Assembly: GCF_010119975.1 (NCBI RefSeq) | Contig: NZ_CP048222.1 | Location: 4,482,501-4,546,500 of the forward strand | Direction: 5' to 3' | Origin: Rhodocytophaga rosea | Lineage (GTDB): Bacteria > Bacteroidota > Bacteroidia > Cytophagales > 172606-1 | DNA length: 64,000 nucleotides | Shown here: positions 1 through 64,000 of the stretch, one piece after another | Layout of the letters: each line of letters opens with the position of its first letter | Numbering within the stretch: position 1 is the first letter of the stretch | The notes under the pieces: generated by a model | Told to the model about the DNA's origin: nothing | The model's input: only the letters and a program-made list of their open reading frames with translations | The model's database searches: none | Position numbers and translations under genes: made by a program

Positions 1-657
1 AGCGATTATATATTAACCACTGGATATTCTCATATCATCGGACATTATACCCTTGGAGCTAATCTTAAACTTGCTGGTTCTACCATTGCTAATTACTCAG
101 CGTATGCAGCGATGCTGGATATAGGAGCCGTTTTTAAACATCCGGTTCATGATTTGAGTATTGGCCTTGTGATTAAAAATGCAGGATTTGCCTTAAAAGC
201 TTACCATCCGGAAGTCTCTCTTGCTATGCCTTTTGATGTGCAGGCAGGCGTTTCTTTCAAGCCTAAATTTATGCCGCTGCGTTTTTCATTCACTGCCCAT
301 CACCTCCACCAGTTAGATATCGCCTACGATGACCCAGCCTTCAATACCACTATTGATCCCAATGGAAATAAGGTAGTAGAAAAAGTAGGAGTAGCAGATA
401 AAATTGCCCGTCATTTTACAGTGGGAACACAAATTCTGTTAGGAAAAGCATTTCAAATACAGGTGGGATACAATCATCTCTTGCGGCAGGAACTACGGCT
501 TATTAACCAGGCGGCAGGTTCGGGATTTTCCCTGGGTGCTTCCCTACATATTAAATCTTTCGATATAGCATATGCCAGGGGCTTCCATCATGCAGCAGGA
601 GGAATCAGTTATCTTACTTTGATCAGCAATCTGGGAACGGTATTTAAGAAAAAATAG
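1..657 (+). CDS. porQ: Type IX secretion system protein PorQ (C-terminal part)
   Basis: The reading frame is open from base 1, so the gene begins upstream of the window; about 218 codons remain. The protein is rich in alternating beta-strand sequence and carries PorQ-like blocks: a Pro-Phe-Asp ('MPFDVQAG') segment, an 'ARHFTVG' segment, 'GYNHLLRQEL', and a final 'YARGFHHAAGG' block before the stop at 655-657. PorQ is an outer-membrane beta-barrel of the FadL-like group and accessory to the type IX secretion and gliding machinery of Bacteroidota. An internal ATG at 112 is not the real start. A 14-bp inverted repeat overlaps the last base of the stop codon. PorV or another barrel paralogue is the main alternative. 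Confidence 0.75.
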   Translation, partial: SDYILTTGYSHIIGHYTLGANLKLAGSTIANYSAYAAMLDIGAVFKHPVHDLSIGLVIKNAGFALKAYHPEVSLAMPFDVQAGVSFKPKFMPLRFSFTAHHLHQLDIAYDDPAFNTTIDPNGNKVVEKVGVADKIARHFTVGTQILLGKAFQIQVGYNHLLRQELRLINQAAGSGFSLGASLHIKSFDIAYARGFHHAAGGISYLTLISNLGTVFKKK

Positions 658-711
658 TCAGTAGTCATTAGAGTTTTTGACTAGCAAAGAACTATAGTAA
701 TGACTACTGAC
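657..711. repeat. 14-bp inverted repeat after porQ
   Basis: The arms at 657-670 and 698-711 are perfect reverse complements (14 bp) around a 27-nt loop. The element lies between the convergent ends of porQ and the isomerase gene. It has no strong T-run, so it is not a classical intrinsic terminator, though it could protect or end both transcripts. It resembles other intergenic word-type palindromes in this window. Confidence 0.7.
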
Positions 712-729
712 CAATAATTACTGACTAAA

Positions 730-1617
730 TCACACTTTCAACTTCTTCACATTCTGGAAACTAATATTAATAGATTCCAGGGGTGGGCGTTTGCAAACAT
801 CCTGTTCTACAAAATAGTGTTTTAAACCGGCAGTTTTTGCGGCATCAAAAATCCGCTGAAAATCTATCGAACCAGTGCCTACTTCTGCGAAAGCGCGTTC
901 TGCTGTCTTTTCCATATCTTTTACATGCCACATAGGGAAACGTCCGGGGTGTTGCTTGAATAATTCAACCGGATCTTTTCCGGCAAAACTGATCCAGTAT
1001 AAATCTAATTCAATCTGCACCAGTTTAGGGTCAGTTTCTTTCAGAATCAGATCAAAAGGCATCTGGCCTTCAAGTTGTACAAATTCAAAATCGTGGTTGT
1101 GGTAACCAAATTGTAAGCCTGCTGCCTTGCATACCTCCGCCGATTTATTGAATAATTCTATATGATGTTTATAATCATCCAGTTTAGTACGTTCCTGCGG
1201 AAAGAGAAACGCACAAATCATATACTTTTGTCCTACTTCTGCGGCATCATCTACAGCCCGTTTCCAGTCGTCTTGCAGGGTGCCTTTGCTCTTCATCACA
1301 TTACCAGTCGTATAATGGCCACTAGGTGCTGTTAAATTCAGGCTTTTTAAAATATCACGGAATTCTTTTGGGCTTTTGCCAAAGTATTTTCCATCAGAAT
1401 AGCCAAACAATTCTACTTCACGATACCCAATATCCGCTACTTTTTTTAAAGTACCTTCCAGGTCTTTAGGTAATATTTCACGCAGAGTGTATAGCTGAAG
1501 GCCTACGTTTTTACTTGTTTTCCCAAATGCAGAAAAATCTGTAAGAAAGGTGCCTGCCAGGGCTAAGCTGCTCACCTTTAAAAATTGCTGCCGGGATATT
1601 TTTTCGGAGAATGACAT
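730..1617 (-). CDS. Sugar phosphate isomerase/epimerase-like TIM-barrel protein
   Basis: This 295-aa protein belongs to the AP-endonuclease-2-like (xylose isomerase-like) TIM-barrel family. Visible family blocks are 'EVELFG' near residue 68, 'GYHNHDFEF' near 170, 'ELDLYW', 'WHVKDM', 'EVGTGSIDF' and 'FVEQD'; their Glu, His and Asp residues normally bind the divalent metal. The N-terminus resembles a Tat signal (SRQQFLK followed by a hydrophobic stretch) but has only one of the two arginines, so export may be Sec or degenerate Tat. It lies downstream of the beta-propeller-azurin gene on the same strand, separated by a 252-bp gap holding a tandem repeat. The family acts on keto-sugars or inositol-type substrates; the exact substrate is unknown. 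Confidence 0.82.
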   Translation of the reverse strand: MSFSEKISRQQFLKVSSLALAGTFLTDFSAFGKTSKNVGLQLYTLREILPKDLEGTLKKVADIGYREVELFGYSDGKYFGKSPKEFRDILKSLNLTAPSGHYTTGNVMKSKGTLQDDWKRAVDDAAEVGQKYMICAFLFPQERTKLDDYKHHIELFNKSAEVCKAAGLQFGYHNHDFEFVQLEGQMPFDLILKETDPKLVQIELDLYWISFAGKDPVELFKQHPGRFPMWHVKDMEKTAERAFAEVGTGSIDFQRIFDAAKTAGLKHYFVEQDVCKRPPLESINISFQNVKKLKV

Positions 1618-1672
1618 ATAAAAAATTTAAGAGGTTTAGAATCAATTTAATCTATAGACGATAGTCTGCAAA

Positions 1673-1690
1673 AATTACTGAATTACTGAA
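1673..1690. repeat. Inverted partner of the 8-bp tandem array
   Basis: Two copies of the reverse-complement word (AATTACTG) lie 35 bp before the tandem array at 1726-1869. They can pair with any register of the array, giving a stem of about 18 bp. Confidence 0.6.
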
Positions 1691-1725
1691 TGATAGAAGG
1701 ATTGAGTAAATAAAAAATAATTATT

Positions 1726-1869
1726 GTAATTCAGTAATTCAGTAATTCAGTAATTCAGTAATTCAGTAATTCAGTAATTCAGTAATTCAGTAATTCAGTA
1801 ATTCAGTAATTCAGTAATTCAGTAATTCAGTAATTCAGTAATTCAGTAATTCAGTAATTCAGTAATTCA
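1726..1869. repeat. Perfect 8-bp tandem repeat, 18 copies
   Basis: The unit GTAATTCA is repeated exactly 18 times (144 bp) with no mismatch. The array ends one base before the stop codon of the beta-propeller-azurin gene. On that gene's strand the unit reads TGAATTAC, so the natural stop is followed at once by a second TGA. The period is not a multiple of three and there are no spacers, so this is neither a coding repeat nor a CRISPR array. Copy number could vary by replication slippage. Confidence 0.95.
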
Positions 1870-3999
1870 TCATTCCGTTACTTTTAAAATACCCTGCATA
1901 TTCATGTAGTGACCTGGGAAGGTGCACACATACATATAATCGCCAGGCTTGGAAGGAGCCACAAAGTAAATGGTTTCTGATGTTTGAGGTTGTAGCTGGG
2001 CAGTATGATAGAGCACTTTAGGAGTTTTTGGTATATAATCCATTTTAGCACCATCCAAGCCTAGTTTTACGGCCATTTCACCTACTGGTGTTGCTTCTCC
2101 CGGCAACGTTACTACAAAGTTATGCAACATATCATCGTTGTTGTTGAAGGTAAGCTTTACTTTGCTGCCTGCTTTCACAGTAATCTGTGACAATTCGAAT
2201 TTCAGTCCAGGTTTAGTACCCAGGGTGATGGTTTTGTCCGGTCCATTGGTCCAGTCGGCAGGCATAGTAATGATACGTTTGGCTTGTGTACCAGTAGTAG
2301 CTTTTCCGGTGGTAGAAGTTTTTACAGTAGTGCCTTTTTGAGATGCACTGGCACTTGCCGAATGATTGGCATGAGAAGCCTTCACCATCTGATCGTCTTT
2401 CAACACCAGCTTTTCTCCGGAAGGTAGGTAATTTAAGGTATAATACCCCACCGAATGTAGCAAAGGCTGTTTAGTCTGGTTGCGAAGCCCTTCTGCTTTC
2501 ACTTCATGGATATAGCCTTCTCTAATGCCATCTACCACCAGCCGAACTTTCATTCCATCTTCGGATACCACAATTCCCTTTAGCGTACAAGGTTTATTGT
2601 CAATAACCGGGCTACCATATTCCTGGCGGTACATATAGTTAAAACTGGTGAGGCCATACGAAGCAGCATCTTTGGCGGTAGCTTTATCAACCGGCTGGGT
2701 AAACTCAAGTTCAAAACCATCTGGCTGGGCTTTCATGGTCTTGATCTCAAACGGCATTTTACCGGTCCAAACCAGGCGTTGCAATCCATACTCATCTTTA
2801 CCGGTAGAAGCCCATCCCCGGCTGGTCATGCCCACAAACATAGATCCATCGTTGCCCCATACCATACGCAGTATACCTGACTGAAAACCTTCTTTAAATG
2901 GAAATACAGCGCCCTGGTATTCGCCGTTCACCTTTTCCATAAATACCCGCATAATTTTACTCTGTCCCTGATCTCCAACCAGTACCTGTCCGGTAAATGG
3001 ACCGAAAACGCCTGCCGTAGTATCCGCTAAGATAGCAGACGTGGAAATACCCAGAATACCTTGTGGAAACCATATAGCAGGTAGTTTTAGCTCTTTTACG
3101 GTTTTGGCTACTTCATACATAGGTTTGCCAGTGCTGGGCACATCTTCCGGACGAAGTTTAATATTCGACTCCGGCAGGTTAGACCATAGTAAACCAGATG
3201 GGTTTCCTACAAAATCACCGGGTTCTATGTGGGTCATGCGGCCAGAGCCTACCCAATCACCCTGGTTTTCGGAGTAGAAAACAGAACCATCGGGCAGAAA
3301 ATTAAATCCGGCTGGTGAACGCATGCCAGTAGCAACCGGGGTCATCTTGCCATCCGGTGCAATTTTCAGCATCCAGCCTCTCCATTTCGATAAGGAAGCT
3401 CCTTTACCAATCCAGGCCAGATTCAGCGTAATGAGCATGTCATTGTTTGGCATAACAACCGGGCCATAGGAATATTCATGATAGTTTCCGGATAATGGCC
3501 AGGAATAAATCACTTCATAATCATCGGCTCTGTCGTCGCCATTAGTATCACGCAACCTGGTGAGTTCGCTGCGCTGGGTCAGATAGAGCGAGTTATTATG
3601 GTAAGCCAGTCCTAAAGGTTCATGTAATCCTTGAGCAAAACGCTTGAAGTAGGGAATTCCCTGGTCACGCATATAGGGGTTTTCTATTAGCCATACATCT
3701 CCTTTCCGGGTAGAAACGGCCAGCCGACCATCGGGCATAGTAGCCAAACCACCTACTTCAAGCTCTACATTTTTGGGAATGGGTACGGTAATGATTTTGT
3801 AATACTCTTCCTCCTCTGCACCAGGTTTAGAACCTTGGGCTGCATTCTGGGCAAAGCTCAGCGTAGACGAAAGGAATAGCGTAGCAGCCAGTGTTATTTT
3901 TACAAATCGCCAGCTTTTAGACAAACATTCATTCACTATATTGACAGGAACAGCAGTATTTTTAGGGGAGATTGAATGGATATTCAAATATGTTTTCAT
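1870..3999 (-). CDS. Secreted PQQ-dehydrogenase-like beta-propeller fused to an azurin-like copper domain
   Basis: This 709-aa exported protein has a signal anchor near residues 30-50. Residues about 60-420 form a six-bladed propeller of the PQQ-dependent sugar dehydrogenase-like type, with Gly/Asp-rich blades such as 'RLRDTNGDDRADD' and 'GFNFLPDGSVFYSENQGD'. A domain of roughly 110 residues and a low-complexity Ser/Thr/Lys linker (about 560-590) lead to a C-terminal cupredoxin. That domain shows the azurin ligand set: His626, then Cys692, His697 and Met701 with the azurin spacing C-x4-H-x3-M. The gene starts 32 bp after the DUF1080 gene, so they are probably co-transcribed. Inference: a periplasmic or surface sugar oxidase that passes electrons to its own copper site. 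PQQ binding is not proven. Confidence 0.82.
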   Translation of the reverse strand: MKTYLNIHSISPKNTAVPVNIVNECLSKSWRFVKITLAATLFLSSTLSFAQNAAQGSKPGAEEEEYYKIITVPIPKNVELEVGGLATMPDGRLAVSTRKGDVWLIENPYMRDQGIPYFKRFAQGLHEPLGLAYHNNSLYLTQRSELTRLRDTNGDDRADDYEVIYSWPLSGNYHEYSYGPVVMPNNDMLITLNLAWIGKGASLSKWRGWMLKIAPDGKMTPVATGMRSPAGFNFLPDGSVFYSENQGDWVGSGRMTHIEPGDFVGNPSGLLWSNLPESNIKLRPEDVPSTGKPMYEVAKTVKELKLPAIWFPQGILGISTSAILADTTAGVFGPFTGQVLVGDQGQSKIMRVFMEKVNGEYQGAVFPFKEGFQSGILRMVWGNDGSMFVGMTSRGWASTGKDEYGLQRLVWTGKMPFEIKTMKAQPDGFELEFTQPVDKATAKDAASYGLTSFNYMYRQEYGSPVIDNKPCTLKGIVVSEDGMKVRLVVDGIREGYIHEVKAEGLRNQTKQPLLHSVGYYTLNYLPSGEKLVLKDDQMVKASHANHSASASASQKGTTVKTSTTGKATTGTQAKRIITMPADWTNGPDKTITLGTKPGLKFELSQITVKAGSKVKLTFNNNDDMLHNFVVTLPGEATPVGEMAVKLGLDGAKMDYIPKTPKVLYHTAQLQPQTSETIYFVAPSKPGDYMYVCTFPGHYMNMQGILKVTE

Positions 4000-4031
4000 G
4001 AGTAGTAAATTCAGTTAATGAGTGAAACAGG

Positions 4032-5906
4032 CTACCAGATAATTCTGTATTTAACAGAAGCCTGATTGTCTTTCAGACGTACAGGGATCAGTAGTTCTTC
4101 CCGGTTTTTCGATTTGCGGATCACAGGTTTTTCTCCGCCAGTTTCCACTTCCAGGTAATACATTTTGTCGTTGATGCTATATGCGCCATCCGGCAACTGG
4201 CTGATCTTACTTCCAGATGCTACCAGACACCAAAGATTTTTAGTATCCTGCCCATTGCTTTTTACCTGAATCTGGCGGTTCAGCATCCGGTTATTATCAT
4301 CTGGCAAGGTCTGGTCCTGAATGTTTAGCCCATTCATGGTATAGCGGAAGGTAGGTCTGTTGCGGGCATCTACTGAATAACCTTTGAATTGAAAATTGTC
4401 TGTTTCCTTCACAGAATCAGGCCAAACGGCATTATTACTGGCAAGCATCGCTAAAGCAGGCTCTCCAGACATGATAAGGGTACTGCCTACCGGCTTCACG
4501 ATTTGAGGTTCGCCCCGGTCATGCCACATATCGGTTGCATCCAGAAAACCGCCTTTCCATACCTGGAAAAGGCTTCCCTGATTCAGATCAACAGTATAAT
4601 GTATGCCGCCAGGCTCACCCACCGAAATACAATTTGTTCTTTTGTGATTATTGTCCCATATAAAGCTGCGTACCATTCTGGTTTCAGGTGTATTTACCAG
4701 AATCGGCTCTATATATTCCGGGTCAGGAAGGGAAGTAGGCAGGGCAACAGGCTGGCGTACCACGCCAGGACCTTCTACATACATACTCAGCATTGAGCGC
4801 AGCCAGGGATATTGACTCCGGAAATAATTAATAGTCATTTCGTGCGAACCAGCCTGTAAGTTGGTTTGTCCACTGGCCCATTCCTCGGGATAATGAAAGC
4901 CATCGTAACTGATAACAGGTTTGCCATCAATACTAAGTGTAGCGCCCCCCATACATTTGATTTCAAACAGATACTCTCCGCTGGAAGGCGCCTGAAACGT
5001 ACCATTCAATTGCAAAGCAAAATTATTCGGGCTTTCTACGAGTTGCGCTTTTTCTTCTACCTTGCCTGATTTTTTGGCAGTTAACTGAATAAAATCAGCC
5101 TGGTTATTGAACTTGCCTTCGTAGTATTTATAAGCCAGATTATTTAACTGTACAGCTGGCTGGTCATAACGTTTGTAGCGGATATTGCGGAAGGCTACCG
5201 GACCATGATCTCCTTGAAGCATCAGCGGACCAAAGGGTTTTTCAACCTGGAAAGCGGCAGACTGGGTAGGGCCGGTCAGTTCCACATTTTCATGTACCAC
5301 CACTCCATTATGAATTACTTTTATAAATCTTGCATTCTTTGTTTTTTTGCCTTGTGCATTAAAAACCGGTGCCTGAAATACAATTTTCATGGTTTGCCAT
5401 AATCCGGGAGCCCGGCTAACATTTACCCTGGGTGGGTGCCCTTCGTAGCTTTTTTGTCCATCGGGTCTTTTCTCATCCCAGCGTCCGTAAATGGCGGCAC
5501 AATCTGATGAGCGGGAATTGGTAACTCCCCAGCTGTCGAACAACTGAACTTCATAACGCCCCTGCAGATAGATACCAGAGTTGGAGCCTTTAGCCATCAT
5601 AAAATCCAGTTCCAGTTCTATATTTCCATGTTCAAAGCCAGCAAAAATGTTATCCTTATTTTTTGAATCTGGCAGATTTACTAAAACACCTTTTCCGGAA
5701 CTGACTTGTAGTGTCTGGTCTTTGCTCCGGTCGGCAGTTACATCGCCGCTTATTTTCCAGTTTCCAGCTACAGGCTTAAAGGCGCTTAAATCATCTAATG
5801 AGACTGGGGTAAACAGAAGAGATTTCTGGGCAAGGGCAAAAAAATGAGTAAAACAGCAAAAAATAAGCAGCGGAATGATTTTCCAGGAAAAACGAGAAAG
5901 AGTCAT
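4032..5906 (-). CDS. DUF1080 (3-keto-disaccharide hydrolase-like) and PA14 domain secreted protein
   Basis: This 624-aa protein has a clear N-terminal signal peptide (about residues 1-26). Residues about 30-240 are a DUF1080 concanavalin-like fold, with the typical 'GSNSGIYLQGRYEVQLFDSW' block; known relatives act on 3-keto-glycosides. Residues about 255-380 look like a PA14 carbohydrate-binding domain ('GEYLFEIKCMGGATLSIDGK'). The remaining ~240 residues resemble a region found in large secreted cytochrome/dehydrogenase proteins of Bacteroidota, with no catalytic motif I can name. It is the first gene of a likely two-gene operon with the azurin fusion, which fits oxidation of a glycoside to its 3-keto form followed by cleavage. 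That pathway is inferred from context. Confidence 0.8.
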   Translation of the reverse strand: MTLSRFSWKIIPLLIFCCFTHFFALAQKSLLFTPVSLDDLSAFKPVAGNWKISGDVTADRSKDQTLQVSSGKGVLVNLPDSKNKDNIFAGFEHGNIELELDFMMAKGSNSGIYLQGRYEVQLFDSWGVTNSRSSDCAAIYGRWDEKRPDGQKSYEGHPPRVNVSRAPGLWQTMKIVFQAPVFNAQGKKTKNARFIKVIHNGVVVHENVELTGPTQSAAFQVEKPFGPLMLQGDHGPVAFRNIRYKRYDQPAVQLNNLAYKYYEGKFNNQADFIQLTAKKSGKVEEKAQLVESPNNFALQLNGTFQAPSSGEYLFEIKCMGGATLSIDGKPVISYDGFHYPEEWASGQTNLQAGSHEMTINYFRSQYPWLRSMLSMYVEGPGVVRQPVALPTSLPDPEYIEPILVNTPETRMVRSFIWDNNHKRTNCISVGEPGGIHYTVDLNQGSLFQVWKGGFLDATDMWHDRGEPQIVKPVGSTLIMSGEPALAMLASNNAVWPDSVKETDNFQFKGYSVDARNRPTFRYTMNGLNIQDQTLPDDNNRMLNRQIQVKSNGQDTKNLWCLVASGSKISQLPDGAYSINDKMYYLEVETGGEKPVIRKSKNREELLIPVRLKDNQASVKYRIIW

Positions 5907-6148
5907 ACAGGGTATTTAAACAAATTTGGTTTAGATTTTCAATGGATTTAGGTATAAAGGCTGGTATTTCTACATCAGAATGGGAACAAGGCGAAAATTT
6001 ATTCTACATATGTTGTTGTAGACAGACAAAATAATGGGCAATAGTACACAATAGGGCAATTTACTTCCCTTTCTCTGGCAAATCAAGCTTTTGATCTAAT
6101 TTTTGATTTTTTAGGAGAATTTGAAGAAATGCTTTATGCAAAAAGCCT

Positions 6149-7975
6149 TTATTTCTTCTGCCTATTGCCATACCCAGCTTTATATTGAAGAGCTTCTATA
6201 GCAGCAGCTAAATACACAAAAGGCGCATTCCAGTTAATGGCAACTTCATTGGAGGCATACGAACAATCGTTATCAGTAAACACTTCATCCGCTATGGTAG
6301 AAGTATAGGTCGTACATTTATCCTGCCTGGGGGCATTGGCATTAGGTCCGCCGGATAGTAAGCCTGGCACAGGTTCGGTTACTTTATCTGCAACAGAAGG
6401 CCGGTGATGCGGATGCATAGGTGTTTTGCTGCCATAACCGGTGAGGAAAGAATAGCCGGTTGCATTGCGCCCTAATAGATAATCCAGGTTAGTAAGCGCA
6501 TAATCCAGGTATTTTTTATCGCCGCTTAACAAATAGGCTTGAATCAGCGCTATCCCCTGGTTTGCCGCAACAGAACTGCTTCCCCAGATATAATCTTTCG
6601 CTGTTTTTCCCATCACGGTGCCATACGGTTGGGCAGAAACGCCACTAATCAATTCATCACCAAACCCAATAATGCGTTTCTTCAGCTCTGCAAAATCTTT
6701 CTGGGCTATGGCACTCAAGGTTTTTTGATGTCTGGCCAGAGAATAGTATCCGAGCAAGCGTACCTGTGCCCAGGAAGGCAAAGGCATTTGAGTATCTGGA
6801 AACAGGTTTACAGCGGTATAATACTTGTCATTTTTGGTAGTGATATACAATTCTGAAGCTGCCCATATGAATTCATCGTCAGGTTTATTATCGCCATAGG
6901 CACCAGTTACTACATCGGGGTCAAACTGCTGGTTCATGGCTTCCTGTTTATACAATACATCCGGATGTTGCTCGGCCCAGGTCCAGGCTTTTTCGGCAGC
7001 GGTAATACAGGAATCAGCCAAGCCAGGTAAAGCTTGCGGAAATTTTTTGACTATCCGGCTGGCTTGGGCCATTACGGCTGCAAAATCGAGGGCAGCAGTT
7101 GTGCTTTTTTGTACCACATACCTGGGTTGTGTGGCGGCTTCCGGCATAACCATTCCATCGAACTTGGCATTGGTCAGTTTGTGATAAACACCTCCATCAT
7201 TTGGGTCTTGCATGGCGAGCATCCAGCGCAGGTTCCATAATAACTCATCCAGCAGATCGGGTAATTGATTATTACTTTCTGGAATATGGAGCTGGAGCGT
7301 ATCAAAATAGGCAGGAAAATCTTCGTAGGCAGCAAGCATCGTACCCATGGTAATACCACTGTTTACAATGTATTTGTTATAATCGCCGGCATCATACCAC
7401 CCATATGGGGCAGATATCTGAGTTCCGGTAGGCCGTTGCGTTGAAGCAGCAGAAGGATGGATAAGTACTTTATCATCCGGATGACCAGCAGCCCTTGCCC
7501 ATTTTCCGGCATATTTCTCTGGCAAAGCGGTAGACATGCGTTGAAAATAATAGGATTTGATAGCCGCTGCAGTTAAAGGAGTGTGAATTTGGTTTGTGAT
7601 CTGAAATGGATAAGAATGTCCGATTTCCGGAATCCAGAGAACATACTTTCCAGGTTGGATGAAGGCTGAAAAATCGGCCATCCGGGTTTGTTTGCCTGAA
7701 AAGGGAGAAGTACGGGGTTCGCTCAGTTTGCCTGTAAAAACGGTACGCTGCAAATCCGGGGTAGCAATATAATACGTAGTTCCTCCTTCTTTCACAAGTA
7801 CAGCCATTTTGGGCGCTTTCGGATAGAAACCAATCTGGTTTAGGCGGATGTCTTCAGATAACTGGCTTTGTTTGAGCTGCGTAGAAAGAGCATTATTTTT
7901 CTGGGCAATGCTGTCAAGATGAATAACTAATAAAGTAAGTAAAAGAAAAGCAAAACGGCAGTACCGGGTAATCAT
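6149..7975 (-). CDS. Glycoside hydrolase family 9 cellulase/endoglucanase
   Basis: This 608-aa secreted enzyme has a signal peptide (about residues 1-25), an N-terminal Ig-like CelD_N domain (about 40-128, opening 'IRLNQIGFYPKAPKMAVL') and a GH9 (alpha/alpha)6 catalytic barrel. Key residues are visible: the DAGD motif with Asp195 and Asp198 (nucleophile-activating base), the 'HPHHRPS' signature with His523, His524 and Arg525, and 'NEVAINWNAP' with the proton donor Glu577. The length and order match inverting GH9 endoglucanases or beta-1,4-glucan hydrolases. No C-terminal T9SS sorting domain is present, so it may stay periplasmic or cell-bound. It lies 242 bp upstream of the DUF1080/azurin pair on the same strand, consistent with supplying oligosaccharides. 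Confidence 0.93.
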   Translation of the reverse strand: MITRYCRFAFLLLTLLVIHLDSIAQKNNALSTQLKQSQLSEDIRLNQIGFYPKAPKMAVLVKEGGTTYYIATPDLQRTVFTGKLSEPRTSPFSGKQTRMADFSAFIQPGKYVLWIPEIGHSYPFQITNQIHTPLTAAAIKSYYFQRMSTALPEKYAGKWARAAGHPDDKVLIHPSAASTQRPTGTQISAPYGWYDAGDYNKYIVNSGITMGTMLAAYEDFPAYFDTLQLHIPESNNQLPDLLDELLWNLRWMLAMQDPNDGGVYHKLTNAKFDGMVMPEAATQPRYVVQKSTTAALDFAAVMAQASRIVKKFPQALPGLADSCITAAEKAWTWAEQHPDVLYKQEAMNQQFDPDVVTGAYGDNKPDDEFIWAASELYITTKNDKYYTAVNLFPDTQMPLPSWAQVRLLGYYSLARHQKTLSAIAQKDFAELKKRIIGFGDELISGVSAQPYGTVMGKTAKDYIWGSSSVAANQGIALIQAYLLSGDKKYLDYALTNLDYLLGRNATGYSFLTGYGSKTPMHPHHRPSVADKVTEPVPGLLSGGPNANAPRQDKCTTYTSTIADEVFTDNDCSYASNEVAINWNAPFVYLAAAIEALQYKAGYGNRQKK

Positions 7976-8109
7976 TTGGGAAGAAACAGGGTTTAGGTTA
8001 AAAAATGAACAATAAAGTAAAGCACCCGTTTTCTAAAAACCTATCATCTGCCACAAAATTATATACATCAATCTGGTTTTTATGTAAAGCAGCTATGAAA
8101 TGATCTGCC

Positions 8110-8117
8110 TACCTTTG
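8110..8117 (+). promoter_or_regulatory. Bacteroidota -7 promoter box for the HMA gene
   Basis: TACCTTTG matches the TAnnTTTG -7 consensus and lies 82 bp before the ATG at 8200. A clear -33 TTTG is not seen. Confidence 0.45.
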
Positions 8118-8199
8118 TAAGGTACATTCACAGGAACAGCAAAAAACTGGTATCCCATTGAAATACTAATTAGAAAGCATTCAATTAAAATCAGTATCT

Positions 8200-8412
8200 A
8201 TGAAAACGCTAAAATTTAAAACCAATATTAAATGTGGAGGTTGTGTGGCTGCAGTAACGCCTCACCTCAATGCCCTGGAAGGCATAGCTGGAAACTGGCA
8301 GGTAGACTTACAAAATCCAGACCGGGTGCTTACTGTAGAAACCGGAAATGCCGGACCAGATAAAATTAAAGATGCCATTCAAAAGGCTGGCTATAAAGCG
8401 GAACAAGTATAA
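8200..8412 (+). CDS. Heavy-metal-associated (HMA) domain protein, CopZ-like
   Basis: This 70-aa protein is a single ferredoxin-like HMA domain. The metal-binding CxxC is C12-G-G-C15, preceded by Ile-Lys instead of the usual Gly-Met. The domain closes with the usual 'AGYKAEQV' end. Stand-alone HMA proteins act as cytosolic Cu(I) or other soft-metal chaperones. No copper ATPase is adjacent, so the metal is not assigned by context. Its stop codon forms part of a shared bidirectional terminator. Confidence 0.88.
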   Translation: MKTLKFKTNIKCGGCVAAVTPHLNALEGIAGNWQVDLQNPDRVLTVETGNAGPDKIKDAIQKAGYKAEQV

Positions 8413-8451
8413 ATAGAAAAGGCAGGAATAGATTTCCTGCCTTTTCTATTT
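8411..8451. terminator. Bidirectional intrinsic terminator overlapping two stop codons
   Basis: The arms 8411-8428 and 8434-8451 are perfect 18-bp complements with a 5-nt loop and an A/T-rich base that gives a U-run in both directions. The stem includes the last bases of the HMA stop (8410-8412) and the stop of the convergent lipoprotein gene (8446-8448). Confidence 0.9.
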
Positions 8452-8883
8452 TGTGGTCAGGGTAAACGCATAACTCAAACCTTCTGCTGCTACAGTAGTA
8501 TATTTGAAGGTCGATTGATTTAATTCCTGGATCACTAATTTCTGTCTTTCCTGATTGGCTAGTAGAATAGTAAGGGTATCTGGTGTGGTTTCCCAGGAGA
8601 AAGCCTGAGCTTGTTTGCCGCAACTGGTATCATAAAAATCCAGTGTTCCGCTTTTTTCTTTTGAAAAAGTGATTTCTGTAAACTTCTGGCAATCGTCCAG
8701 GGCTTGGCTTACTCCATTAATGCTCACACTGCTGATCTTCCAAATTCTGGAGGTATTCCCGCTAAGCTGATTGAGCTCTACCAGAGGATTGGTAGAAACA
8801 GGCTTTTGTTCTTGTACAGGCGTGCATTGCCAGAGAGAAAATAGGCTGCAAGTGATAAAGGAGATATAAATTGTAGATTTCAT
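8446..8883 (-). CDS. Small lipoprotein, lipocalin-like domain (hypothetical)
   Basis: The 145-aa product starts with a hydrophobic signal ending in 'LWQC', a weak lipobox with Cys20 as the likely lipidated residue. The rest is beta-strand rich ('RIWKISSVSINGV', 'FTEITFSKEKSGTLDFYD'), as in lipocalin-like or META-like lipoproteins of Bacteroidota, with a Cys pair (about residues 64 and 87) that could form a disulfide. No catalytic motif is seen. It faces the HMA gene tail to tail. The function is unknown. Confidence 0.65.
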   Translation of the reverse strand: MKSTIYISFITCSLFSLWQCTPVQEQKPVSTNPLVELNQLSGNTSRIWKISSVSINGVSQALDDCQKFTEITFSKEKSGTLDFYDTSCGKQAQAFSWETTPDTLTILLANQERQKLVIQELNQSTFKYTTVAAEGLSYAFTLTTK

Positions 8884-8892
8884 AAGGCTGAA

Positions 8893-8917
8893 TTTTGGTC
8901 ATTGGTCAATGGTCATT
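8893..8917. repeat. Short stuttered GGTCAT/CATTGGTCAATG repeat
   Basis: Just upstream of the lipoprotein gene the word GGTCA occurs three times in 20 bp, and CATTGGTCAATG is an interrupted palindrome. It is similar in style to the other intergenic word repeats in this window. Confidence 0.45.
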
Positions 8918-8933
8918 TGTAGTACTCCTAAAG

Positions 8934-9743
8934 CTAATCGCTGATGACCAGTAGAATATCCTTGATGGTATATCCCATTCGAAGACTCTGACTGGTTCCT
9001 GGGATTTTTCGCCATTCTTCTACCATTACAGCGATTGCATACGCACCCTGTAAAACTGGCTTATTCCAGGTTAACTGCCCGGTTTGAGGGTTGAGAGTAA
9101 ATGTGCAGTCTGTACAAAGGAATTCAGGAGAACGGTAACCTTCCACATTCCGCCAGGCATTTTGCATGGGAGTAATGAGTTTGTATACCAGGGAATCTCC
9201 ATCCGGATCAATGGAAGACAAATCTGCTGTTAATGCTTTGTTCACTTTTCCGGATACAGAAGCCATAGTATCTGCAGGAGCTGCAGAACTGTTAATGCCC
9301 AGAAAGGAGTTGACATATATTTCTGTTTCTATATAGAATGAGGTATTAATAGAGGAAAACATATTCAAAATATTTCCGCTCCGGTTATCGATCCTAACAG
9401 CTATCTTATTACGCACACCTCCAAAAAATGAGACTTCCGGAAAGGTATATATAGTTGAATATAAAGCCAGTCCAACTTGAGAGCCAGGTTTCGGATTCAT
9501 ATACTTTCGCAAAGGCAACATAATTTGCTGCGCTTCAATACCATAGATAAAAACTTGCTGCTCAGGTACAACCGGCACCCCACCGATATCATAAAATAGT
9601 CCTACCGTGATTTCATAATCATTGCGTTGCAGCCATTTATAAGCAATATAGCCGCCACTAATATGGGTAGCCCAGGAGGAAGAACATAGCAGGAATAAGC
9701 AAATGAACAGGCTTAGCTGTAAGGTGCGGACATGGGTTTTCAT
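8934..9743 (-). CDS. Gliding-motility-type secreted protein with cadherin-like segment
   Basis: This 269-aa exported protein has a signal peptide ending near 'SSSWA'. Just after it comes 'THISGGYIAYKWLQRNDYEI', the N-terminal block found in large gliding-associated, T9SS-exported surface proteins of Cytophagales. A later segment ('DLSSIDPDGDSLVYKLITP' and 'NPQTGQLTWNKP') resembles a cadherin-like or Ig repeat. Unlike the large relatives it ends here and has no C-terminal sorting domain, so it is a short stand-alone version. Its role is unknown. Confidence 0.68.
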   Translation of the reverse strand: MKTHVRTLQLSLFICLFLLCSSSWATHISGGYIAYKWLQRNDYEITVGLFYDIGGVPVVPEQQVFIYGIEAQQIMLPLRKYMNPKPGSQVGLALYSTIYTFPEVSFFGGVRNKIAVRIDNRSGNILNMFSSINTSFYIETEIYVNSFLGINSSAAPADTMASVSGKVNKALTADLSSIDPDGDSLVYKLITPMQNAWRNVEGYRSPEFLCTDCTFTLNPQTGQLTWNKPVLQGAYAIAVMVEEWRKIPGTSQSLRMGYTIKDILLVISD

Positions 9744-9822
9744 CTGGATAGGATGATTGAAAAGCTGGTTGAAGACTTGGAATAAATCTCAGAAATACAC
9801 CTGTTTAACCCAATGCCCTTAT

Positions 9823-9859
9823 AAAACGAAAAAGAGGCAGACACAAGTATCTACCTCTT
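9823..9859 (-). terminator. Intrinsic terminator after the phosphoglucomutase gene
   Basis: The arms 9832-9841 and 9850-9859 pair over 10 bp with one G-U, followed on the minus strand by a T-rich tract. It lies about 27 bp after the stop at 9887. Confidence 0.7.
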
Positions 9860-9886
9860 CTGGTATTTTTTGAGTTAAAACTTCCT

Positions 9887-11617
9887 CTATTTCAGGCTCA
9901 TTTCTTCTACAATCGCTTTTACTTTTTCTTGTAATTGCACAGCTACCTGGTCGAAATCCTCTTTGCGTTTGAGCGGTGCATTTACGCTGAAATAGAACTT
10001 AATTTTCGGTTCTGTTCCTGATGGACGGGCAGAAATTTTGCTTCCATCTTCGGTAATAAACTGCAAAACATCCGACTTATCAAAATTCATTGGAGTGGTT
10101 TTTCCAGTTGGCACATGAGTTTCCATACGGTTTTCGTAATCCTTAAGGTAGAGCAGCGGCGAACCATTAATCGTTTTAGGCGGATTGTTGCGTAAGTTCA
10201 CCATCATTTGCTTGATCTCCTGGGCACCGGTCATGCCTTTTTTGGTGAGAGAAACCAGCGTTTCGTAGTAGAAGCCGTATTGCATATACACTTCCATTAG
10301 CATATCAAACAAACTGATGCCTTTGTCTTTGGCATAAGCCACCAGTTCAGCGATCATCGCACAGGAAGTAATGGCATCTTTATCGCGTACAAAATCACCT
10401 ACCAGATAGCCATAACTTTCTTCGCCACCGGCAATAAATTTCTTCTTGCCTTCCAGGTCACGCATGATTCCGGCAATGTATTTAAAGCCAGTAAGCGTAT
10501 TGAAACATTCTACGCCGAAAGATGCCGCCATTTTATCAATCAGGTCAGTAGTTACGATGGTTTTTACCACGTATTCCTTCCCGGTAATCTTGCCGGATTC
10601 TTTCCAGGCTCTCAGCATATAATAAATCAGCAAACTACCAGTCTGGTTGCCATTCATGAGCTGGAATTTGCCATGATGATTCTTTACAGCAATTCCCACC
10701 CGGTCAGCATCGGGGTCGGTAGCCATTACCAGGTCAGCATCGAGTTTTTCGGCTTGCTGCAAAGCCAGGCTCAGGGCTTCTTTTTCTTCCGGATTGGGAT
10801 AAATCACGGTTGGGAAATTGCCATCTGGGGTAGCTTGTGCTTCTACCACATGCACATTGGTGAAGCCCATCTTCTTTAATACCTGTGGCACCAGTGTAAT
10901 GCCAGTTCCATGAATCGGAGTAAATACAATTTTCAGGTCTTTTTGCCGTTGAATCGCATCTTTTGAAATGGAAAGCGAAAGAATATTGTCGATATATACT
11001 TTGTCAATTTCCTCACCAACCAGTTCTACATTGCTATCCACACGCTGGAATTTTACTTCATCTACCGATTTTATTTTCTCTACTTCCTTGATCACATTTT
11101 TATCATGGGGCGCAATCAGCTGAGCGCCATCGTTCCAGTAAGCCTTATAGCCGTTGTATTCCTTAGGATTATGTGAAGCCGTTACCACTACACCGCTCTG
11201 GCATCCCAAATGGCGAATAGCAAAAGACAATTCTGGAGTAGGGCGAAGTTCTTTGAAGAAATATACTTTGATACCATTGGCAGAAAACACATCGGCAGTG
11301 ATACGGGCAAAATAGTCGCTGTTGTTGCGGCTGTCATGGGCAATCGCTACTTTCAGTTGCTCACCAGGAAAACTGATTTTCAGATAATTGGCTAATCCCT
11401 GGGTAGCCATTCCGACCGTGTATTTATTCATCCGGTTGGAGCCTACCCCCATGGTACCCCGTAATCCACCGGTTCCGAATTCAAGGTCTTTGTAAAACGC
11501 ATCAGCCAATTCGGTTTCGTTACCGGCGCTGATGAGTTGCTGAATTTCCTGTTTGGTCATGGGGTCGTAGTTGCCGCTGAGCCAGGTATCAATTTTCGAT
11601 TGGATTGCTGTTTCCAT
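9887..11617 (-). CDS. pgm: Phosphoglucomutase/phosphomannomutase (phospho-sugar mutase)
   Basis: This 576-aa alpha-D-phosphohexomutase interconverts hexose 1- and 6-phosphates. All four family sites are present: the phosphoserine loop 'TASHNP' with Ser148, the metal loop 'DPDADR' with Asp301, Asp303 and Asp305, the sugar-specificity loop 'GGEESYGY', and the C-terminal phosphate-binding 'RPSGTEPK'. The length matches the PGM2-like bacterial group. The enzyme is cytosolic and feeds glycogen, nucleotide-sugar and LPS synthesis. It is a single gene with its own terminator. Whether glucose or mannose phosphate is preferred cannot be told from the sequence. Confidence 0.93.
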   Translation of the reverse strand: METAIQSKIDTWLSGNYDPMTKQEIQQLISAGNETELADAFYKDLEFGTGGLRGTMGVGSNRMNKYTVGMATQGLANYLKISFPGEQLKVAIAHDSRNNSDYFARITADVFSANGIKVYFFKELRPTPELSFAIRHLGCQSGVVVTASHNPKEYNGYKAYWNDGAQLIAPHDKNVIKEVEKIKSVDEVKFQRVDSNVELVGEEIDKVYIDNILSLSISKDAIQRQKDLKIVFTPIHGTGITLVPQVLKKMGFTNVHVVEAQATPDGNFPTVIYPNPEEKEALSLALQQAEKLDADLVMATDPDADRVGIAVKNHHGKFQLMNGNQTGSLLIYYMLRAWKESGKITGKEYVVKTIVTTDLIDKMAASFGVECFNTLTGFKYIAGIMRDLEGKKKFIAGGEESYGYLVGDFVRDKDAITSCAMIAELVAYAKDKGISLFDMLMEVYMQYGFYYETLVSLTKKGMTGAQEIKQMMVNLRNNPPKTINGSPLLYLKDYENRMETHVPTGKTTPMNFDKSDVLQFITEDGSKISARPSGTEPKIKFYFSVNAPLKRKEDFDQVAVQLQEKVKAIVEEMSLK

Positions 11618-11768
11618 GCAGATTTGTGAGTTGATTTTTAAACATGCATTTATACTGCCGGATTAATAATAGCATATGTCAGGCAGTAATTCCTAGATAT
11701 TCAAATTTTTTGCAAGCTAATAAATTAATTGTCCCTTTAAATGGAAAGCGATTAATAATTGAAACCGC

Positions 11769-12542
11769 TTATTCAAACCGCAGGTGTTTCACCGACTCTC
11801 CGGAATGCGCCAGTTCCTGCAGGGCATCAATGCCGATCTGCAAATGCTTGTTTACAAACTGCGATGTAATCCGCTTATCACTTTCTGAAGTTTTTACACC
11901 CTCCGGTGTCATGGGTGTATCGGATACCAGCAGCAAGGCACCATGCGGAATTTCGTTGGTAAAGCCCACAATAAAAATAGTAGCCGTTTCCATATCAATG
12001 CCCATGGCACGTATTTTCTTCAGATATTCTTTAAACGCATCATCATGTTCCCACACCCGGCGGTTGGTCGTGTATACAGTACCAGTCCAGTAATCGAGTT
12101 CATATTTTTTGATCATGGAGGAAACAGCTCGTTGCAGACGAAAGGAGGGGAGAGCCGGAATTTCTGGCGGCATATAATCATCACTGGTTCCTTCGCCCCG
12201 AATGGCGGCAATTGGCAGAATCAGGTCGCCCGGCTGGGTTTTCTTTTTCAGTCCGCCACATTTTCCCAGGAACAGCGCAGCTTTGGGTTTTACAGCCGAT
12301 AATAGATCCATCACGGTTGCCGCCATGGCACTACCCATCCCAAAGTTGATGATGGTAATATTATTGGCCGTAGCCGTTTGCATCGGTTTACCCTGACCTA
12401 TAATTTCCACATCAAACTGGTTGGCAAACATTTCTACATAATTGTGAAAATTCGTGAGCAAAATGTACTCACCAAAATCTTTCAGTGGCCTGCCAGTATA
12501 CCGGGGAAGCCAGTCTTTTACTATTTCTTCTTTGGTTTTCAT
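11769..12542 (-). CDS. amn: AMP nucleosidase (short Bacteroidota form)
   Basis: This 257-aa protein of the nucleoside phosphorylase superfamily would hydrolyse AMP to adenine and ribose 5-phosphate. Visible blocks are 'INFGMGSAMAATVMDLL', 'LFLGKCGGLK', the catalytic-region 'RAMGIDMETATIF' and 'LLLVSDTPMTPEGVKT', typical of the short AMP nucleosidases of this phylum, which lack the N-terminal regulatory domain of the E. coli enzyme. The ATG at 12542 gives the family start. It is divergent from the HsdR-N-like gene at 12681. An alternative is a general purine phosphorylase, but the pattern fits AMP nucleosidase better. Confidence 0.9.
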   Translation of the reverse strand: MKTKEEIVKDWLPRYTGRPLKDFGEYILLTNFHNYVEMFANQFDVEIIGQGKPMQTATANNITIINFGMGSAMAATVMDLLSAVKPKAALFLGKCGGLKKKTQPGDLILPIAAIRGEGTSDDYMPPEIPALPSFRLQRAVSSMIKKYELDYWTGTVYTTNRRVWEHDDAFKEYLKKIRAMGIDMETATIFIVGFTNEIPHGALLLVSDTPMTPEGVKTSESDKRITSQFVNKHLQIGIDALQELAHSGESVKHLRFE

Positions 12543-12668
12543 ATGCTATAATTTTCCATTCAGGCGTCGGTATGGCTTTGGTTGAACGGTTATACTTTGT
12601 CAGGGTAATTCACGTTTTTAAAGAGCGATAAAACCTCAGGTTTTGCAGCATTCGTCGTTTGTAATTCG

Positions 12669-12676
12669 TAATTTTG
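12669..12676 (+). promoter_or_regulatory. -7 promoter box directly before a start codon
   Basis: TAATTTTG fits the TAnnTTTG consensus and ends only 4 nt before the ATG at 12681, so the transcript would be leaderless or nearly so. A TTTTG at 12641-12645 could be the -33 element, with slightly long spacing. Confidence 0.4.
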
Positions 12677-12680
12677 CCTC

Positions 12681-13139
12681 ATGATTGCCTTAAATCTGCC
12701 ACCATACGAACACAAAATTAAGAAGAAGGATGATAAACTCTTCATTTTTGACATATTACGCAAAAAGTATGTCTTTTTAACCCCTGAAGAATGGGTACGG
12801 CAACATTTTGTGCATTTTCTGATCAATAAATACCATTATCCCAAAGCCTTAATGAAAGCGGAAGGTGGCCTCAAATATAATAATCTGCCTAAACGGACGG
12901 ATCTGGTCATTTTCGATTCAGTAGGAAAGCCTTTGATTGTAGTTGAATGCAAGGATGTATATGTACCTATTACGCAAGCCGTATTTGAGCAGGCAGCCAG
13001 GTATAATTATATCTTAAAAGCACCTTACCTGATTGTAGTAAATGGCCTTTCGTATCATTGCTGCCGCATCGACCATGCCAGCCAGAGCTATCAATTTCTG
13101 GAGGATATCCCTATGTATATTTCCCCGGTTCTTTCTTAA
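12681..13139 (+). CDS. HsdR N-terminal-like (PD-(D/E)xK) protein
   Basis: This 152-aa protein matches the 'type I restriction enzyme R protein N-terminus' family (HSDR_N_2). It carries the nuclease-fold core 'RTDLVIFD...KPLIVVECK', in which the Asp and the Glu-x-Lys are the usual PD-(D/E)xK residues. No HsdM, HsdS or helicase gene is nearby, so it is not part of a restriction system here; such orphans are common in Bacteroidota and their role is unknown. The next gene follows in the same reading frame 24 bp after the stop, suggesting co-transcription. Confidence 0.83.
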   Translation: MIALNLPPYEHKIKKKDDKLFIFDILRKKYVFLTPEEWVRQHFVHFLINKYHYPKALMKAEGGLKYNNLPKRTDLVIFDSVGKPLIVVECKDVYVPITQAVFEQAARYNYILKAPYLIVVNGLSYHCCRIDHASQSYQFLEDIPMYISPVLS

Positions 13140-13163
13140 TCATCCACCTGTTTTACTGCTGCT

Positions 13164-14897
13164 TTGAAATCAACCGCTACTACTCCAACTACGCAATCAA
13201 ATCCGGTTACTGTTTTACTTGCTTCTGAAAATCCCTGGCTCAAATGGCTGCCTTTTGTGGGTATTTATGTGGTATATGGTATTGGACTATTTCTGGATGT
13301 AATGGATGTAGATGCCACTCAGTATGCTTCGATGTCGCGGGAGATGCTGGAGACTGGTAATTTTCTCAAACTCTATAACCGCTACGAAAACTACCTGGAC
13401 AAACCACCACTTATTTTCTGGCTTTCGGCATTGTCCTATAAATTATTTGGGGTATCAAATTTTGCTTACAAGCTTCCTTCGTTTCTATTCTCTTTGCTGG
13501 CAACCTATTCTACCTATAAGTTAGCTAAACTCTATTATAACAAAGAAACAGGCTACATAGCGGCTCTGGTATTAGCTTCCTGTCAGGCTTTTTTCCTGTT
13601 CAACCACGATGTGCGTACTGATACCAATTTAACTGGGGCAGTCATTTTTGCTGTCTGGCAACTGGCGGTATTCAATCAGACTGGTAGTTTTCTGAACCTC
13701 ATTCTGGGATTTACCGGGGTTGCCTTAGCCATGCTGGCGAAAGGTCCGATCGGCGTAATGGTGCCTGCACTTGCCTTTACTACTGATTTTATACTCAAAC
13801 GGCAATGGGCTTCTTTTTTCAGGTGGCAATGGCTGGTGGGTCTGGTCTGGGTAGGAATAGTATTGCTTCCCATGTGTATTGGCTTATATCAGCAATATGA
13901 TGCCCATCCGGAAACCGTAGTAAATGGCCAAACCGGCGTGTCTGGCTTGCGGTTTTTCTTCTGGACACAAAGTTTCGGGCGGATTACCGGGGAAAATGTA
14001 TGGAAAAATAATGCGGATTTCTTCTTCTTCATGCATACCTTTTTATGGAGTTTTTTGCCCTGGTCACTGCTGTTTATTGTGGCCTTTTTCAGGAAAACGG
14101 TGGCTTTATTCCGGCAGAAGTTCAGAATTAACTCCGAAGAGGAAGCCCTTACCTGGGGCGGTTTCCTGTTTCCATATATTGCTTTATCTTTATCTAAATA
14201 CCAGTTGCCACATTATATTTTTGTACTGTTTCCACTGGCGGCCATCCTGACCGGGAAATACCTCTACGAAATCATTACCAACTCTTCTCAGACCAGAGTA
14301 TTCACAATATGGAAAAGCATACAGTTATTTGTGATACTCATCGTCTGGACGGCCATTGCTTTATTGGTGCTTATTTCTTTCCCGTTGAAAAATGCATTTC
14401 TATGGCTGATCCTTCTGGCCTTTTTTAGTGGAAGTTTATATATGTTCTGGAAAGGGAAAACAGCTTTTAGCAAGCTCATACTACCTTCTTTGATTGGTAT
14501 TACCGGCGCTAATTTTGCGTTGAATGCACATGTCTATCCGGAGTTATTCAAGTATCAGTCGCCAGCGGTGGCGGCCAGGTATGTGCTGGAACACGGCATC
14601 GATCAGAACCAGTTTTATTACTACAAAGCTTATATGTATTCCCTGGATTTATATAGCCGCAAGATTATTCCTTCTCTCACCGAAACCGGTACTCCTGGTG
14701 CAAGACATCCCGGAAGCACTTACTGGGTATATACCAATACCGAAGGTTTGAATATTATCCGGGCCTTACAGGTAAATCCTGAAATCGTAGCAACTTTCGA
14801 CCATTTTCATGTTTCCACCCTCACCTTGCCTTTCCTCAATCCCAATACCAGAGATAAAGCGGTGGAAAAACGGTATCTAATTAAGGTAGAAAAGTAA
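13164..14897 (+). CDS. Membrane glycosyltransferase, GT39/ArnT-like (PMT_2 family)
   Basis: The 577-aa integral membrane protein has about 11-12 hydrophobic segments. The first periplasmic loop carries the family's acidic motif ('DVDATQYASMSREM') and then 'YLDKPPLIFWL', typical of ArnT/PMT_2 transferases that use polyprenyl-phosphate sugars to glycosylate lipid A or proteins. The start is unusual: a TTG at 13164 is the only start codon between the upstream in-frame stop (13137-13139) and the first membrane segment. It follows the HsdR-N-like gene closely. The acceptor is unknown. Confidence 0.85.
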   Translation: MKSTATTPTTQSNPVTVLLASENPWLKWLPFVGIYVVYGIGLFLDVMDVDATQYASMSREMLETGNFLKLYNRYENYLDKPPLIFWLSALSYKLFGVSNFAYKLPSFLFSLLATYSTYKLAKLYYNKETGYIAALVLASCQAFFLFNHDVRTDTNLTGAVIFAVWQLAVFNQTGSFLNLILGFTGVALAMLAKGPIGVMVPALAFTTDFILKRQWASFFRWQWLVGLVWVGIVLLPMCIGLYQQYDAHPETVVNGQTGVSGLRFFFWTQSFGRITGENVWKNNADFFFFMHTFLWSFLPWSLLFIVAFFRKTVALFRQKFRINSEEEALTWGGFLFPYIALSLSKYQLPHYIFVLFPLAAILTGKYLYEIITNSSQTRVFTIWKSIQLFVILIVWTAIALLVLISFPLKNAFLWLILLAFFSGSLYMFWKGKTAFSKLILPSLIGITGANFALNAHVYPELFKYQSPAVAARYVLEHGIDQNQFYYYKAYMYSLDLYSRKIIPSLTETGTPGARHPGSTYWVYTNTEGLNIIRALQVNPEIVATFDHFHVSTLTLPFLNPNTRDKAVEKRYLIKVEK

Positions 14898-15038
14898 TTG
14901 AAAATAATTGAATATGGGTTAAGTTGATTAGATACAGATATAAGCAAATCATTAATAACTTTATCTGATACTGTATTTTGTGAAGTTATAATCTAAATTT
15001 GAGATGGTGGGTAATCTGCGACTATTCTTAAAAGGTAT

Positions 15039-15517
15039 ATGAAAAAATACTTACTTCATTATTTGCTTTTAGCTTTTATAGGTTTTTTGGAGGATGCTTT
15101 CAGAAAGATCCTATAGATAGCTACAACTCCCACTTTACTGCTAAACTGAAACCTATATAGTATCGCGGCAAAATAACGAAAAATGGTCCCTTTGATCATT
15201 TTATAGTGATAGATGGATATAAGGACGAATGTTTCAGTAATTATGATTTTATTATGTTATCCTACAAATATCTGGATACAGTAAAGACGAAACTTCCTGT
15301 TGAATCAATTAGATTTTGTACAACAGAAGCTAGTGATTTCTTTTATCCTAAAGAGAGCCCTGATAACATAAGAAAATATTCGATTGTAGGAATTAACTTT
15401 TCTGAAGAATCTTTATATGATTCGATTCCTGAAATACGCTCTGTTTACTATTGGAAAGATGGAAAAAGCTATGAATTAGACTTTCTATATTACCTTAAAC
15501 ATGGGCAGAAGAAGTAA
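15039..15517 (+). pseudogene. Broken lipoprotein gene (frameshift and amber stop)
   Basis: An ATG at 15039 opens a signal sequence ('MKKYLLHYLLLAFIGF'), but a T6 run at 15083-15088 shifts the frame. Adding one T restores a lipobox ending 'FFGGC' and continues as 'FQKDPIDSYNSHF'. A TAG at 15158-15160 then interrupts that frame, after which it stays open to the stop at 15517 ('KITKNGPFDHFIVIDGYKDE' and on). The restored protein would be about 158 aa. I recognise no family. The two lesions make a pseudogene likely; the first may be a sequence error. Confidence 0.7.
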
Positions 15518-15555
15518 CCTGATCTATTAAATAATTAAAATAAAACAAAAATTCC

Positions 15556-15669
15556 ATGCGTGATGGCCCGAAAAAACAGCGGGCATTGCGTAGGCTTGTA
15601 GCGGGGAAGCATTGTTTTTTCTTGACTTTTCTTTGCTTACTTTCTTTGTGTCAAGACAAAGAAAGTAAG
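15556..15669. repeat. Probable dispersed repeat with 14-bp hairpin
   Basis: The segment is GC-richer than its surroundings. It contains a small GCCCG/CGGGC hairpin followed by a perfect 14-bp stem (15636-15649 with 15656-15669, 6-nt loop). From memory, closely similar strings recur between genes in many Bacteroidota; only one copy is in this window. Confidence 0.45.
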
Positions 15670-15763
15670 GACGGAGTAAGAACAAAGACATCATCTACCT
15701 GATTATTGACACAAATAAATAATAGTTAGATAAAGTAAAAATTCTTTTGTAAGGCAAAGCATG

Positions 15764-15797
15764 AAAAAAGGGCTGAACAAACGTCTAGCCCTTTTTT
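15764..15797. terminator. Bidirectional intrinsic terminator
   Basis: The arms 15764-15774 and 15787-15797 form an 11-bp stem (A6-GGGCT paired with AGCCC-T6) with a 12-nt loop. It lies 21 bp after the stop of the minus-strand outer-membrane gene. Confidence 0.88.
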
Positions 15798-15817
15798 AGT
15801 TTTCCTTTATTAATTTA

Positions 15818-16939
15818 TTAAAACCTGTGTGCATAGTTGAGAAATACCAGATAATCGGCGAAAGCCGCATCTCCGTGCCGGTTCATTTGCCGGTCTGTTA
15901 CGCTTTTGGTACGGTTGCGGATGAGGGCAACTGGCACTCCCAGCGTAACGATGTTTTTGCCATGTGCATAGGTAATGCCTGGCTCTACAGAAAATATATG
16001 TCCCGGGCGGCGGAATCCGTTGCTTTTTCCAATCAGGTCACGTACCGGAACCCCCTCAAAACGTCCGCCTAGGCTCACATAAATTCCTTTAGAAGGAAAC
16101 ACTGCATAATTTATCCCTGCCCTTGCAGAAAACTGGTCTGGCACCGAAAGATAAGATTCGTTAGCTAGGGTAGTATTTAAAGTTTCGCGGTAGGTACGGG
16201 TTTTGGTAGTATCCCGGGCATTAATCATATAAAAACCGCTGATGTAGGCTGTGGCATTATTAAATAACTTATGATACGCCTGAATCTCCAGTAAACCTGC
16301 TACGCCCCCATCGCCTAATTGTAAAGACTGATCAACCGGCCTACGTTCTAACACAACCTGGTCATTTCTTTTGATATGAAATTCATCCTGAGTATTAAAA
16401 TTCCCGGTAGGAAGTTTTACACCAGCACCTATGGCAATATTTCCATTTGTATATTTTTCAGCATCAATCAGCCAGTAACTAGCCTGCAAGCGGATGTCTC
16501 CTAAGCCATAGGCTTGCGAGTGGTAACGGGGTCCATTCACACGGTCTACATGCTCATACCAGGAAGATCGGTCGGTATAGCTGAGCGGTACAACGGCACT
16601 AAAACTCAGCCGGTTGGTAAGAGCATAAGTTACACCCAGATCCAGGGCATTGGTCGTATTAATTACTTCATTGCCTATTTTCAGTCTTTCTTTTTCTTCA
16701 TGATTGCCCCTGAAATGGCGGAAAGAACGGAAATAGCGGTAAGAAGCGGATACCTGCCACTGGCCAGCCATTAGATTGGTATTAGTATTAGCCGCGTTGG
16801 GATTTCCACAAGTAGACATGTGCCGTACGGCTACACAGCCCTGAGCCTGACTCTTTTCAGCGCTTATGAGAATGATAGTAAACAGGGCAACAATAGAGAG
16901 AAGATTTCTTGCAAAAGCTGGTTGTACAGATATTTTCAT
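15818..16939 (-). CDS. Outer-membrane beta-barrel protein (phenol-degradation meta/transporter-like)
   Basis: The 373-aa product has a signal peptide cleaved near 'SQAQ' and a long run of amphipathic beta strands ('QWQVSASYRYFRSFRHFRG', 'NRLSFSAVVPLSYTDRSSW', 'GDIRLQASYWLID'), ending in an aromatic terminal strand ('FLNYAHRF') as barrel proteins do. This pattern matches the MetA-type/'transporter' outer-membrane family. Two Cys residues just after the signal (about 35 and 44) could form a disulfide. The substrate is unknown. A good terminator follows the gene. Confidence 0.72.
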   Translation of the reverse strand: MKISVQPAFARNLLSIVALFTIILISAEKSQAQGCVAVRHMSTCGNPNAANTNTNLMAGQWQVSASYRYFRSFRHFRGNHEEKERLKIGNEVINTTNALDLGVTYALTNRLSFSAVVPLSYTDRSSWYEHVDRVNGPRYHSQAYGLGDIRLQASYWLIDAEKYTNGNIAIGAGVKLPTGNFNTQDEFHIKRNDQVVLERRPVDQSLQLGDGGVAGLLEIQAYHKLFNNATAYISGFYMINARDTTKTRTYRETLNTTLANESYLSVPDQFSARAGINYAVFPSKGIYVSLGGRFEGVPVRDLIGKSNGFRRPGHIFSVEPGITYAHGKNIVTLGVPVALIRNRTKSVTDRQMNRHGDAAFADYLVFLNYAHRF

Positions 16940-17183
16940 AAGGATAGGTTAAAATGATGCGAAAATGTAGGCAGATTGAATATATGATGCTTGCAGATTA
17001 TGTGAACCTGCAGTTTTATCTGATGAACGATTCATTTACCTATGTAAAGCTCCCGGAATGAATTATACTTATCCGTTAAAAAATTTAATCCTGTTGAGAT
17101 ACATAGAACTTTTACAGAATAACATATAATAAAATTTATATTAAATTTGGAAATGATTATATTTAAGTAAAAATCTAATAGAC

Positions 17184-18874
17184 ATGGACATTCAGGCAAC
17201 CCTTACCCCGCAGCGAGATCATATCTGGTACAAACATTATACAAAAGGTACTCCTCACCAGATTAACCCGGATAGCTATCCTTCTCTGGTAGAATTGATG
17301 GAAGAAGGTTTCGCCAAATTCAATGCCAAGCCAGCCTACGCTAATATGGGTGTAGAACTTTCCTTTACAGAAATGGACAGGCTGTCGAAAAACTTTGCGT
17401 CTTTTCTTCAGAATGATCTTAAGTTGCAGAAAGGAGACCGGATTGCCCTGCAAATGCCGAATATATTTCAGTACCCGGTAGCTATGCTGGGTGCCTTACG
17501 TGCCGGACTTATTGTAGTAAATACCAATCCTTTGTATACCCCCGGGAAATGGAGCATCAGTTTAAAGATTCTGGTGCCAAAGCCATTGTAATTCTGGCCA
17601 ACTTTGCGGTAAACCTGGAGAAGGTGCTCGATAAAACCAGTATACAGCATGTGATCGTTACCGAATTAGGCGACCTGATGGGCTTTCCTAAAAAGCTGAT
17701 TGTAAATACGGTAGTGAAGTATATAAAGAAAATGGTTCCTTCCTATAATCTGCCTAAGGCTATCCCCTTCGGTAAAGCCATTAAAGCCGATGGATCAGCC
17801 TATAAGAAGGTGGCACTGAAAGGATCAGATGTTGCATTCATTCAGTATACTGGTGGAACTACAGGCGTTTCTAAAGGTGCTATGCTGACGCACCGTAATA
17901 TTGTGGCAAATGTGGAAATGAACTATGCCTGGATGAGTTCCAGAACAGATGAAACCAAAGATAATATTATCATAACGGCCCTCCCGCTGTACCACATTTA
18001 TTCACTTACAGTGAATGCCCTAACAGCCCTCAAAAGTGGCTGTTTGAACGTGCTGATTACTAATCCCAGGGATATGAAGGCCTTTATCAAAGACCTGATC
18101 AAATATAAATTTACGATTATCACCGGAGTAAATACTTTATATAATGGCCTGCTCAACCATCCTGATTTTTCAAAAATAGATTTCAGCCACCTGAAAATAA
18201 CCTCAGCCGGAGGGATGGCTTTACAAACAGCCGTTGCCGAAAAATGGGCAAAAGCTACCGGCTCTGTACCTGCAGAAGGCTATGGCCTTTCTGAAACCTC
18301 ACCGGTTTTATGTAGCAATACGATAGATGGCAAAGCCAAGCTGGGCACCATTGGACTTCCATGGCCTAATACGGAGTTAAAAATTATGAAAGAAGATGGT
18401 ACAGAAGCAGCTGTAGGGGAAAGTGGAGAAATATGGGCCAAAGGACCACAGGTAATGCCTGGCTACTGGAACCGCCCTGATGAAACAGCAAAAGTATTTG
18501 AAGGAGAATGGTTTAAAACCGGTGATATTGGTGTAATGGATGAAGATGGCTTTTTCAAGATAGTAGACCGGAAAAAAGACATGATCATTGTATCAGGCAT
18601 GAAAGTATTCCCCAACGAAATAGAAGATGTAATTGCCAAACATCCTGGTGTACTGGAAGTAGCCTGCATTGGCGTACCAGATGCTAAATCCAGTGAAGCA
18701 GTAAAGGTTTTTGTAGTGAAAAAAGACCAGAACCTCACGGAAGATGATATGCGGAAATATTGCCGGGAAAACTTTACTGGTTACAAAGTTCCCAAACACA
18801 TTGAGTTCAGGAAAGATCTGCCTAAGTCGAATATTGGTAAAATTGTACGCCGCTTGCTGAAAGAGACAGCCTGA
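17184..18874 (+). pseudogene. fadD: Long-chain fatty-acid-CoA ligase, frameshifted as written
   Basis: Two overlapping frames make one 563-aa acyl-CoA synthetase. The first runs from 17184 to the break; the second continues to 18874. At the C5 run 17539-17543, one extra C restores the family sequence '...NPLYTPREMEHQFKDSG'. Family motifs follow in order: the P-loop-like 'YTGGTTGVSKGAMLTHRN', 'GYGLSET', 'YWNRPDET', 'EWFKTGDIG' and 'DRKKDMIIVSGMKVFPNEIE'. The enzyme activates fatty acids to acyl-CoA through acyl-AMP, at the membrane or in the cytosol. Everything apart from the single base is intact, so a sequencing error is more likely than a dead gene. Confidence 0.9.
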
Positions 18875-18894
18875 GGTTAAAATCTGTAGCACTT

Positions 18895-19830
18895 CTAAGC
18901 CTGTGTATTGCGGTAATTCGTATAGGTATGGTCAAAAGAACCATCATCGTATAAGTTGAGCACCGAATACCCGGGCTTGGTTTCTTTATATGAACCATTC
19001 CACCAGTTGCCGCACACGGCACCGTTGCATAAAAATGTAATGCCATTATATTCTACTTTATCCAATAGATGCAAGTGTCCGCTCAGGCATACTTTTACAT
19101 TTTTGTGTTTATAAAACAGGTCAGTTATCTCATTGGCATCCATGTGAACGAAAGATCCTGGAATTTGCCAGCCTCCGTTCTTCCGGCGGTCTCCATCAAA
19201 AAAGGCAGCAGCTGATACAATTGGGATATGCGACAATACGAGCACTGGTGTACGGTCAGGTACCTTTCGTAAATCGGTTTTAAGCCAGTCAAATTGTTCT
19301 TCATCCAGTTTGGCTATATATCCGCCTTCGGCTTTCAGTTGTACACTATCCAGTACAATAAAATGCCATCCGGCCTGGTCAAAGCTAAAATATCCTTTCT
19401 CAAGCTGTAATTTCTCTTTGGCCCAGTTTTTTCCATATAACTGGTCATTTTTTTCGCCAGCTGCCCAGATATCATGGTTGCCAATACAGTTCACCATTTT
19501 AAGAGAACATTCATTTTCAACCACTTTATTCCATACTTTCCATTGCTTGGCTACTGTAGATTTATCCCGGCTCAGCGCATCCATAATGCAATCGCCCCCA
19601 TTGAGGATCAATTCTACTTTATCAGGCAGGGACTGGAGGTGATTAAAACATTTCGCTAATCCTTTGGGTGCCCGTAAACCAGGCTGTACATGAATATCAG
19701 TAATATGCGCAATGGTAATGGCTTTTTTTCGCCCGGCATTGGCCAATGAAGGAACCTGTATACCTGACATCCCGAATGGAAGCAGGCAGGATGCCATTCC
19801 TATGGTTTTTAACCAGTCTCTTCTTTTCAT
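18895..19830 (-). CDS. Tat-exported metallophosphoesterase
   Basis: The 311-aa calcineurin-like phosphoesterase starts with a twin-arginine signal (MKRRDWLKT). All metal-binding blocks are present: 'TDIH' (44-47), 'GGD' ending at Asp80, 'GNHD' (117-120), 'LSHIP' and 'SGHLH'. It would hydrolyse a phosphodiester or phosphomonoester in the periplasm with two metal ions. It lies tail to tail with fadD, 20 bp apart. The physiological substrate is unknown. Confidence 0.9.
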   Translation of the reverse strand: MKRRDWLKTIGMASCLLPFGMSGIQVPSLANAGRKKAITIAHITDIHVQPGLRAPKGLAKCFNHLQSLPDKVELILNGGDCIMDALSRDKSTVAKQWKVWNKVVENECSLKMVNCIGNHDIWAAGEKNDQLYGKNWAKEKLQLEKGYFSFDQAGWHFIVLDSVQLKAEGGYIAKLDEEQFDWLKTDLRKVPDRTPVLVLSHIPIVSAAAFFDGDRRKNGGWQIPGSFVHMDANEITDLFYKHKNVKVCLSGHLHLLDKVEYNGITFLCNGAVCGNWWNGSYKETKPGYSVLNLYDDGSFDHTYTNYRNTQA

Positions 19831-20103
19831 TTCCCTAAAACCTATAACTTGTTGAACAATAGTTTTTACTTAAAAAACTGCTATGGTGTTACACGTTTTA
19901 CGAGATGTGCCAAATTATATTTTATCCTGTTGTATAAACAAGTACAAAATTAATCTAAAAAGCATAGTTAAACGATAATTGTCGACCTTCCAGGAAAAAC
20001 ACATGATGGAATAATGTAGACGGATTCATTTGCCGCCTTTATAATCTGGTGGCAAAATAAAAAAGTCTGGAAGAATAGTGATTAACGTTTCTTTAAGGCT
20101 ATG

Positions 20104-22569
20104 TTAACTTTTTTTCTTGGCTTCCTTCACGCCTTTTTTGAAAGGATCTAGCGTGATTTTTACTTTCTCAGCAGCCGATTGCGCCCTTGCCCGCAGGTAA
20201 ATACTCGATCCGGCATCTGAATGTACACCAATGTTTTCAGGTACGTAATCATCATCCCTTTTTCTCAGGTTGGTTAAAGGCAACTGAATACTCAGATCAG
20301 TAGTATCTTTGAAACTGAAAATCCCCTGCACAAAGAAGGTAAGCACACTGGAAGCAATTTCCATCCTTGAAATCATCAGATCCTGCCCTTTCAGCTCAAT
20401 ATCATTAATAATATCGGCAAAGGTAATATCGCTGAAATCCCTTTTTTTGAACACGACATTACTTATTTTCTCCAGTGGCTCAAAATTCATCAGACGGCCT
20501 TCTTTAAGTTGTACATACATGCGGCCTTCCATACTTTCGGGCTGTAAGTTATAGGCCTGGTCAAAAGTAGAGGAAAAAGTAATGTCTGCCTGAAGTTTCC
20601 CCATCAGGTTCTTGTCTTCCAGGGTTTTTTGTTTGAAATTCTCAAAGGAATAAAACAGATTCCGCACATCTGCATCCTGTATACGGGCTTTTATCTGGAG
20701 GTTGCCCACCGATTTGCTCAGGTCGTTGATCCGGCCATCGAGATTAAAATTTCCTCCGGAACTGCTCATTTCTATATTATCCAGACCCACAAAATTGTCA
20801 TCTAAGGTGATATTTCCATTTACGCCGCTTGCTTCAAATTTCCTGTATTTAATCTCATCGGCATGAAATGCCAGGCGGCATTCCAGTTTTTCGATCAGTG
20901 AGTCTAGTCTGGAAGCAATTAATCTTTTGGTCTGGCTGCTTTTTTTTCTTTTAATAAGGCCCATTTTTTCAAGAGAGCCAGGAGATTTAAAATCATCGAA
21001 ATTGAAAGCAGGAGTGCTTACTTCCATATTTGCCTGAATTTTACCCCGGTCATAAAGGAATAAAGGGAAAAAATCTTCAATACGTCCCTTTACCTGTATA
21101 TCGTTATTATTAAGCTTAAATTTTAAAGATTGTATGGCAATATCCGATTGATCGAATTTGAAAGTGCTGTTTATTTTGGCGAACTCAAACTTGCGTGGAT
21201 AATAATGGAATGAGCCATCTTTAATCTCAATAGTGCCTGAGAGTTTTCCGGGTATTGTATCATTTGTTGTATCAAAGAAATGAGCCAGATCACCTTTGTA
21301 TTTGAAATCGATATTAGCTTTACCTGTACCCAGTTGCATTTTTTCCTCATCCAGTAAATGATTGGCTTGTTTCAGGGCGATATTAGCCGAACCGACCAGG
21401 TTGATTTTCGGATCAGTAAGCTGAGTAACTGTGAAAGTGGCTTTATAGGGCAAATTTTCATAACGGCCTGCGAACTGGGTAATTTCTACGGCGGAATTCT
21501 CATCACTCTGCTCTAGGGTAGAGTCGAGCTGGTTTACAAAACGGCCAGTCATATCAACATGGGTAAAAGTCTGCCCTTTGTAGGTGATGCTGGTATTATT
21601 GGCTTTAAACTGTACTTCCAGGTGTGGTACATACCCAGGCAGCAGCTGGGTAGAAAGAGTTGCTATTGCCTGTACTGGCCTGTCTACCGTGAACCGGTTG
21701 AGTTTTTTTGCAATGTTTTCCGGAAGCAATGGCGTTACCTTTTGTAAACTGGCCTGTGGGGCGGTAAATACCAGAAACAGGGAAATGGGCTTATTGAACA
21801 GTAAATTCCCTTTTACCTGGTAATTTTCTTGGCCAATATGAATGTCTGATGGAGAAATAGCTAACTGTTTCTCCAGAGTATGATACGTTAAGTGGAGTTG
21901 AAGTTCCGCCTCTTTGTTTTTAAGGAAACCTCCTTTAGCAGCATTAAAAGTAAGCCCATCAAAGTTCACCCGGCCTTTCAGGAGGATATCTATTATATCT
22001 TTTTTTCTATCGAGCTGGGTAAAGGCATTGGCTAAGCGGAAACCTATGGTTTTATTCCGTAAAGAATCAATATACTGGAAATGTACATTCCGGTATATTA
22101 CTCTTTGCAGGTTCAGTTCCATACCCAAACTTCCGCTGCTGGCGGTATCCGAAGAAGCTGTATTTTGTTTAAATACGCTCATGTTGGAATAGTCTTGTTT
22201 ATCTTTGAATAAATGAATATTTGCGTTTTGCAGAATGACAGATTTGATGCGAAGTTCGTTTTGCAACAATTTTAGCAATGCCAGCTGTAAGTGTATTTTG
22301 TCTGCCTCGAAAAGATACTGCTTATGCAGGACGTATAGGGAATCTTTGATTTTGGGCTGTACCAGGGTAAAAGAGAAATTAGGAAAATCGGCCAGTAAAT
22401 TGAAATCCATTTCTTGTACGGTGAGTTCTCCATTGATTTTTTTATTGAATTCCTCTTTTACGGCTGCCATAATCTCGTCCTGGTAGCGCCAGACAATAAA
22501 ATAGCCGGCAGATAGCAGCAAAATAATGCCGGCAACCAGATAAAAAATAAATTTGAGAAACAGCTTCAT
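20104..22569 (-). CDS. AsmA-like inner-membrane-anchored protein
   Basis: A large AsmA-family protein (821 aa from the chosen start). I place the start at the ATG at 22569, giving 'MKLFLKFIFYLVAGIILLLS', the usual N-terminal membrane helix; an ATG at 22590 would add seven residues. After the anchor come 'GELTVQEMDFNLLADFPNF' and long beta-rich repeats, then a C-terminal AsmA region (about 600-790), ending in a Lys-rich tail. AsmA-like proteins form periplasmic bridges for lipid transport to the outer membrane. It is a single gene. Confidence 0.87.
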   Translation of the reverse strand: MKLFLKFIFYLVAGIILLLSAGYFIVWRYQDEIMAAVKEEFNKKINGELTVQEMDFNLLADFPNFSFTLVQPKIKDSLYVLHKQYLFEADKIHLQLALLKLLQNELRIKSVILQNANIHLFKDKQDYSNMSVFKQNTASSDTASSGSLGMELNLQRVIYRNVHFQYIDSLRNKTIGFRLANAFTQLDRKKDIIDILLKGRVNFDGLTFNAAKGGFLKNKEAELQLHLTYHTLEKQLAISPSDIHIGQENYQVKGNLLFNKPISLFLVFTAPQASLQKVTPLLPENIAKKLNRFTVDRPVQAIATLSTQLLPGYVPHLEVQFKANNTSITYKGQTFTHVDMTGRFVNQLDSTLEQSDENSAVEITQFAGRYENLPYKATFTVTQLTDPKINLVGSANIALKQANHLLDEEKMQLGTGKANIDFKYKGDLAHFFDTTNDTIPGKLSGTIEIKDGSFHYYPRKFEFAKINSTFKFDQSDIAIQSLKFKLNNNDIQVKGRIEDFFPLFLYDRGKIQANMEVSTPAFNFDDFKSPGSLEKMGLIKRKKSSQTKRLIASRLDSLIEKLECRLAFHADEIKYRKFEASGVNGNITLDDNFVGLDNIEMSSSGGNFNLDGRINDLSKSVGNLQIKARIQDADVRNLFYSFENFKQKTLEDKNLMGKLQADITFSSTFDQAYNLQPESMEGRMYVQLKEGRLMNFEPLEKISNVVFKKRDFSDITFADIINDIELKGQDLMISRMEIASSVLTFFVQGIFSFKDTTDLSIQLPLTNLRKRDDDYVPENIGVHSDAGSSIYLRARAQSAAEKVKITLDPFKKGVKEAKKKS

Positions 22570-22845
22570 ACAATGGTGGAGATAAGACATAAACCGGAAC
22601 TATAACTTCTGAATTAACAGGTAGCTATACATGTGAATGAAGCATTCATACTTTCCGGTGAAGGTGTAAAACTTTAACTGAATATAGTGAAAAATAGTTG
22701 TCACTTCTGTTATTCGTCTTATTTTGCAGCATTGTCTCTTCATAAAGATGCAAAGCATTTGTTTTAAAGATATCTATTGCTGGTGCATTTAATAATTTCT
22801 TAAAGAGAGTATACAGTTTCACATAAGATGATTTTGTAGCTTGCC

Positions 22846-22895
22846 GAGCAGCAAAATACAAGCAGTTTTGGATTAACTATTTTGTACTGCTGCTC
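22846..22895. promoter_or_regulatory. Imperfect dyad before the FAD oxidoreductase gene
   Basis: GAGCAGCA at 22846-22853 and TGCTGCTC at 22888-22895 are complements, and CAAAATA at 22852-22858 pairs with TATTTTG at 22878-22884. The dyad ends 16 bp before the ATG at 22912 and could be an operator or a leader hairpin. No regulator is assigned. Confidence 0.35.
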
Positions 22896-22911
22896 AACAT
22901 CTCATTAAACT

Positions 22912-24063
22912 ATGAAAACAACGAAAGGCGCTGACGTAGCTGTGATAGGGGCCGGTATAATCGGGCTGGCGATTGCCTATACTGCAGCCAGAAAAGGACA
23001 ATCTGTGGTCGTATTTGAACGGAATACCAAAGCCATCGGTGCTTCTATCCGCAATTTTGGGTTGATCTGGCCCATTGGCCAGGCGCCTGGCAGGGCATAT
23101 GAACGAGCCTTACACAGCCGGAATATATGGGCCGAATTAGCAAAGGAAGCAGGATTTTATGCCTCGGAAACCGGTTGTTTACACTTGGCCTATCACCAGG
23201 ACGAAGCCAATGTATTGACAGAATTTGTTGATACAGCAGCTGTTCATGGCTATCAGGGCTGTGAATGGTTATCTCCGGTGGAAGTATTAACTAAAAGCAG
23301 CGCCGTACAATCAAAAGGTTTGCTTGGTGGAATGTGGAGCAAGACTGAAGTTACCGTAGATCCCAGGCAGGCAATTGCTGTGTTGCCTTCTTATTTAAAC
23401 ACAAAATATGGGGTACAATTCCGCTTTGGCGTGGCGGTGAATGGCATACAGATGCCTTTTATAGAAACCAAAGACGAAAAATGGGAAGTTGGTCAGACCT
23501 ATGTATGCAGCGGAGCCGATTTTGAAACTTTATACCCGGAAATATTTGCCGGAACCGGAATTACCAAATGCAAACTGCAAATGATGCGTACCAGTTCGCA
23601 ACCGAATAATTGGCAACTGGGACCTGCCCTCTGTGCCGGACTTACCCTGCGTCATTATGCGTCATTCAAACATTGTAATTCTTTAACAGCCTTAGATCAG
23701 CGAATTTTACAGGAGTTCCCCGAATACGAAAAATGGGGTATCCATGTGTTATTATCTCAAACCAGTCAGGGAGAACTTACCATCGGCGACTCGCATGAAT
23801 ATGGCCTTACGCCAGAACCCTTCGACCGGGAGGAAATAGATAAACTTATACTGGACTACCTGCATACCTTTGCCCATTTTCCGGATACACATATTACTTC
23901 CCGCTGGCATGGCATTTATCCCAAATTGCCAGGCAAAACTGAATTTATCGCTTATCCGGAAAAAGATGTAACCATTGTGAATGGCCTGAGTGGCGCAGGT
24001 ATGACTTTATCTTTTGGACTGGCTGAGGAACTTGTACACACTGGTATGCTGGTGAATGAATAA
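22912..24063 (+). CDS. FAD-dependent oxidoreductase, TIGR03364-like
   Basis: The 383-aa protein of the DAO (glycine/D-amino-acid oxidase) family opens with the FAD-binding GxGxxG motif 'VIGAGIIGLAIAYTAARKG' and 'VVVFERN', then 'GASIRNFGLIWPIGQ'. The last motif is characteristic of the TIGR03364 subgroup, first proposed in phosphonate-use clusters. No phosphonatase gene is adjacent, so the phosphonate link is not supported here. It closes with 'NGLSGAGMTLSFGLAEE', the second FAD contact. The substrate is probably a small amine or amino acid. Confidence 0.85.
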   Translation: MKTTKGADVAVIGAGIIGLAIAYTAARKGQSVVVFERNTKAIGASIRNFGLIWPIGQAPGRAYERALHSRNIWAELAKEAGFYASETGCLHLAYHQDEANVLTEFVDTAAVHGYQGCEWLSPVEVLTKSSAVQSKGLLGGMWSKTEVTVDPRQAIAVLPSYLNTKYGVQFRFGVAVNGIQMPFIETKDEKWEVGQTYVCSGADFETLYPEIFAGTGITKCKLQMMRTSSQPNNWQLGPALCAGLTLRHYASFKHCNSLTALDQRILQEFPEYEKWGIHVLLSQTSQGELTIGDSHEYGLTPEPFDREEIDKLILDYLHTFAHFPDTHITSRWHGIYPKLPGKTEFIAYPEKDVTIVNGLSGAGMTLSFGLAEELVHTGMLVNE

Positions 24064-24183
24064 ATTTTTAGTTATTTGCCTAAGCTATTGAAAGTGTTAC
24101 TGATAGGGTGAGTTTTACTTATACCCTTTTCATCATATTGTTTTTTCTATATCTTACGCTCCAAGCCAGAACAATGAAAAATA

Positions 24184-26487
24184 ATGTCAAAAAAATACCA
24201 GCTAACTCTAACCTATACTTGTGCACTCTGTTTAAGTTGTCTATTTCTTCTGTTACTTCATCCGGCTAAAGCTCAAAATCAATCTGATTTGCAGCCTTTT
24301 CTTTTCCAGACCAATCGGCTTTTGGAAACGCTCGATTTTTTGGGTACACCACTATCCTCAGCAGATAAGCAAAAAATAGAAGAGATTATCCGGACCAGAA
24401 ATGCCTTCCAGATGACAGAAGAAATTGCAAGTACATTAGACAAATATTGTATCCTGGAAGCAAGTATTAATCCTGAAAGCCGGGTACAAGTAGTGCCTGG
24501 AAAAGCAAATCCGCAGCTCTGGCAGAATGGCTGGCGAACATTCCTTATCAAAGTAGATAACCAGGCAGGCATCACTGCTGTATTGCAAGCCAGTAGCCAG
24601 CAGGCTTCGAAAGTGTATGCAGTAGAAGGCGATGCGTTTAATGGCTATCCAAAAGGCAAAATTGATCCTATTACCAAACAAGACATCGGCGACCGATGGC
24701 TGGACATGAGCCTGTATACCAAACCACCCATGCAGGATTATTTGAGTGGACTAGAGTTACAATACTTTATTGTGCAATTATACAGCCGGGATGCCGGTAA
24801 AAGAGCAGCCAGTTTTAGTGTACATGCCGGACATACAACACAGGATCTGGGTTTCCGGAATGAGGCAGATATTCTATTTGATTGTCTTCCGTCAAAAACC
24901 ATTGCGTTTGAAGTAAAAGATGAAAATGGTAAACCCACTACAGCTTCTTTTGTGATCAAAGACAAACAAGGGCATATCTATCCGCCACAAGCCAAAAGGC
25001 TGGCACCAGACTTTTTTTTTCAGGATCAGATCTACCGGCAGCATGGCGAACACATGCTGCTTCCGGAAGGTAATTACTCCATTGAATATAGCCGTGGGCC
25101 AGAATATATCCCTCAGAAAAAGAATATAACTGTAACTACGCAGGCTATTCAGCCAGTTACATTTAACCTCAAACGGTGGATTGACCCGGCAAAAATGGGC
25201 TGGTACTCAGGCGATCATCATATTCATGCGGCTGGTTGTGCACATTATACTACCCCTACGGTAGGTGTAAATCCATCGGATATGATGAAGCATATTCTGG
25301 GAGAAGGCGTAAATGTGGGAAGTGTGCTTACCTGGGGACCAGGCTATTATCACCAGAAACAATTTTTTGAAGGCAAAGACAATTCTCTTTCTACGGCAGA
25401 TAACCTGATGCGCTATGACCTGGAAGTTTCCGGTTTCCCATCCGGTCATGCCGGACATATTGTACTCTTGCGGCTCAAAGACCAGGATTACCCGAATACA
25501 AAAGTACTTGAAGACTGGCCCACCTGGACACTTCCGGTACTTAAATGGGCCAAAGCACAAGGAGCTGTTACCGGCTATGCTCACTCTGGTTTGGGTCTGG
25601 AAGTGAAAACAGATAAGCTACCCAACTACGATATGCCCAGATTTGATGGTATTGGAGCCAACGAATATATTGTAGCGGTTACACAAGATCTGGTAGATTT
25701 TATTTCTACCGTGGATACTCCCCATTCCCATGAACTGAATATCTGGTATCATACCTTAAATTGCGGATACCGCACCAGAATCAGCGGAGAAACAGATTTT
25801 CCCTGCATGAGCGAAGAGCAAGTTGCCCATGGACGCAGTTATGTAAAATTAGATGGAAAGTTGAATTTTAACGATTGGGTGAATGGCCTCAAAGCCGGGC
25901 GGAGTTATGTATCAGAAGGGAAAAGCCATTTATTAAACTTCAGGGTGAATACACTGGAAGTAGGAACGAACGGGAGTGAATTGCATATGAAAGGCCCTTC
26001 TACTGTTAAAGTAAGTGCGAAAGTAGGAGCTTACCTGGCAGTACAAAATGACACTACTGTTCGCAAACTGAATCTTTCGCAAGATCTCTGGTATCAAAAA
26101 CCGTACTGGAATCTGGAAAGAGCAAGGATTGGAAATACCCGGACTGTACCTGTTGAATTGATCGTAAATGGAGAAGTTGTGGCCACCAAAGATATACTCG
26201 CTGATGGTAACCTGCAGGATATTAGCTTTGATGTACCTGTTGCCAAAAGCAGCTGGGTAGCGCTGCGTATTTTGCCTTCATCTCATACCAATCCCATATT
26301 TGTTATTGTAGATAATAAACCCATCCGGGCATCCAGGCAAAGTGCAGAATGGTGTGTAAAAGCAGTTGATCAATGCTGGAGTCAGAAAGAAAGTCAGATT
26401 TCTGCGAAGGAGAAACCAGAAGCACAAAAAGCCTATCAGGCGGCTAAAGAAGCATATAGCAAAATTCTGTCGGAAATCGCAGAGTAA
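24184..26487 (+). CDS. Secreted CehA/McbA family metallohydrolase (PHP-like)
   Basis: The 767-aa protein has a signal peptide cut near 'AKAQ'. Residues about 30-330 are beta-rich with an MSP-like segment. The hydrolase domain begins with 'GDHHIHAAGCAHYTTP' (Asp344, His345, His346, His348), the first metal-binding block of PHP/CehA enzymes. Further His/Asp residues lie in 'TGYAHSGLGLEV' and 'GETDFPC'. Relatives include the carbaryl hydrolases CehA and McbA, but most act on unknown phosphoesters or esters. A Lys/Glu/Ala-rich helix ends the protein. A run of nine T (25012-25020) is read in frame. Confidence 0.85.
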   Translation: MSKKYQLTLTYTCALCLSCLFLLLLHPAKAQNQSDLQPFLFQTNRLLETLDFLGTPLSSADKQKIEEIIRTRNAFQMTEEIASTLDKYCILEASINPESRVQVVPGKANPQLWQNGWRTFLIKVDNQAGITAVLQASSQQASKVYAVEGDAFNGYPKGKIDPITKQDIGDRWLDMSLYTKPPMQDYLSGLELQYFIVQLYSRDAGKRAASFSVHAGHTTQDLGFRNEADILFDCLPSKTIAFEVKDENGKPTTASFVIKDKQGHIYPPQAKRLAPDFFFQDQIYRQHGEHMLLPEGNYSIEYSRGPEYIPQKKNITVTTQAIQPVTFNLKRWIDPAKMGWYSGDHHIHAAGCAHYTTPTVGVNPSDMMKHILGEGVNVGSVLTWGPGYYHQKQFFEGKDNSLSTADNLMRYDLEVSGFPSGHAGHIVLLRLKDQDYPNTKVLEDWPTWTLPVLKWAKAQGAVTGYAHSGLGLEVKTDKLPNYDMPRFDGIGANEYIVAVTQDLVDFISTVDTPHSHELNIWYHTLNCGYRTRISGETDFPCMSEEQVAHGRSYVKLDGKLNFNDWVNGLKAGRSYVSEGKSHLLNFRVNTLEVGTNGSELHMKGPSTVKVSAKVGAYLAVQNDTTVRKLNLSQDLWYQKPYWNLERARIGNTRTVPVELIVNGEVVATKDILADGNLQDISFDVPVAKSSWVALRILPSSHTNPIFVIVDNKPIRASRQSAEWCVKAVDQCWSQKESQISAKEKPEAQKAYQAAKEAYSKILSEIAE

Positions 26488-26546
26488 TATCTGACCTGCA
26501 TAAGTAACTTATAATCAGCTTTTTTCTTACAAGTATAGCAGAAACC

Positions 26547-27293
26547 TTAATTTAGTAGAGAGGTCTTGTTCAGCTTGTTCTGCGCTTCTTTTTCCAAGAT
26601 AAGGGCTTTTGGAAAGAGAATTTCATTTTCAATGCGGGCATGCAGCTTGAGTTCCTGCTCAAAAGATTTCAGTTCAGCAAACACCACTTTCATATGGAGG
26701 CCATGTTGAGGTTCTAGCGTATACCCGTTCGTAATGTTGCGAATGCCCTGCATCTCATCATCATGGGTATCATGGTCCATGGCATATTTCTGAATAGAAT
26801 GTTTGCGGAGCGCATAATATAATTTACCGGGATTCATCTGCTGTTTGGTAGCTGCTACCAGCTGGGAGATATAGGTAAATAAGGTATCTTCTTCTTCGTA
26901 AATGTGGTAAATAAAATCCTCCACAAACAAAGGAAACACAATCTGAAGGTCTTTTACCAAAGTAGCAGAGGCAGGCGTTAGTTTTTCGATCAGGCGGGCG
27001 ATATAGGGCAGCTTTTGCTTGATAAAAATGTGGTGAGAATGTTTCAGATACTCAATTACTAAGTCTGCCGGGAGTTCTTCTACAGGTACCTGGGGAACAG
27101 GTTCTGTTTTCTGAATAGATTCCAGGCTGCGTACCACTTGCGCTACATTCAAGCCTTTCTTCTGGCATACCTGTACCAGGGTAGGTTCGGAGTATTCATA
27201 AAACTGTATGCCAAAATAATAGAGAACATAGGCGTAGATGTAATTCTCATCTACCAGTTCTGTTATTTTCTTATTGAGTATCTCCACCTTCAT
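26547..27293 (-). CDS. Hemerythrin-domain protein, RIC/ScdA-like
   Basis: The 248-aa protein resembles di-iron 'repair of iron centres' proteins (ScdA/YtfE). The hemerythrin domain (about 85-240) carries the His/Glu ligand pattern: 'KHSHHIF', 'HIYEEEDTLF', 'DHDTHDDEM', 'HGLHMKVVFAEL' and 'HARIENEILFP'. The N-terminal 'YYFGIQFYEYSEPTLVQVCQ' matches the ScdA_N domain in position, but the usual Cys-Cys of that domain is replaced by Phe-Tyr. If functional, it would repair iron-sulfur clusters after nitric oxide or oxidative stress, or sense those stresses. Confidence 0.82.
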   Translation of the reverse strand: MKVEILNKKITELVDENYIYAYVLYYFGIQFYEYSEPTLVQVCQKKGLNVAQVVRSLESIQKTEPVPQVPVEELPADLVIEYLKHSHHIFIKQKLPYIARLIEKLTPASATLVKDLQIVFPLFVEDFIYHIYEEEDTLFTYISQLVAATKQQMNPGKLYYALRKHSIQKYAMDHDTHDDEMQGIRNITNGYTLEPQHGLHMKVVFAELKSFEQELKLHARIENEILFPKALILEKEAQNKLNKTSLLN

Positions 27294-27429
27294 AGAATTA
27301 TAAGCCTGTATACAAATATAAATAATTTATGAATTATTCACTATCGGCTCACAAATTTCAAACCGGAATGATGTTAGTTTACGAACATAATCTTTGTAAG
27401 ATATGTTATTGGTATAATGCACGTAAATT

Positions 27430-27849
27430 ATGATACGTCCGATTTTTACGCTAGTATTTATTCTGTTTATCTTATCTGTTAGGGCTCAGTCGACTTTCAT
27501 TCCAAATAGTTGCATTAGTGAGACAGATACTCTGGATGGAAGTAAAGTATATACGGTAGTTTCCAAACAGCCTGAATATCAAGGGGGGATTAACCAGTTT
27601 TATAAAGCTATTGCCAGAAATATTGTTGTTGATAGAGGCACTAGACACCAAATAGATAGTAGAATCGTTTTTACATTTATTATAGATAAAAATGGGCAAG
27701 TTCGTGAATTTTGCTTGATTAAACCACAAGGTCTTCAGTTTAATACAAACGAATTAGTAACTAAAATCAACAATTGGACTCCTGGAGAATTAGATGGAGT
27801 AAAAGTACCTGTAAGATTGACTATTCCAATGATTATAGAACTAAGATAG
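27430..27849 (+). CDS. Secreted TonB C-terminal-domain-like protein
   Basis: The 139-aa protein has a signal peptide (about residues 1-19) and a single TonB C-terminal-like fold ('IVFTFIIDKNGQVREFCLIK...NNWTPGELDGVKVPVRLTIPM'). It has no transmembrane anchor and no proline-rich linker, so it is not a normal energy transducer. Such small proteins are common in Bacteroidota, with unknown role. A second member lies at 31113. Confidence 0.72.
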   Translation: MIRPIFTLVFILFILSVRAQSTFIPNSCISETDTLDGSKVYTVVSKQPEYQGGINQFYKAIARNIVVDRGTRHQIDSRIVFTFIIDKNGQVREFCLIKPQGLQFNTNELVTKINNWTPGELDGVKVPVRLTIPMIIELR

Positions 27850-28113
27850 TAATGAATTCACAAATAAAGCCTCTGGTAAAATTACCACTCATCAAAACCT
27901 GTTAACAATTTTAACCAAAATTTAATAACTTTCATTTCATACAAAGCAGCTTTTCATGGCTATTTGCGTTTACAATATTCCCGGCATAGTATATGTATCT
28001 ACATACGAACCTTACCGGAAAAGACTGGAAACAGCAGATTTCAGCTTGGATTTATAAACTACAATTACTAATTTATACTTTCTTTCAAATTCGCAACTTA
28101 ATCTTTTATTCAC

Positions 28114-29778
28114 GTGGGTAATATAAATAATTCGAAGTTTTTTATACGGTTACCTCTGCTCTTGGCGATTGCCATTGCCGGAGGTATTTTTATTGGTGCC
28201 ACCATGTTTGGCGGCAGCAGTAATATTAACACCATTGCCAAAGGCTACATGAAATACAAAGAGATTCTCACCTATATAGACAGGGATTATGTAGATACGG
28301 TCAATACAGAAGAACTCATTGACTATTCTATCGAAAAAATGCTGGAACGCCTTGATCCGCATACAGTCTATATTCCTGCTAAAGATCTACAAATGGCCCG
28401 TTCCCAGCTGGAAGGTGATTTCGATGGCATTGGCGTAGAATTTAATATTTTTAAAGATACGGTGTATGTGGTAGCTCCCATTACTGGTGGCCCTTCTGAA
28501 ACAGTAGGTATCCGTGCCGGCGATAAAATTGTGGAAGTGGATGGCAAACCAATGGTAGGTAAAGAAGTAGATAATGCGATGGTATTTAGTAAACTACGTG
28601 GGCCCAAAGGGTCGAAAGTGAAACTGGGTATTGCCCGTGGTATGAGTAAAGAGGTTCAGCAATATACGGTGACCAGAAACAAAATACCCAGCTATTCTAT
28701 TGATGCTGTGTATATGATGGATAATAAAACAGGCTATATTAAAGTAAACCGCTTTGCAGCTAATACCTACGAAGAATTTAAAAAAGCCATGAAAACCCTT
28801 AAAGACCAGGGCATGGTGCAACTGATGCTAGACTTAAGAGGCAACCCTGGCGGATATATGGACCGGGCTACCAATATGGCCGATGAACTGTTAGCCGGCA
28901 ATAAACTGATTGTGTACACAGACGGCAAAGAAAACCGGTACGATTCAAAGGTAAATGCCTATATGAACGGATTATTCGAAAAAGGTCCGGTGATTGTGTT
29001 GATTGACGAAGGAAGTGCTTCTGCCTCAGAAATTGTAGCCGGTGCTTTACAGGATAATGACAGAGCATTGATTGTAGGCCGCCGTTCGTTTGGAAAAGGT
29101 CTGGTGCAGGCTCCTATTCCACTGGAAGATGGGTCAGAGTTGCGGTTAACTATTTCCAGATATTATACGCCTAGTGGACGCAGCATTCAAAAACCCTATA
29201 CGCATGATGAATCAGACGAAGGCTATAGCATGGATGTGATGAAACGCTACGAACATGGTGAATTCTTTCATGCCGATAGTATTAAATTCAATGATTCTCT
29301 TAAATATCAGACGACCAAAGGCCGTACGGTGTATGGTGGTGGTGGTATTATGCCCGACTATTTTGTCGCCCTGGATACAAGTTTTAACAGCAAATATCTG
29401 ACAGCTCTGGCCAGTGCTAATGTTATCCGGGAATATGCTTTTAAATACTATACCAATCATAAAGCAACATTTGAAAAGCAAAAATTTGCTGATTATAATG
29501 CCAGCTTTACTGTATCTGAACCAATGCTGAAAGAAGTAGTAAATATGGCTACAGCAGCAGGGGTGAAGTACAACGAAGCTGAATTTAACCGCTCCAAAGA
29601 TTTTATTCGTACACAAATTAAAGCATTGATTGCCAGAAGTGTGTGGAAAAGCGGGAACAGTGGAATGAACAATGAATATTATCAGGTAATGGCTGCTACC
29701 GATGAGATTTACCAGCAGGCCAATAAGCTTTTCGATAAAGCGGCAGACATCGAAAAAGGAAAAGTAGCTATTAAATAA
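28114..29778 (+). CDS. S41 C-terminal processing peptidase (CtpA/Prc family)
   Basis: The 554-aa protein has a signal anchor ('LPLLLAIAIAGGIFIGA'), a PDZ domain (about 85-170, 'GVEFNIFKDTVYVV') and an S41 domain with the catalytic-serine block 'GSASASEIVAGALQ', followed by 'GRRSFGKGLVQ' containing the general-base lysine. It starts at a GTG (28114); no ATG lies in a better position. S41 proteases trim the C-termini of periplasmic proteins. It is a paralogue of the protease at 53774, with the same domain order and nearly the same length. Confidence 0.92.
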   Translation: MGNINNSKFFIRLPLLLAIAIAGGIFIGATMFGGSSNINTIAKGYMKYKEILTYIDRDYVDTVNTEELIDYSIEKMLERLDPHTVYIPAKDLQMARSQLEGDFDGIGVEFNIFKDTVYVVAPITGGPSETVGIRAGDKIVEVDGKPMVGKEVDNAMVFSKLRGPKGSKVKLGIARGMSKEVQQYTVTRNKIPSYSIDAVYMMDNKTGYIKVNRFAANTYEEFKKAMKTLKDQGMVQLMLDLRGNPGGYMDRATNMADELLAGNKLIVYTDGKENRYDSKVNAYMNGLFEKGPVIVLIDEGSASASEIVAGALQDNDRALIVGRRSFGKGLVQAPIPLEDGSELRLTISRYYTPSGRSIQKPYTHDESDEGYSMDVMKRYEHGEFFHADSIKFNDSLKYQTTKGRTVYGGGGIMPDYFVALDTSFNSKYLTALASANVIREYAFKYYTNHKATFEKQKFADYNASFTVSEPMLKEVVNMATAAGVKYNEAEFNRSKDFIRTQIKALIARSVWKSGNSGMNNEYYQVMAATDEIYQQANKLFDKAADIEKGKVAIK

Positions 29779-29816
29779 ATAGTCCGCGGACCAAGTTACA
29801 GAATTACTGAGTTATA

Positions 29817-29868
29817 GAATTACTGAATGCTTTAACATAAATTCAGATTTTCTGTAATTCAGTAATTC
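29817..29868. repeat. Inverted repeat of the TAATTCAG word family
   Basis: The arms 29817-29828 and 29857-29868 are perfect 12-bp complements built from the same word as the 1726-1869 array. The right side (29850-29869) is identical over 20 bp to 50971-50990. It sits between the S41 protease and homogentisate dioxygenase genes and may act as a transcript-end hairpin. Confidence 0.75.
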
Positions 29869-29900
29869 TTTCATTTAGGGGACTTATAAACCCAATTGCT

Positions 29901-31061
29901 ATGAGTTATTATTATAAATTAGGAGACATCCCCCACAAACGGCATACCCAGTTCCGGCAGCCAGATGGCAGTTTGTATAAGGAAGAAGTAGTTAGTTCTA
30001 AAGGTTTCAGTGGAATTTATTCTATCCTGTATCATAAAAATCCGCCTACTAAAGTAAAACAAGTACAAGAGCCTGTTCCGTTTGGTTTTACACTGGCACA
30101 TCAGTATCCGCTTAAACATACCCATCTGAAAACTTCTGTGGTAGAGGCAACCGGCGCAGATTATCTGGATTCCCGCAAAACCCTGATGGCCAACCATGAT
30201 GTAGCCTTATCTATCTGCAATCCTACAGGAAAAAGTATGGATTATTTTTACAAAAATGGCGAATCCGATGAGGTACTATTTATACATGATGGGAGTGGTG
30301 AACTCATTTCTCAGTTTGGTAAACTACGTTTTGAGCAAGGCGATTATATAGTAATTCCCAGAACGACCATTTATAAGCTCCAGTTTGATGAAGCTCCGGT
30401 ACGTATGCTTATTATTGAGTCTACCGGTCCGATAGAAACGGTGAAAAGATACCGTAATGAACTGGGGCAATTGCTGGAACATTCGCCCTATTGCGAACGG
30501 GATATCCGTCCGCCTAGTGAATTAAATATAGAGGATAGCACAGGAGAATACCTGGTGAAAATAAAAAAGGGCGGATATTTGCACCAATATGTATATGAAT
30601 TCAGTCCGCTGGATGTAGTAGGCTGGGATGGATATTTGTATCCCTATGCACTCTCGATTCACGATTTTGAGCCCATCACTGGCCGTATTCACCAGCCGCC
30701 TCCGGTGCATCAGACCTTCCAGGCACATAATTTTGTGATCTGCTCCTTTGTACCCCGTTTATTCGATTACCATCCGCTTTCCATTCCTGCGCCCTATAAC
30801 CATTCCAATATAGATTCGGATGAGGTGTTATATTATGTAGAAGGCAATTTTATGAGCCGCAAAGGAATTGATCGTGCATCTTTTACATTGCATCCTGGCG
30901 GTTTGCCGCATGGCCCACATCCCGGAACAGTAGAAGCCAGCATTGGCGCTACCAAAACCAATGAACTGGCGGTTATGGTAGATACGTTCCGACCCTTAAT
31001 TCTGACAGAAGAAGCTTTACCTTATGTAGATGAAAAATACCCTATGAGCTGGAATGGGTAG
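29901..31061 (+). CDS. hmgA: Homogentisate 1,2-dioxygenase
   Basis: The 386-aa protein matches the shorter bacterial homogentisate dioxygenases: a cupin with 'EVLFIHDGSGELISQFGKL' and 'YIVIPRTTIYKLQF' in the first barrel and the iron-ligand region with clustered His in the second ('YHPLSIPAPYNHSNIDSDEV', 'SFTLHPGGLPHGPHPG'). It opens the ring of homogentisate to maleylacetoacetate in Tyr/Phe breakdown. No other gene of the pathway (hpd, fahA) is in this window. A word-type hairpin precedes it. Confidence 0.92.
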   Translation: MSYYYKLGDIPHKRHTQFRQPDGSLYKEEVVSSKGFSGIYSILYHKNPPTKVKQVQEPVPFGFTLAHQYPLKHTHLKTSVVEATGADYLDSRKTLMANHDVALSICNPTGKSMDYFYKNGESDEVLFIHDGSGELISQFGKLRFEQGDYIVIPRTTIYKLQFDEAPVRMLIIESTGPIETVKRYRNELGQLLEHSPYCERDIRPPSELNIEDSTGEYLVKIKKGGYLHQYVYEFSPLDVVGWDGYLYPYALSIHDFEPITGRIHQPPPVHQTFQAHNFVICSFVPRLFDYHPLSIPAPYNHSNIDSDEVLYYVEGNFMSRKGIDRASFTLHPGGLPHGPHPGTVEASIGATKTNELAVMVDTFRPLILTEEALPYVDEKYPMSWNG

Positions 31062-31112
31062 TGCTTATTTGTTGGCTAGAGTTAAAAGAGATATGTATAA
31101 TAATCAGCTATT

Positions 31113-31547
31113 ATGAATCAAAGTAGTTGCAAATACCAAATAAGCATATTGCTAATTAGTATGTTGGTAAGCATAGCTTCTGAACTTTATTCTCAAGATT
31201 TTCATAACATCGATCAAAGGGATACAACTATTTATTTATCAGTTGATTCTTATCCTAAATTGATTACACTGGAGCGAGAATATGAGATTTCTAACCTATC
31301 AGCGTTTGTCAACCAACATTTAAAATGGCCAAGGACAAGTCTAGATTGTGAAGGAAGAGTTTTTATTTCTTTCATAGTAGAAAAAAATGGAAGCTTAAGT
31401 AATAAGAAGTTCGCAAAAAGACTATGTGAGGGGTTTGATGAAAAAGCAATGGATGTTATAGATTTGATGAATACTTGGCAACCAGGAATTATTAATGGAG
31501 CACCGGTAAGAACCTTAGTGACCATTCCAATAAAATTTAGCTTATAA
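31113..31547 (+). CDS. Secreted TonB C-terminal-domain-like protein
   Basis: The 144-aa product has a signal peptide ending near 'LYSQ' and then a TonB-C-like fold: 'CEGRVFISFIVEKNGSLSNK' and 'TWQPGIINGAPVRTLVTIPI'. It is the same type as the protein at 27430, though clearly diverged. No membrane anchor is present. The role is unknown; it could be a periplasmic or surface adaptor. Confidence 0.68.
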   Translation: MNQSSCKYQISILLISMLVSIASELYSQDFHNIDQRDTTIYLSVDSYPKLITLEREYEISNLSAFVNQHLKWPRTSLDCEGRVFISFIVEKNGSLSNKKFAKRLCEGFDEKAMDVIDLMNTWQPGIINGAPVRTLVTIPIKFSL

Positions 31548-31851
31548 TAAAAGCACTCAGTAAATATCATTTATAAAAGTTTAGCAGCCCGCTATTCGTT
31601 CAACTAGAAATACAATAGTAACTCCACTTATATTGAAATCAAATTAGTTTCCTTATTCATCGAAATTGAGAGCGCTGCACTTTCTTAAAATTTTTACGGA
31701 AATTGAACTCAATTGTCTGAAGAATACCAATAAACTTCGCTCTGCTTCGTTAACTTTACAGCCTGTCAAATGGATGAACATTTGACTATTTTTTTGCGTT
31801 ATTCGTAAAAATACCTAGCTTTCACAATCACCTTAATTATTTATATAAGCC
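31548..31851. other. 304-bp gap without a gene
   Basis: AT-rich sequence. The only structure I can support is the terminator at 31765-31795. No frame longer than about 30 codons looks coding. Confidence 0.6.
31765..31795 (+). terminator. Intrinsic terminator
   Basis: GTCAAATG (31765-31772) pairs perfectly with CATTTGAC (31779-31786) around a 6-nt loop and is followed by a T7 run (31789-31795). It ends plus-strand transcription well before the next gene. Confidence 0.75.
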
Positions 31852-32574
31852 GTGTTTCGCTCTGCACTCATCATACTTTTCTGCACTTTATTTTCAGGTT
31901 TTGCGCTTGCTCAGGAGGAGGAAGACGAAGAGTATCAATCTGAATTTGTATATGGTGTCAACTTTAATACCAATGGAGGGATTATTGGCGGTGCCATGAT
32001 TAAATATGCCAGGGCAATGGGACCAAATATGTACCAGACTTTCGGACTGGAGATTGTAAATGTGAAACATCCCAAGGAATTACGGGCGCAAAGCAATTTA
32101 ACCGGGAATACCTTTATTTATGGCAAGCAGAACTACCTGTTTGTAATCCGTCCTAATTATGGCCGCGAACTAGTACTGTTCCGGAAGGCGCCCGACGAAG
32201 GTGTACAAATCAATGCCATTGCCGCTGCCGGACCTTCTATCGGACTGGTAAAACCCTATTATATTTTGTATGCATACTCTCCGCAGGATGTCCGTTCAGA
32301 ACCTTATAACCCCGACAGGCATAATGATTTTAACCGGGTTTCCGGAAGTGGGGGCCTTACCGAAGGATTTGGTGAAATGAATGTTACCATGGGCTTACAT
32401 GCCAAAGCAGGCCTGAGCTTTGAACTAAGCGGATTTCGAAACAGTGTAACCGGCTTCGAAGTAGGTTTTCTAGCCGAAGCCTACACCAAAAAAATTATTA
32501 TCATTCCTGCCGCCCAGAACAGAAGCGTATTCAGTTCTGTATATCTTACTCTATTTTTCGGCAGCAAACGCTGA
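31852..32574 (+). CDS. Conserved secreted/outer-membrane barrel-like protein
   Basis: The 240-aa product starts at a GTG (31852), the first start codon after an in-frame stop. It has a signal peptide ending 'SGFALAQ', an acidic stretch (EEEDEEYQ) and then beta-rich sequence ('YGVNFNTNGGIIGGAMIKYA', 'YLFVIRPNYGRELVLF') ending in an aromatic terminal strand, as in small outer-membrane barrels. I recognise no named family. It lies directly before lipA, 83 bp apart. Confidence 0.62.
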   Translation: MFRSALIILFCTLFSGFALAQEEEDEEYQSEFVYGVNFNTNGGIIGGAMIKYARAMGPNMYQTFGLEIVNVKHPKELRAQSNLTGNTFIYGKQNYLFVIRPNYGRELVLFRKAPDEGVQINAIAAAGPSIGLVKPYYILYAYSPQDVRSEPYNPDRHNDFNRVSGSGGLTEGFGEMNVTMGLHAKAGLSFELSGFRNSVTGFEVGFLAEAYTKKIIIIPAAQNRSVFSSVYLTLFFGSKR

Positions 32575-32657
32575 TTAATAAACTATTTATTTGGGCTTTG
32601 TTGTTTCATATTTAGTAGTAAACCGCAATTTTGCCCATCATTACATTGCACAAACTT

Positions 32658-33536
32658 ATGATTGAACTTCCAGTAATAGAATCTTCTAAAAATACCACAC
32701 GCAAACCCGACTGGCTGAGGGTAAAACTACCTATTGGTAAGACTTATGCCAATGTCCGGAAGATTGTGGATGATAATAAACTGCATACCATTTGCCAGAG
32801 TGGCAATTGTCCGAATATGGGCGAATGCTGGGGAGCCGGTACCGCCACTTTTATGATCCTGGGCAATATTTGCACCCGTAGCTGTACCTTTTGTGCCGTG
32901 GCTACCGGCAGGCCAACTGAATACGATACCGATGAACCCCGCCGGGTGGCCGAGGCGATTAAACTGATGGGAGTAAAACATGCTGTGATTACTTCTGTTA
33001 ACCGGGATGAACTCAAAGACCGAGGTGCTGAAATATGGTACCAGACCGTAGTAGAAGTAAAAAAAGCATCTCCTGCTACTACCATTGAAACTCTGATTCC
33101 GGATGTAAAAGGCAACTGGGAAGCCTTGTACCGTATGATCAGTGCAGGCCAGGAAGTAGTATCGCATAACATGGAAACGGTGGAACGCCTGTACAGACGG
33201 GTACGCCCACAGGCCAGATATGAGCGGAGCCTGGAACAGATTCAGCGCATTAAAGAATATGGCAAACGCACCAAATCCGGTATTATGCTGGGTGTAGGCG
33301 AAACAGCCGATGAAGTATATAAGGCAATGGACGATCTGGTAGCACATGGCCTGGATATTCTGACCTTAGGACAATATTTACAGCCTACTAAAATGCACCT
33401 GGAAGTAGCTGAATTTATTCACCCGGATATGTTTGCACGCTATAAAGAAGAAGGCCTAAAACGGGGATTAAAATATGTAGAATCAGGTCCGATGGTGCGT
33501 TCCTCTTACCATGCTGAAAAGCACGTAATGGTATAA
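32658..33536 (+). CDS. lipA: Lipoyl synthase
   Basis: The 292-aa radical-SAM enzyme inserts two sulfurs into octanoyl groups to make lipoate for pyruvate and 2-oxoglutarate dehydrogenases. Both iron-sulfur sites are complete: the auxiliary cluster C46-x4-C51-x5-C57 and the radical-SAM C72-x3-C76-x2-C79. The ATG at 32658 is preferred over a TTG at 32631, because that TTG lies inside a -7-like ATTTTG element. A terminator follows. lipB is not in the window. Confidence 0.95.
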
Positions 33537-33580
33537 GTTGTAGACCAAAAGTATAACTATTTATAACTCATTCTTTCGAA

Positions 33581-33607
33581 AATCCTGTCTGATGGCAGGA
33601 TTTTTTA
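33581..33607 (+). terminator. Intrinsic terminator after lipA
   Basis: AATCCTG (33581-33587) pairs with CAGGATT (33596-33602), followed by a T-run; it lies 45 bp after the stop. Confidence 0.82.
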
Positions 33608-33727
33608 TTTCCCGGCATTTGTATTTGTTTTACTTTGAAAGATGGAAATGCAGGCTCTTGAAACAACCACGTAAAAAAATAGCGGAAACAGAATTAATTA
33701 AGTACTTTATGGCCAAATTTTACTCCT

Positions 33728-34846
33728 ATGTGTAAGACCTGTATTTTGATTGTTTTTTTATTTCTCAACCTTCTTTGTATGGCAACCATGGTTCGGGCAC
33801 GGACTCAAAAAAAAGCACCCATACGGGTGGGCGTAGCCGGATTAAATCATGGTCATGCTCCAATGATATTAAATTATAAAAACAAAGAAGTAGTTGAAAT
33901 GGTGGGAATTGCGGAACCCAACCGGGAACTGGCCGAGCAGTATGCAAAGAAATATGGCTTTAGTATGGACATTGTTTACAATAGCCTGGAGGAGATGCTG
34001 GATAAAACCAAGCCTGAAGCAGTCGCGGCATTCAATTCAATATTTGGCCACCTGGAAGTAGTAAAAATTTGTGCACCCAGAGGGATTCATGTGATGGTAG
34101 AAAAGCCACTGGCTATCAGCCTCGATCATGCGAAACAAATGGAAGCACTGGCCAAAAAACACAAGATACACTTACTCACTAACTACGAAACCACCTGGTA
34201 TGGCAGCACACATAAAGCCTATGCCATGGTGAATCAGGACAAAAGTATTGGCGATATCCGGAAAATAGTAGTACATGATGGTCACCCAGGCCCTATGGAA
34301 ATTGGCGTTGGCAAAGAGTTTCTAGACTGGCTTACCGATCCCGAGCAGAATGGGGGAGGCGCATTAATCGATTTTGGGTGTTATGGGGCTGATTTAATTA
34401 CCTGGCTCATGAAAGGAGAACGGCCTGTTTCGGTTACTGCCATCACCCAGCAAATTAAACCTGATATTTACCCGAAGGTAGATGATGAAGCAACTATAAT
34501 AGTAACGTATCCCAAAGCCCAGGGGATTATACAAGCATCCTGGAACTGGCCGGTCAGCCGAAAAGATATGGCCATCTATGGAAAAACAGGCTATATACAA
34601 ACCATTGATGCGCTGAATATGCGGGTACGCTTACATGAAAAATCGCAGGAAAACACTCTAAAAGCAGAACCAACCAAGTCTCCCCAACAGAATCCCTTCG
34701 ACTATCTGGCGGCTGTTATCAGAGGTGAAATTAAGTCAACAGATGATCTGTCTTCTTTATCCATAAATATGGTAGCCATGGAAATTCTGGATGCGGCCAG
34801 GCGGTCTGCCAAAGAGGGGAAAACTATTTATCTCACTAAAAAGTAA
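33728..34846 (+). CDS. Exported Gfo/Idh/MocA family oxidoreductase
   Basis: The 372-aa protein has an N-terminal hydrophobic signal, then a Rossmann fold ('RVGVAGLNHGHAPMIL'), the family's 'VEKPLAIS' block holding the key Lys, and an alpha/beta domain with 'GGALIDFGCYGADLITWL', where the His of the usual 'D.G.H' is Tyr. Members oxidise or isomerise sugars or inositols with tightly bound NAD(P). It is a single gene. The substrate is unknown. Confidence 0.85.
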   Translation: MCKTCILIVFLFLNLLCMATMVRARTQKKAPIRVGVAGLNHGHAPMILNYKNKEVVEMVGIAEPNRELAEQYAKKYGFSMDIVYNSLEEMLDKTKPEAVAAFNSIFGHLEVVKICAPRGIHVMVEKPLAISLDHAKQMEALAKKHKIHLLTNYETTWYGSTHKAYAMVNQDKSIGDIRKIVVHDGHPGPMEIGVGKEFLDWLTDPEQNGGGALIDFGCYGADLITWLMKGERPVSVTAITQQIKPDIYPKVDDEATIIVTYPKAQGIIQASWNWPVSRKDMAIYGKTGYIQTIDALNMRVRLHEKSQENTLKAEPTKSPQQNPFDYLAAVIRGEIKSTDDLSSLSINMVAMEILDAARRSAKEGKTIYLTKK

Positions 34847-34983
34847 ACAATATATACGCAAACCGAATGACTTAAAAATTGTGCGGATTTGCTTTTGCTA
34901 CATTCTCCAAAAGTATATGTAAATGCTGTGAGAACCGGGCATTTCTATAACTTGCGGCCTATTATTCATTTATAATACAGCTA

Positions 34984-36285
34984 ATGGCAGAAATTAAGCC
35001 TTTCCGGGCATGGAGATACAACCAAAGTTTATTTGAAAATATTGAAGAGCTTACCTCTCCACTTTTCGATGTAGTTTCCGATAAACAACGCAACCGGTTA
35101 TACCAGCATCCCTATAATAGTATTCATATATCTGTGCCATCCGGCGAATATGCTCCTCAGCAAGCAGCCAGGCTACTTCAGCAATGGAAAGTGGATCAGA
35201 TTATTTTACAGGATGCATTGCCAGCTATTTATGTATATTATCAGTATTTCTCTTTGCCGGGAAATCCCAAAACTTTTTGCCGGAAAGGATTTATTTGTCA
35301 TATTAAAGCCTACGACTGGCCGGAAAAAGTAATTCTACGCCATGAAAATACCATTCCGCATTCCGTGAACGACAGAACAGCGCTTCTGGAAGCTACCCAG
35401 TTACATGTGAGCCCAACGCATGGCTTATATACCGATGCAGAATTTGAGCTGGAATACTATATGGACGAGAGTATCCTGAATCCCATTTACGAAACGGAAG
35501 ATTACCAGGGAGTACGAGATGTATTGAGTGTCATTCAGGATGCAGCTGTTATCAGAAAGTTTATGCAGAAGCTGGCACATAAACAAGTTATCCTTGCCGA
35601 CGGACACCACCGCTATGAAAGCTCCATTACACTGCGTAAAAAATATATGGCCGAAAATCCGGCGCATACCGGGCAGGAGCCCTATAATTATCACCTGATG
35701 TACCTGAGCAATACGGAAGCCAATGATTTGTGTATTCTGCCTACTCACCGCCTCATCTGTAGCCTGCCTGATCTGGATGTATCAGATTTTATGCACAAAC
35801 TGCAAACTTATTTTATAATTAAGGTAGTAGAAGATCCTTATGATCTGAATGAAATTATTCTCGGCAAACAGTGGGCATTTGGCTTATTGCTGAAAGATAC
35901 CGTCTATAAAATCCGGTTAAAGCCAGAGGTATTCAGCCAGATGAGCTGGCAATTTCCACCCGAAGTAAAAGAACTCGACCTGACGGTACTTCATTATTTT
36001 GTGATCGAAAAAGCCTTAGGTATTCCGGGAAAGGATCAGCGGAAAAGTCCCTATATTCATTTTTCCAGAAGCTTCTCTGAATGTATGGCGCAGGTGATGC
36101 AGGGAGAAGCACAGATGGCGCTTATTACACAAAATATTTCTATGGAAGAAGTAAAAAAAGTATGTGCCAGCGGATATACCATGCCCCAGAAATCTACCTA
36201 CTTTTATCCGAAAGTGATCTGTGGCTTTTTGTTCAGTTCCATAGTTCCCGCTGAATTTACAACACCAGGATGTTCTGTATTTTAA
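34984..36285 (+). CDS. DUF1015 family protein
   Basis: The 433-aa protein shows the DUF1015 pattern: the N-terminal 'IKPFRAWRYN', 'NSIHISVPSG', the highly conserved 'ILADGHHRYESS' block and a C-terminal 'MPQKSTYFYPKVICGFLF'. DUF1015 proteins are widespread and often lie near serine-biosynthesis genes; their reaction is not established. It is cytosolic, with no signal. No partner gene adjoins it here. Confidence 0.85.
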   Translation: MAEIKPFRAWRYNQSLFENIEELTSPLFDVVSDKQRNRLYQHPYNSIHISVPSGEYAPQQAARLLQQWKVDQIILQDALPAIYVYYQYFSLPGNPKTFCRKGFICHIKAYDWPEKVILRHENTIPHSVNDRTALLEATQLHVSPTHGLYTDAEFELEYYMDESILNPIYETEDYQGVRDVLSVIQDAAVIRKFMQKLAHKQVILADGHHRYESSITLRKKYMAENPAHTGQEPYNYHLMYLSNTEANDLCILPTHRLICSLPDLDVSDFMHKLQTYFIIKVVEDPYDLNEIILGKQWAFGLLLKDTVYKIRLKPEVFSQMSWQFPPEVKELDLTVLHYFVIEKALGIPGKDQRKSPYIHFSRSFSECMAQVMQGEAQMALITQNISMEEVKKVCASGYTMPQKSTYFYPKVICGFLFSSIVPAEFTTPGCSVF

Positions 36286-36731
36286 TTCTTTAGCTCCATT
36301 TATTAAGCGATAATCACTTTATATAAAGTTTATAGAAAAGATAAAATCCAGCATACAAAAATTGCTGTCCGATCACAATGACTAACTAGAAGCAAGATTT
36401 GGGATGTTCATTACTGTAGGAGCTTTAGTTTACTCTCATCTTTGGTAATAGTATTATTACCTGAAAAATAGCGGTAATATGTTTTATATTAAGTTAAGTA
36501 GCTTTGGCATGAACCAGGACATAAGCCCATTTGCTTTCTTGGCTAACAATGTGGGTGAAATACTTTTTATTATTGTGTTCACATTCAAAAGGATATAGGA
36601 AGAATTTCCTTACATAAGCTGATCGGCGAAAAATATTATAAGGGAAGTCTTTATTAAAAAAATTATTAGTAAATTAATAATTGAATATTTTTTTATCTTT
36701 TATCGTGATAGGAATTTAAAAAATTTTGCCT
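36286..36731. other. 446-bp gap upstream of the DUF1549/DUF1553 gene
   Basis: Strongly AT-rich with no coding frame. An 8-bp AT hairpin (36661-36668 with 36675-36682) and an ATTTTG element at 36723-36728 that almost touches the start codon are the only signals. It probably holds the promoter of the next operon. Confidence 0.55.
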
Positions 36732-39700
36732 ATGGCCTGCCATTTTCGAAAGCTGCTGCTTATTGTCTTAGCAGCGCTGTATGGGTGTAATCAGGTAACA
36801 ATTCCCGAAAACATTGCCCAGGCAAAACAAAATCTGCCAGATAAAATTGATTTTAACCTGCACGTAAAGCCTATTCTTTCAGACCGCTGTTTTGCCTGCC
36901 ATGGGCCAGATAAAAATAAGCGGGAAGAAGATTTACGATTGGATATAGCAGAAGGAGCTTTCGCCGCTTTAAAATCAGGGCATGGGAAGGCGATTGTACC
37001 TGGAAGCTTGCATAATAGCGAAGTGGTGAGACGTATCCTTTCTGAAAATCCGGAGGAAAGAATGCCGCCAGCCAGTTCAAATCTGAGTTTAACACCAGAA
37101 GAGTCAGCTACACTTATCAAATGGATTGAACAGGGTGCCGAGTACAAACCACACTGGGCTTTTATTCCACCAACTAAGCCGGAAGTTCCACTGGCAAAAA
37201 ACAAATCATGGAAATCAAATAATCCCATTGATAATTTTGTGCAAGCCACTTTAGAAAACAAAAACCTTAGTCCGGCTCCGGAAGCAGATAAAGAACGCTT
37301 GTTACGCAGAGTAACAATGGATTTAACAGGCTTACCTCCGACTATTGCAGAAATAGATGCTTTTTTAACCGATAATTCCCCTGATGCTTATGAAAAAGTA
37401 GTTGACCGCCTGCTCACCACAGATGCCTTTGCCGAACGTATGGCGATGGAATGGATGGATGTTGCCCGCTATGCCGATTCTCATGGGATGCATGCGGATG
37501 GATGGCGCATGATGTGGCCCTGGCGGGATTGGGTAATTAAGGCGTTTAAAAATAATATGCCGTATGACCAGTTCAGTACCTGGCAGATTGCCGGAGACTT
37601 ATTGCCTAATGCCACAAAAGAGCAGATTCTGGCTACAGCTTTTAACCGCAACCACCCGATGACGGCTGAAGGAGGAGTGATTGATGAGGAATTCCGCCTG
37701 AAATATGTATTTGACCGCACCAGCACTATTGGAACTGCTTTTCTGGCTTTAACCGTAGAATGCGCGCAGTGCCACGATCATAAATTTGACCCCATTTCCC
37801 AGAAAGATTATTATTCGTTATCAGCTTTTTTCAATAATGTAAAAGAGCTCGGCATGACTGGTGATGATGGAAATTATGGCCCTATGTTACTATTGCCGGA
37901 TGAAACCACAGAAAAGAAGTTAGCTGCCTTGGATAAACAAATACAGGACAAAGAAAAAGAGATAGAGCTTTCAGCAGAAAAAGCAGACCAGATACACCAG
38001 TTTATATCGAATAAATATCCTGCACCGGAAAGTCCAGCCGCTTATTTGCCTTTTGACAAAACAGCAACTACCACCAGGAAAGAAGGAGAAAAAGAACTAA
38101 TCATAGATGGCTCACCCCAATGTTATTCTTCGGGCACTCCTGAGCTGGTGAATGGTAAAAGAGGCAAAGCCTTACTGTTTAATGATGAGTATGATGAGGT
38201 GTTTTTGAAGAAAGTAGGCGCATATGAAATGAATGAAGCTTTTTCTGTGGGCATGTGGATCAATACCTCTAAACTGGAGAAAGGCAAAACGCAGACACTG
38301 ATAGGAAACACCGGCAACAAAAACAATTTCTGGCGGGGATGGGAATTCTACCTGGATACGGCCAATCATCTTTCTGTACGGCTTATTCACTCACTGCCGC
38401 ATAATTATTTGCATGTAAGCACCCTTGAAAGTATTCCGCTTGATACCTGGACCCATGTGGCTTTCACCTATGAAGGTTCTGGAAAAGCCTCTGGTGTGAA
38501 ACTGTATATGAATGGTGAGAAAGTATCTACAGCAAATAACTATGACCGCTTGTACAAAACTATCCGGACTATTGATGATGTAAAGCATTTAGCGCAGGAA
38601 AGACCCCTTAAAATCGGAAAAAGCTACAGGGTATTCACTGGAGAATATGGAATCTTCAAAGGAATGATAGATGAAGTAAGCTTATTTAACCGGCAAATAT
38701 CTACGTTTGAAATTAAAAAATTAGTAAAGCCGGAAGCACAACCAGAGGGCAGTTCTGCGCAAGAGTATCTCACTTTCCGCAATTCCCACTATCAGGCACT
38801 TCAACAGGAATTAAAAGAATTACGCCATGACAGAATTAAGGCAATCAATCAGGTGCCTGAAATAATGGTGATGGAGGAAATGAAACAGACCCGGCCTGCC
38901 TTTGTGCTCAACCGTGGACAATATGATTCACCAAAAGAAAAAGTAAATCCCGCTACTCCCCAAAGTGTAATGAGCTTCCCGGAAAACCTACCCAAAAATC
39001 GCCTGGGTTTGTCGAAATGGTTGTTTGATGCCCGCAATCCGCTTACAGCCCGTGTAACAGTAAACCGCTACTGGCAACTATTTTTTGGACAAGGCCTGGT
39101 GAAAACTTCCCATGATTTTGGTAACCAGGGCAATTTGCCATCCCATCCTGAATTGCTCGACTGGCTGGCCATTACCTTCCGGGAATCTGGCTGGGACGTG
39201 AAAAAACTAATGAAACTAATTGCCATGTCAGCTACGTACCGGCAAAACTCCAGGGCAGATAAGCAGTTACTGGAAACAGATCCGGATAATAAATTCCTGG
39301 CCAGAGGACCCAAATACCGCCTGCCAGCTGAAATGATCCGCGACAATGCCCTGGCAGCCAGTGGATTATTAGTCAGGTGGGTGGGTGGAGAAAGTGTAAA
39401 ACCCTATCAGCCAGAAGGTCTCTGGACAGAAAAGAATAATTTCTCCCACATGCTATTTGACTATGTTCCCAGCAAAGGAGATAGCTTATACCGCCGCAGC
39501 ATGTATTCTTTCATCCGCCGTACTTCGCCACATCCGGCCATGGTTGCCTTCGATGCAACCGCCAGAGATGTATGTATGGTAAAACGGGAAACCACCAATA
39601 CCCCTTTGCAGGCCTTGGTGCTGTTAAATGATCCGCAGTTTGTAGAAGCAGCCAGAGTAATGGCCATACGATTGCAGAAAGAGGGAGATGAACTGGAGCA

Positions 39701-39944
39701 ACAACTCGAACTGGCTTTCCGCCTCACTACCGGACGAAAACCCAAAGAGAAAGAAATTGAAGTATTAAAGCAGTTGTATCAATCGCAGTACACACAGTTT
39801 ACGCACAACACAAATCAGGCAGAGGAATTACTGGGTGTGGGAGAGTATAAACAAGAAGATGGTATTGATAAAGCTAAAACAGCCGCATTAGCTATGGTGG
39901 CCAGTACGCTGTTCAATCATGATGAATCCTATATGAAACGGTAG
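36732..39944 (+). CDS. Planctomycete-type cytochrome c / DUF1549 / LamG / DUF1553 lipoprotein
   Basis: A very large secreted lipoprotein (1070 aa from the ATG at 36732, lipobox 'ALYGC'). Domain order: a cytochrome-c-like (PSCyt1) segment with the haem motif 'CFACH', DUF1549 ('DVARYADSHGMHADGW' and a second 'CAQCH' site), a LamG/concanavalin-like middle (about 455-650) and DUF1553 ('LFDARNPLTARVTVNRYW'). These proteins are abundant in Planctomycetes and some Bacteroidota that degrade complex sulfated glycans. The DUF1501 gene follows 24 bp later, its constant partner. Probably an extracytoplasmic redox or hydrolytic complex; the reaction is unproven. Confidence 0.87.
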   Translation: MACHFRKLLLIVLAALYGCNQVTIPENIAQAKQNLPDKIDFNLHVKPILSDRCFACHGPDKNKREEDLRLDIAEGAFAALKSGHGKAIVPGSLHNSEVVRRILSENPEERMPPASSNLSLTPEESATLIKWIEQGAEYKPHWAFIPPTKPEVPLAKNKSWKSNNPIDNFVQATLENKNLSPAPEADKERLLRRVTMDLTGLPPTIAEIDAFLTDNSPDAYEKVVDRLLTTDAFAERMAMEWMDVARYADSHGMHADGWRMMWPWRDWVIKAFKNNMPYDQFSTWQIAGDLLPNATKEQILATAFNRNHPMTAEGGVIDEEFRLKYVFDRTSTIGTAFLALTVECAQCHDHKFDPISQKDYYSLSAFFNNVKELGMTGDDGNYGPMLLLPDETTEKKLAALDKQIQDKEKEIELSAEKADQIHQFISNKYPAPESPAAYLPFDKTATTTRKEGEKELIIDGSPQCYSSGTPELVNGKRGKALLFNDEYDEVFLKKVGAYEMNEAFSVGMWINTSKLEKGKTQTLIGNTGNKNNFWRGWEFYLDTANHLSVRLIHSLPHNYLHVSTLESIPLDTWTHVAFTYEGSGKASGVKLYMNGEKVSTANNYDRLYKTIRTIDDVKHLAQERPLKIGKSYRVFTGEYGIFKGMIDEVSLFNRQISTFEIKKLVKPEAQPEGSSAQEYLTFRNSHYQALQQELKELRHDRIKAINQVPEIMVMEEMKQTRPAFVLNRGQYDSPKEKVNPATPQSVMSFPENLPKNRLGLSKWLFDARNPLTARVTVNRYWQLFFGQGLVKTSHDFGNQGNLPSHPELLDWLAITFRESGWDVKKLMKLIAMSATYRQNSRADKQLLETDPDNKFLARGPKYRLPAEMIRDNALAASGLLVRWVGGESVKPYQPEGLWTEKNNFSHMLFDYVPSKGDSLYRRSMYSFIRRTSPHPAMVAFDATARDVCMVKRETTNTPLQALVLLNDPQFVEAARVMAIRLQKEGDELEQQLELAFRLTTGRKPKEKEIEVLKQLYQSQYTQFTHNTNQAEELLGVGEYKQEDGIDKAKTAALAMVASTLFNHDESYMKR

Positions 39945-39968
39945 ATATAAGCTTAACACAAGAAATAC

Positions 39969-41444
39969 ATGGATCATTCTAGCTGTAATCATTATAATAC
40001 CAAATATACCAGAAGGGATTTTCTCACTAAAACATCTCTGGGATTGGGAGCCGCCAGTATTGCTTCACTGCTAAACCCTTTAGGCTTATTTGGACAGGGA
40101 GCCAACCCAAAACAGATCATTGAAAACTCGAATGGCGGCGTATTAGGCCAGCCACATTTTGTGCCCAAAGCAAAACGGGTTATTTACTTGTTTCAGAGTG
40201 GCGCTCCTTCACACCTGGACTTATTTGATTATAAGCCTTTACTCAATAAGATGAATGGCAATGATATGCCTCCAAGCGTTCGTGGCGAAGGGCGGCTTAC
40301 TGGTATGTCTTCCGGACAAACAATTTTTCCATTGGCAGGGTCTTCGTTTAACTTTAAACAATATGGAAAGTCTGGTGCCTGGATGAGCGAATTAATGCCT
40401 TACACTTCCAAAATTGTAGATGAACTCTGCTTTGTAAAATCCATGCATACGGATGCCATCAATCATGATCCGGCGATTACCTTTATTCAGAGTGGTTCCC
40501 AGTTTCCCGGCAGGCCATCGATAGGTTCATGGCTGAGTTATGGCCTTGGGTCAGATAATGAGAATTTGCCGGCTTTTGTTGTGCTGGTTACTCAAGGACA
40601 AACCGGGCAACCTATTTATGCACGGTTGTGGGGAAATGGGTTTTTGCCTTCTGAACACCAGGGAGTGCAGTTCAGGGCTGGAAAGAATCCAGTGTTATAC
40701 TTATCTAATCCTCCTGGAGTAGCTTCAGAGAGCAGGCGGGAGCAACTGGATTACCTAAACAAATTGCAGGAAATGCAGTACGATGAATTTGAAGACCCCG
40801 AAATACAGGCCAGAATCTCGCAGTATGAAATGGCCTACCGCATGCAAACATCAGTTCCGGAAATTATGGATACAAGCAAAGAACCGGATTATATTTATGA
40901 CATGTATGGTCCCGATTCACGTAAACCGGGAACGTTTGCTGCCAATTGCCTGCTTGCCCGCAGGCTTGCCGAAAAAGGAGTAAAGTTTATTCAACTCTAT
41001 CATAGGGATTGGGACCATCATGGGAATTTGCCGAATGCCTTGCCTGTAAAATGTAAAGAAACCGACCAGAGCTCAGCTGCCCTGATTATGGACTTAAAAC
41101 AACGCGGTTTGCTGGAGGATACACTGGTAATATGGGGCGGTGAATTCGGACGTACCAGTTATTCCCAGGGTAAACTCACTGCCGACAACTATGGCCGGGA
41201 TCATCATCCTAAATGTTTTACACTGTTTATGGCAGGGGCAGGTGTAAAAAAAGGATTTACCTATGGGGCAACCGATGAGTTTGGCTATAATGTACTACAA
41301 GATCCAGTACATGTGCACGATTTTCAGGCTACCTTGCTGCATTTATTAGGTATTGATCATGAAAAGTTAGTGTATAAATTCCAGGGAAGAAGATACCGCC
41401 TGACTGACGTTCATGGAAAAGTAGTTCGTGAAATTATAGCCTGA
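39969..41444 (+). CDS. DUF1501 family Tat-exported protein
   Basis: The 491-aa protein starts with a twin-arginine signal (TRRDFLTKTSLGLGAAS). It belongs to the alkaline-phosphatase-like DUF1501 family, with 'LFQSGAPSHLDLFDYKP', 'NHDPAITFIQSGSQF', 'LVIWGGEFGRT' and 'DNYGRDHHPKCFTLFMAGAG'; the Asp/His residues suggest a sulfatase-like metal site. It is co-transcribed with the cytochrome/DUF1553 gene, the usual pairing. Its role is unknown, but the shared export route places both outside the inner membrane. Confidence 0.88.
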   Translation: MDHSSCNHYNTKYTRRDFLTKTSLGLGAASIASLLNPLGLFGQGANPKQIIENSNGGVLGQPHFVPKAKRVIYLFQSGAPSHLDLFDYKPLLNKMNGNDMPPSVRGEGRLTGMSSGQTIFPLAGSSFNFKQYGKSGAWMSELMPYTSKIVDELCFVKSMHTDAINHDPAITFIQSGSQFPGRPSIGSWLSYGLGSDNENLPAFVVLVTQGQTGQPIYARLWGNGFLPSEHQGVQFRAGKNPVLYLSNPPGVASESRREQLDYLNKLQEMQYDEFEDPEIQARISQYEMAYRMQTSVPEIMDTSKEPDYIYDMYGPDSRKPGTFAANCLLARRLAEKGVKFIQLYHRDWDHHGNLPNALPVKCKETDQSSAALIMDLKQRGLLEDTLVIWGGEFGRTSYSQGKLTADNYGRDHHPKCFTLFMAGAGVKKGFTYGATDEFGYNVLQDPVHVHDFQATLLHLLGIDHEKLVYKFQGRRYRLTDVHGKVVREIIA

Positions 41445-42098
41445 CACCTTGAACTTCAGAAGCATTGAATAGACATCTTGAACCCCATAAACTGAAGGTT
41501 GCAGTTACCAGCTATGATCTTTAAATATGCCCAGGGAATTTTCTTCCTTATTTCATTTTGAACATCTGATTTAGTATTATTTGTCATCAAGATTACAGCA
41601 AGTAAAATAAAAAATCACATTGCTTGTTTTTATGCTATCATAAATACCATCCATTTATAGCCTTTTCACTGAGTAGTTATCGAAGTTGGAAGCTGGAAAT
41701 GAGAAGGTAAACAGATTAGTATCCGATTTCTATCATTTATCTTTCAAATTCTCTCAGGTAATCAGTTATAATGGATATTTCATTTAAATAGATTTAATCT
41801 GCTTTTCTTATAAGCTCTATTTGATTAGACAGTAAGCAAACTGAAAAGCGCTTTGATTCAACCTGTTATTCTAATTGTGAGTATATTGTCAGAAGCTCGA
41901 ATCATTAAAATCCTGAAACAGGAAAACCTGGCAAAAATTGATAGAGGTAAATAAGCCCGCTGTTATGAAGATAATATAGGAAATTGTAAGCCGGAAACTA
42001 CAGATGTTTTACCTTTACATAGATGGAATTGTAGAACAGGAAGCATCAACCAGAATTTTCCAGCTTCCAACTTCCATCCTCCAACTTCTAATACACTA
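41445..42098. other. 654-bp gap with a long-range inverted repeat
   Basis: No coding frame is supported. The arms of an 18-bp inverted repeat lie at 41682-41699 and 42057-42074. The right side also has a stuttered TTCCAACTTCC tract just before the helicase start. Confidence 0.6.
41682..42074. repeat. 18-bp inverted repeat, 357 bp apart
   Basis: The sequence at 41682-41699 is the exact reverse complement of 42057-42074. The pair encloses 357 bp of non-coding DNA and ends 24 bp before the helicase start codon. No transposase frame lies between the arms, so this is not an intact insertion sequence. Confidence 0.75.
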
Positions 42099-45000
42099 AT
42101 GCCCAGCTCGCATCCATTTAAAATATACAGTTCTTCAGCCGGCTCCGGAAAAACCTATACCCTTACCAAAGAGTACCTGAAACTAGCCTTGCAACAGGAC
42201 AATCCTACCTATTACAAGCAAATTCTGGCTATTACTTTTACCAACGATGCGGCAAATGAGATGAAAGAGCGGATTTTGTCTGCTTTGAAAGGTTTTTCCG
42301 ATGAGAATTCCCTATCTGAATCCAGGCAGGCGTCCAACCAGGTGCTGCTCCAGACCATTGTGGAAGAACTACGGGCAGAAGGCGAGCATGTAACAGCCAC
42401 AGAAATCCGCCGACGGGCCGGACGTACGTTCAGGAGTATCTTGCATGATTACTCGGATTTTGCGGTGAGCACGATTGATAGCTTTGTAAACCGGCTGGTG
42501 AGTGCCTTTACAGAAGAACTCAATATTCCTTTTAATTACGAAGTAGACCTGGATGCTGCCGATCTGCTTAATAATGCCATCGACCGGCTGCTGAACAGAA
42601 TAGGAGAAGCAGAAGAAGCCGTACTCTCTGAAATGCTGGAAGGCTATGCGATGGAAAAAGCGGACGAAGGCAAAAGCTGGAACTATTTGCCAGATGATCT
42701 TGCCGGATTCGGAATGCATCTGCTGAATGAAAAAGTATTTGAAGCAGTAGGGAAATTACAACAGGTTACTTTACAGGATTTCCGGGATTTCCGCAGCAAA
42801 ATCCGGGAGTATCTCCAGTTACTTCAGGGACAAGTAGCCAGCCTGGCGGATGAAGCCTTGCAACTCATCGCCGAAAATGGACTAGACAGCAAATGTTTTG
42901 TGGGTGGAAGCAATGGTATACATGGCTATTTCTCCAAAATTGTAGAAGATCCGGAAGGGCGCATTATCTGGGCACCTACCGAAGCTTTTATCCGGGGAAT
43001 TGAAGGCAGTGAATGGGCACCCAAAGCAGTAAAAGAGGCGCAGCGTACCAAAGTAAACGCCATTGCTCCCGGTTTGCTGGAATATTATGAAGCCATTGAG
43101 CGATTGAAAGGCGAGTTTATTCTACTGGAAGCCATTTTGCGGCATTTTTACAAATTGTCTGTTATTCATGAGATCAATACGGAGCTGGAAGCCATTAAAT
43201 CGGAGAAAAATGTAGTGCACATTTCGGATTTTAATAAGGCCATTATCAATATAGTATTGCAGGAACCGGTGCCTTTTATTTATGAACGCCTGGGTGAACG
43301 TTATAACCACATCATGATTGATGAATTTCAGGATACTTCGGTACTACAGTGGAACAATTTGCTACCGCTGATAGAAAACAGTGTGGCCAAAGGACATTTT
43401 AGTATGATTGTAGGTGATGCCAAACAAGCCATTTATGGCTGGAGGGGAGGCGATATGGAACAAATTGTATACCTTTCCCAGAAACGTTTTGCCGAACTCA
43501 GTAAAAAGCATCAGCAATCCGACTTACTGGACTACCGCTACGAAACCCTGGAGTTTTCCCTAAAATCTGAACGGCTTACTACGAATTACCGGAGTACAGC
43601 TGAAATCATTGAATTTAACAACAACTTGTTCCGCTTGCTGTCCGGTTTATATAACCATGATAAACGTCTGCTTGCTGATGTATATGATGCCTTTTTTGAA
43701 CAGGAAATTCCGCCACAACCCCGGACAGGCGGACACATCCAGGTGGATTTTGTTTCCAAAGAATTGCTCACCTTAGATGCTTCTCCACAGGAACTGGCTA
43801 ATCCCTATAAATTTAATACGTTTGATGCCTTACTAAATATCATTTATGAGGCGAAAGCAGGAGGATATTCCTATCAGGATATGGCAATTTTGAACCGCAG
43901 CAATGTTAAAGGGAAAGAGATTGCCAATTTTTTGCAGGAACAGGGCATAGAAGTGATTTCCCAGGAAGCTTTGCTGTTACAGTCAGCCCGATCGGTGCAA
44001 CTGGTAATGGCTTTGTTTAAAGTAATCCACGAGCCGGAACATACCCTGCACCGCTATGAGGCATTGCATCTGTTTCATACCTATATTCTGGGCACTTTGC
44101 CGGATGCGACGGGAGAGGCTGTAAAGGAAATTCTGACCGGGGCTACTACTGAGCCTTTTTATGCATATTTTACTGAAAAAGGCTATACTATTGATCCTTT
44201 GCGCATCCAGCAGTCGGGTATTTACGAACTGAGTGAAAAAGTGATACAAGTATTTGAATTATTCAGCAAACCCAGGCAGGCCGCCTATCTGTTCCGTTTG
44301 CTGGATGTAATTCTGGAATTCAGTATCAAGCAGAGCAACCACCTGGCCGATTTTATGGAATACTGGGAGCAAAAGAAAGAAAAACTGTGTATCAATACAC
44401 CTAAAGAGTGGGAGGCGATTACGGTAAGTTCTATTCATAAATCCAAAGGACTGGAGTACCCGGTAGTAATTGTACCTTTTGCTGACTGGGAGTTTTCGCC
44501 CAATAAAGAAGATTTACTTTGGGTAAGCCTGGAAAAAGAAAATCTGCATCCGGCTACCTATTTGCTTCATGAATTACCTATCCGTTCAGCCGCTATCTCT
44601 CCGGTAAAAGACCTAAACCGTACTCCTTTGCGGGATCAGTATAGCCGGGAATCCGAAAAAGTATTTGTGGAAAGTTTGAATACACTCTATGTAGCTTTAA
44701 CCCGACCAACAGACCGGCTGTATTTGCTCACTAAAAAAGACGATTTTGAGAAAAAGAGTGATACCAGCCGGGTAAATGTGAGTTACCTGCTTTACCAGTA
44801 CATTGCCCATTTTGGAGAGTGGGAGCCGGAAAGAAATACTTATATTTTTCACCAGGGTTTGCCCAAGCCAGGAACAAAATCTACTGTTACAGAAAACGAA
44901 ACATGGACATTACGGGAAACCCAATATGCCGACTGGCAGGATAAGGCCAGACTTAGCCGGAAAGCTGCTATTATTTTCGATCCGCTCACTTTAGAAAAGC

Positions 45001-45428
45001 AAAGGGATATTTCCCAGAAGCTTTGTTACGCCCTCTCCCGTTTAACCTATGCGAAAGATCTGGATGATCTGCTTCTTACATTCCAGGCAGAAGGCCTGGT
45101 AGATATTACTGAAGCAGTAGAATTTGAACGAAGATTGAAAGCACTCCTTTCTCATGAATGGATACAGCCTTGTTTTAGCCCGGAAGTACGTATTATGTCA
45201 GCTCATAATATTATTTCTGCCAGAGCATTATCTTTACCATCTCCTGATAGAGTTGTAGTAAATAGGCAAACAATAAGTATATTGAATTTTTTGCCTGGTT
45301 CGCCCTCAGATGCGGATAGCAAGCGATTACAACGCTATAGTAAATTTCTGAAAGAGATGGGGTATGAAACGGTTGAAGCTATTCTGGTGAATGTGGCAGA
45401 TAGTAGTGTGCAAAAAATTAGTGTATAA
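42099..45428 (+). CDS. UvrD/RecB-type (AddA-like) superfamily 1 helicase
   Basis: The 1109-aa protein is a DNA helicase with Walker A 'SSAGSGKT' (12-19), 'ITFTNDAANEMKERIL', the DEFQDT-type Walker B 'IMIDEFQDTS', 'IVGDAKQAIYGWRGGD', and motifs V-VI ('SSIHKSKGLEYPVVIVPF', 'LYVALTRPTDRLYLL'). The C-terminus follows the RecB/AddA nuclease fold ('PDRVVVNRQTISILNF' and 'RYSKFLKEMGYETVEAILV'). But where the family has the catalytic IDxKTG, this protein has LNFLPG (1062-1067), so Asp and Lys are lost and the nuclease is probably inactive. It takes part in double-strand-break repair. The AddB-like partner is not adjacent. Confidence 0.88.
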   Translation: MPSSHPFKIYSSSAGSGKTYTLTKEYLKLALQQDNPTYYKQILAITFTNDAANEMKERILSALKGFSDENSLSESRQASNQVLLQTIVEELRAEGEHVTATEIRRRAGRTFRSILHDYSDFAVSTIDSFVNRLVSAFTEELNIPFNYEVDLDAADLLNNAIDRLLNRIGEAEEAVLSEMLEGYAMEKADEGKSWNYLPDDLAGFGMHLLNEKVFEAVGKLQQVTLQDFRDFRSKIREYLQLLQGQVASLADEALQLIAENGLDSKCFVGGSNGIHGYFSKIVEDPEGRIIWAPTEAFIRGIEGSEWAPKAVKEAQRTKVNAIAPGLLEYYEAIERLKGEFILLEAILRHFYKLSVIHEINTELEAIKSEKNVVHISDFNKAIINIVLQEPVPFIYERLGERYNHIMIDEFQDTSVLQWNNLLPLIENSVAKGHFSMIVGDAKQAIYGWRGGDMEQIVYLSQKRFAELSKKHQQSDLLDYRYETLEFSLKSERLTTNYRSTAEIIEFNNNLFRLLSGLYNHDKRLLADVYDAFFEQEIPPQPRTGGHIQVDFVSKELLTLDASPQELANPYKFNTFDALLNIIYEAKAGGYSYQDMAILNRSNVKGKEIANFLQEQGIEVISQEALLLQSARSVQLVMALFKVIHEPEHTLHRYEALHLFHTYILGTLPDATGEAVKEILTGATTEPFYAYFTEKGYTIDPLRIQQSGIYELSEKVIQVFELFSKPRQAAYLFRLLDVILEFSIKQSNHLADFMEYWEQKKEKLCINTPKEWEAITVSSIHKSKGLEYPVVIVPFADWEFSPNKEDLLWVSLEKENLHPATYLLHELPIRSAAISPVKDLNRTPLRDQYSRESEKVFVESLNTLYVALTRPTDRLYLLTKKDDFEKKSDTSRVNVSYLLYQYIAHFGEWEPERNTYIFHQGLPKPGTKSTVTENETWTLRETQYADWQDKARLSRKAAIIFDPLTLEKQRDISQKLCYALSRLTYAKDLDDLLLTFQAEGLVDITEAVEFERRLKALLSHEWIQPCFSPEVRIMSAHNIISARALSLPSPDRVVVNRQTISILNFLPGSPSDADSKRLQRYSKFLKEMGYETVEAILVNVADSSVQKISV

Positions 45429-45452
45429 ACAACACACAACTATTCTAACTAA

Positions 45453-45485
45453 AAAGCAGCTGCCAATCATGTGGGCAGCTGCTTT
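45453..45485. terminator. Hairpin terminator between convergent genes
   Basis: The arms 45453-45464 and 45474-45485 are perfect 12-bp complements with a 9-nt loop. It lies between the helicase stop and the stop of the DUF2382 gene. The flanking A5 and T3 runs make it best suited to the minus strand. Confidence 0.75.
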
Positions 45486-45519
45486 AAAATTCACTCCTGA
45501 TATTTGTATCAGAAACCGA

Positions 45520-46548
45520 TTACACACCTCTTGGTCTGCTCAGTTCTTCATCATCATCTAGTGTGCGGTCATCTGAATCTAATCTGCGTTCGTCAGAATT
45601 ATATATTCTGTCAGTATCTGCGATCCTGTCATCAGTTCTCTTCAAATTCTCTACTTCCACATCAGTTCTGCGAACGGTATCACGCACAGTTTCTTCCCGT
45701 TCTTCTACATCTTTATTCAAAGATATTTCTTCTATTACACGGGCTTCTTTATTTACAACAGGTACTTCTGAGCGTTCTGTCATTTCAACTGTACCTTCCC
45801 GGAATCCAGCCAGATCAGCTTCAGAAGCCGGACGGTTAACTGGGTGTCTTTCTACACGTACATGTTCTTCCCGCAAACGAAGGTTTTCTTCTACAGGTTT
45901 TTCAATAATCCGGCTACGTAAACGAACGCCACCAGTTTCTACTACCCGTTTTCCAACATTAAGTTGTTCTTCAATGATAGGCAGTGAAGTTTCAGAATCA
46001 ACTACATCTCTTCTATCCAAATTTGTTCTGTTATCAATATCTACTCTATCTGTGTCAACAACATCTCTGTCTCTGAATTTATCAGCGTCGAATCTGTTTG
46101 TATCCTTATCAAACCTATCGGCCGTATAAGCAGCACCGGTAGTAGTGGTATCTGTGAAATTAGAGCTAGAAGTAGTGTTTGAGTAATTACCAAACTGAGA
46201 TGCACGTTCATCAACATTTACTGCGCCATATTCGTCCAGAATATCAGCTGCTCTTTCTGCTTCGTCCGAAGATTGGGCATGAACAGTAACTACACAACCA
46301 CGGCTGGCAACACGGCTATACTTATCGGATTCATCGCTGCTTCCGAATAAAGAGCGGAAAAAGCCGCCAATGCTATCATCGTCGTCGTGTTTGCGGCTAG
46401 TGTAATCACTATCGCTTGAAGTGTAATTGCTAGAACTTCTATCGGCAATATCAATACTATTGCGGGTAAAGCCTCTTTCTACCAGATTGTCAACGGCCCT
46501 TCGGGCTTCGCTTTCATTATCAAAAATTCCAATCACTGTTTGTGCCAT
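45520..46548 (-). CDS. Stress protein: YflT-like N-terminus with DUF2382 domain
   Basis: The 342-aa protein begins with a general-stress (YflT) domain ('TVIGIFDNESEARRAVDNLV'), continues through a Ser/Asp-rich low-complexity region (about 40-180) and ends with a YsnF/AvaK-type DUF2382 domain ('LPIIEEQLNVGKRVVETGGV', 'ENLRLREEHVRVERHPVNRP'). It has no signal peptide. Such proteins are induced by desiccation, heat or oxidative stress in many bacteria; their biochemical role is unknown. It lies downstream of a second DUF2382 gene and probably shares its regulation. Confidence 0.85.
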   Translation of the reverse strand: MAQTVIGIFDNESEARRAVDNLVERGFTRNSIDIADRSSSNYTSSDSDYTSRKHDDDDSIGGFFRSLFGSSDESDKYSRVASRGCVVTVHAQSSDEAERAADILDEYGAVNVDERASQFGNYSNTTSSSNFTDTTTTGAAYTADRFDKDTNRFDADKFRDRDVVDTDRVDIDNRTNLDRRDVVDSETSLPIIEEQLNVGKRVVETGGVRLRSRIIEKPVEENLRLREEHVRVERHPVNRPASEADLAGFREGTVEMTERSEVPVVNKEARVIEEISLNKDVEEREETVRDTVRRTDVEVENLKRTDDRIADTDRIYNSDERRLDSDDRTLDDDEELSRPRGV

Positions 46549-46611
46549 GATGGTCCTCCTTTTTTAGGTGTTTAGGTTAAATAAAAGATTAGTTTGTTTG
46601 GGTTGTATTAA

Positions 46612-47115
46612 CTAAGTTGTTGTATCAACTAAGTTATTCTCTTTTGGCCGGATGGGTATTCCGGTATCTATATCTTCGCTGTTTCCGGCTATACGTTCTA
46701 CTATTACTTCTTCCCTGCGTAGAGTTACTTGCTGAGGCACAGAAGTTTCTATTTTGCGTTTAGTAATACGTAATTCTTCAGTTATAAACAGTCTTTTTTG
46801 TATAATTACTTCTTCCCGGAGTACAGGAATAATCATAGTGTCTCCTTCATAGCGTACTTCAGGTGCTTTTTCTACATACTGGTTTACCGGAATCCGTTCT
46901 ACTGTATGTTCTTCATGTACGAGCGGAATATCTATGGTTTTCTCCTCTTCGTGCACCTTTTTAGAAACAAGCACTTTGCCGGTTTCTATTTGCTGCTTGC
47001 TTACGTGTACTTGCTCTTCAATTACCGGAATTACAGCAGATTCATTAATTACCTGGTTCTCCGCAAAAGTTCTTTCCTGCTCAGGCTGATATTGTGAATC
47101 TGATGTCTGGTTCAT
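46612..47115 (-). CDS. DUF2382 (YsnF/AvaK) protein
   Basis: The 167-aa protein is nearly all DUF2382: 'VIPVIEEQVHVSKQQIETGK', 'HEEHTVERIPVNQYVEKAP', 'MIIPVLREEVIIQKRLFI'. The heptad-like Val/Glu repeats suggest long beta strands or coiled structure. It has no signal peptide. It is 63 bp upstream of the larger DUF2382 gene on the same strand, so a two-gene stress operon is likely. Function unknown. Confidence 0.85.
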   Translation of the reverse strand: MNQTSDSQYQPEQERTFAENQVINESAVIPVIEEQVHVSKQQIETGKVLVSKKVHEEEKTIDIPLVHEEHTVERIPVNQYVEKAPEVRYEGDTMIIPVLREEVIIQKRLFITEELRITKRKIETSVPQQVTLRREEVIVERIAGNSEDIDTGIPIRPKENNLVDTTT

Positions 47116-47422
47116 GTCGCTTCCTCCTTTAATAGGTACAATAAATTACACAAAATCAAGTATTTACCTGATCTGGTATATCTGCTTAGTTTGCAATAGT
47201 ATTACGTGAGAATGGAGAGAGGGTTTAGAAAATAATCAATAAATTCTATAATAAAATTTTGATGATTATCTTCAGAATGCTGTAAGTACTTGACAGATAA
47301 TAAGGTAAGTTGGAAGTAAAGGTGTTACTTTAACAATTAATTAATATGTAAGTATGAAAAGATTAAGTAGAATCAATTTTAGAAGTGGAAATCCTGAAAA
47401 GCAAGGAGTAAAATTTAAAACG
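47116..47422. other. 307-bp gap, nothing recognised
   Basis: AT-rich sequence upstream of the DUF2382 genes and downstream of the 203-aa protein. It probably contains the DUF2382 promoter, but no clear -7/-33 pair is seen. Confidence 0.5.
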
Positions 47423-48034
47423 TCATTTCATAAACATGTGTTGCAAGGCTTTCCAGAGTAATTTTTTGGCATCCGGACTATTTTCAAGCACACTTAAACT
47501 ATCGGCTAGCAGCATATCTACACCTTCAATACGTTCTACCTGGTATTTTTTTAGATATAGTTCTAAATTTAAAGCCGTTAAGCCTACCCCAAAGCTGATG
47601 AGCTGGTTTAATACTTTCTCTTTTAACAAATCTATATATTCTATCCGCTGAATATTATTATAGTTCACCAGGTCTACATCATCAATGTCCAGCTTCACAG
47701 AGAAAAGAATTTTCTTTAGCAGGGCTTCTTCATTTTTTGCCAGGTAGGGAGAGTGCTCATTATTGAATAAGATCATTACCTTGTTTCTGTTTTTTTGCGG
47801 AACTGGTTTCTGAATGGGGGCAGGTGATTGAATAGGTTGAGCAGGAGTGGCTTTCAGTGGCGGATCTGCTACAGGTTTTGCAACAACTTGTTCGACAGAG
47901 GGATTCGCTTCCGGCACTTCAACAGGTAATTCTGCTAAAACAATGGGTGATGGTTCCAGCTCTGGCCTGAGTACATAAATGGGTTCATTTAGAAATAAGG
48001 ACAGATAATTTATTTTTTCTTCATCAAAGGCCAT
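47423..48034 (-). CDS. Hypothetical protein, possible DNA polymerase III psi-like
   Basis: The 203-aa cytosolic protein has three parts: an N-terminal segment with 'NYLSLFLNEPIYVLRPELE', a Pro/Val/Ala-rich linker (about 33-80), and an alpha/beta domain ('KVMILFNNEHSPYLAKNEEA') ending 'LADSLSVLENSPDAKKLLWK'. By eye the first part resembles the start of gammaproteobacterial HolD (GI..W.LyRP..L), and the end resembles its C-terminus (LR.NP.ARAALWQQI). No motif proves this. It is divergent from the deoxyhypusine-synthase homologue. Otherwise it is an unknown Cytophagales protein. Confidence 0.6.
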   Translation of the reverse strand: MAFDEEKINYLSLFLNEPIYVLRPELEPSPIVLAELPVEVPEANPSVEQVVAKPVADPPLKATPAQPIQSPAPIQKPVPQKNRNKVMILFNNEHSPYLAKNEEALLKKILFSVKLDIDDVDLVNYNNIQRIEYIDLLKEKVLNQLISFGVGLTALNLELYLKKYQVERIEGVDMLLADSLSVLENSPDAKKLLWKALQHMFMK

Positions 48035-48208
48035 AAGTAGCAGAAGTTAGATGACTATTATGATAAAATATTGAGTGATATTATGCTGATAATCAATATG
48101 ATAATCTATGCTGTTTTCCCTGGTATATCTTATGACTTTCAGCTGATATTTACCGAAATATTCTACAAATATTATGGTTTTTATTGAACTATACCTGCTT
48201 AAAATATG

Positions 48209-48216
48209 TAATTTTG
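48209..48216 (+). promoter_or_regulatory. -7 promoter box for the deoxyhypusine-synthase homologue
   Basis: TAATTTTG matches TAnnTTTG, 77 bp before the ATG at 48294. A TTATTG about 22 bp upstream may be the -33 element. Confidence 0.45.
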
Positions 48217-48293
48217 CTGGCCGTTTGAAAAAAGATCACTTTTCTTTACAGTCCGGTTCGTTCAATTTATAAACCCTTAACAACATTTAAAAA

Positions 48294-49364
48294 ATGAACA
48301 AAAACCAGAATTCAAGAAAACAAGAGCTATTGCAAAGTACCATTCAGCACATTGACATTAAACAACACAATGTCGTGCCGATGATCGATGCAATGGGCAG
48401 TATGGCTTTTCAGGCACGCAATTTATCCAGAGGCGCTCAAATTTTCAATAAGATGCAGGAGGATAAAGAATGCGCTGTATTCCTGACACTGGCTGGTTCG
48501 CTGATCTCGGCCGGCTTAAAAGGAGTAATAGTTGATTTAATAAAAAATAACATGGTAGATGCTATTGTTTCTACCGGAGCCAACATTGTAGACCAGGATT
48601 TCTTTGAAGCCTTAGGGTTCAAACACTACGTAGGAACTCAATATGGTATTGATGACCAGGAATTACGTGAACTGATGATCGACCGTATTTACGATACATT
48701 CATTGATGAAGAAGACCTGCGTATCTGTGATGCTACCATTGGTGAAATCTGCGAAAGTTTAGAAAAACGCCCTTATTCTTCCCGTGAATTCATCCGTGAA
48801 ATGGGTAGATACCTGGCTGAGAATGACAAGTATGCCGATTACCGCGAAGATTCAATTGTATACCAGTGCTATAAAAAAGGAGTGCCGATATTTGTGCCTG
48901 CCTTCTCCGACTGTTCTGCTGGTTTTGGCTTGGTGCATCACCAGTGGCATAATCCCGATAGCCATGTATCTATCGATTCTGCCAAAGATTTCCTGGAAAT
49001 CACCAAAGTAAAATTAGCGAACCCTGAATCTGGCATATTTATGATCGGTGGGGGTGTTCCTAAAAACTTCGTTCAGGACATTGTAGTGGCTTGCGATATT
49101 TTAGATAAGGAAGCGCCTATGCACAAATATGCTGTTCAGATCACAGTGGCCGATGAAAGAGATGGTGCTTTATCTGGTTCTACCTTGAAAGAAGCTTGTT
49201 CCTGGGGAAAGGTAGATACGGTATATGAGCAAATGGTATGGGCAGAAGCTACGATTGCTATGCCGCTGATTGCCGGATATGCGTATCACAAAAAATCATA
49301 TGAAGGCCGTCCAGAGCGTAATTTTAATAAGATATTAGACAAGAAGAAGTTACAGCACGCTTAA
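48294..49364 (+). CDS. Deoxyhypusine synthase family protein
   Basis: The 356-aa protein has the full Rossmann-like deoxyhypusine synthase fold: 'NVVPMIDAMGSMAFQARNLS', 'LTLAGSLISAGLKGVIVDLI', 'IMIGGG'-type NAD loop ('GIFMIGGGVPKNF') and the catalytic-lysine block 'ACSWGKV' with Lys306, equivalent to Lys329 of the human enzyme. Bacteria lack eIF5A, so the target is unlikely to be hypusine. Bacterial relatives are thought to transfer the aminobutyl group to other amines, for example to make homospermidine; that is inference. A strong terminator follows. Confidence 0.9.
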   Translation: MNKNQNSRKQELLQSTIQHIDIKQHNVVPMIDAMGSMAFQARNLSRGAQIFNKMQEDKECAVFLTLAGSLISAGLKGVIVDLIKNNMVDAIVSTGANIVDQDFFEALGFKHYVGTQYGIDDQELRELMIDRIYDTFIDEEDLRICDATIGEICESLEKRPYSSREFIREMGRYLAENDKYADYREDSIVYQCYKKGVPIFVPAFSDCSAGFGLVHHQWHNPDSHVSIDSAKDFLEITKVKLANPESGIFMIGGGVPKNFVQDIVVACDILDKEAPMHKYAVQITVADERDGALSGSTLKEACSWGKVDTVYEQMVWAEATIAMPLIAGYAYHKKSYEGRPERNFNKILDKKKLQHA

Positions 49365-49384
49365 ATATAGAGTTTATATAAGTC

Positions 49385-49418
49385 AAAAGCGTACAGATTA
49401 ATGTCTGTACGCTTTTTT
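49385..49418 (+). terminator. Intrinsic terminator
   Basis: The arms 49385-49397 and 49404-49416 form a perfect 13-bp stem with a 6-nt loop, continuing as a T-run to 49418. It lies 20 bp after the stop of the deoxyhypusine-synthase homologue. Confidence 0.9.
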
Positions 49419-49469
49419 ATTTTGTTAAAATATATTCTTTATACGATTAGATATTCTGCTTAGAGGCAT

Positions 49470-49577
49470 TTCTCCTCCAGGGCCGGAGAGGCCCCGCTTT
49501 TGCATCCACCACTCTATACAACCCGCACAAGGCCGGTGCTGACCCGAAGGTTGTATAATGTGACTCCTGCAAAAGCT
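49470..49577. repeat. GC-rich nested-hairpin element
   Basis: The segment is far more GC-rich than its flanks and has nested complementary arms: GCTTTTGCA (49496-49504) with 49568-49576, TATACAACC (49514-49522) with 49549-49557, and an inner GCAC/GTGC (49525-49528 with 49536-49539). A separate TCTCC/GGAGA hairpin precedes it. It could be a structured RNA, a dispersed repeat or a mobile-element remnant. It lies between two convergent genes. Confidence 0.5.
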
Positions 49578-49591
49578 GTAATTATTGAAAA

Positions 49592-50908
49592 CTATTTAGT
49601 TGCCAGCAGCCATTCTGGCCGGGTAGTGCGTACTTCTGCCTTTAGTTCGTGTAGCATCGCATATAATCCATAATAGGTGCGGTTGATATACAAGGCATGC
49701 CTGGAACCACGGGCTTTTTTAGACTCACGCAATTCTTTTAATTTGGAAAGTTTTTCACCGTATTCGAAGATAGAATCGAAATAGGCATTGTCGCCAAAGT
49801 CGAAGGTATCGGAATGGAAGGGTTTGCCCAGCAATACAATCATCGTTTTGAACAGCTCACTGAAAAAACGGAGTTGTTCCGGAGTATCATACTCATTGAT
49901 AAATTCCAGGTTATTGAAAATTTCTCTGGTTTTTGTCTCATCACCCAGAATAGCTGGATTAATCAAAACAAAATAGTTCTGGTAATAATCTTCCGGAATT
50001 TCTTTCACACAGCCAAAATCAATAATTCCCATTGTACCATTCTCCCGCATCAGGAAATTACCCGGATGTGGATCGGCATGTACGGTTTTCAAGGTGTGGA
50101 TCTGGTAATCGTAAAAATCCCACAAGGCCTGGCCAATCGTATTTCGTACTTTCTGAGATGGATTAGTTTGCAGAAAGTCTTTTAAATGTTTGCCTTCCAG
50201 CCAGGTCATGGTAAGAATGCGTTCACAGGAATATTCTGGCAGATACGTGGCAAAGTCAATGTTGGCAATATGGCTGCAAGCTTCAGAAAGTTCTACAGAG
50301 CGGCGAAGTTCCAGGGTATAATCGGTTTCTTCCAGCAGTTTGCTTTCCACTTCTTCCATATACTTATCTACGTCTTTCTCATTCAGGTTCATGAGCCTGA
50401 CGGCAAAAGGCTTTACCATTTTCAAATCAGACTGGATGCTGTTGGCTACACCAGGATATTGCACTTTTACCGCAAGCTTTTTTCCTTGCAAATAAGCCTC
50501 ATGTACCTGGCCAATAGAGGCCGCATTAGCCGCTTCCATATTGAAAGAATCAAATAATTGCTGGGGCGTTTTGCCGAAATACTTTTGAAAGGTTTTAATC
50601 ACCAAAGGTCCGGAGAGGGGTGGAGCACTGTACTGAGCCATGGTAAACTTTTCAGAATATGCTTTGGGAAGCAGGTTTTTATCCATGCTCATCATCTGGG
50701 CTACTTTCAGGGCGCTGCCTTTCAGTTCACTCAATGACTCATAAATATCATGGGCATTGTCTTCATGCAGGTCTTCTTTGGTAAGGTCTGCATCGAACAT
50801 ACGTTTGGTATAATGCTTTATATAATTGCCGCCTACCTTGAAGCCGGTTTTCACAAACTTGGTGGCCCGTTCTACCTTGGTAGCAGGAATACTGTTCTGA
50901 CTTTTCAT
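49592..50908 (-). CDS. ABC1/UbiB-family atypical kinase
   Basis: The 438-aa protein of the ABC1/ADCK/UbiB group shows the KxGQ-like motif as 'ELKGSALKVAQMMSMD', the Ala-rich loop 'AANAASIGQVHEA', the ATP-site Lys in 'LAVKVQYPG', the catalytic 'HADPHPGNF' and the metal-binding 'IIDFGCVKE'. Family members have ATPase activity and support quinone biosynthesis or lipid metabolism. No strong membrane helix is seen. It follows the TetR gene by 87 bp on the same strand, suggesting joint control. Confidence 0.9.
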   Translation of the reverse strand: MKSQNSIPATKVERATKFVKTGFKVGGNYIKHYTKRMFDADLTKEDLHEDNAHDIYESLSELKGSALKVAQMMSMDKNLLPKAYSEKFTMAQYSAPPLSGPLVIKTFQKYFGKTPQQLFDSFNMEAANAASIGQVHEAYLQGKKLAVKVQYPGVANSIQSDLKMVKPFAVRLMNLNEKDVDKYMEEVESKLLEETDYTLELRRSVELSEACSHIANIDFATYLPEYSCERILTMTWLEGKHLKDFLQTNPSQKVRNTIGQALWDFYDYQIHTLKTVHADPHPGNFLMRENGTMGIIDFGCVKEIPEDYYQNYFVLINPAILGDETKTREIFNNLEFINEYDTPEQLRFFSELFKTMIVLLGKPFHSDTFDFGDNAYFDSIFEYGEKLSKLKELRESKKARGSRHALYINRTYYGLYAMLHELKAEVRTTRPEWLLATK

Positions 50909-50970
50909 AATGAATGGGATAAATGGAAATAGAGCTACTGAAATGAACAGATTTACGATCTAAATAAACC

Positions 50971-50990
50971 TTCTGTAATTCAGTAATTCT
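50971..50990. repeat. Copy of the TAATTCAG intergenic word
   Basis: The 20 bases at 50971-50990 are identical to 29850-29869 and carry the word of the 18-copy array. They lie just downstream of the TetR stop codon, before the ABC1 kinase gene. Confidence 0.75.
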
Positions 50991-50995
50991 ATTGT

Positions 50996-51634
50996 TCAGT
51001 TTTTGCTTTGATAGAGGAATTTGGCGAAATCAAAAATGGAATCTAGGGGCGTACGGCCTAATAAGTCAAATGAGGTGTTCACTGCTTTTTCAATGGCTAC
51101 ATCCGTTTGTTCAAAGTTTTTACTCTGATCCTTAATCCAGAAGTTAAGTACAAACAGTGCCTGCATCCAGAAACCATCTGCATAACGGTTGCTCAAATAA
51201 GGGCGGTCTATGATTTCATCGGTAGTTCTGCCTTCACGGATCAATTCACCAGCAAATTCTTTGAAAGCATTCCGGAACGTGTATAGTTCTGTTGAGGCTG
51301 TGTGAAAACGGCGGCCTGGATATTTGTTGGCGGTGTATACCACAAAACTGCGGTTGTTTTTCAATACTTCAATCCAGGAGTAATAAAAGGAAAGCAGCTT
51401 TTCCCGGACAGAATACTGCATGTATACTTCCTGACTTTCTACTTTAACCCGGGTGGTTTCAAATAGTTCTCTCCACACTTCCTGCTCCAAGCCTTCAAAG
51501 GAATTAAAATGCTGATAAAACTCTTGTTCGCTGATGCCCAGATGTTTGGCAAAGGCAAAAACGGAAACTGGCTGGCGGCCATGTTCCAATACATATTCTA
51601 TATAGTGTTGCTGAATGTGTTCTTTGTTTTCCAT
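50996..51634 (-). CDS. TetR/AcrR family transcriptional regulator
   Basis: The 212-aa protein has an N-terminal helix-turn-helix ('SVFAFAKHLGISEQEFYQHF', about 22-41) and a long helical ligand domain, the TetR layout. It is followed in the same direction by the ABC1 kinase gene, which it may control. The ligand is unknown. No operator palindrome was recognised in its upstream region. Confidence 0.8.
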   Translation of the reverse strand: MENKEHIQQHYIEYVLEHGRQPVSVFAFAKHLGISEQEFYQHFNSFEGLEQEVWRELFETTRVKVESQEVYMQYSVREKLLSFYYSWIEVLKNNRSFVVYTANKYPGRRFHTASTELYTFRNAFKEFAGELIREGRTTDEIIDRPYLSNRYADGFWMQALFVLNFWIKDQSKNFEQTDVAIEKAVNTSFDLLGRTPLDSIFDFAKFLYQSKN

Positions 51635-51718
51635 AATCAGATAACCTTAAATGGCAATGAATGGTTTAGCTAAATAAGGAAATCGTTGTGGTTTAATGAA
51701 GGATTCATTTAGCTCTGC

Positions 51719-51892
51719 TCAAGGGATAATAGCTTTGTCAAAAAGTTCATTAATATACCAGCTAGAGATAAGGCCATCTAATTTGGTATTAATGGCTTCT
51801 GCCTCTTCATAACTGTTTCTTTCTCCAGCTAAGCTATTTTGACTAGCTCTTTGCAAAAACTGCTCAATTGAGTTTCTTAACTCCAGATTCAT
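51719..51892 (-). CDS. Small hypothetical protein (57 aa)
   Basis: A short frame from an ATG at 51892 to a TGA at 51719 encodes a charged helical protein starting 'MNLELRNSIEQFLQRASQNS' and ending 'SWYINELFDKAIIP'. Its codon use and amino-acid mix look like real coding sequence. There is no clear ribosome site, as is common here. It lies upstream of the TetR gene on the same strand, 84 bp from its start. No family is recognised. Confidence 0.5.
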   Translation of the reverse strand: MNLELRNSIEQFLQRASQNSLAGERNSYEEAEAINTKLDGLISSWYINELFDKAIIP

Positions 51893-51986
51893 TGAAAGTA
51901 AAATGGAATAATATGTGATATATAGATTCTACATTTATCCAATCAGAACCATTCATTTAGCTAAGTATACAACTAATCACTTAAAC

Positions 51987-52766
51987 CTAAAACACCCGGT
52001 TAACAATTGTATCAATTACTTCCAGCAAAATCAAAAGAATCACAATCCATTCAAGGCGGTTGCTTTCACGGTGTTGCAACTGGTCGGTGAAAAGTGAAAG
52101 ATTATCCTGCACGATTTTGAGTTCATAATCCAGTTCCCGGAACCGCATATTGATGTCGAACATATCTCTAAGGCCATGATCCAGTTTAGACAGCAATTCA
52201 TTCTCCCAGACGAGGTCAGGCGAGTTGAAAACATATAAATTATCGAAAATGCTGTTTTTAACATTGAGCGTTTTACCGATGTATTTCATCAGGTTGGTTT
52301 TAGAAATACGGATTCGTCCGTATTTTTCCAGTTCATCGGTGAATTTTCTGGTACTGTCTAAGGCTTCCTGTCCGAGTTTCTCATAAAAATCCATGGCTAC
52401 CGACTGGGCAATATTGAGAATGATAATCCGGACCACATTTTCATTTAAGGCCGGGACGACCAGGGAGTTATAGTTAAAAGTGAGTTTAGCCTGAGGATTT
52501 ACGTCAACAAGTAAATCTTCTTTGAAATCTCCTTCTACTGGTTTTTCACAATAACTTTTCAGGAATTTGATAAAATCGCTTTTTTCCACATCTCCATACC
52601 CAACAAAGCCTACCACGCCATAATTGAGCACATACAGAAATTTATTGTTCTCCTGTGCATAAAACGCTTCAAAGGCACTGGCTGAAAATGGATTACCTGT
52701 AAACTCGGCCCTGAATTTCTTTACATTGATTTGTTCGGCAATCAAGAACGCTTCTACCCGTAGCAT
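51987..52766 (-). CDS. RMD1/YagE (DUF155) family protein
   Basis: The 259-aa protein matches the RMD1 family: an N-terminal alpha/beta region ('FLYVLNYGVVGFVGYGDVEK'), 'NENVVRIIILNIAQSVAMDFYE', a central helical region and one C-terminal transmembrane helix ('IVILLILLEVIDTIVN'). Eukaryotic members (Rmd1, RMND1) are mitochondrial membrane proteins; the bacterial role is unknown. It is divergent from the rpmH operon, with the 30-bp hairpin between the two. Confidence 0.85.
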   Translation of the reverse strand: MLRVEAFLIAEQINVKKFRAEFTGNPFSASAFEAFYAQENNKFLYVLNYGVVGFVGYGDVEKSDFIKFLKSYCEKPVEGDFKEDLLVDVNPQAKLTFNYNSLVVPALNENVVRIIILNIAQSVAMDFYEKLGQEALDSTRKFTDELEKYGRIRISKTNLMKYIGKTLNVKNSIFDNLYVFNSPDLVWENELLSKLDHGLRDMFDINMRFRELDYELKIVQDNLSLFTDQLQHRESNRLEWIVILLILLEVIDTIVNRVF

Positions 52767-52819
52767 ATACTTTTTTCTGCAAATTAGCTTTTTTCTCCGA
52801 ATCCGCTTATAGCGGGGTG

Positions 52820-52882
52820 ATTGAGCGAATGAGTAATTGAGTGACTATAGTTTATAGTCACTCAATTACTCATTCGCTCAAT
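52820..52882. repeat. Perfect 30-bp hairpin with a 3-nt loop
   Basis: The arms 52820-52849 and 52853-52882 pair without a mismatch around a GTT loop, and G-U or A-U pairs extend the base a little. It lies between the divergent starts of the RMD1-family gene and rpmH, so it is not a normal terminator. The words (ATTGAG, GAGTAATTGAGTGA) are stuttered, like the other intergenic repeats. Confidence 0.95.
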
Positions 52883-52911
52883 TACTTATTCACTATTTTT
52901 TTCTGACTGCC

Positions 52912-52942
52912 TTTGTCTTTCTGCAACTATTCTCTATCTTTG
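52912..52942 (+). promoter_or_regulatory. rpmH-rnpA promoter
   Basis: A -33 TTTG at 52912-52915 and a -7 TATCTTTG at 52935-52942 are 19 bp apart, close to the Bacteroidota consensus. Transcription would start near 52949, about 83 bp before the rpmH ATG. Confidence 0.72.
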
Positions 52943-53031
52943 CAAGCTCAAAAAATACGCTTGTTCTTATTTCTTCATCCGAAGGATAAAAGGCAGGCAT
53001 CCCGGATTGAAAATAAAAATATAGCATAGAC

Positions 53032-53189
53032 ATGAAAAGAACATTTCAACCTTCGCAGCGCAAAAGAAGAAACAAGCATGGCTTCAGAGAAAGAATGGCT
53101 ACCGCTAATGGCAGAAGAGTACTGGCCAGCCGCAGAGCCAAAGGCAGAAAAAACTGACCGTTTCTGACGAAAGAAGACATAAAGCTTAA
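53032..53189 (+). CDS. rpmH: 50S ribosomal protein L34 (frameshift near the 3' end as written)
   Basis: The ATG at 53032 opens '[20 protein letters not shown]' and on to 'ASRRAKGRK', an unmistakable L34. As written, the A6 run at 53148-53153 leads to a TGA at 53155-53157 after 41 residues. With one extra A the frame continues '...[13 protein letters not shown]' to a TAA at 53187-53189, giving the 52-aa length normal for this phylum. L34 is a core ribosomal protein, so a sequence error is the likely cause. rnpA follows, the classic pair. Confidence 0.95.
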
Positions 53190-53272
53190 TTCAGTTTCCG
53201 GCTTTAAAGCATTCGTTGTAATTGCTTATAAAACAAAGGGTTTATTCGTTGGGTTATAGTTGATACTTCTTT

Positions 53273-53686
53273 ATGGAAGACCTTACAAAGCCAGCTTCCA
53301 GTCAAAAACTACCCAAACACGAAAGGCTGAACAGCAAAAAAATCATTGAGGAACTTTTCCAAAAAGGTTCCTCTGCTTTTTTATATCCTTTCCGTATTCA
53401 TTATCTGCCTGCTTCTCAAACAGAGCCTGTTTCCTATCCACAGGTACTTTTTTCTGTATCCAAACGGAATTTTAAAAGAGCCGTAGACCGCAACTTACTT
53501 AAACGTAGGATGAAGGAGGCTTACCGGAAAAACAAATCTACATTGATGACAGCCCAGCCGGAAGGGCAACGGCTTGCCTATATAGCTATTGTGTATATAG
53601 CCAAAGAAAAAATCTCTTTTGAGATCATTGAGAAAAAACTAATAGTAGCATGGCGTCGTTTAGTAAACAACCAGAACTCTGTTTGA
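53273..53686 (+). CDS. rnpA: Ribonuclease P protein component
   Basis: The 137-aa basic protein has the RnpA pattern: 'KHERLNSKKIIEELFQKG', the central 'FSVSKRNFKRAVDRNLLKRR' with the conserved RNR-type motif, and 'YRKNK'. It binds the M1-type RNA to mature tRNA 5' ends. It lies 83 bp after rpmH in the conserved rpmH-rnpA order. The start ATG at 53273 leaves a normal N-terminal tail. Confidence 0.93.
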   Translation: MEDLTKPASSQKLPKHERLNSKKIIEELFQKGSSAFLYPFRIHYLPASQTEPVSYPQVLFSVSKRNFKRAVDRNLLKRRMKEAYRKNKSTLMTAQPEGQRLAYIAIVYIAKEKISFEIIEKKLIVAWRRLVNNQNSV

Positions 53687-53773
53687 TACACCCAAAATAA
53701 TTGCGTATATTTATTGATGTGTATCTATCCGGTATGCGTTATCTAATTTTTCCCTCTATAAATTCTTTTGCGT

Positions 53774-55432
53774 ATGAATACCAAGCGTGTACGAATTGCT
53801 GTTCTCAGCCTGATGCTTGCGGCTGTGTTCAGCTTTTTTGCTTTCAACAACCCTGGCGAGCGTTACTTCGAAATCACCCGCAACCTCGATATTTTCGCTA
53901 CCCTTTTTAAAGAAGTGAACATGTATTATGTGGATGAGGTGAATCCTAATAAAGTGATTAAAACCGGCATAGATGCGATGCTGAATTCTCTCGATCCTTA
54001 CACTGATTATATTCCCGAAGACGAAATTGAAGATTACCGCACTATGACTACCGGCCAGTATGGAGGCGTAGGCGCTTTAATTGGCAGCCGGGGCGGGCGT
54101 ACATTGGTATTGATGCCGCATGAAAATTCTCCCGCTACCAAAGCAGGGCTTCGCATCAGCGATGAAATTATTAAGATAGATGGCATTGATATTAAAAATA
54201 AATCCTATTACGACGTAAATAAACTGCTGAGAGGACAAGCCAATACGACGGTTAAACTGACCATTATGCGCTATGGACAGAAAACACCTATTGAAGTTCC
54301 GATCACACGTGAAAACATTAAGATTGACAATGTGCCTTATTATGGGATGGTCAATGATGAGGTGGGCTATATTCATTTATCCGATTTTACCACCGGTGCC
54401 GCCAGAGAAGTGAAAAATGCTGTGGTAGAACTGAAAGGAAAAGGCGCTAAAAAACTGATTCTGGATTTAAGAGATAATCCGGGAGGATTGCTGAGTGAAG
54501 CTGTAAACATTTCTAATATTTTCGTGCCCAAAGATGCTGAAATTGTAAGCACCAAAGGCAAAGTAACTGACTGGAATAAAACCTATACAGCGCTAAATCC
54601 ACCTATTGATACCGATATGCCTATGGCTGTGCTCACCAGCAGCCGCAGTGCTTCTGCTGCAGAAATTGTATCTGGTGTTATTCAGGATTATGACCGGGGT
54701 GTACTGGTTGGCCGGAAAACTTATGGAAAAGGTTTAGTACAAGCTACCCGGCCCCTTTCCTATAATTCTCAGCTGAAAGTAACTACTGCCAAGTATTATA
54801 TTCCCAGCGGCCGTTGTATTCAGGCAATTGATTATAGCCATCGCAATGACGATGGTAGCGTAGGTAAAATTCCGGATTCTCTACGGGTTGCCTTTAAGAC
54901 AAAGAATGGAAGGATAGTATATGATGGGGGTGGCATTACGCCAGATGTACCGGTTGAGAAGCCCAATTATGCTTCTATCACCAATAGTCTGGAAAACAAA
55001 AATCTCATTTTTGATTATGCCAATAAATATTTCGCAGAACACGAAAAAATCGCATCAGCCAATTCTTTCAACATAACAGAAGATGAATATCAGGCTTTTG
55101 TAAAGTGGTTAACCGATAAGGAATACGATTATACTACGCAGGTTGAAAAAACCCTGGAAGACCTGGTAGATCATGCAAAAAAAGAGAAGTATTACGAAGA
55201 TATTCAGGAGCAGGTAAAATCTTTAAAATCCAGAATCTCTCACAATAAGGAATCAGACTTACAAAAATTCAAACCTGAAATTAAAGAATTGCTGGAACAG
55301 GAAATAGCCTCCAGATACTATCTCCAGAAGGGCATGGTAGAAGCTGCCTTCGATGATGATGCCGATGTTCAATCAGCGCTGAAAGTGCTAAAAGACTCAG
55401 AACAATACAACAGGTTACTCAAAGGCAAGTAG
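53774..55432 (+). CDS. S41 C-terminal processing peptidase (CtpA/Prc family)
   Basis: About 552 aa from the ATG at 53774; a TTG six bases upstream lies inside a TTTTG element and is less likely. Signal anchor ('AVLSLMLAAVFSFFAF'), PDZ domain (about 85-165), and an S41 domain with 'SSRSASAAEIVSGVIQ' (catalytic Ser) and 'GRKTYGKGLVQ' (Lys). A C-terminal Lys/Glu-rich helical tail follows. It is paralogous to the protease at 28114. It may be co-transcribed with rnpA, 87 bp upstream. Confidence 0.92.
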   Translation: MNTKRVRIAVLSLMLAAVFSFFAFNNPGERYFEITRNLDIFATLFKEVNMYYVDEVNPNKVIKTGIDAMLNSLDPYTDYIPEDEIEDYRTMTTGQYGGVGALIGSRGGRTLVLMPHENSPATKAGLRISDEIIKIDGIDIKNKSYYDVNKLLRGQANTTVKLTIMRYGQKTPIEVPITRENIKIDNVPYYGMVNDEVGYIHLSDFTTGAAREVKNAVVELKGKGAKKLILDLRDNPGGLLSEAVNISNIFVPKDAEIVSTKGKVTDWNKTYTALNPPIDTDMPMAVLTSSRSASAAEIVSGVIQDYDRGVLVGRKTYGKGLVQATRPLSYNSQLKVTTAKYYIPSGRCIQAIDYSHRNDDGSVGKIPDSLRVAFKTKNGRIVYDGGGITPDVPVEKPNYASITNSLENKNLIFDYANKYFAEHEKIASANSFNITEDEYQAFVKWLTDKEYDYTTQVEKTLEDLVDHAKKEKYYEDIQEQVKSLKSRISHNKESDLQKFKPEIKELLEQEIASRYYLQKGMVEAAFDDDADVQSALKVLKDSEQYNRLLKGK

Positions 55433-55438
55433 CCATAT

Positions 55439-55471
55439 AAAAAGGACTGATATTTGTATCAGTCCTTTTTT
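55439..55471 (+). terminator. Intrinsic terminator after the S41 protease
   Basis: The arms 55439-55452 and 55457-55470 form a perfect 14-bp stem with a 4-nt loop and a closing T-run. It lies 6 bp after the stop. Confidence 0.92.
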
Positions 55472-55473
55472 GT

Positions 55474-55481
55474 TAGTTTTG
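55474..55481 (+). promoter_or_regulatory. -7 promoter box close to a start codon
   Basis: TAGTTTTG fits TAnnTTTG and ends 8 nt before the ATG at 55490, right after the terminator. The transcript would be nearly leaderless. Confidence 0.4.
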
Positions 55482-55489
55482 CAGCTACA

Positions 55490-56317
55490 ATGGTATATTA
55501 CTTCTTCTTATTTATTTCAGGGCTGATCGGAGGATTTCTGGGCGGTCTGCTGGGTATTGGAGGAGGTATCATCTATATTGTGGTTATTCCAGTGGCCCTC
55601 TCAGGTATAGGTGTTCCCAGGGATGAAATTGTGCAGTACACCATTGCTAATTCAGTGTTTGCTTCTTTTTTTTCATCTCTCTCTGCCAACATTATTCTGG
55701 TTAAAAACCATGTATTCTATATCCGGGAAATACTCATTATGGGATGTGTAGGCATAGTAACTTCCCTGTTGCTTCTTCAATATGTGGTAAACACCAGCTG
55801 GTACTCTAAAGACACATTCAATCTGGTAATTGTGGTACTGCTATTATATATGCTGCTAAAAACCATATTAAATGCTTCCAACGGGAAAGATGAAAAGACA
55901 AAAGAGGATTCCAGGTTTGACCTGAAACTGGGTTTGGCAGGATTAGCAGGAGGTGCTGTTTCGGCTTTATCAGGTTTAGGAGGCGGGGTTGTTATCATAC
56001 CTATTCTGCACACCATTTTTAATATGGACATCCGCAAAGCCAATGCTATTTCTCTAGGCGTTATCGGAATTACTTCCTTTATGATGACTATTTTCAGTAT
56101 GTTTGAAAATGTAAAAAGCCCTACTGCCCTTTATCATACGGGATATATTATTTTTCCGGTAGCTTTATCACTTGCAGCAGGCGTAGTAATTGCTTCACCT
56201 TTTGGCGTAAAAGCCTCAAAAGTAATGTCTGCTCAGATGCTGGGGTATTTGTTTTCCTTTTTTCTGGCGCTGGTCATTATCCGGAAGATCATAGAACTGG
56301 CAGCCTACTCAAGTTAA
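55490..56317 (+). CDS. Sulfite exporter TauE/SafE (TSUP) family permease
   Basis: From the ATG at 55490 the protein has 275 aa and about eight hydrophobic segments. Two family repeats are visible: 'GLIGGFLGGLLGIGGGIIYI' and 'AGLAGGAVSALSGLGGGVVI'. An upstream TTG at 55454 lies inside the terminator and is rejected as a start. TSUP permeases move organosulfur anions or sulfite. The substrate is unknown. Its 3' end overlaps the convergent CNNM gene by 9 bp. Confidence 0.88.
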   Translation: MVYYFFLFISGLIGGFLGGLLGIGGGIIYIVVIPVALSGIGVPRDEIVQYTIANSVFASFFSSLSANIILVKNHVFYIREILIMGCVGIVTSLLLLQYVVNTSWYSKDTFNLVIVVLLLYMLLKTILNASNGKDEKTKEDSRFDLKLGLAGLAGGAVSALSGLGGGVVIIPILHTIFNMDIRKANAISLGVIGITSFMMTIFSMFENVKSPTALYHTGYIIFPVALSLAAGVVIASPFGVKASKVMSAQMLGYLFSFFLALVIIRKIIELAAYSS

Positions 56318-57634
56318 TTCCGGGGTTCTTTTGAGTTTATCTGGTTCGTTGGATAGAGGGGCAATGGCAAGTTGCACGGTATCAATCCGGGCATCCTGCA
56401 TAGCAATAATTGTAAAAGTATAAGGCGCTACTTCAATTATATCATTTACACTTGGAATATCTTTGTTAATGGCAATAATAAGACCTCCTAACGTTTCATA
56501 ATCCCCTTCAGGCAATTCCCATCCATACTTTTCATTCAGATAATCTACTTCATGACGAGCACTTAATAAATAGGTCTGGTTATCTATTTTCTGCTCTACC
56601 CAATCCTCACTCTGGTCATATTCGTCCTGTATTTCACCAAAAATCTGTTCCATTACGTCTTCCAGACTAATCAGGCCAGAGGTACCTCCAAATTCATCTA
56701 CAACCAGGGCAAGACTTTTCCGTTCACTGGTAAATTTGAAAAGCAATTCATGTACAAGCGTAGTTTCTGCTACAATAATAATGGGCGTTACAATCTGGGT
56801 AATATCTTTAGGTTTCTTAAAAAGTTCCAGAGCATGGCAATACCCTACAATGTCATCAATAGTTTCGCGGTACACCAGAATTTTTGAATGGCCGCTTTTT
56901 ACAAATGTATTCCTGAGTTTCTCTATTCCATCTCCTATTTCAACGGCGGTTATCTCTGTGCGGGGAATCATACATTCCCGGACCCGTTTGGTTTTAAAAT
57001 TAAGGGCATTGGTAAATATTTTTGTATCTATTTCCGTTTCAGGCTGTTTAATTTCTTCAACCAATGGGCTATTGATATGATGATCCAGGTCTGTTAAGCC
57101 GAACGCTGGTTGAATCTGTTCATTGGATAATCGGAATATTTTAACCAAAACAAATTTGGAAACAGCTGTTACAAACATTGCCAGTGGATATACTACAAAA
57201 TAGATAGCCCGCATGGGCAGAGAAAAAAACAAGGCAAACTTTTCAGGATTAATTAAAAACAGGCTTTTTGGTAAAATCTCTACCACTATAATAACAATGA
57301 AGAGGGCAATGCTGATTTGTAGAAGCAGGACAATAAGCTCATGGTTAATTTCCGGAGGCAGCACTATTATCAGATTTCTAAGCCATACATCCAGTACACT
57401 GGTTATACTTAACGTATACAATACCAAACCTAAGGTGGTGCCAGTGAGAATGGTACTAATAAAACCAGCCGGGTTTTTGAAAAAAGCTGGCAGCATTTCT
57501 CCGGAGTATACGCCTTTCCGCCGTAATATTTCCAGGTGGGGTTTATTGGAAAAAGTAAAGGATAACTCAATGCCTGCAAGCAACACTAGAAACAGGAGTG
57601 ATAAAATAACACTGAGAATCTGAAGCGTGATCAT
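56309..57634 (-). CDS. CNNM/CorC-HlyC family membrane protein (GldE-like)
   Basis: The 441-aa protein has an N-terminal DUF21/CNNM domain with about four membrane helices, a CBS-domain pair (about 205-325, 'RECMIPRTEITAVE' and 'LVVDEFGGTSGLISLEDVME') and a C-terminal CorC/HlyC domain. Related proteins transport or sense Mg2+/Co2+; in Flavobacteria the relative GldE is linked to gliding, and the position in this cluster fits. Its start overlaps the stop of the upstream 80-aa gene by 4 bp (ATGA), showing translational coupling. Confidence 0.88.
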   Translation of the reverse strand: MITLQILSVILSLLFLVLLAGIELSFTFSNKPHLEILRRKGVYSGEMLPAFFKNPAGFISTILTGTTLGLVLYTLSITSVLDVWLRNLIIVLPPEINHELIVLLLQISIALFIVIIVVEILPKSLFLINPEKFALFFSLPMRAIYFVVYPLAMFVTAVSKFVLVKIFRLSNEQIQPAFGLTDLDHHINSPLVEEIKQPETEIDTKIFTNALNFKTKRVRECMIPRTEITAVEIGDGIEKLRNTFVKSGHSKILVYRETIDDIVGYCHALELFKKPKDITQIVTPIIIVAETTLVHELLFKFTSERKSLALVVDEFGGTSGLISLEDVMEQIFGEIQDEYDQSEDWVEQKIDNQTYLLSARHEVDYLNEKYGWELPEGDYETLGGLIIAINKDIPSVNDIIEVAPYTFTIIAMQDARIDTVQLAIAPLSNEPDKLKRTPELT

Positions 57635-57873
57635 TTGCGGATGCGTTTAGTAATTTTACCTGGCTGCTTTTTTTGTACAACGCTTGGTTTGGCTGATGTG
57701 GTAGGTTGTTTCTCTACACTTTTATTTCGCTGGAATTTAAATACCAACAGGAGTGCAATAGAGAGCATGAATATCCAGTAACTTTGCAGAATTCCTACTG
57801 TGAATGTCTGGTGTACGCCAATGATGAGAAAAGCAACTGCCAGGGAGAATAATATGGTTTCTGATAGTTTCAT
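57631..57873 (-). CDS. Small two-helix membrane protein
   Basis: The 80-aa protein has two predicted membrane helices (about 6-24 and 30-46) and a Lys-rich basic tail ('KQPGKITKRIRK'). It overlaps the stop of lptC by 4 bp at its start and the start of the CNNM gene by 4 bp at its end, so it belongs to the coupled operon. No family is known to me. Confidence 0.75.
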   Translation of the reverse strand: MKLSETILFSLAVAFLIIGVHQTFTVGILQSYWIFMLSIALLLVFKFQRNKSVEKQPTTSAKPSVVQKKQPGKITKRIRK

Positions 57874-58472
57874 TGCTGTGAGAGAGGCAAGGTTCCGGTA
57901 GGCTTCAGTATTTTCCAGCGGCTAAAATCCTGGTTTGCTTCCAATCCCTGTCCTTTTAAAGTATCAGATTTGGTTTGTATCACTACAAATTTATCAGTAA
58001 ATATTTTTTGTGTTTTGGGCGTCCAGTGTAATTCTTCCGTATTCATCTTTTGCGTCTTCACAGAGTCTATAATTACTACATTCCCGGTTACCGTATATTG
58101 GTTTTTCTCCTGATAAAATACACCAGAATTAGCCCGAAGGGTAGTAGTGCGGATTTGATTTTCATTATAAAATTCTATATATACACCTTTAGGCCAAATT
58201 TTATCTCCGTTATCCATAATTTCTTCCCTAGGGGCTGCCATATACATCTTAATTTTAGCTGAGTCAGTATAGGTATGTCTGATATTTTCAGAAACTAGTT
58301 TTGGCCCAGTGTAAGGTTTTATAGCCTGTAAATCTTTGTCATCACCTTTACATGCCAGAAGTAGCATACACCCTACAAACAGACATTGTGAAAAAAAAGA
58401 CAGGGTGGTGTACCCTGTCTTTTTTTGTATAAAAATATATGATATGTTATTAAATAGATGCAGTGGATTCAC
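57870..58472 (-). CDS. lptC: LPS export ABC transporter periplasmic protein LptC
   Basis: The 200-aa protein shows the LptC-type beta-jellyroll repeats ('KIWPKGVYIEFYNENQIRTT', 'TLRANSGVFYQEKNQYTVTG') after a lipoprotein-like signal ending 'MLLLAC'. LptC passes LPS from LptB2FG to LptA. The start is uncertain: a GTG at 58472 gives a good signal with a KK-containing start, while an ATG at 58367 leaves only a short hydrophobic piece. The region between them is also a strong hairpin (58392-58426). Confidence 0.82.
   Translation of the reverse strand: MNPLHLFNNISYIFIQKKTGYTTLSFFSQCLFVGCMLLLACKGDDKDLQAIKPYTGPKLVSENIRHTYTDSAKIKMYMAAPREEIMDNGDKIWPKGVYIEFYNENQIRTTTLRANSGVFYQEKNQYTVTGNVVIIDSVKTQKMNTEELHWTPKTQKIFTDKFVVIQTKSDTLKGQGLEANQDFSRWKILKPTGTLPLSQQ
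58392..58426 (-). terminator. Intrinsic terminator inside the lptC 5' region
   Basis: The arms 58392-58406 and 58412-58426 form a 15-bp stem with a 5-nt loop, followed on the minus strand by T-runs. It lies 50 bp after the TPR gene's stop but inside the longer lptC reading frame. Confidence 0.85.
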
Positions 58473-58475
58473 TGT

Positions 58476-59780
58476 TTATTTCTTTTGCAAGGTAACAGTT
58501 TCATTGATCCAGCAGCCGGTACTCATTTGCTTGCCGATCTGTTCTGTCATTCCATGGGTGAATATTTCTTCGGCTGTTGGGAAATATTGTCTGGCTTTGG
58601 CCATGTTCGCTTTATCACCAGCTTTCTGGTACATTTCATATGCAGCAATGGCCCACAATTTAGCTTTTACTGGATTTGAATCAGTACATTCTTTATGGCT
58701 ACTCAGATATAAGTTACCAATGGCTGTATAGGCAGCAGTTTTTCCGCTTTCAGCCGCTTTCAGGTAATAATTACGGGCAGATTGATTAGCTCCTTTACGG
58801 TCATGTACCTGGGCAATTTCAATATAGGACTCCGCTTTTTCAGAAGGGCTGCTTGCATACTTGATAGATTCTTCATAATAGGCAGAGGCCTTGTCATAAT
58901 TTTTGCCTGATTCCTGAATTTTGGCTAATACCCGGTATACACCATAGCTTGGTTCTGCTTTCACCATGGCTTCACCGGCTTCCAGGAACAATGGATCTTC
59001 TGTACATTTTCCGGTTGCCATCAGGCCAAATATTTTCTTAGCCATTGCTACATCAGTAGGGTTTTGCTTGAACTTAGGACCTAACTGATTCTTAACGAAG
59101 TTACAATCAATTTTTACACAAGATTGTAACATCTGGTCTACATATGTACGAGCCTGTGCCCAGTTTTGCTGTTTGCTGGCATCAGCACCACTTGAGTTTT
59201 TATCAATAATAGAGCTGATCTCGTCAAACTTAGCTAATACCTGCTCATCTGTAAAAGTACCTGCTGATTTTTTCTTGCAGATCAAATCCATGTAATACTG
59301 TATGTTCGGACTATATGTAGCTTCTTTATTTAAAGCCACTATCTTCTCATACAGCGGAAATAACTGATCTACAGAATTAGGACGGCTTGATAGATATGGA
59401 TAAGCTTTTAGACCCTTTCTATTTAAAACTTCTGCTTCTTCCTTAAAATATTTTGCTTGTAAGTCATACATTGCTAGTGCAGAATCCTGATATACAACCA
59501 GTTGCTTAGGATCTTTGGTCTGGTCTACTAAGCCTTCATAAGTTTGTCTTCCTTTTACATATAAATCCTTGCCCAATTCAGGCGCATTTTTCAGCAACCA
59601 TGATAGAGGTACAGCGGCAGATTTAAAGTCTTTAAGCTTTACATTATCTGAAAACAGGGCGTATTTTTCCTGAGCTTCAGCAGCTTGAGAACCCCAATTA
59701 GGAGCTTGAGCTTTTATCAGACCGGAAAAACCCAATAATAAGGCTAAGGTTAACATTACATGTGCTCTCATAATCATCAT
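58476..59780 (-). CDS. Secreted tetratricopeptide-repeat protein
   Basis: The 434-aa protein has a signal peptide (about residues 1-24) and helical repeats that look like TPR/Sel1 units toward the C-terminus ('YDKASAYYEESIKYASSPSE', 'QSARNYYLKAAESGKTAAYT'). Four to five Cys residues (about 167-295) may form disulfides. It lies between the outer-membrane protein and lptC in a cluster conserved across Bacteroidota, so an envelope-assembly scaffold role is plausible; no direct function is known. Confidence 0.8.
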   Translation of the reverse strand: MMIMRAHVMLTLALLLGFSGLIKAQAPNWGSQAAEAQEKYALFSDNVKLKDFKSAAVPLSWLLKNAPELGKDLYVKGRQTYEGLVDQTKDPKQLVVYQDSALAMYDLQAKYFKEEAEVLNRKGLKAYPYLSSRPNSVDQLFPLYEKIVALNKEATYSPNIQYYMDLICKKKSAGTFTDEQVLAKFDEISSIIDKNSSGADASKQQNWAQARTYVDQMLQSCVKIDCNFVKNQLGPKFKQNPTDVAMAKKIFGLMATGKCTEDPLFLEAGEAMVKAEPSYGVYRVLAKIQESGKNYDKASAYYEESIKYASSPSEKAESYIEIAQVHDRKGANQSARNYYLKAAESGKTAAYTAIGNLYLSSHKECTDSNPVKAKLWAIAAYEMYQKAGDKANMAKARQYFPTAEEIFTHGMTEQIGKQMSTGCWINETVTLQKK

Positions 59781-59793
59781 TTTTCTCTTTTTT

Positions 59794-61091
59794 TTAATCT
59801 ATTTTTTGTTTAACAAACCATCCATCGTATAGGCCATTCAAAGTAAAGCCGAGGGATACTTTAAAATATTGCTCTTTAATCAAATTACTATTTAAGGTTC
59901 CTCTCTGTCCCCAGGTAAATGCCAGGTTCAGGTCTGAAATGCCTCTGCCTACGGGGAGGGAAGTGCCAAAATTGATGCCAAAGTCATTCAACTGCTCGCC
60001 ATTTAATGAAATAGGTGTTTTGCTGAAATTGACACCTGCCCTGTAAGTCATTCTTTTAAAATAGCTGGATATTGATGTAATATCTGGAATAATTTCTCCC
60101 CCTACAGCCAACGTATAACTGTTATTTAAGGTTTCCTTTACTTCAAAATCTTTAAACTCAGACCAGTTCTGATAAGAAAAATCTGCGGTTAAAGCCCAGC
60201 TAAATGGCCTGTCTATACTTAAACCAAATCTATATTGACCCGGTAGCCTGACACTGCCTTTTACATCGCTGGATAAAGTATCATATCCCGCAGTAATAGG
60301 CAATCCCGTTGAAGGTATCCTGGTTTGAAATCCTACAAAACGTTTACCTTGTATGTCGCCCTGGAAATCGTATACAAATCCGGCATTCAAAAATAATTTG
60401 TCTTTTAACTTTCTGCGGTAAGCGATGCCGGTTTTTACTATAATATCTGAATAATTTGTCCGGTTTACATAAGCTATTCCTAAAGCACCCACAGAGTCAG
60501 TAGTGACCCAGGAAATAGATTCCTGCGTGATGTTGCCAAAAATATAGCTTGCCTTAATACCAACATATATATTATCTTTTGGCTTGCTAAGTATATGAAA
60601 GCCATTAGTAAAATCAACACTGGTTAACCCTCCATTTCCTTTAAATGTATACCCGGCCTGATACTCAGAACCAGGAATAGCTTCAGCCGTTTTTATTTCA
60701 TAACCTACGGTACTATATGGCCTGAGTCCGGCGGAAATTGTCCAGCGTTTTGCAACTGGAAAGGCAAATGCCAGGTAACTCAGGTTACCCCCTACATCTT
60801 TCTGCGAAGCTGAATTAGTTTGAATGGTTTTATATTGACCATTAACCCCTACTTCAAAAATGGTAGTTTTGTTTCTCCCTAAAAGGGCAGGGTTTACGTA
60901 ATTAATATGAAATGCATCTGAATAACTGGCACCAGTACCCCCATCCCCTGAGCCGGGACAAAGGCAGGAGAATTTATATCTCCAACGCCAATCTGCGAGT
61001 AAGGTGAATTACCTATCCCTTGGGCAAATGCAGTCGTGGATACTATCAGTGATAAAAAAATAATTTTATACAAGAGAGACATTATATTCAA
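59794..61091 (-). pseudogene. Outer-membrane protein (porin/transport-like), frameshifted as written
   Basis: Two frames join into one protein of about 432 aa: a signal peptide and 'GIGNSPYSQIGVGDINSPAF' from 61091, then, after the G5 run (C5 at 60938-60942 on the plus strand), the frame that continues to 59794. Adding one G restores 'QGMGGTGASYSDAFHINYVN' and an uninterrupted barrel-like sequence ('AGLRPYSTVGYEIKTAEAIP'). The coaX-OM protein-TPR-lptC order is standard in this phylum. A sequencing error explains the break well. Its first bases overlap the end of coaX. Confidence 0.85.
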
Positions 61092-61794
61092 GAATCCTAT
61101 TTAAACCGACAAGCACTAGTTCCGGGATTACAAATATGCTTTCTTTTATTTTGTTTTCAAAGAAAGTCGCATCTCCGCCGCAAAATATTACATGCATTTT
61201 ACTAAAATTTTTTCGATATTCCTTGATAATTCCTTCTATTTCGCAGGTCATTCCATGAATCGCTCCGCTTTGCATAGCTTCAATGGTATTTGTACCTGTT
61301 AAAGGAACAGTATCTGGCTCTGGCTCAAGTAAGGGAAGCCGGGCAGTAAATGTATGCATAGCTTTAAAACGCATTTGTAAGCCCGGAGAGATACTGCCGC
61401 CCCAGTAATTTTTTTGTGCATCAACAAAGTCATAGGTAATGCATGTACCCATATCTATCACCAGGCAAGCATATTCTCCATAAAGATAAGTAGCGCCACA
61501 AACGGCTGCCAGTCTGTCTTTTCCAAGCGTTTGAGGTGTCTGGTAACGATTGGTGATTGGAACTGGTAACAGGTGGTCGAGGACGAAGACTTTATCTAAG
61601 AATGGCTGCAATGCTTGCTGGAAAATAGTACTATCCTGGTTTACAGAACAAATAATACCATAGGCGGGCGCATGCTGGTTAATATGCGTTGTAATGTCCT
61701 GTAAACTTACATGGGGATAGGTAGCGATTAGCTGGTTGTTTTCGAAGAATGCTATTTTAGTAGAAGTATTCCCTGCGTCAATAATTAGGTTCAT
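61066..61794 (-). CDS. coaX: Type III pantothenate kinase
   Basis: The 242-aa protein has the CoaX motifs: phosphate-binding 'DAGNTSTK' (6-13), 'LGKDRLAAVCGA', 'VIDMGTCITYDFVD' and 'GLQMRFKAMHTFTARLP'. It makes 4'-phosphopantothenate, the first step of CoA synthesis, and like other type III enzymes should need a monovalent cation. It is cytosolic. It starts the OM-protein/TPR/lptC run on the minus strand and overlaps the next gene slightly. Confidence 0.93.
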   Translation of the reverse strand: MNLIIDAGNTSTKIAFFENNQLIATYPHVSLQDITTHINQHAPAYGIICSVNQDSTIFQQALQPFLDKVFVLDHLLPVPITNRYQTPQTLGKDRLAAVCGATYLYGEYACLVIDMGTCITYDFVDAQKNYWGGSISPGLQMRFKAMHTFTARLPLLEPEPDTVPLTGTNTIEAMQSGAIHGMTCEIEGIIKEYRKNFSKMHVIFCGGDATFFENKIKESIFVIPELVLVGLNRILEYNVSLV

Positions 61795-61918
61795 GAAATA
61801 GAAAGTTTAAACCCATTTCCTTGAAGAATAGCGTATAGCAAAAGTTTACGCGTGTGCTTCTGATTAATAAAAAGGAGGAAAAAGCGAAAATTACAGATTA
61901 CTTCCGGGTTTATTGTTA

Positions 61919-62977
61919 TTAAATGTTTTCAATATACGGTTTGATTCCTTCAGAGGTATAAGTCTGGAGTTTGCCATTTGTGCCAGCTGTTACAAAAAAA
62001 GCATCCAGGTCTTTATGCGTCTTTAGTAATTCAAGCGCTTTCTCTTGCCCGATCACCATAAAAACGGTGGCATAGGCATCTGCAGAGATACAATCTTTGG
62101 CAAATACCGTTACGCTTAGCAAAGAATGCTGTACCGGATAGCCGGTTTTAGGGTTAATGGTGTGTGCATATTTTTTGCCATCCTGTTCATAATAGTTCCG
62201 GTAGTTGCCAGAAGTAGCCAGTGCCCGGTTGTTCAGTTGTACAATCGCCTGCAACACATCTCCGCCTTTCTGTTCATACTCCGGATTGTTAATACCAATG
62301 GTCCAGTATTTATCCTCCGCATTTTTTCCTTTGCACAACACTTCTCCACCTACCTCAATCATATAGTTTGTAATACCTTTCGATTCCAGAAAATTGCCCA
62401 GTACATCAGCAGCATATCCCGGGGCTATGGCGTTAAAATCTAGATACATGCCTTCTTTTACCTTGCGCACCGATTGCTCATCAAAGGAAATACTATCGAA
62501 ACCCACGTACTGCAATAAGGAATCTATTCTGGCCTGGGTGGGTGCTTTGCGTTCTTTGCCTGTTCCAAATCCCCAGGCATTCACCAGCGGACCTACCGTT
62601 GGGTCGAAAGCGCCGCCTGATACTTTGTATACTTCCTGCGTTTTTTTTAGTACCGGGTAAAAATAAGGAAGCTTAAAAGCTACGGCATGACCTTTATTAA
62701 ACTGGCTTATTTCAGAATCAGGGCGATAGGTAGAGAGTGATTGATTAAAGGCTTCCAGAATTGAATCTACAGCCGTTTGATACTTTACCGCTTTGCCAGG
62801 AGATGTTACATATTTGATGGCATAAGTGCTGCCCATGGTAGGACCGCTAAAAGAGGTGAGTATACCTTTTTGTATAACTTCATCTGTTTTTTTCGATTCC
62901 CGGAACTTGTATACAGCGAATATCGCAACGATCAGCAAGAGGCTGTAAATTGCATTTTTAATACCATTTTTGCTCAT
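61919..62977 (-). CDS. apbE: FAD:protein FMN transferase (ApbE)
   Basis: The 352-aa protein has one N-terminal hydrophobic anchor or lipid-type signal and then the ApbE domain: 'GPTMGSTYAIKYV', 'FDPTVGPLVNAWGFG', 'DFNAIAPGYAADVL', the 'ALATSGNYRNYYEQDGKKYA' block and 'HTINPKTGYPVQ'. It attaches FMN to Thr/Ser of NqrB/C- or RnfG-type proteins in the periplasm, using FAD and Mg2+. The Na+-pumping complexes it may serve are not in this window. The gene is divergent from ruvB. Confidence 0.93.
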   Translation of the reverse strand: MSKNGIKNAIYSLLLIVAIFAVYKFRESKKTDEVIQKGILTSFSGPTMGSTYAIKYVTSPGKAVKYQTAVDSILEAFNQSLSTYRPDSEISQFNKGHAVAFKLPYFYPVLKKTQEVYKVSGGAFDPTVGPLVNAWGFGTGKERKAPTQARIDSLLQYVGFDSISFDEQSVRKVKEGMYLDFNAIAPGYAADVLGNFLESKGITNYMIEVGGEVLCKGKNAEDKYWTIGINNPEYEQKGGDVLQAIVQLNNRALATSGNYRNYYEQDGKKYAHTINPKTGYPVQHSLLSVTVFAKDCISADAYATVFMVIGQEKALELLKTHKDLDAFFVTAGTNGKLQTYTSEGIKPYIENI

Positions 62978-63230
62978 GCCTGCAAATATACATGTAAGGG
63001 TTCAGATCACGTAGAGATGCTATAAAATTTAGATAAAAAATGAGATTTTTACCGGGAATTCCGCATTTTTATGCGTAAATTAGAGGGATAATTATACACC
63101 TAATCACCAGCTGTTGCATTTTGGAGAAAGGCTGATTTAATCAATTTAAGCTGTATTTTTCCAAGAACGGCAGATAATTAGTCCGGAGATTGTTTGTAGC
63201 ATAAAGAAAATTAAACAACCCCTTTTACAC

Positions 63231-64000
63231 ATGCGAGAAGAATATTTAAAAGGCTCTTCTGACCATATGTCCAGTGCCGAAAAAGAAATAGAAAAGGCAC
63301 TACGCCCCTTGAGTTTTGGAGATTTTGCCGGGCAGGACAAAATTGTGGAGAACCTGAAAGTGTTTGTACAAGCTGCCAAACAACGCAGTGAAGCCTTAGA
63401 CCATGTACTGCTGCACGGGCCTCCCGGCCTGGGCAAAACTACGCTTTCCCATATTATTGCTAATGAGCTGAACACTGGCATTAAAATGACTTCCGGTCCT
63501 GTGCTTGATAAACCCAGTGACCTGGCTGGCTTGCTTACTAATCTGGAGGCTAATGATGTGCTGTTTATTGATGAAATTCACCGGCTGAATCCTATTGTAG
63601 AGGAATATTTGTATTCGGCGATGGAAGACTATAAGATCGATATCATGCTGGATGCCGGCCCAAATGCCCGTACGGTACAAATCGGCCTGAATCCATTTAC
63701 CTTAATTGGGGCTACAACCCGTGCCGGCCTGCTGACTTCTCCCTTGCGAGCCCGTTTTAGTATCAATGCCCGCCTGGAATATTATGATGCAAAGCTGCTT
63801 TCGTCCATCGTTAAACGTTCGGCTCACTTACTGGCTACACCTATTGTAGACGAAGCTGCTTTTGAAATTGCCCGCCGGAGCCGGGGTACACCCCGTATTG
63901 CCAACAACCTTTTGCGCCGGACCCGCGATTTTGCACAGGTGAAAGGAAACGGAACCATCACCATAGATATTGCCGAAATGGCTTTAAATGCCTTGGATGT
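63231..64000 (+). CDS. ruvB: Holliday junction branch migration helicase RuvB (5' part)
   Basis: The ATG at 63231 starts a RuvB that runs past the window's end; 256 complete codons are visible. It has '[19 protein letters not shown]', Walker A 'GPPGLGKT' (63-70), Walker B 'DEIHRL' (from 114), the sensor '[17 protein letters not shown]', and the start of the C-terminal winged domain. RuvB drives branch migration of Holliday junctions with RuvA and RuvC. The start fits the usual N-terminus, about 12-15 residues before the RuvB core. Confidence 0.96.

Follow-up and report, generated by a model that had tools for sequence, protein, structure and literature searches.

An exact octamer array behind a stop codon in Rhodocytophaga rosea is probably one of many grown on dispersed leader-plus-seed repeats

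A tandem array that directly adjoins a stop codon, and whose 18 units are all identical, raises the question of whether it is an accident of a single locus or one member of a wider set, and of how it came to grow there. In the window analysed here, a 64,000-nt stretch of the Rhodocytophaga rosea chromosome, TRF places 18.0 copies of GTAATTCA at 1726-1869 (plus strand) with 100% matches and zero indels. The two-unit word GTAATTCAGTAATTCA occurs 17 times in the window, every time inside the array, and 0 times in 100 dinucleotide shuffles; the expected count of such an exact 18-unit array under the shuffle control is likewise 0. The last base of the array, 1869, adjoins the TGA (1872-1870) of a minus-strand gene, so that the description given in the first-pass annotation, of a clean 18-copy array touching a stop codon, was borne out. 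The inverted partner that it had placed nearby was also found, with AATTACTGAATTACTGAAT at 1673-1691 (plus strand) representing two inverted unit copies over 19 nt, 100% complementary to the array and 34 bp ahead of its first unit. The intervening positions (1692-1725, plus strand) hold a leader that, on alignment of 18 copies, is a diverged copy of a family core (consensus AGAAGGTCAGAATA) followed by AT-rich sequence. The gene whose TGA touches the array (1870-3999, minus strand, 709 aa) had been named propeller-azurin; a Pfam plastocyanin/azurin-type domain at its C-terminus upholds the azurin part of that name, and the remainder of the protein matches only DUF7133, leaving the propeller part without confirmation. 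The next co-directional gene (730-1617, minus strand, 295 aa), the start of which lies 108 bp from the array, matches the Pfam xylose-isomerase-like TIM barrel, in agreement with the isomerase proposed as its neighbor. An Rfam search of the window returned 0 matches at gathering score. Beyond the isomerase gene, a further hairpin (TCAGTAGTCATTA, 655-725; z -6.1) lies between the ends of two convergent genes.

The count of the unit across the genome that had been proposed at that stage revealed that the window array is not unique. The genome, a single contig of 8,983,451 bases, contains 34 arrays of at least three copies, all built on the heptamer GTAATTC and ranging from 3 to 20 copies. The heptamer occurs in three registers, separated by a spacer A (A-type, period 8, 16 arrays), by a spacer T (T-type, period 8, five arrays) or by no spacer (period 7, 13 arrays). 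At the level of unit pairs, genome-wide searches recovered 92 forward and 57 reverse A-type pairs (two consecutive GTAATTCA units), 22 forward and 22 reverse pairs with another spacer base, which was T in all 44 listed rows, and 43 forward and 78 reverse pairs without a spacer, against 0 in the reversed control for each of the three types. The stretches around these pairs were fetched, and the pair counts recovered in them equal the whole-genome counts. Four additional sites carry a single pair only, and in one array (at 5791841) a broken unit separates two runs. The unit contains one G and one C and is hence neither G-rich nor of the quadruplex type.

The arrays are preceded by recurrent leader sequences. 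A-type arrays typically follow a core resembling AGAAGGTCAGAATA and an AT-rich stretch that frequently closes in AATTCA, AATAAAGAAA or AATAAGCTTTTAAAGAAA is often found ahead of T-type and period-7 arrays, and GTAATTA follows 10 of the 13 period-7 arrays. A sequence model built from 18 aligned copies yielded 124 matches in the genome, merged by hand into 48 sites, which are only a lower bound because 150 of 8661 first-look candidates were scored. The window copy matches this family model with an E-value of 2.0e-15, being itself among the 18 source copies. Twenty-four of the 34 arrays lie on the 48 family sites, and 24 of these sites lack any array that reaches three copies; the remaining 10 arrays, all of period 7, have a different leader and fall outside the model matches. 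A common origin of the two leader types appears plausible, but a single common family is not proven, because the model misses these 10 arrays. Two further family members, both without an array, were identified in the window: a degenerate hairpin at 29793-29877 (G000:C1:4512295-4512377; no strand assigned) and a weakly scoring copy at 50936-51001 (minus strand; G000:C1:4533436-4533501; E 0.0016). The window also contains a near-perfect hairpin at 52817-52885, with 33-nt arms that are 97% complementary, a 3-nt loop and an RNA z of -14.7, whose arms are made up of the degenerate octamers GATTGAGC, GAATGAGT and AATTGAGT. Elsewhere in the genome, an array-less family copy at about G000:C1:7859253 (L201) is, as judged by eye, enclosed by a palindrome whose near-perfect ends measure about 22 bp (CCAACAAAAAGTTACTGAA) and which may be a small mobile element. 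Seven of the 34 arrays and, by hand count, nine of the 48 family sites are clustered in about 160 kb, less than 2% of the genome (G000:C1:6.87-7.03 Mb, L149-L156).

Gene positions were taken from a crude ORF caller. On this basis, spacers between co-directional genes hold 40 of the 48 family sites, divergent spacers five and convergent spacers two, and one site could not be assigned. Within the 40 co-directional spacers, the median distance of the element edge is 1 bp to the stop codon and 30.5 bp to the following start, and the stop is the closer of the two in 38 of them. The arrays themselves are distributed in the same manner (27 co-directional, four divergent, two convergent, one without assignment). 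For 15 of the 34, among them the window array, the far end lies no more than 10 bp from the stop codon of an opposing gene; 18 point toward the start of a gene in the same direction.

The distribution of these repeats outside R. rosea is narrow. A second species of the same genus (G001) has 0 matches for all three unit types, and the A-type pair is present in four of the 98 genomes searched, counting that of R. rosea. The family model matches once in G001 (E 0.008), four times in G002, a member of another genus of the same family, once in G003 and not at all in G005 and G006, the best outside match being one of those in G002 (1.2e-6). The separate assembly of G002 does contain period-7 GTAATTC arrays; its arrays (L281, L296-L299) have a recurring leader of their own, resembling AAAGGCMTTCAGGGAAAAA. 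The array set is thus either recent in this genome or lost elsewhere.

We looked up in relatives 12 gene pairs flanking an element, eight of which are adjacent in G001; the pairs at 1226052, 4962335 and 8651176 were not found adjacent there, and the pair at 5864272 was left out on account of paralogues. For the eight conserved pairs, the family model detected the element in 7/7 of the R. rosea loci searched (8 sites) and in 0/18 loci of G001, G003 and G005 at E-values up to 1. Compared with G001, four of the eight spacers are clearly longer in R. rosea, two are slightly longer and two are shorter. The clearly longer ones are those of TatD-asparaginase (225 bp, against 32 in G001 and 54 and 56 in other relatives), the PspA pair (135 against 83), ArgG-ArgC (111 against 72) and a fourth pair (139 against 70); Era-Der (203 against 193) is slightly longer, as is RpmF-PlsX (111 against 96, with 140 bp in a further relative without the element), and the shorter ones are the MnmA pair (86 against 94) and PheA-GyrA (131 against 218, with 182 bp in a further relative without the element). 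No target duplication or precise empty site was recognized in these spacers, which are too diverged to align. The absence of the element in G001 is therefore established at these loci; integration into a precise empty site is not. By eye, the orthologous RpmF-PlsX spacers of R. rosea, of G001 and of G003/G005 (L168, L214, L220, L224) each resemble a different, non-homologous hairpin. A G003/G005 hairpin was considered as a parallel repeat family and rejected, with 4 and 5 matches. For the azurin-isomerase pair of the window, four loci of about 5 kb each in relatives contained no isomerase match.

In other taxa, the A-type 24-mer occurs in 41 stretches. A horizontal origin of the exact octamer was rejected: AGAAGG is found within 150 nt before the array in two of the 41 (L035, L066), and no full leader was seen in the flanking sequence inspected. 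The nearest analogue for the strain variation suggested in the first-pass annotation is an unrelated site in Psychrobacter, where an array of GTAATTCA, taken as the same site on the basis of shared flanks, varies between four genomes: it has 5 copies in L070, 8 in L039, 8 in L041 and at least 10 in L051, the last being cut by a contig edge. The flanks are common to stretches L039, L041, L043, L051 and L070, and contig edges cut two of the copies. Long degenerate octamer arrays of the type GTAMYTCM are also seen in the unrelated group Ca. Kapaibacterium (L036, L040, L049, L050), and L040 has an inverted arm as well.

The orientation of the arrays follows the halves of the chromosome defined by GC skew, which generally marks the leading strand. 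Raw skew computed on sampled stretches is positive in 13/13 bins between 2.3 and 8.13 Mb and negative in 10/10 bins elsewhere, two of the latter (8.70-8.99 Mb) barely so. When skew is computed at four-fold sites and averaged between genes of the two strands, its sign matches that of raw skew in 19 of 23 bins and differs at 2.60-3.40, 7.56-7.76 and 8.70-8.99 Mb. These halves would correspond to the two replication arms; a search for rRNA operons, whose direction would have served as an independent indication of the arms, gave no match in this genome. Of the 16 A-type arrays, 15 lie on the skew-positive strand, compared with 2 of the 18 T-type and period-7 arrays taken together (Fisher p 2e-6, in a test framed after the orientations had been noticed). 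In binomial tests, the skew-positive strand carries CAG in 19/21 octamer arrays and GAATTAC in 12/13 period-7 arrays. With the boundary placed at 6.9 Mb instead, the direction pattern disappears (11 of 16 A-type arrays; 7 of 13 no-spacer arrays in the anti direction); the skew data favor the 8.13 Mb boundary over that at 6.9 Mb. Family copies without an array also lean to one side (7 pro, 17 anti), and the bias may for this reason stem from insertion rather than growth. Gene direction was rejected as its source, given that arrays occur both ways relative to genes, and so was strand-specific hairpin stability, given that, as DNA, each unit folds similarly on either strand. A similar look at G002 found all 24 pair matches on contig plus strands, with sampled stretches giving weakly negative skew for contigs C2, C7 and C8 and positive skew for C1.

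Together, these observations indicate that the window array is probably one of 34 that have grown on dispersed leader-plus-seed repeats, the seeds being lengthened by replication slippage. A copy of the repeat would consist of a short leader, in the A-type usually AGAAGGTCAGAATA and an AT-rich stretch, and of a small GTAATTC seed; such copies lie between genes, almost invariably right next to a stop codon. From seeds whose spacer is A, T or absent, slipped-strand replication would then have produced exact arrays of 3 to 20 units, and each array would keep one register because its seed was lengthened locally. Growth, retention or insertion would depend on direction relative to the GC-skew halves. 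Slippage, already suggested in the first-pass annotation, is well supported by the pattern of exact units, of copy numbers between 3 and 20 over 34 sites and of one array with a broken unit, and on the strength of the sequences is the likely growth step. The leader and seed appear to have been copied by some route, and the position behind stop codons seems to be tolerated rather than to reflect a dedicated function.

A different reading is that the elements are functional 3' hairpins, acting as terminators or mRNA stabilizers behind stop codons, and that the arrays are a side effect of one arm being kept long. The location of the elements directly after stop codons would suit such a role, and so would the window copy, which as plus-strand RNA has a z of -7.4 and in the comparison of the 48 family copies shows the lowest value of all (-8.6, with four others at or below -6); in total, 16 of the 48 reach a z of -3 or less and 27 a z of -2 or less, and the differing hairpins seen by eye in the RpmF-PlsX spacers of three genera point the same way. 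Thirty-two of the 48 copies, however, fall short of -3, RNAalifold found zero consensus pairs in 18 aligned copies, and the array without its flanks barely folds. The folding foreseen in the first-pass annotation hence holds for the window copy but not as a general rule, and its proposal that the array sets the mRNA 3' end is unsupported in the same general sense. Exact inverted partners, scanned on the leader side within 120 bp, are longer than 8 nt in eight of the 34 arrays, that of the window being the longest; in the other 26 the partner is at most 8 nt or there is none of at least 6 nt, as is the case for 8 of the 13 period-7 arrays. An inverted partner was accordingly rejected as the general driver of array growth and, with so few long ones among the arrays, is more likely a local extra than their engine. 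The occurrence of arrays in both directions relative to genes also speaks against a 3' function, as does the presence in the same genome of hairpins flanked by A- and T-tracts that look like ordinary terminators, and we regard functional 3' hairpins as distinctly unlikely.

It is also conceivable, if rather unlikely, that leader and array form a non-autonomous mobile element entering via single-stranded DNA at the replication fork, following the logic of REP or IS200-like elements. Such entry would account for insertion in a single direction within each half of the chromosome. The direction bias by array type, the copying of leaders to many sites and the absence from the same-genus species all fit this reading, and the genome does contain five matches to the Y1 transposase (PF01797). 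Yet in a test for a REP/RAYT-like arrangement, none of the three Y1 loci scanned (locus 2445066 was left out) was flanked by the repeat, showing isolated words and no element, and the consensus of 18 copies has no GTAG or CGTC end. Moreover, the two direction classes are oriented oppositely to each other, an outcome that a single insertion rule would not give. That the arrays are an artefact of assembly is very improbable indeed, in view of 34 separate arrays with differing lengths and shared leaders in a single-contig assembly, and of the recurrence of the period-7 unit in the separate assembly of another genus (G002).

Dispersed heptamer arrays are known from cyanobacteria as STRR repeats, and foldback elements carry inverted arms made of short tandem repeats. 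The window copy, with arms of short tandem units, resembles a foldback element; as a set the arrays differ, with an exact inverted partner longer than 8 nt on the leader side in 8 of 34. The closest known kind is found in the heptamer repeat families of Xanthomonas and Nostoc. As described in passages of a report on the former (PMC4692102), the GGGAATC repeats of Xanthomonas occur as numerous arrays of differing length dispersed over intergenic regions, for the most part between co-directional genes and on average 28 nt from the upstream ORF as against 160 nt from the downstream one, with inverted pairs at many sites; the genes next to prominent arrays are not the same in the sister species. 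The use of one heptamer in dispersed, variable-length intergenic arrays near the upstream ORF, without shared sites in sister species, is common to those repeats, as they appear in these passages, and to the ones analysed here. In Xanthomonas the unit is rich in G and forms quadruplexes, and no leading- or lagging-strand preference is reported (PMC4692102), whereas the unit in R. rosea is AT-rich and has three registers, a conserved leader and a strong direction bias; inverted pairs, frequent in Xanthomonas by this account, are represented here by partners of more than 8 nt on the scanned leader side of 8 of 34 arrays. The GGGGA(T/C)T repeats of Nostoc PCC 7120, also covered in those passages, are dispersed heptamer arrays with long exact examples (26 units); they differ from the arrays here in being G-rich, 68% intergenic and with few inverted pairs (PMC4692102). 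REP sequences, as presented in parts of another report (PMC3733652), are palindromes tagged with GTAG or CGTC that are intergenic, lie downstream of coding regions and sometimes supply a gene's stop codon. The elements here are like them in their position behind genes and unlike them in having no GTAG/CGTC tag or conserved stem and, at the three Y1 loci scanned, no associated transposase, and REP sequences, as presented there, are not 7-8 bp tandem arrays.

Bacterial repeats of 6-9 bp have rarely been reported, according to the abstract of the Xanthomonas report (PMC4692102), and among the matches listed in our literature search nothing relevant was found on the unit itself or on repeat families of the Cytophagales. 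In sections of a survey, the Bacteroidota are named as a bacterial phylum in which STR density across the genome is high; those sections are silent on 7-8 bp units, dispersed leaders and direction (PMC12699852). Given that, by this account, the phylum is rich in short tandem repeats, arrays as such are unsurprising; the surprising part is the shared heptamer, the leaders and the direction. A bolder reading, which we consider unlikely, is that of a leader-plus-heptamer element that spreads and grows according to replication direction, with expansions seeded right behind stop codons; if true, this would be a satellite-forming bacterial element in which the direction of the fork governs growth. 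In one genome, a single heptamer has undergone amplification at 34 sites and in three registers, with array direction tied to the chromosome half, and the same-genus species provides a clean negative. As many as 34 of these arrays are candidate loci for typing the species, and together they offer ready natural replicates for studying how the growth of tandem repeats in bacteria is started, limited and oriented.
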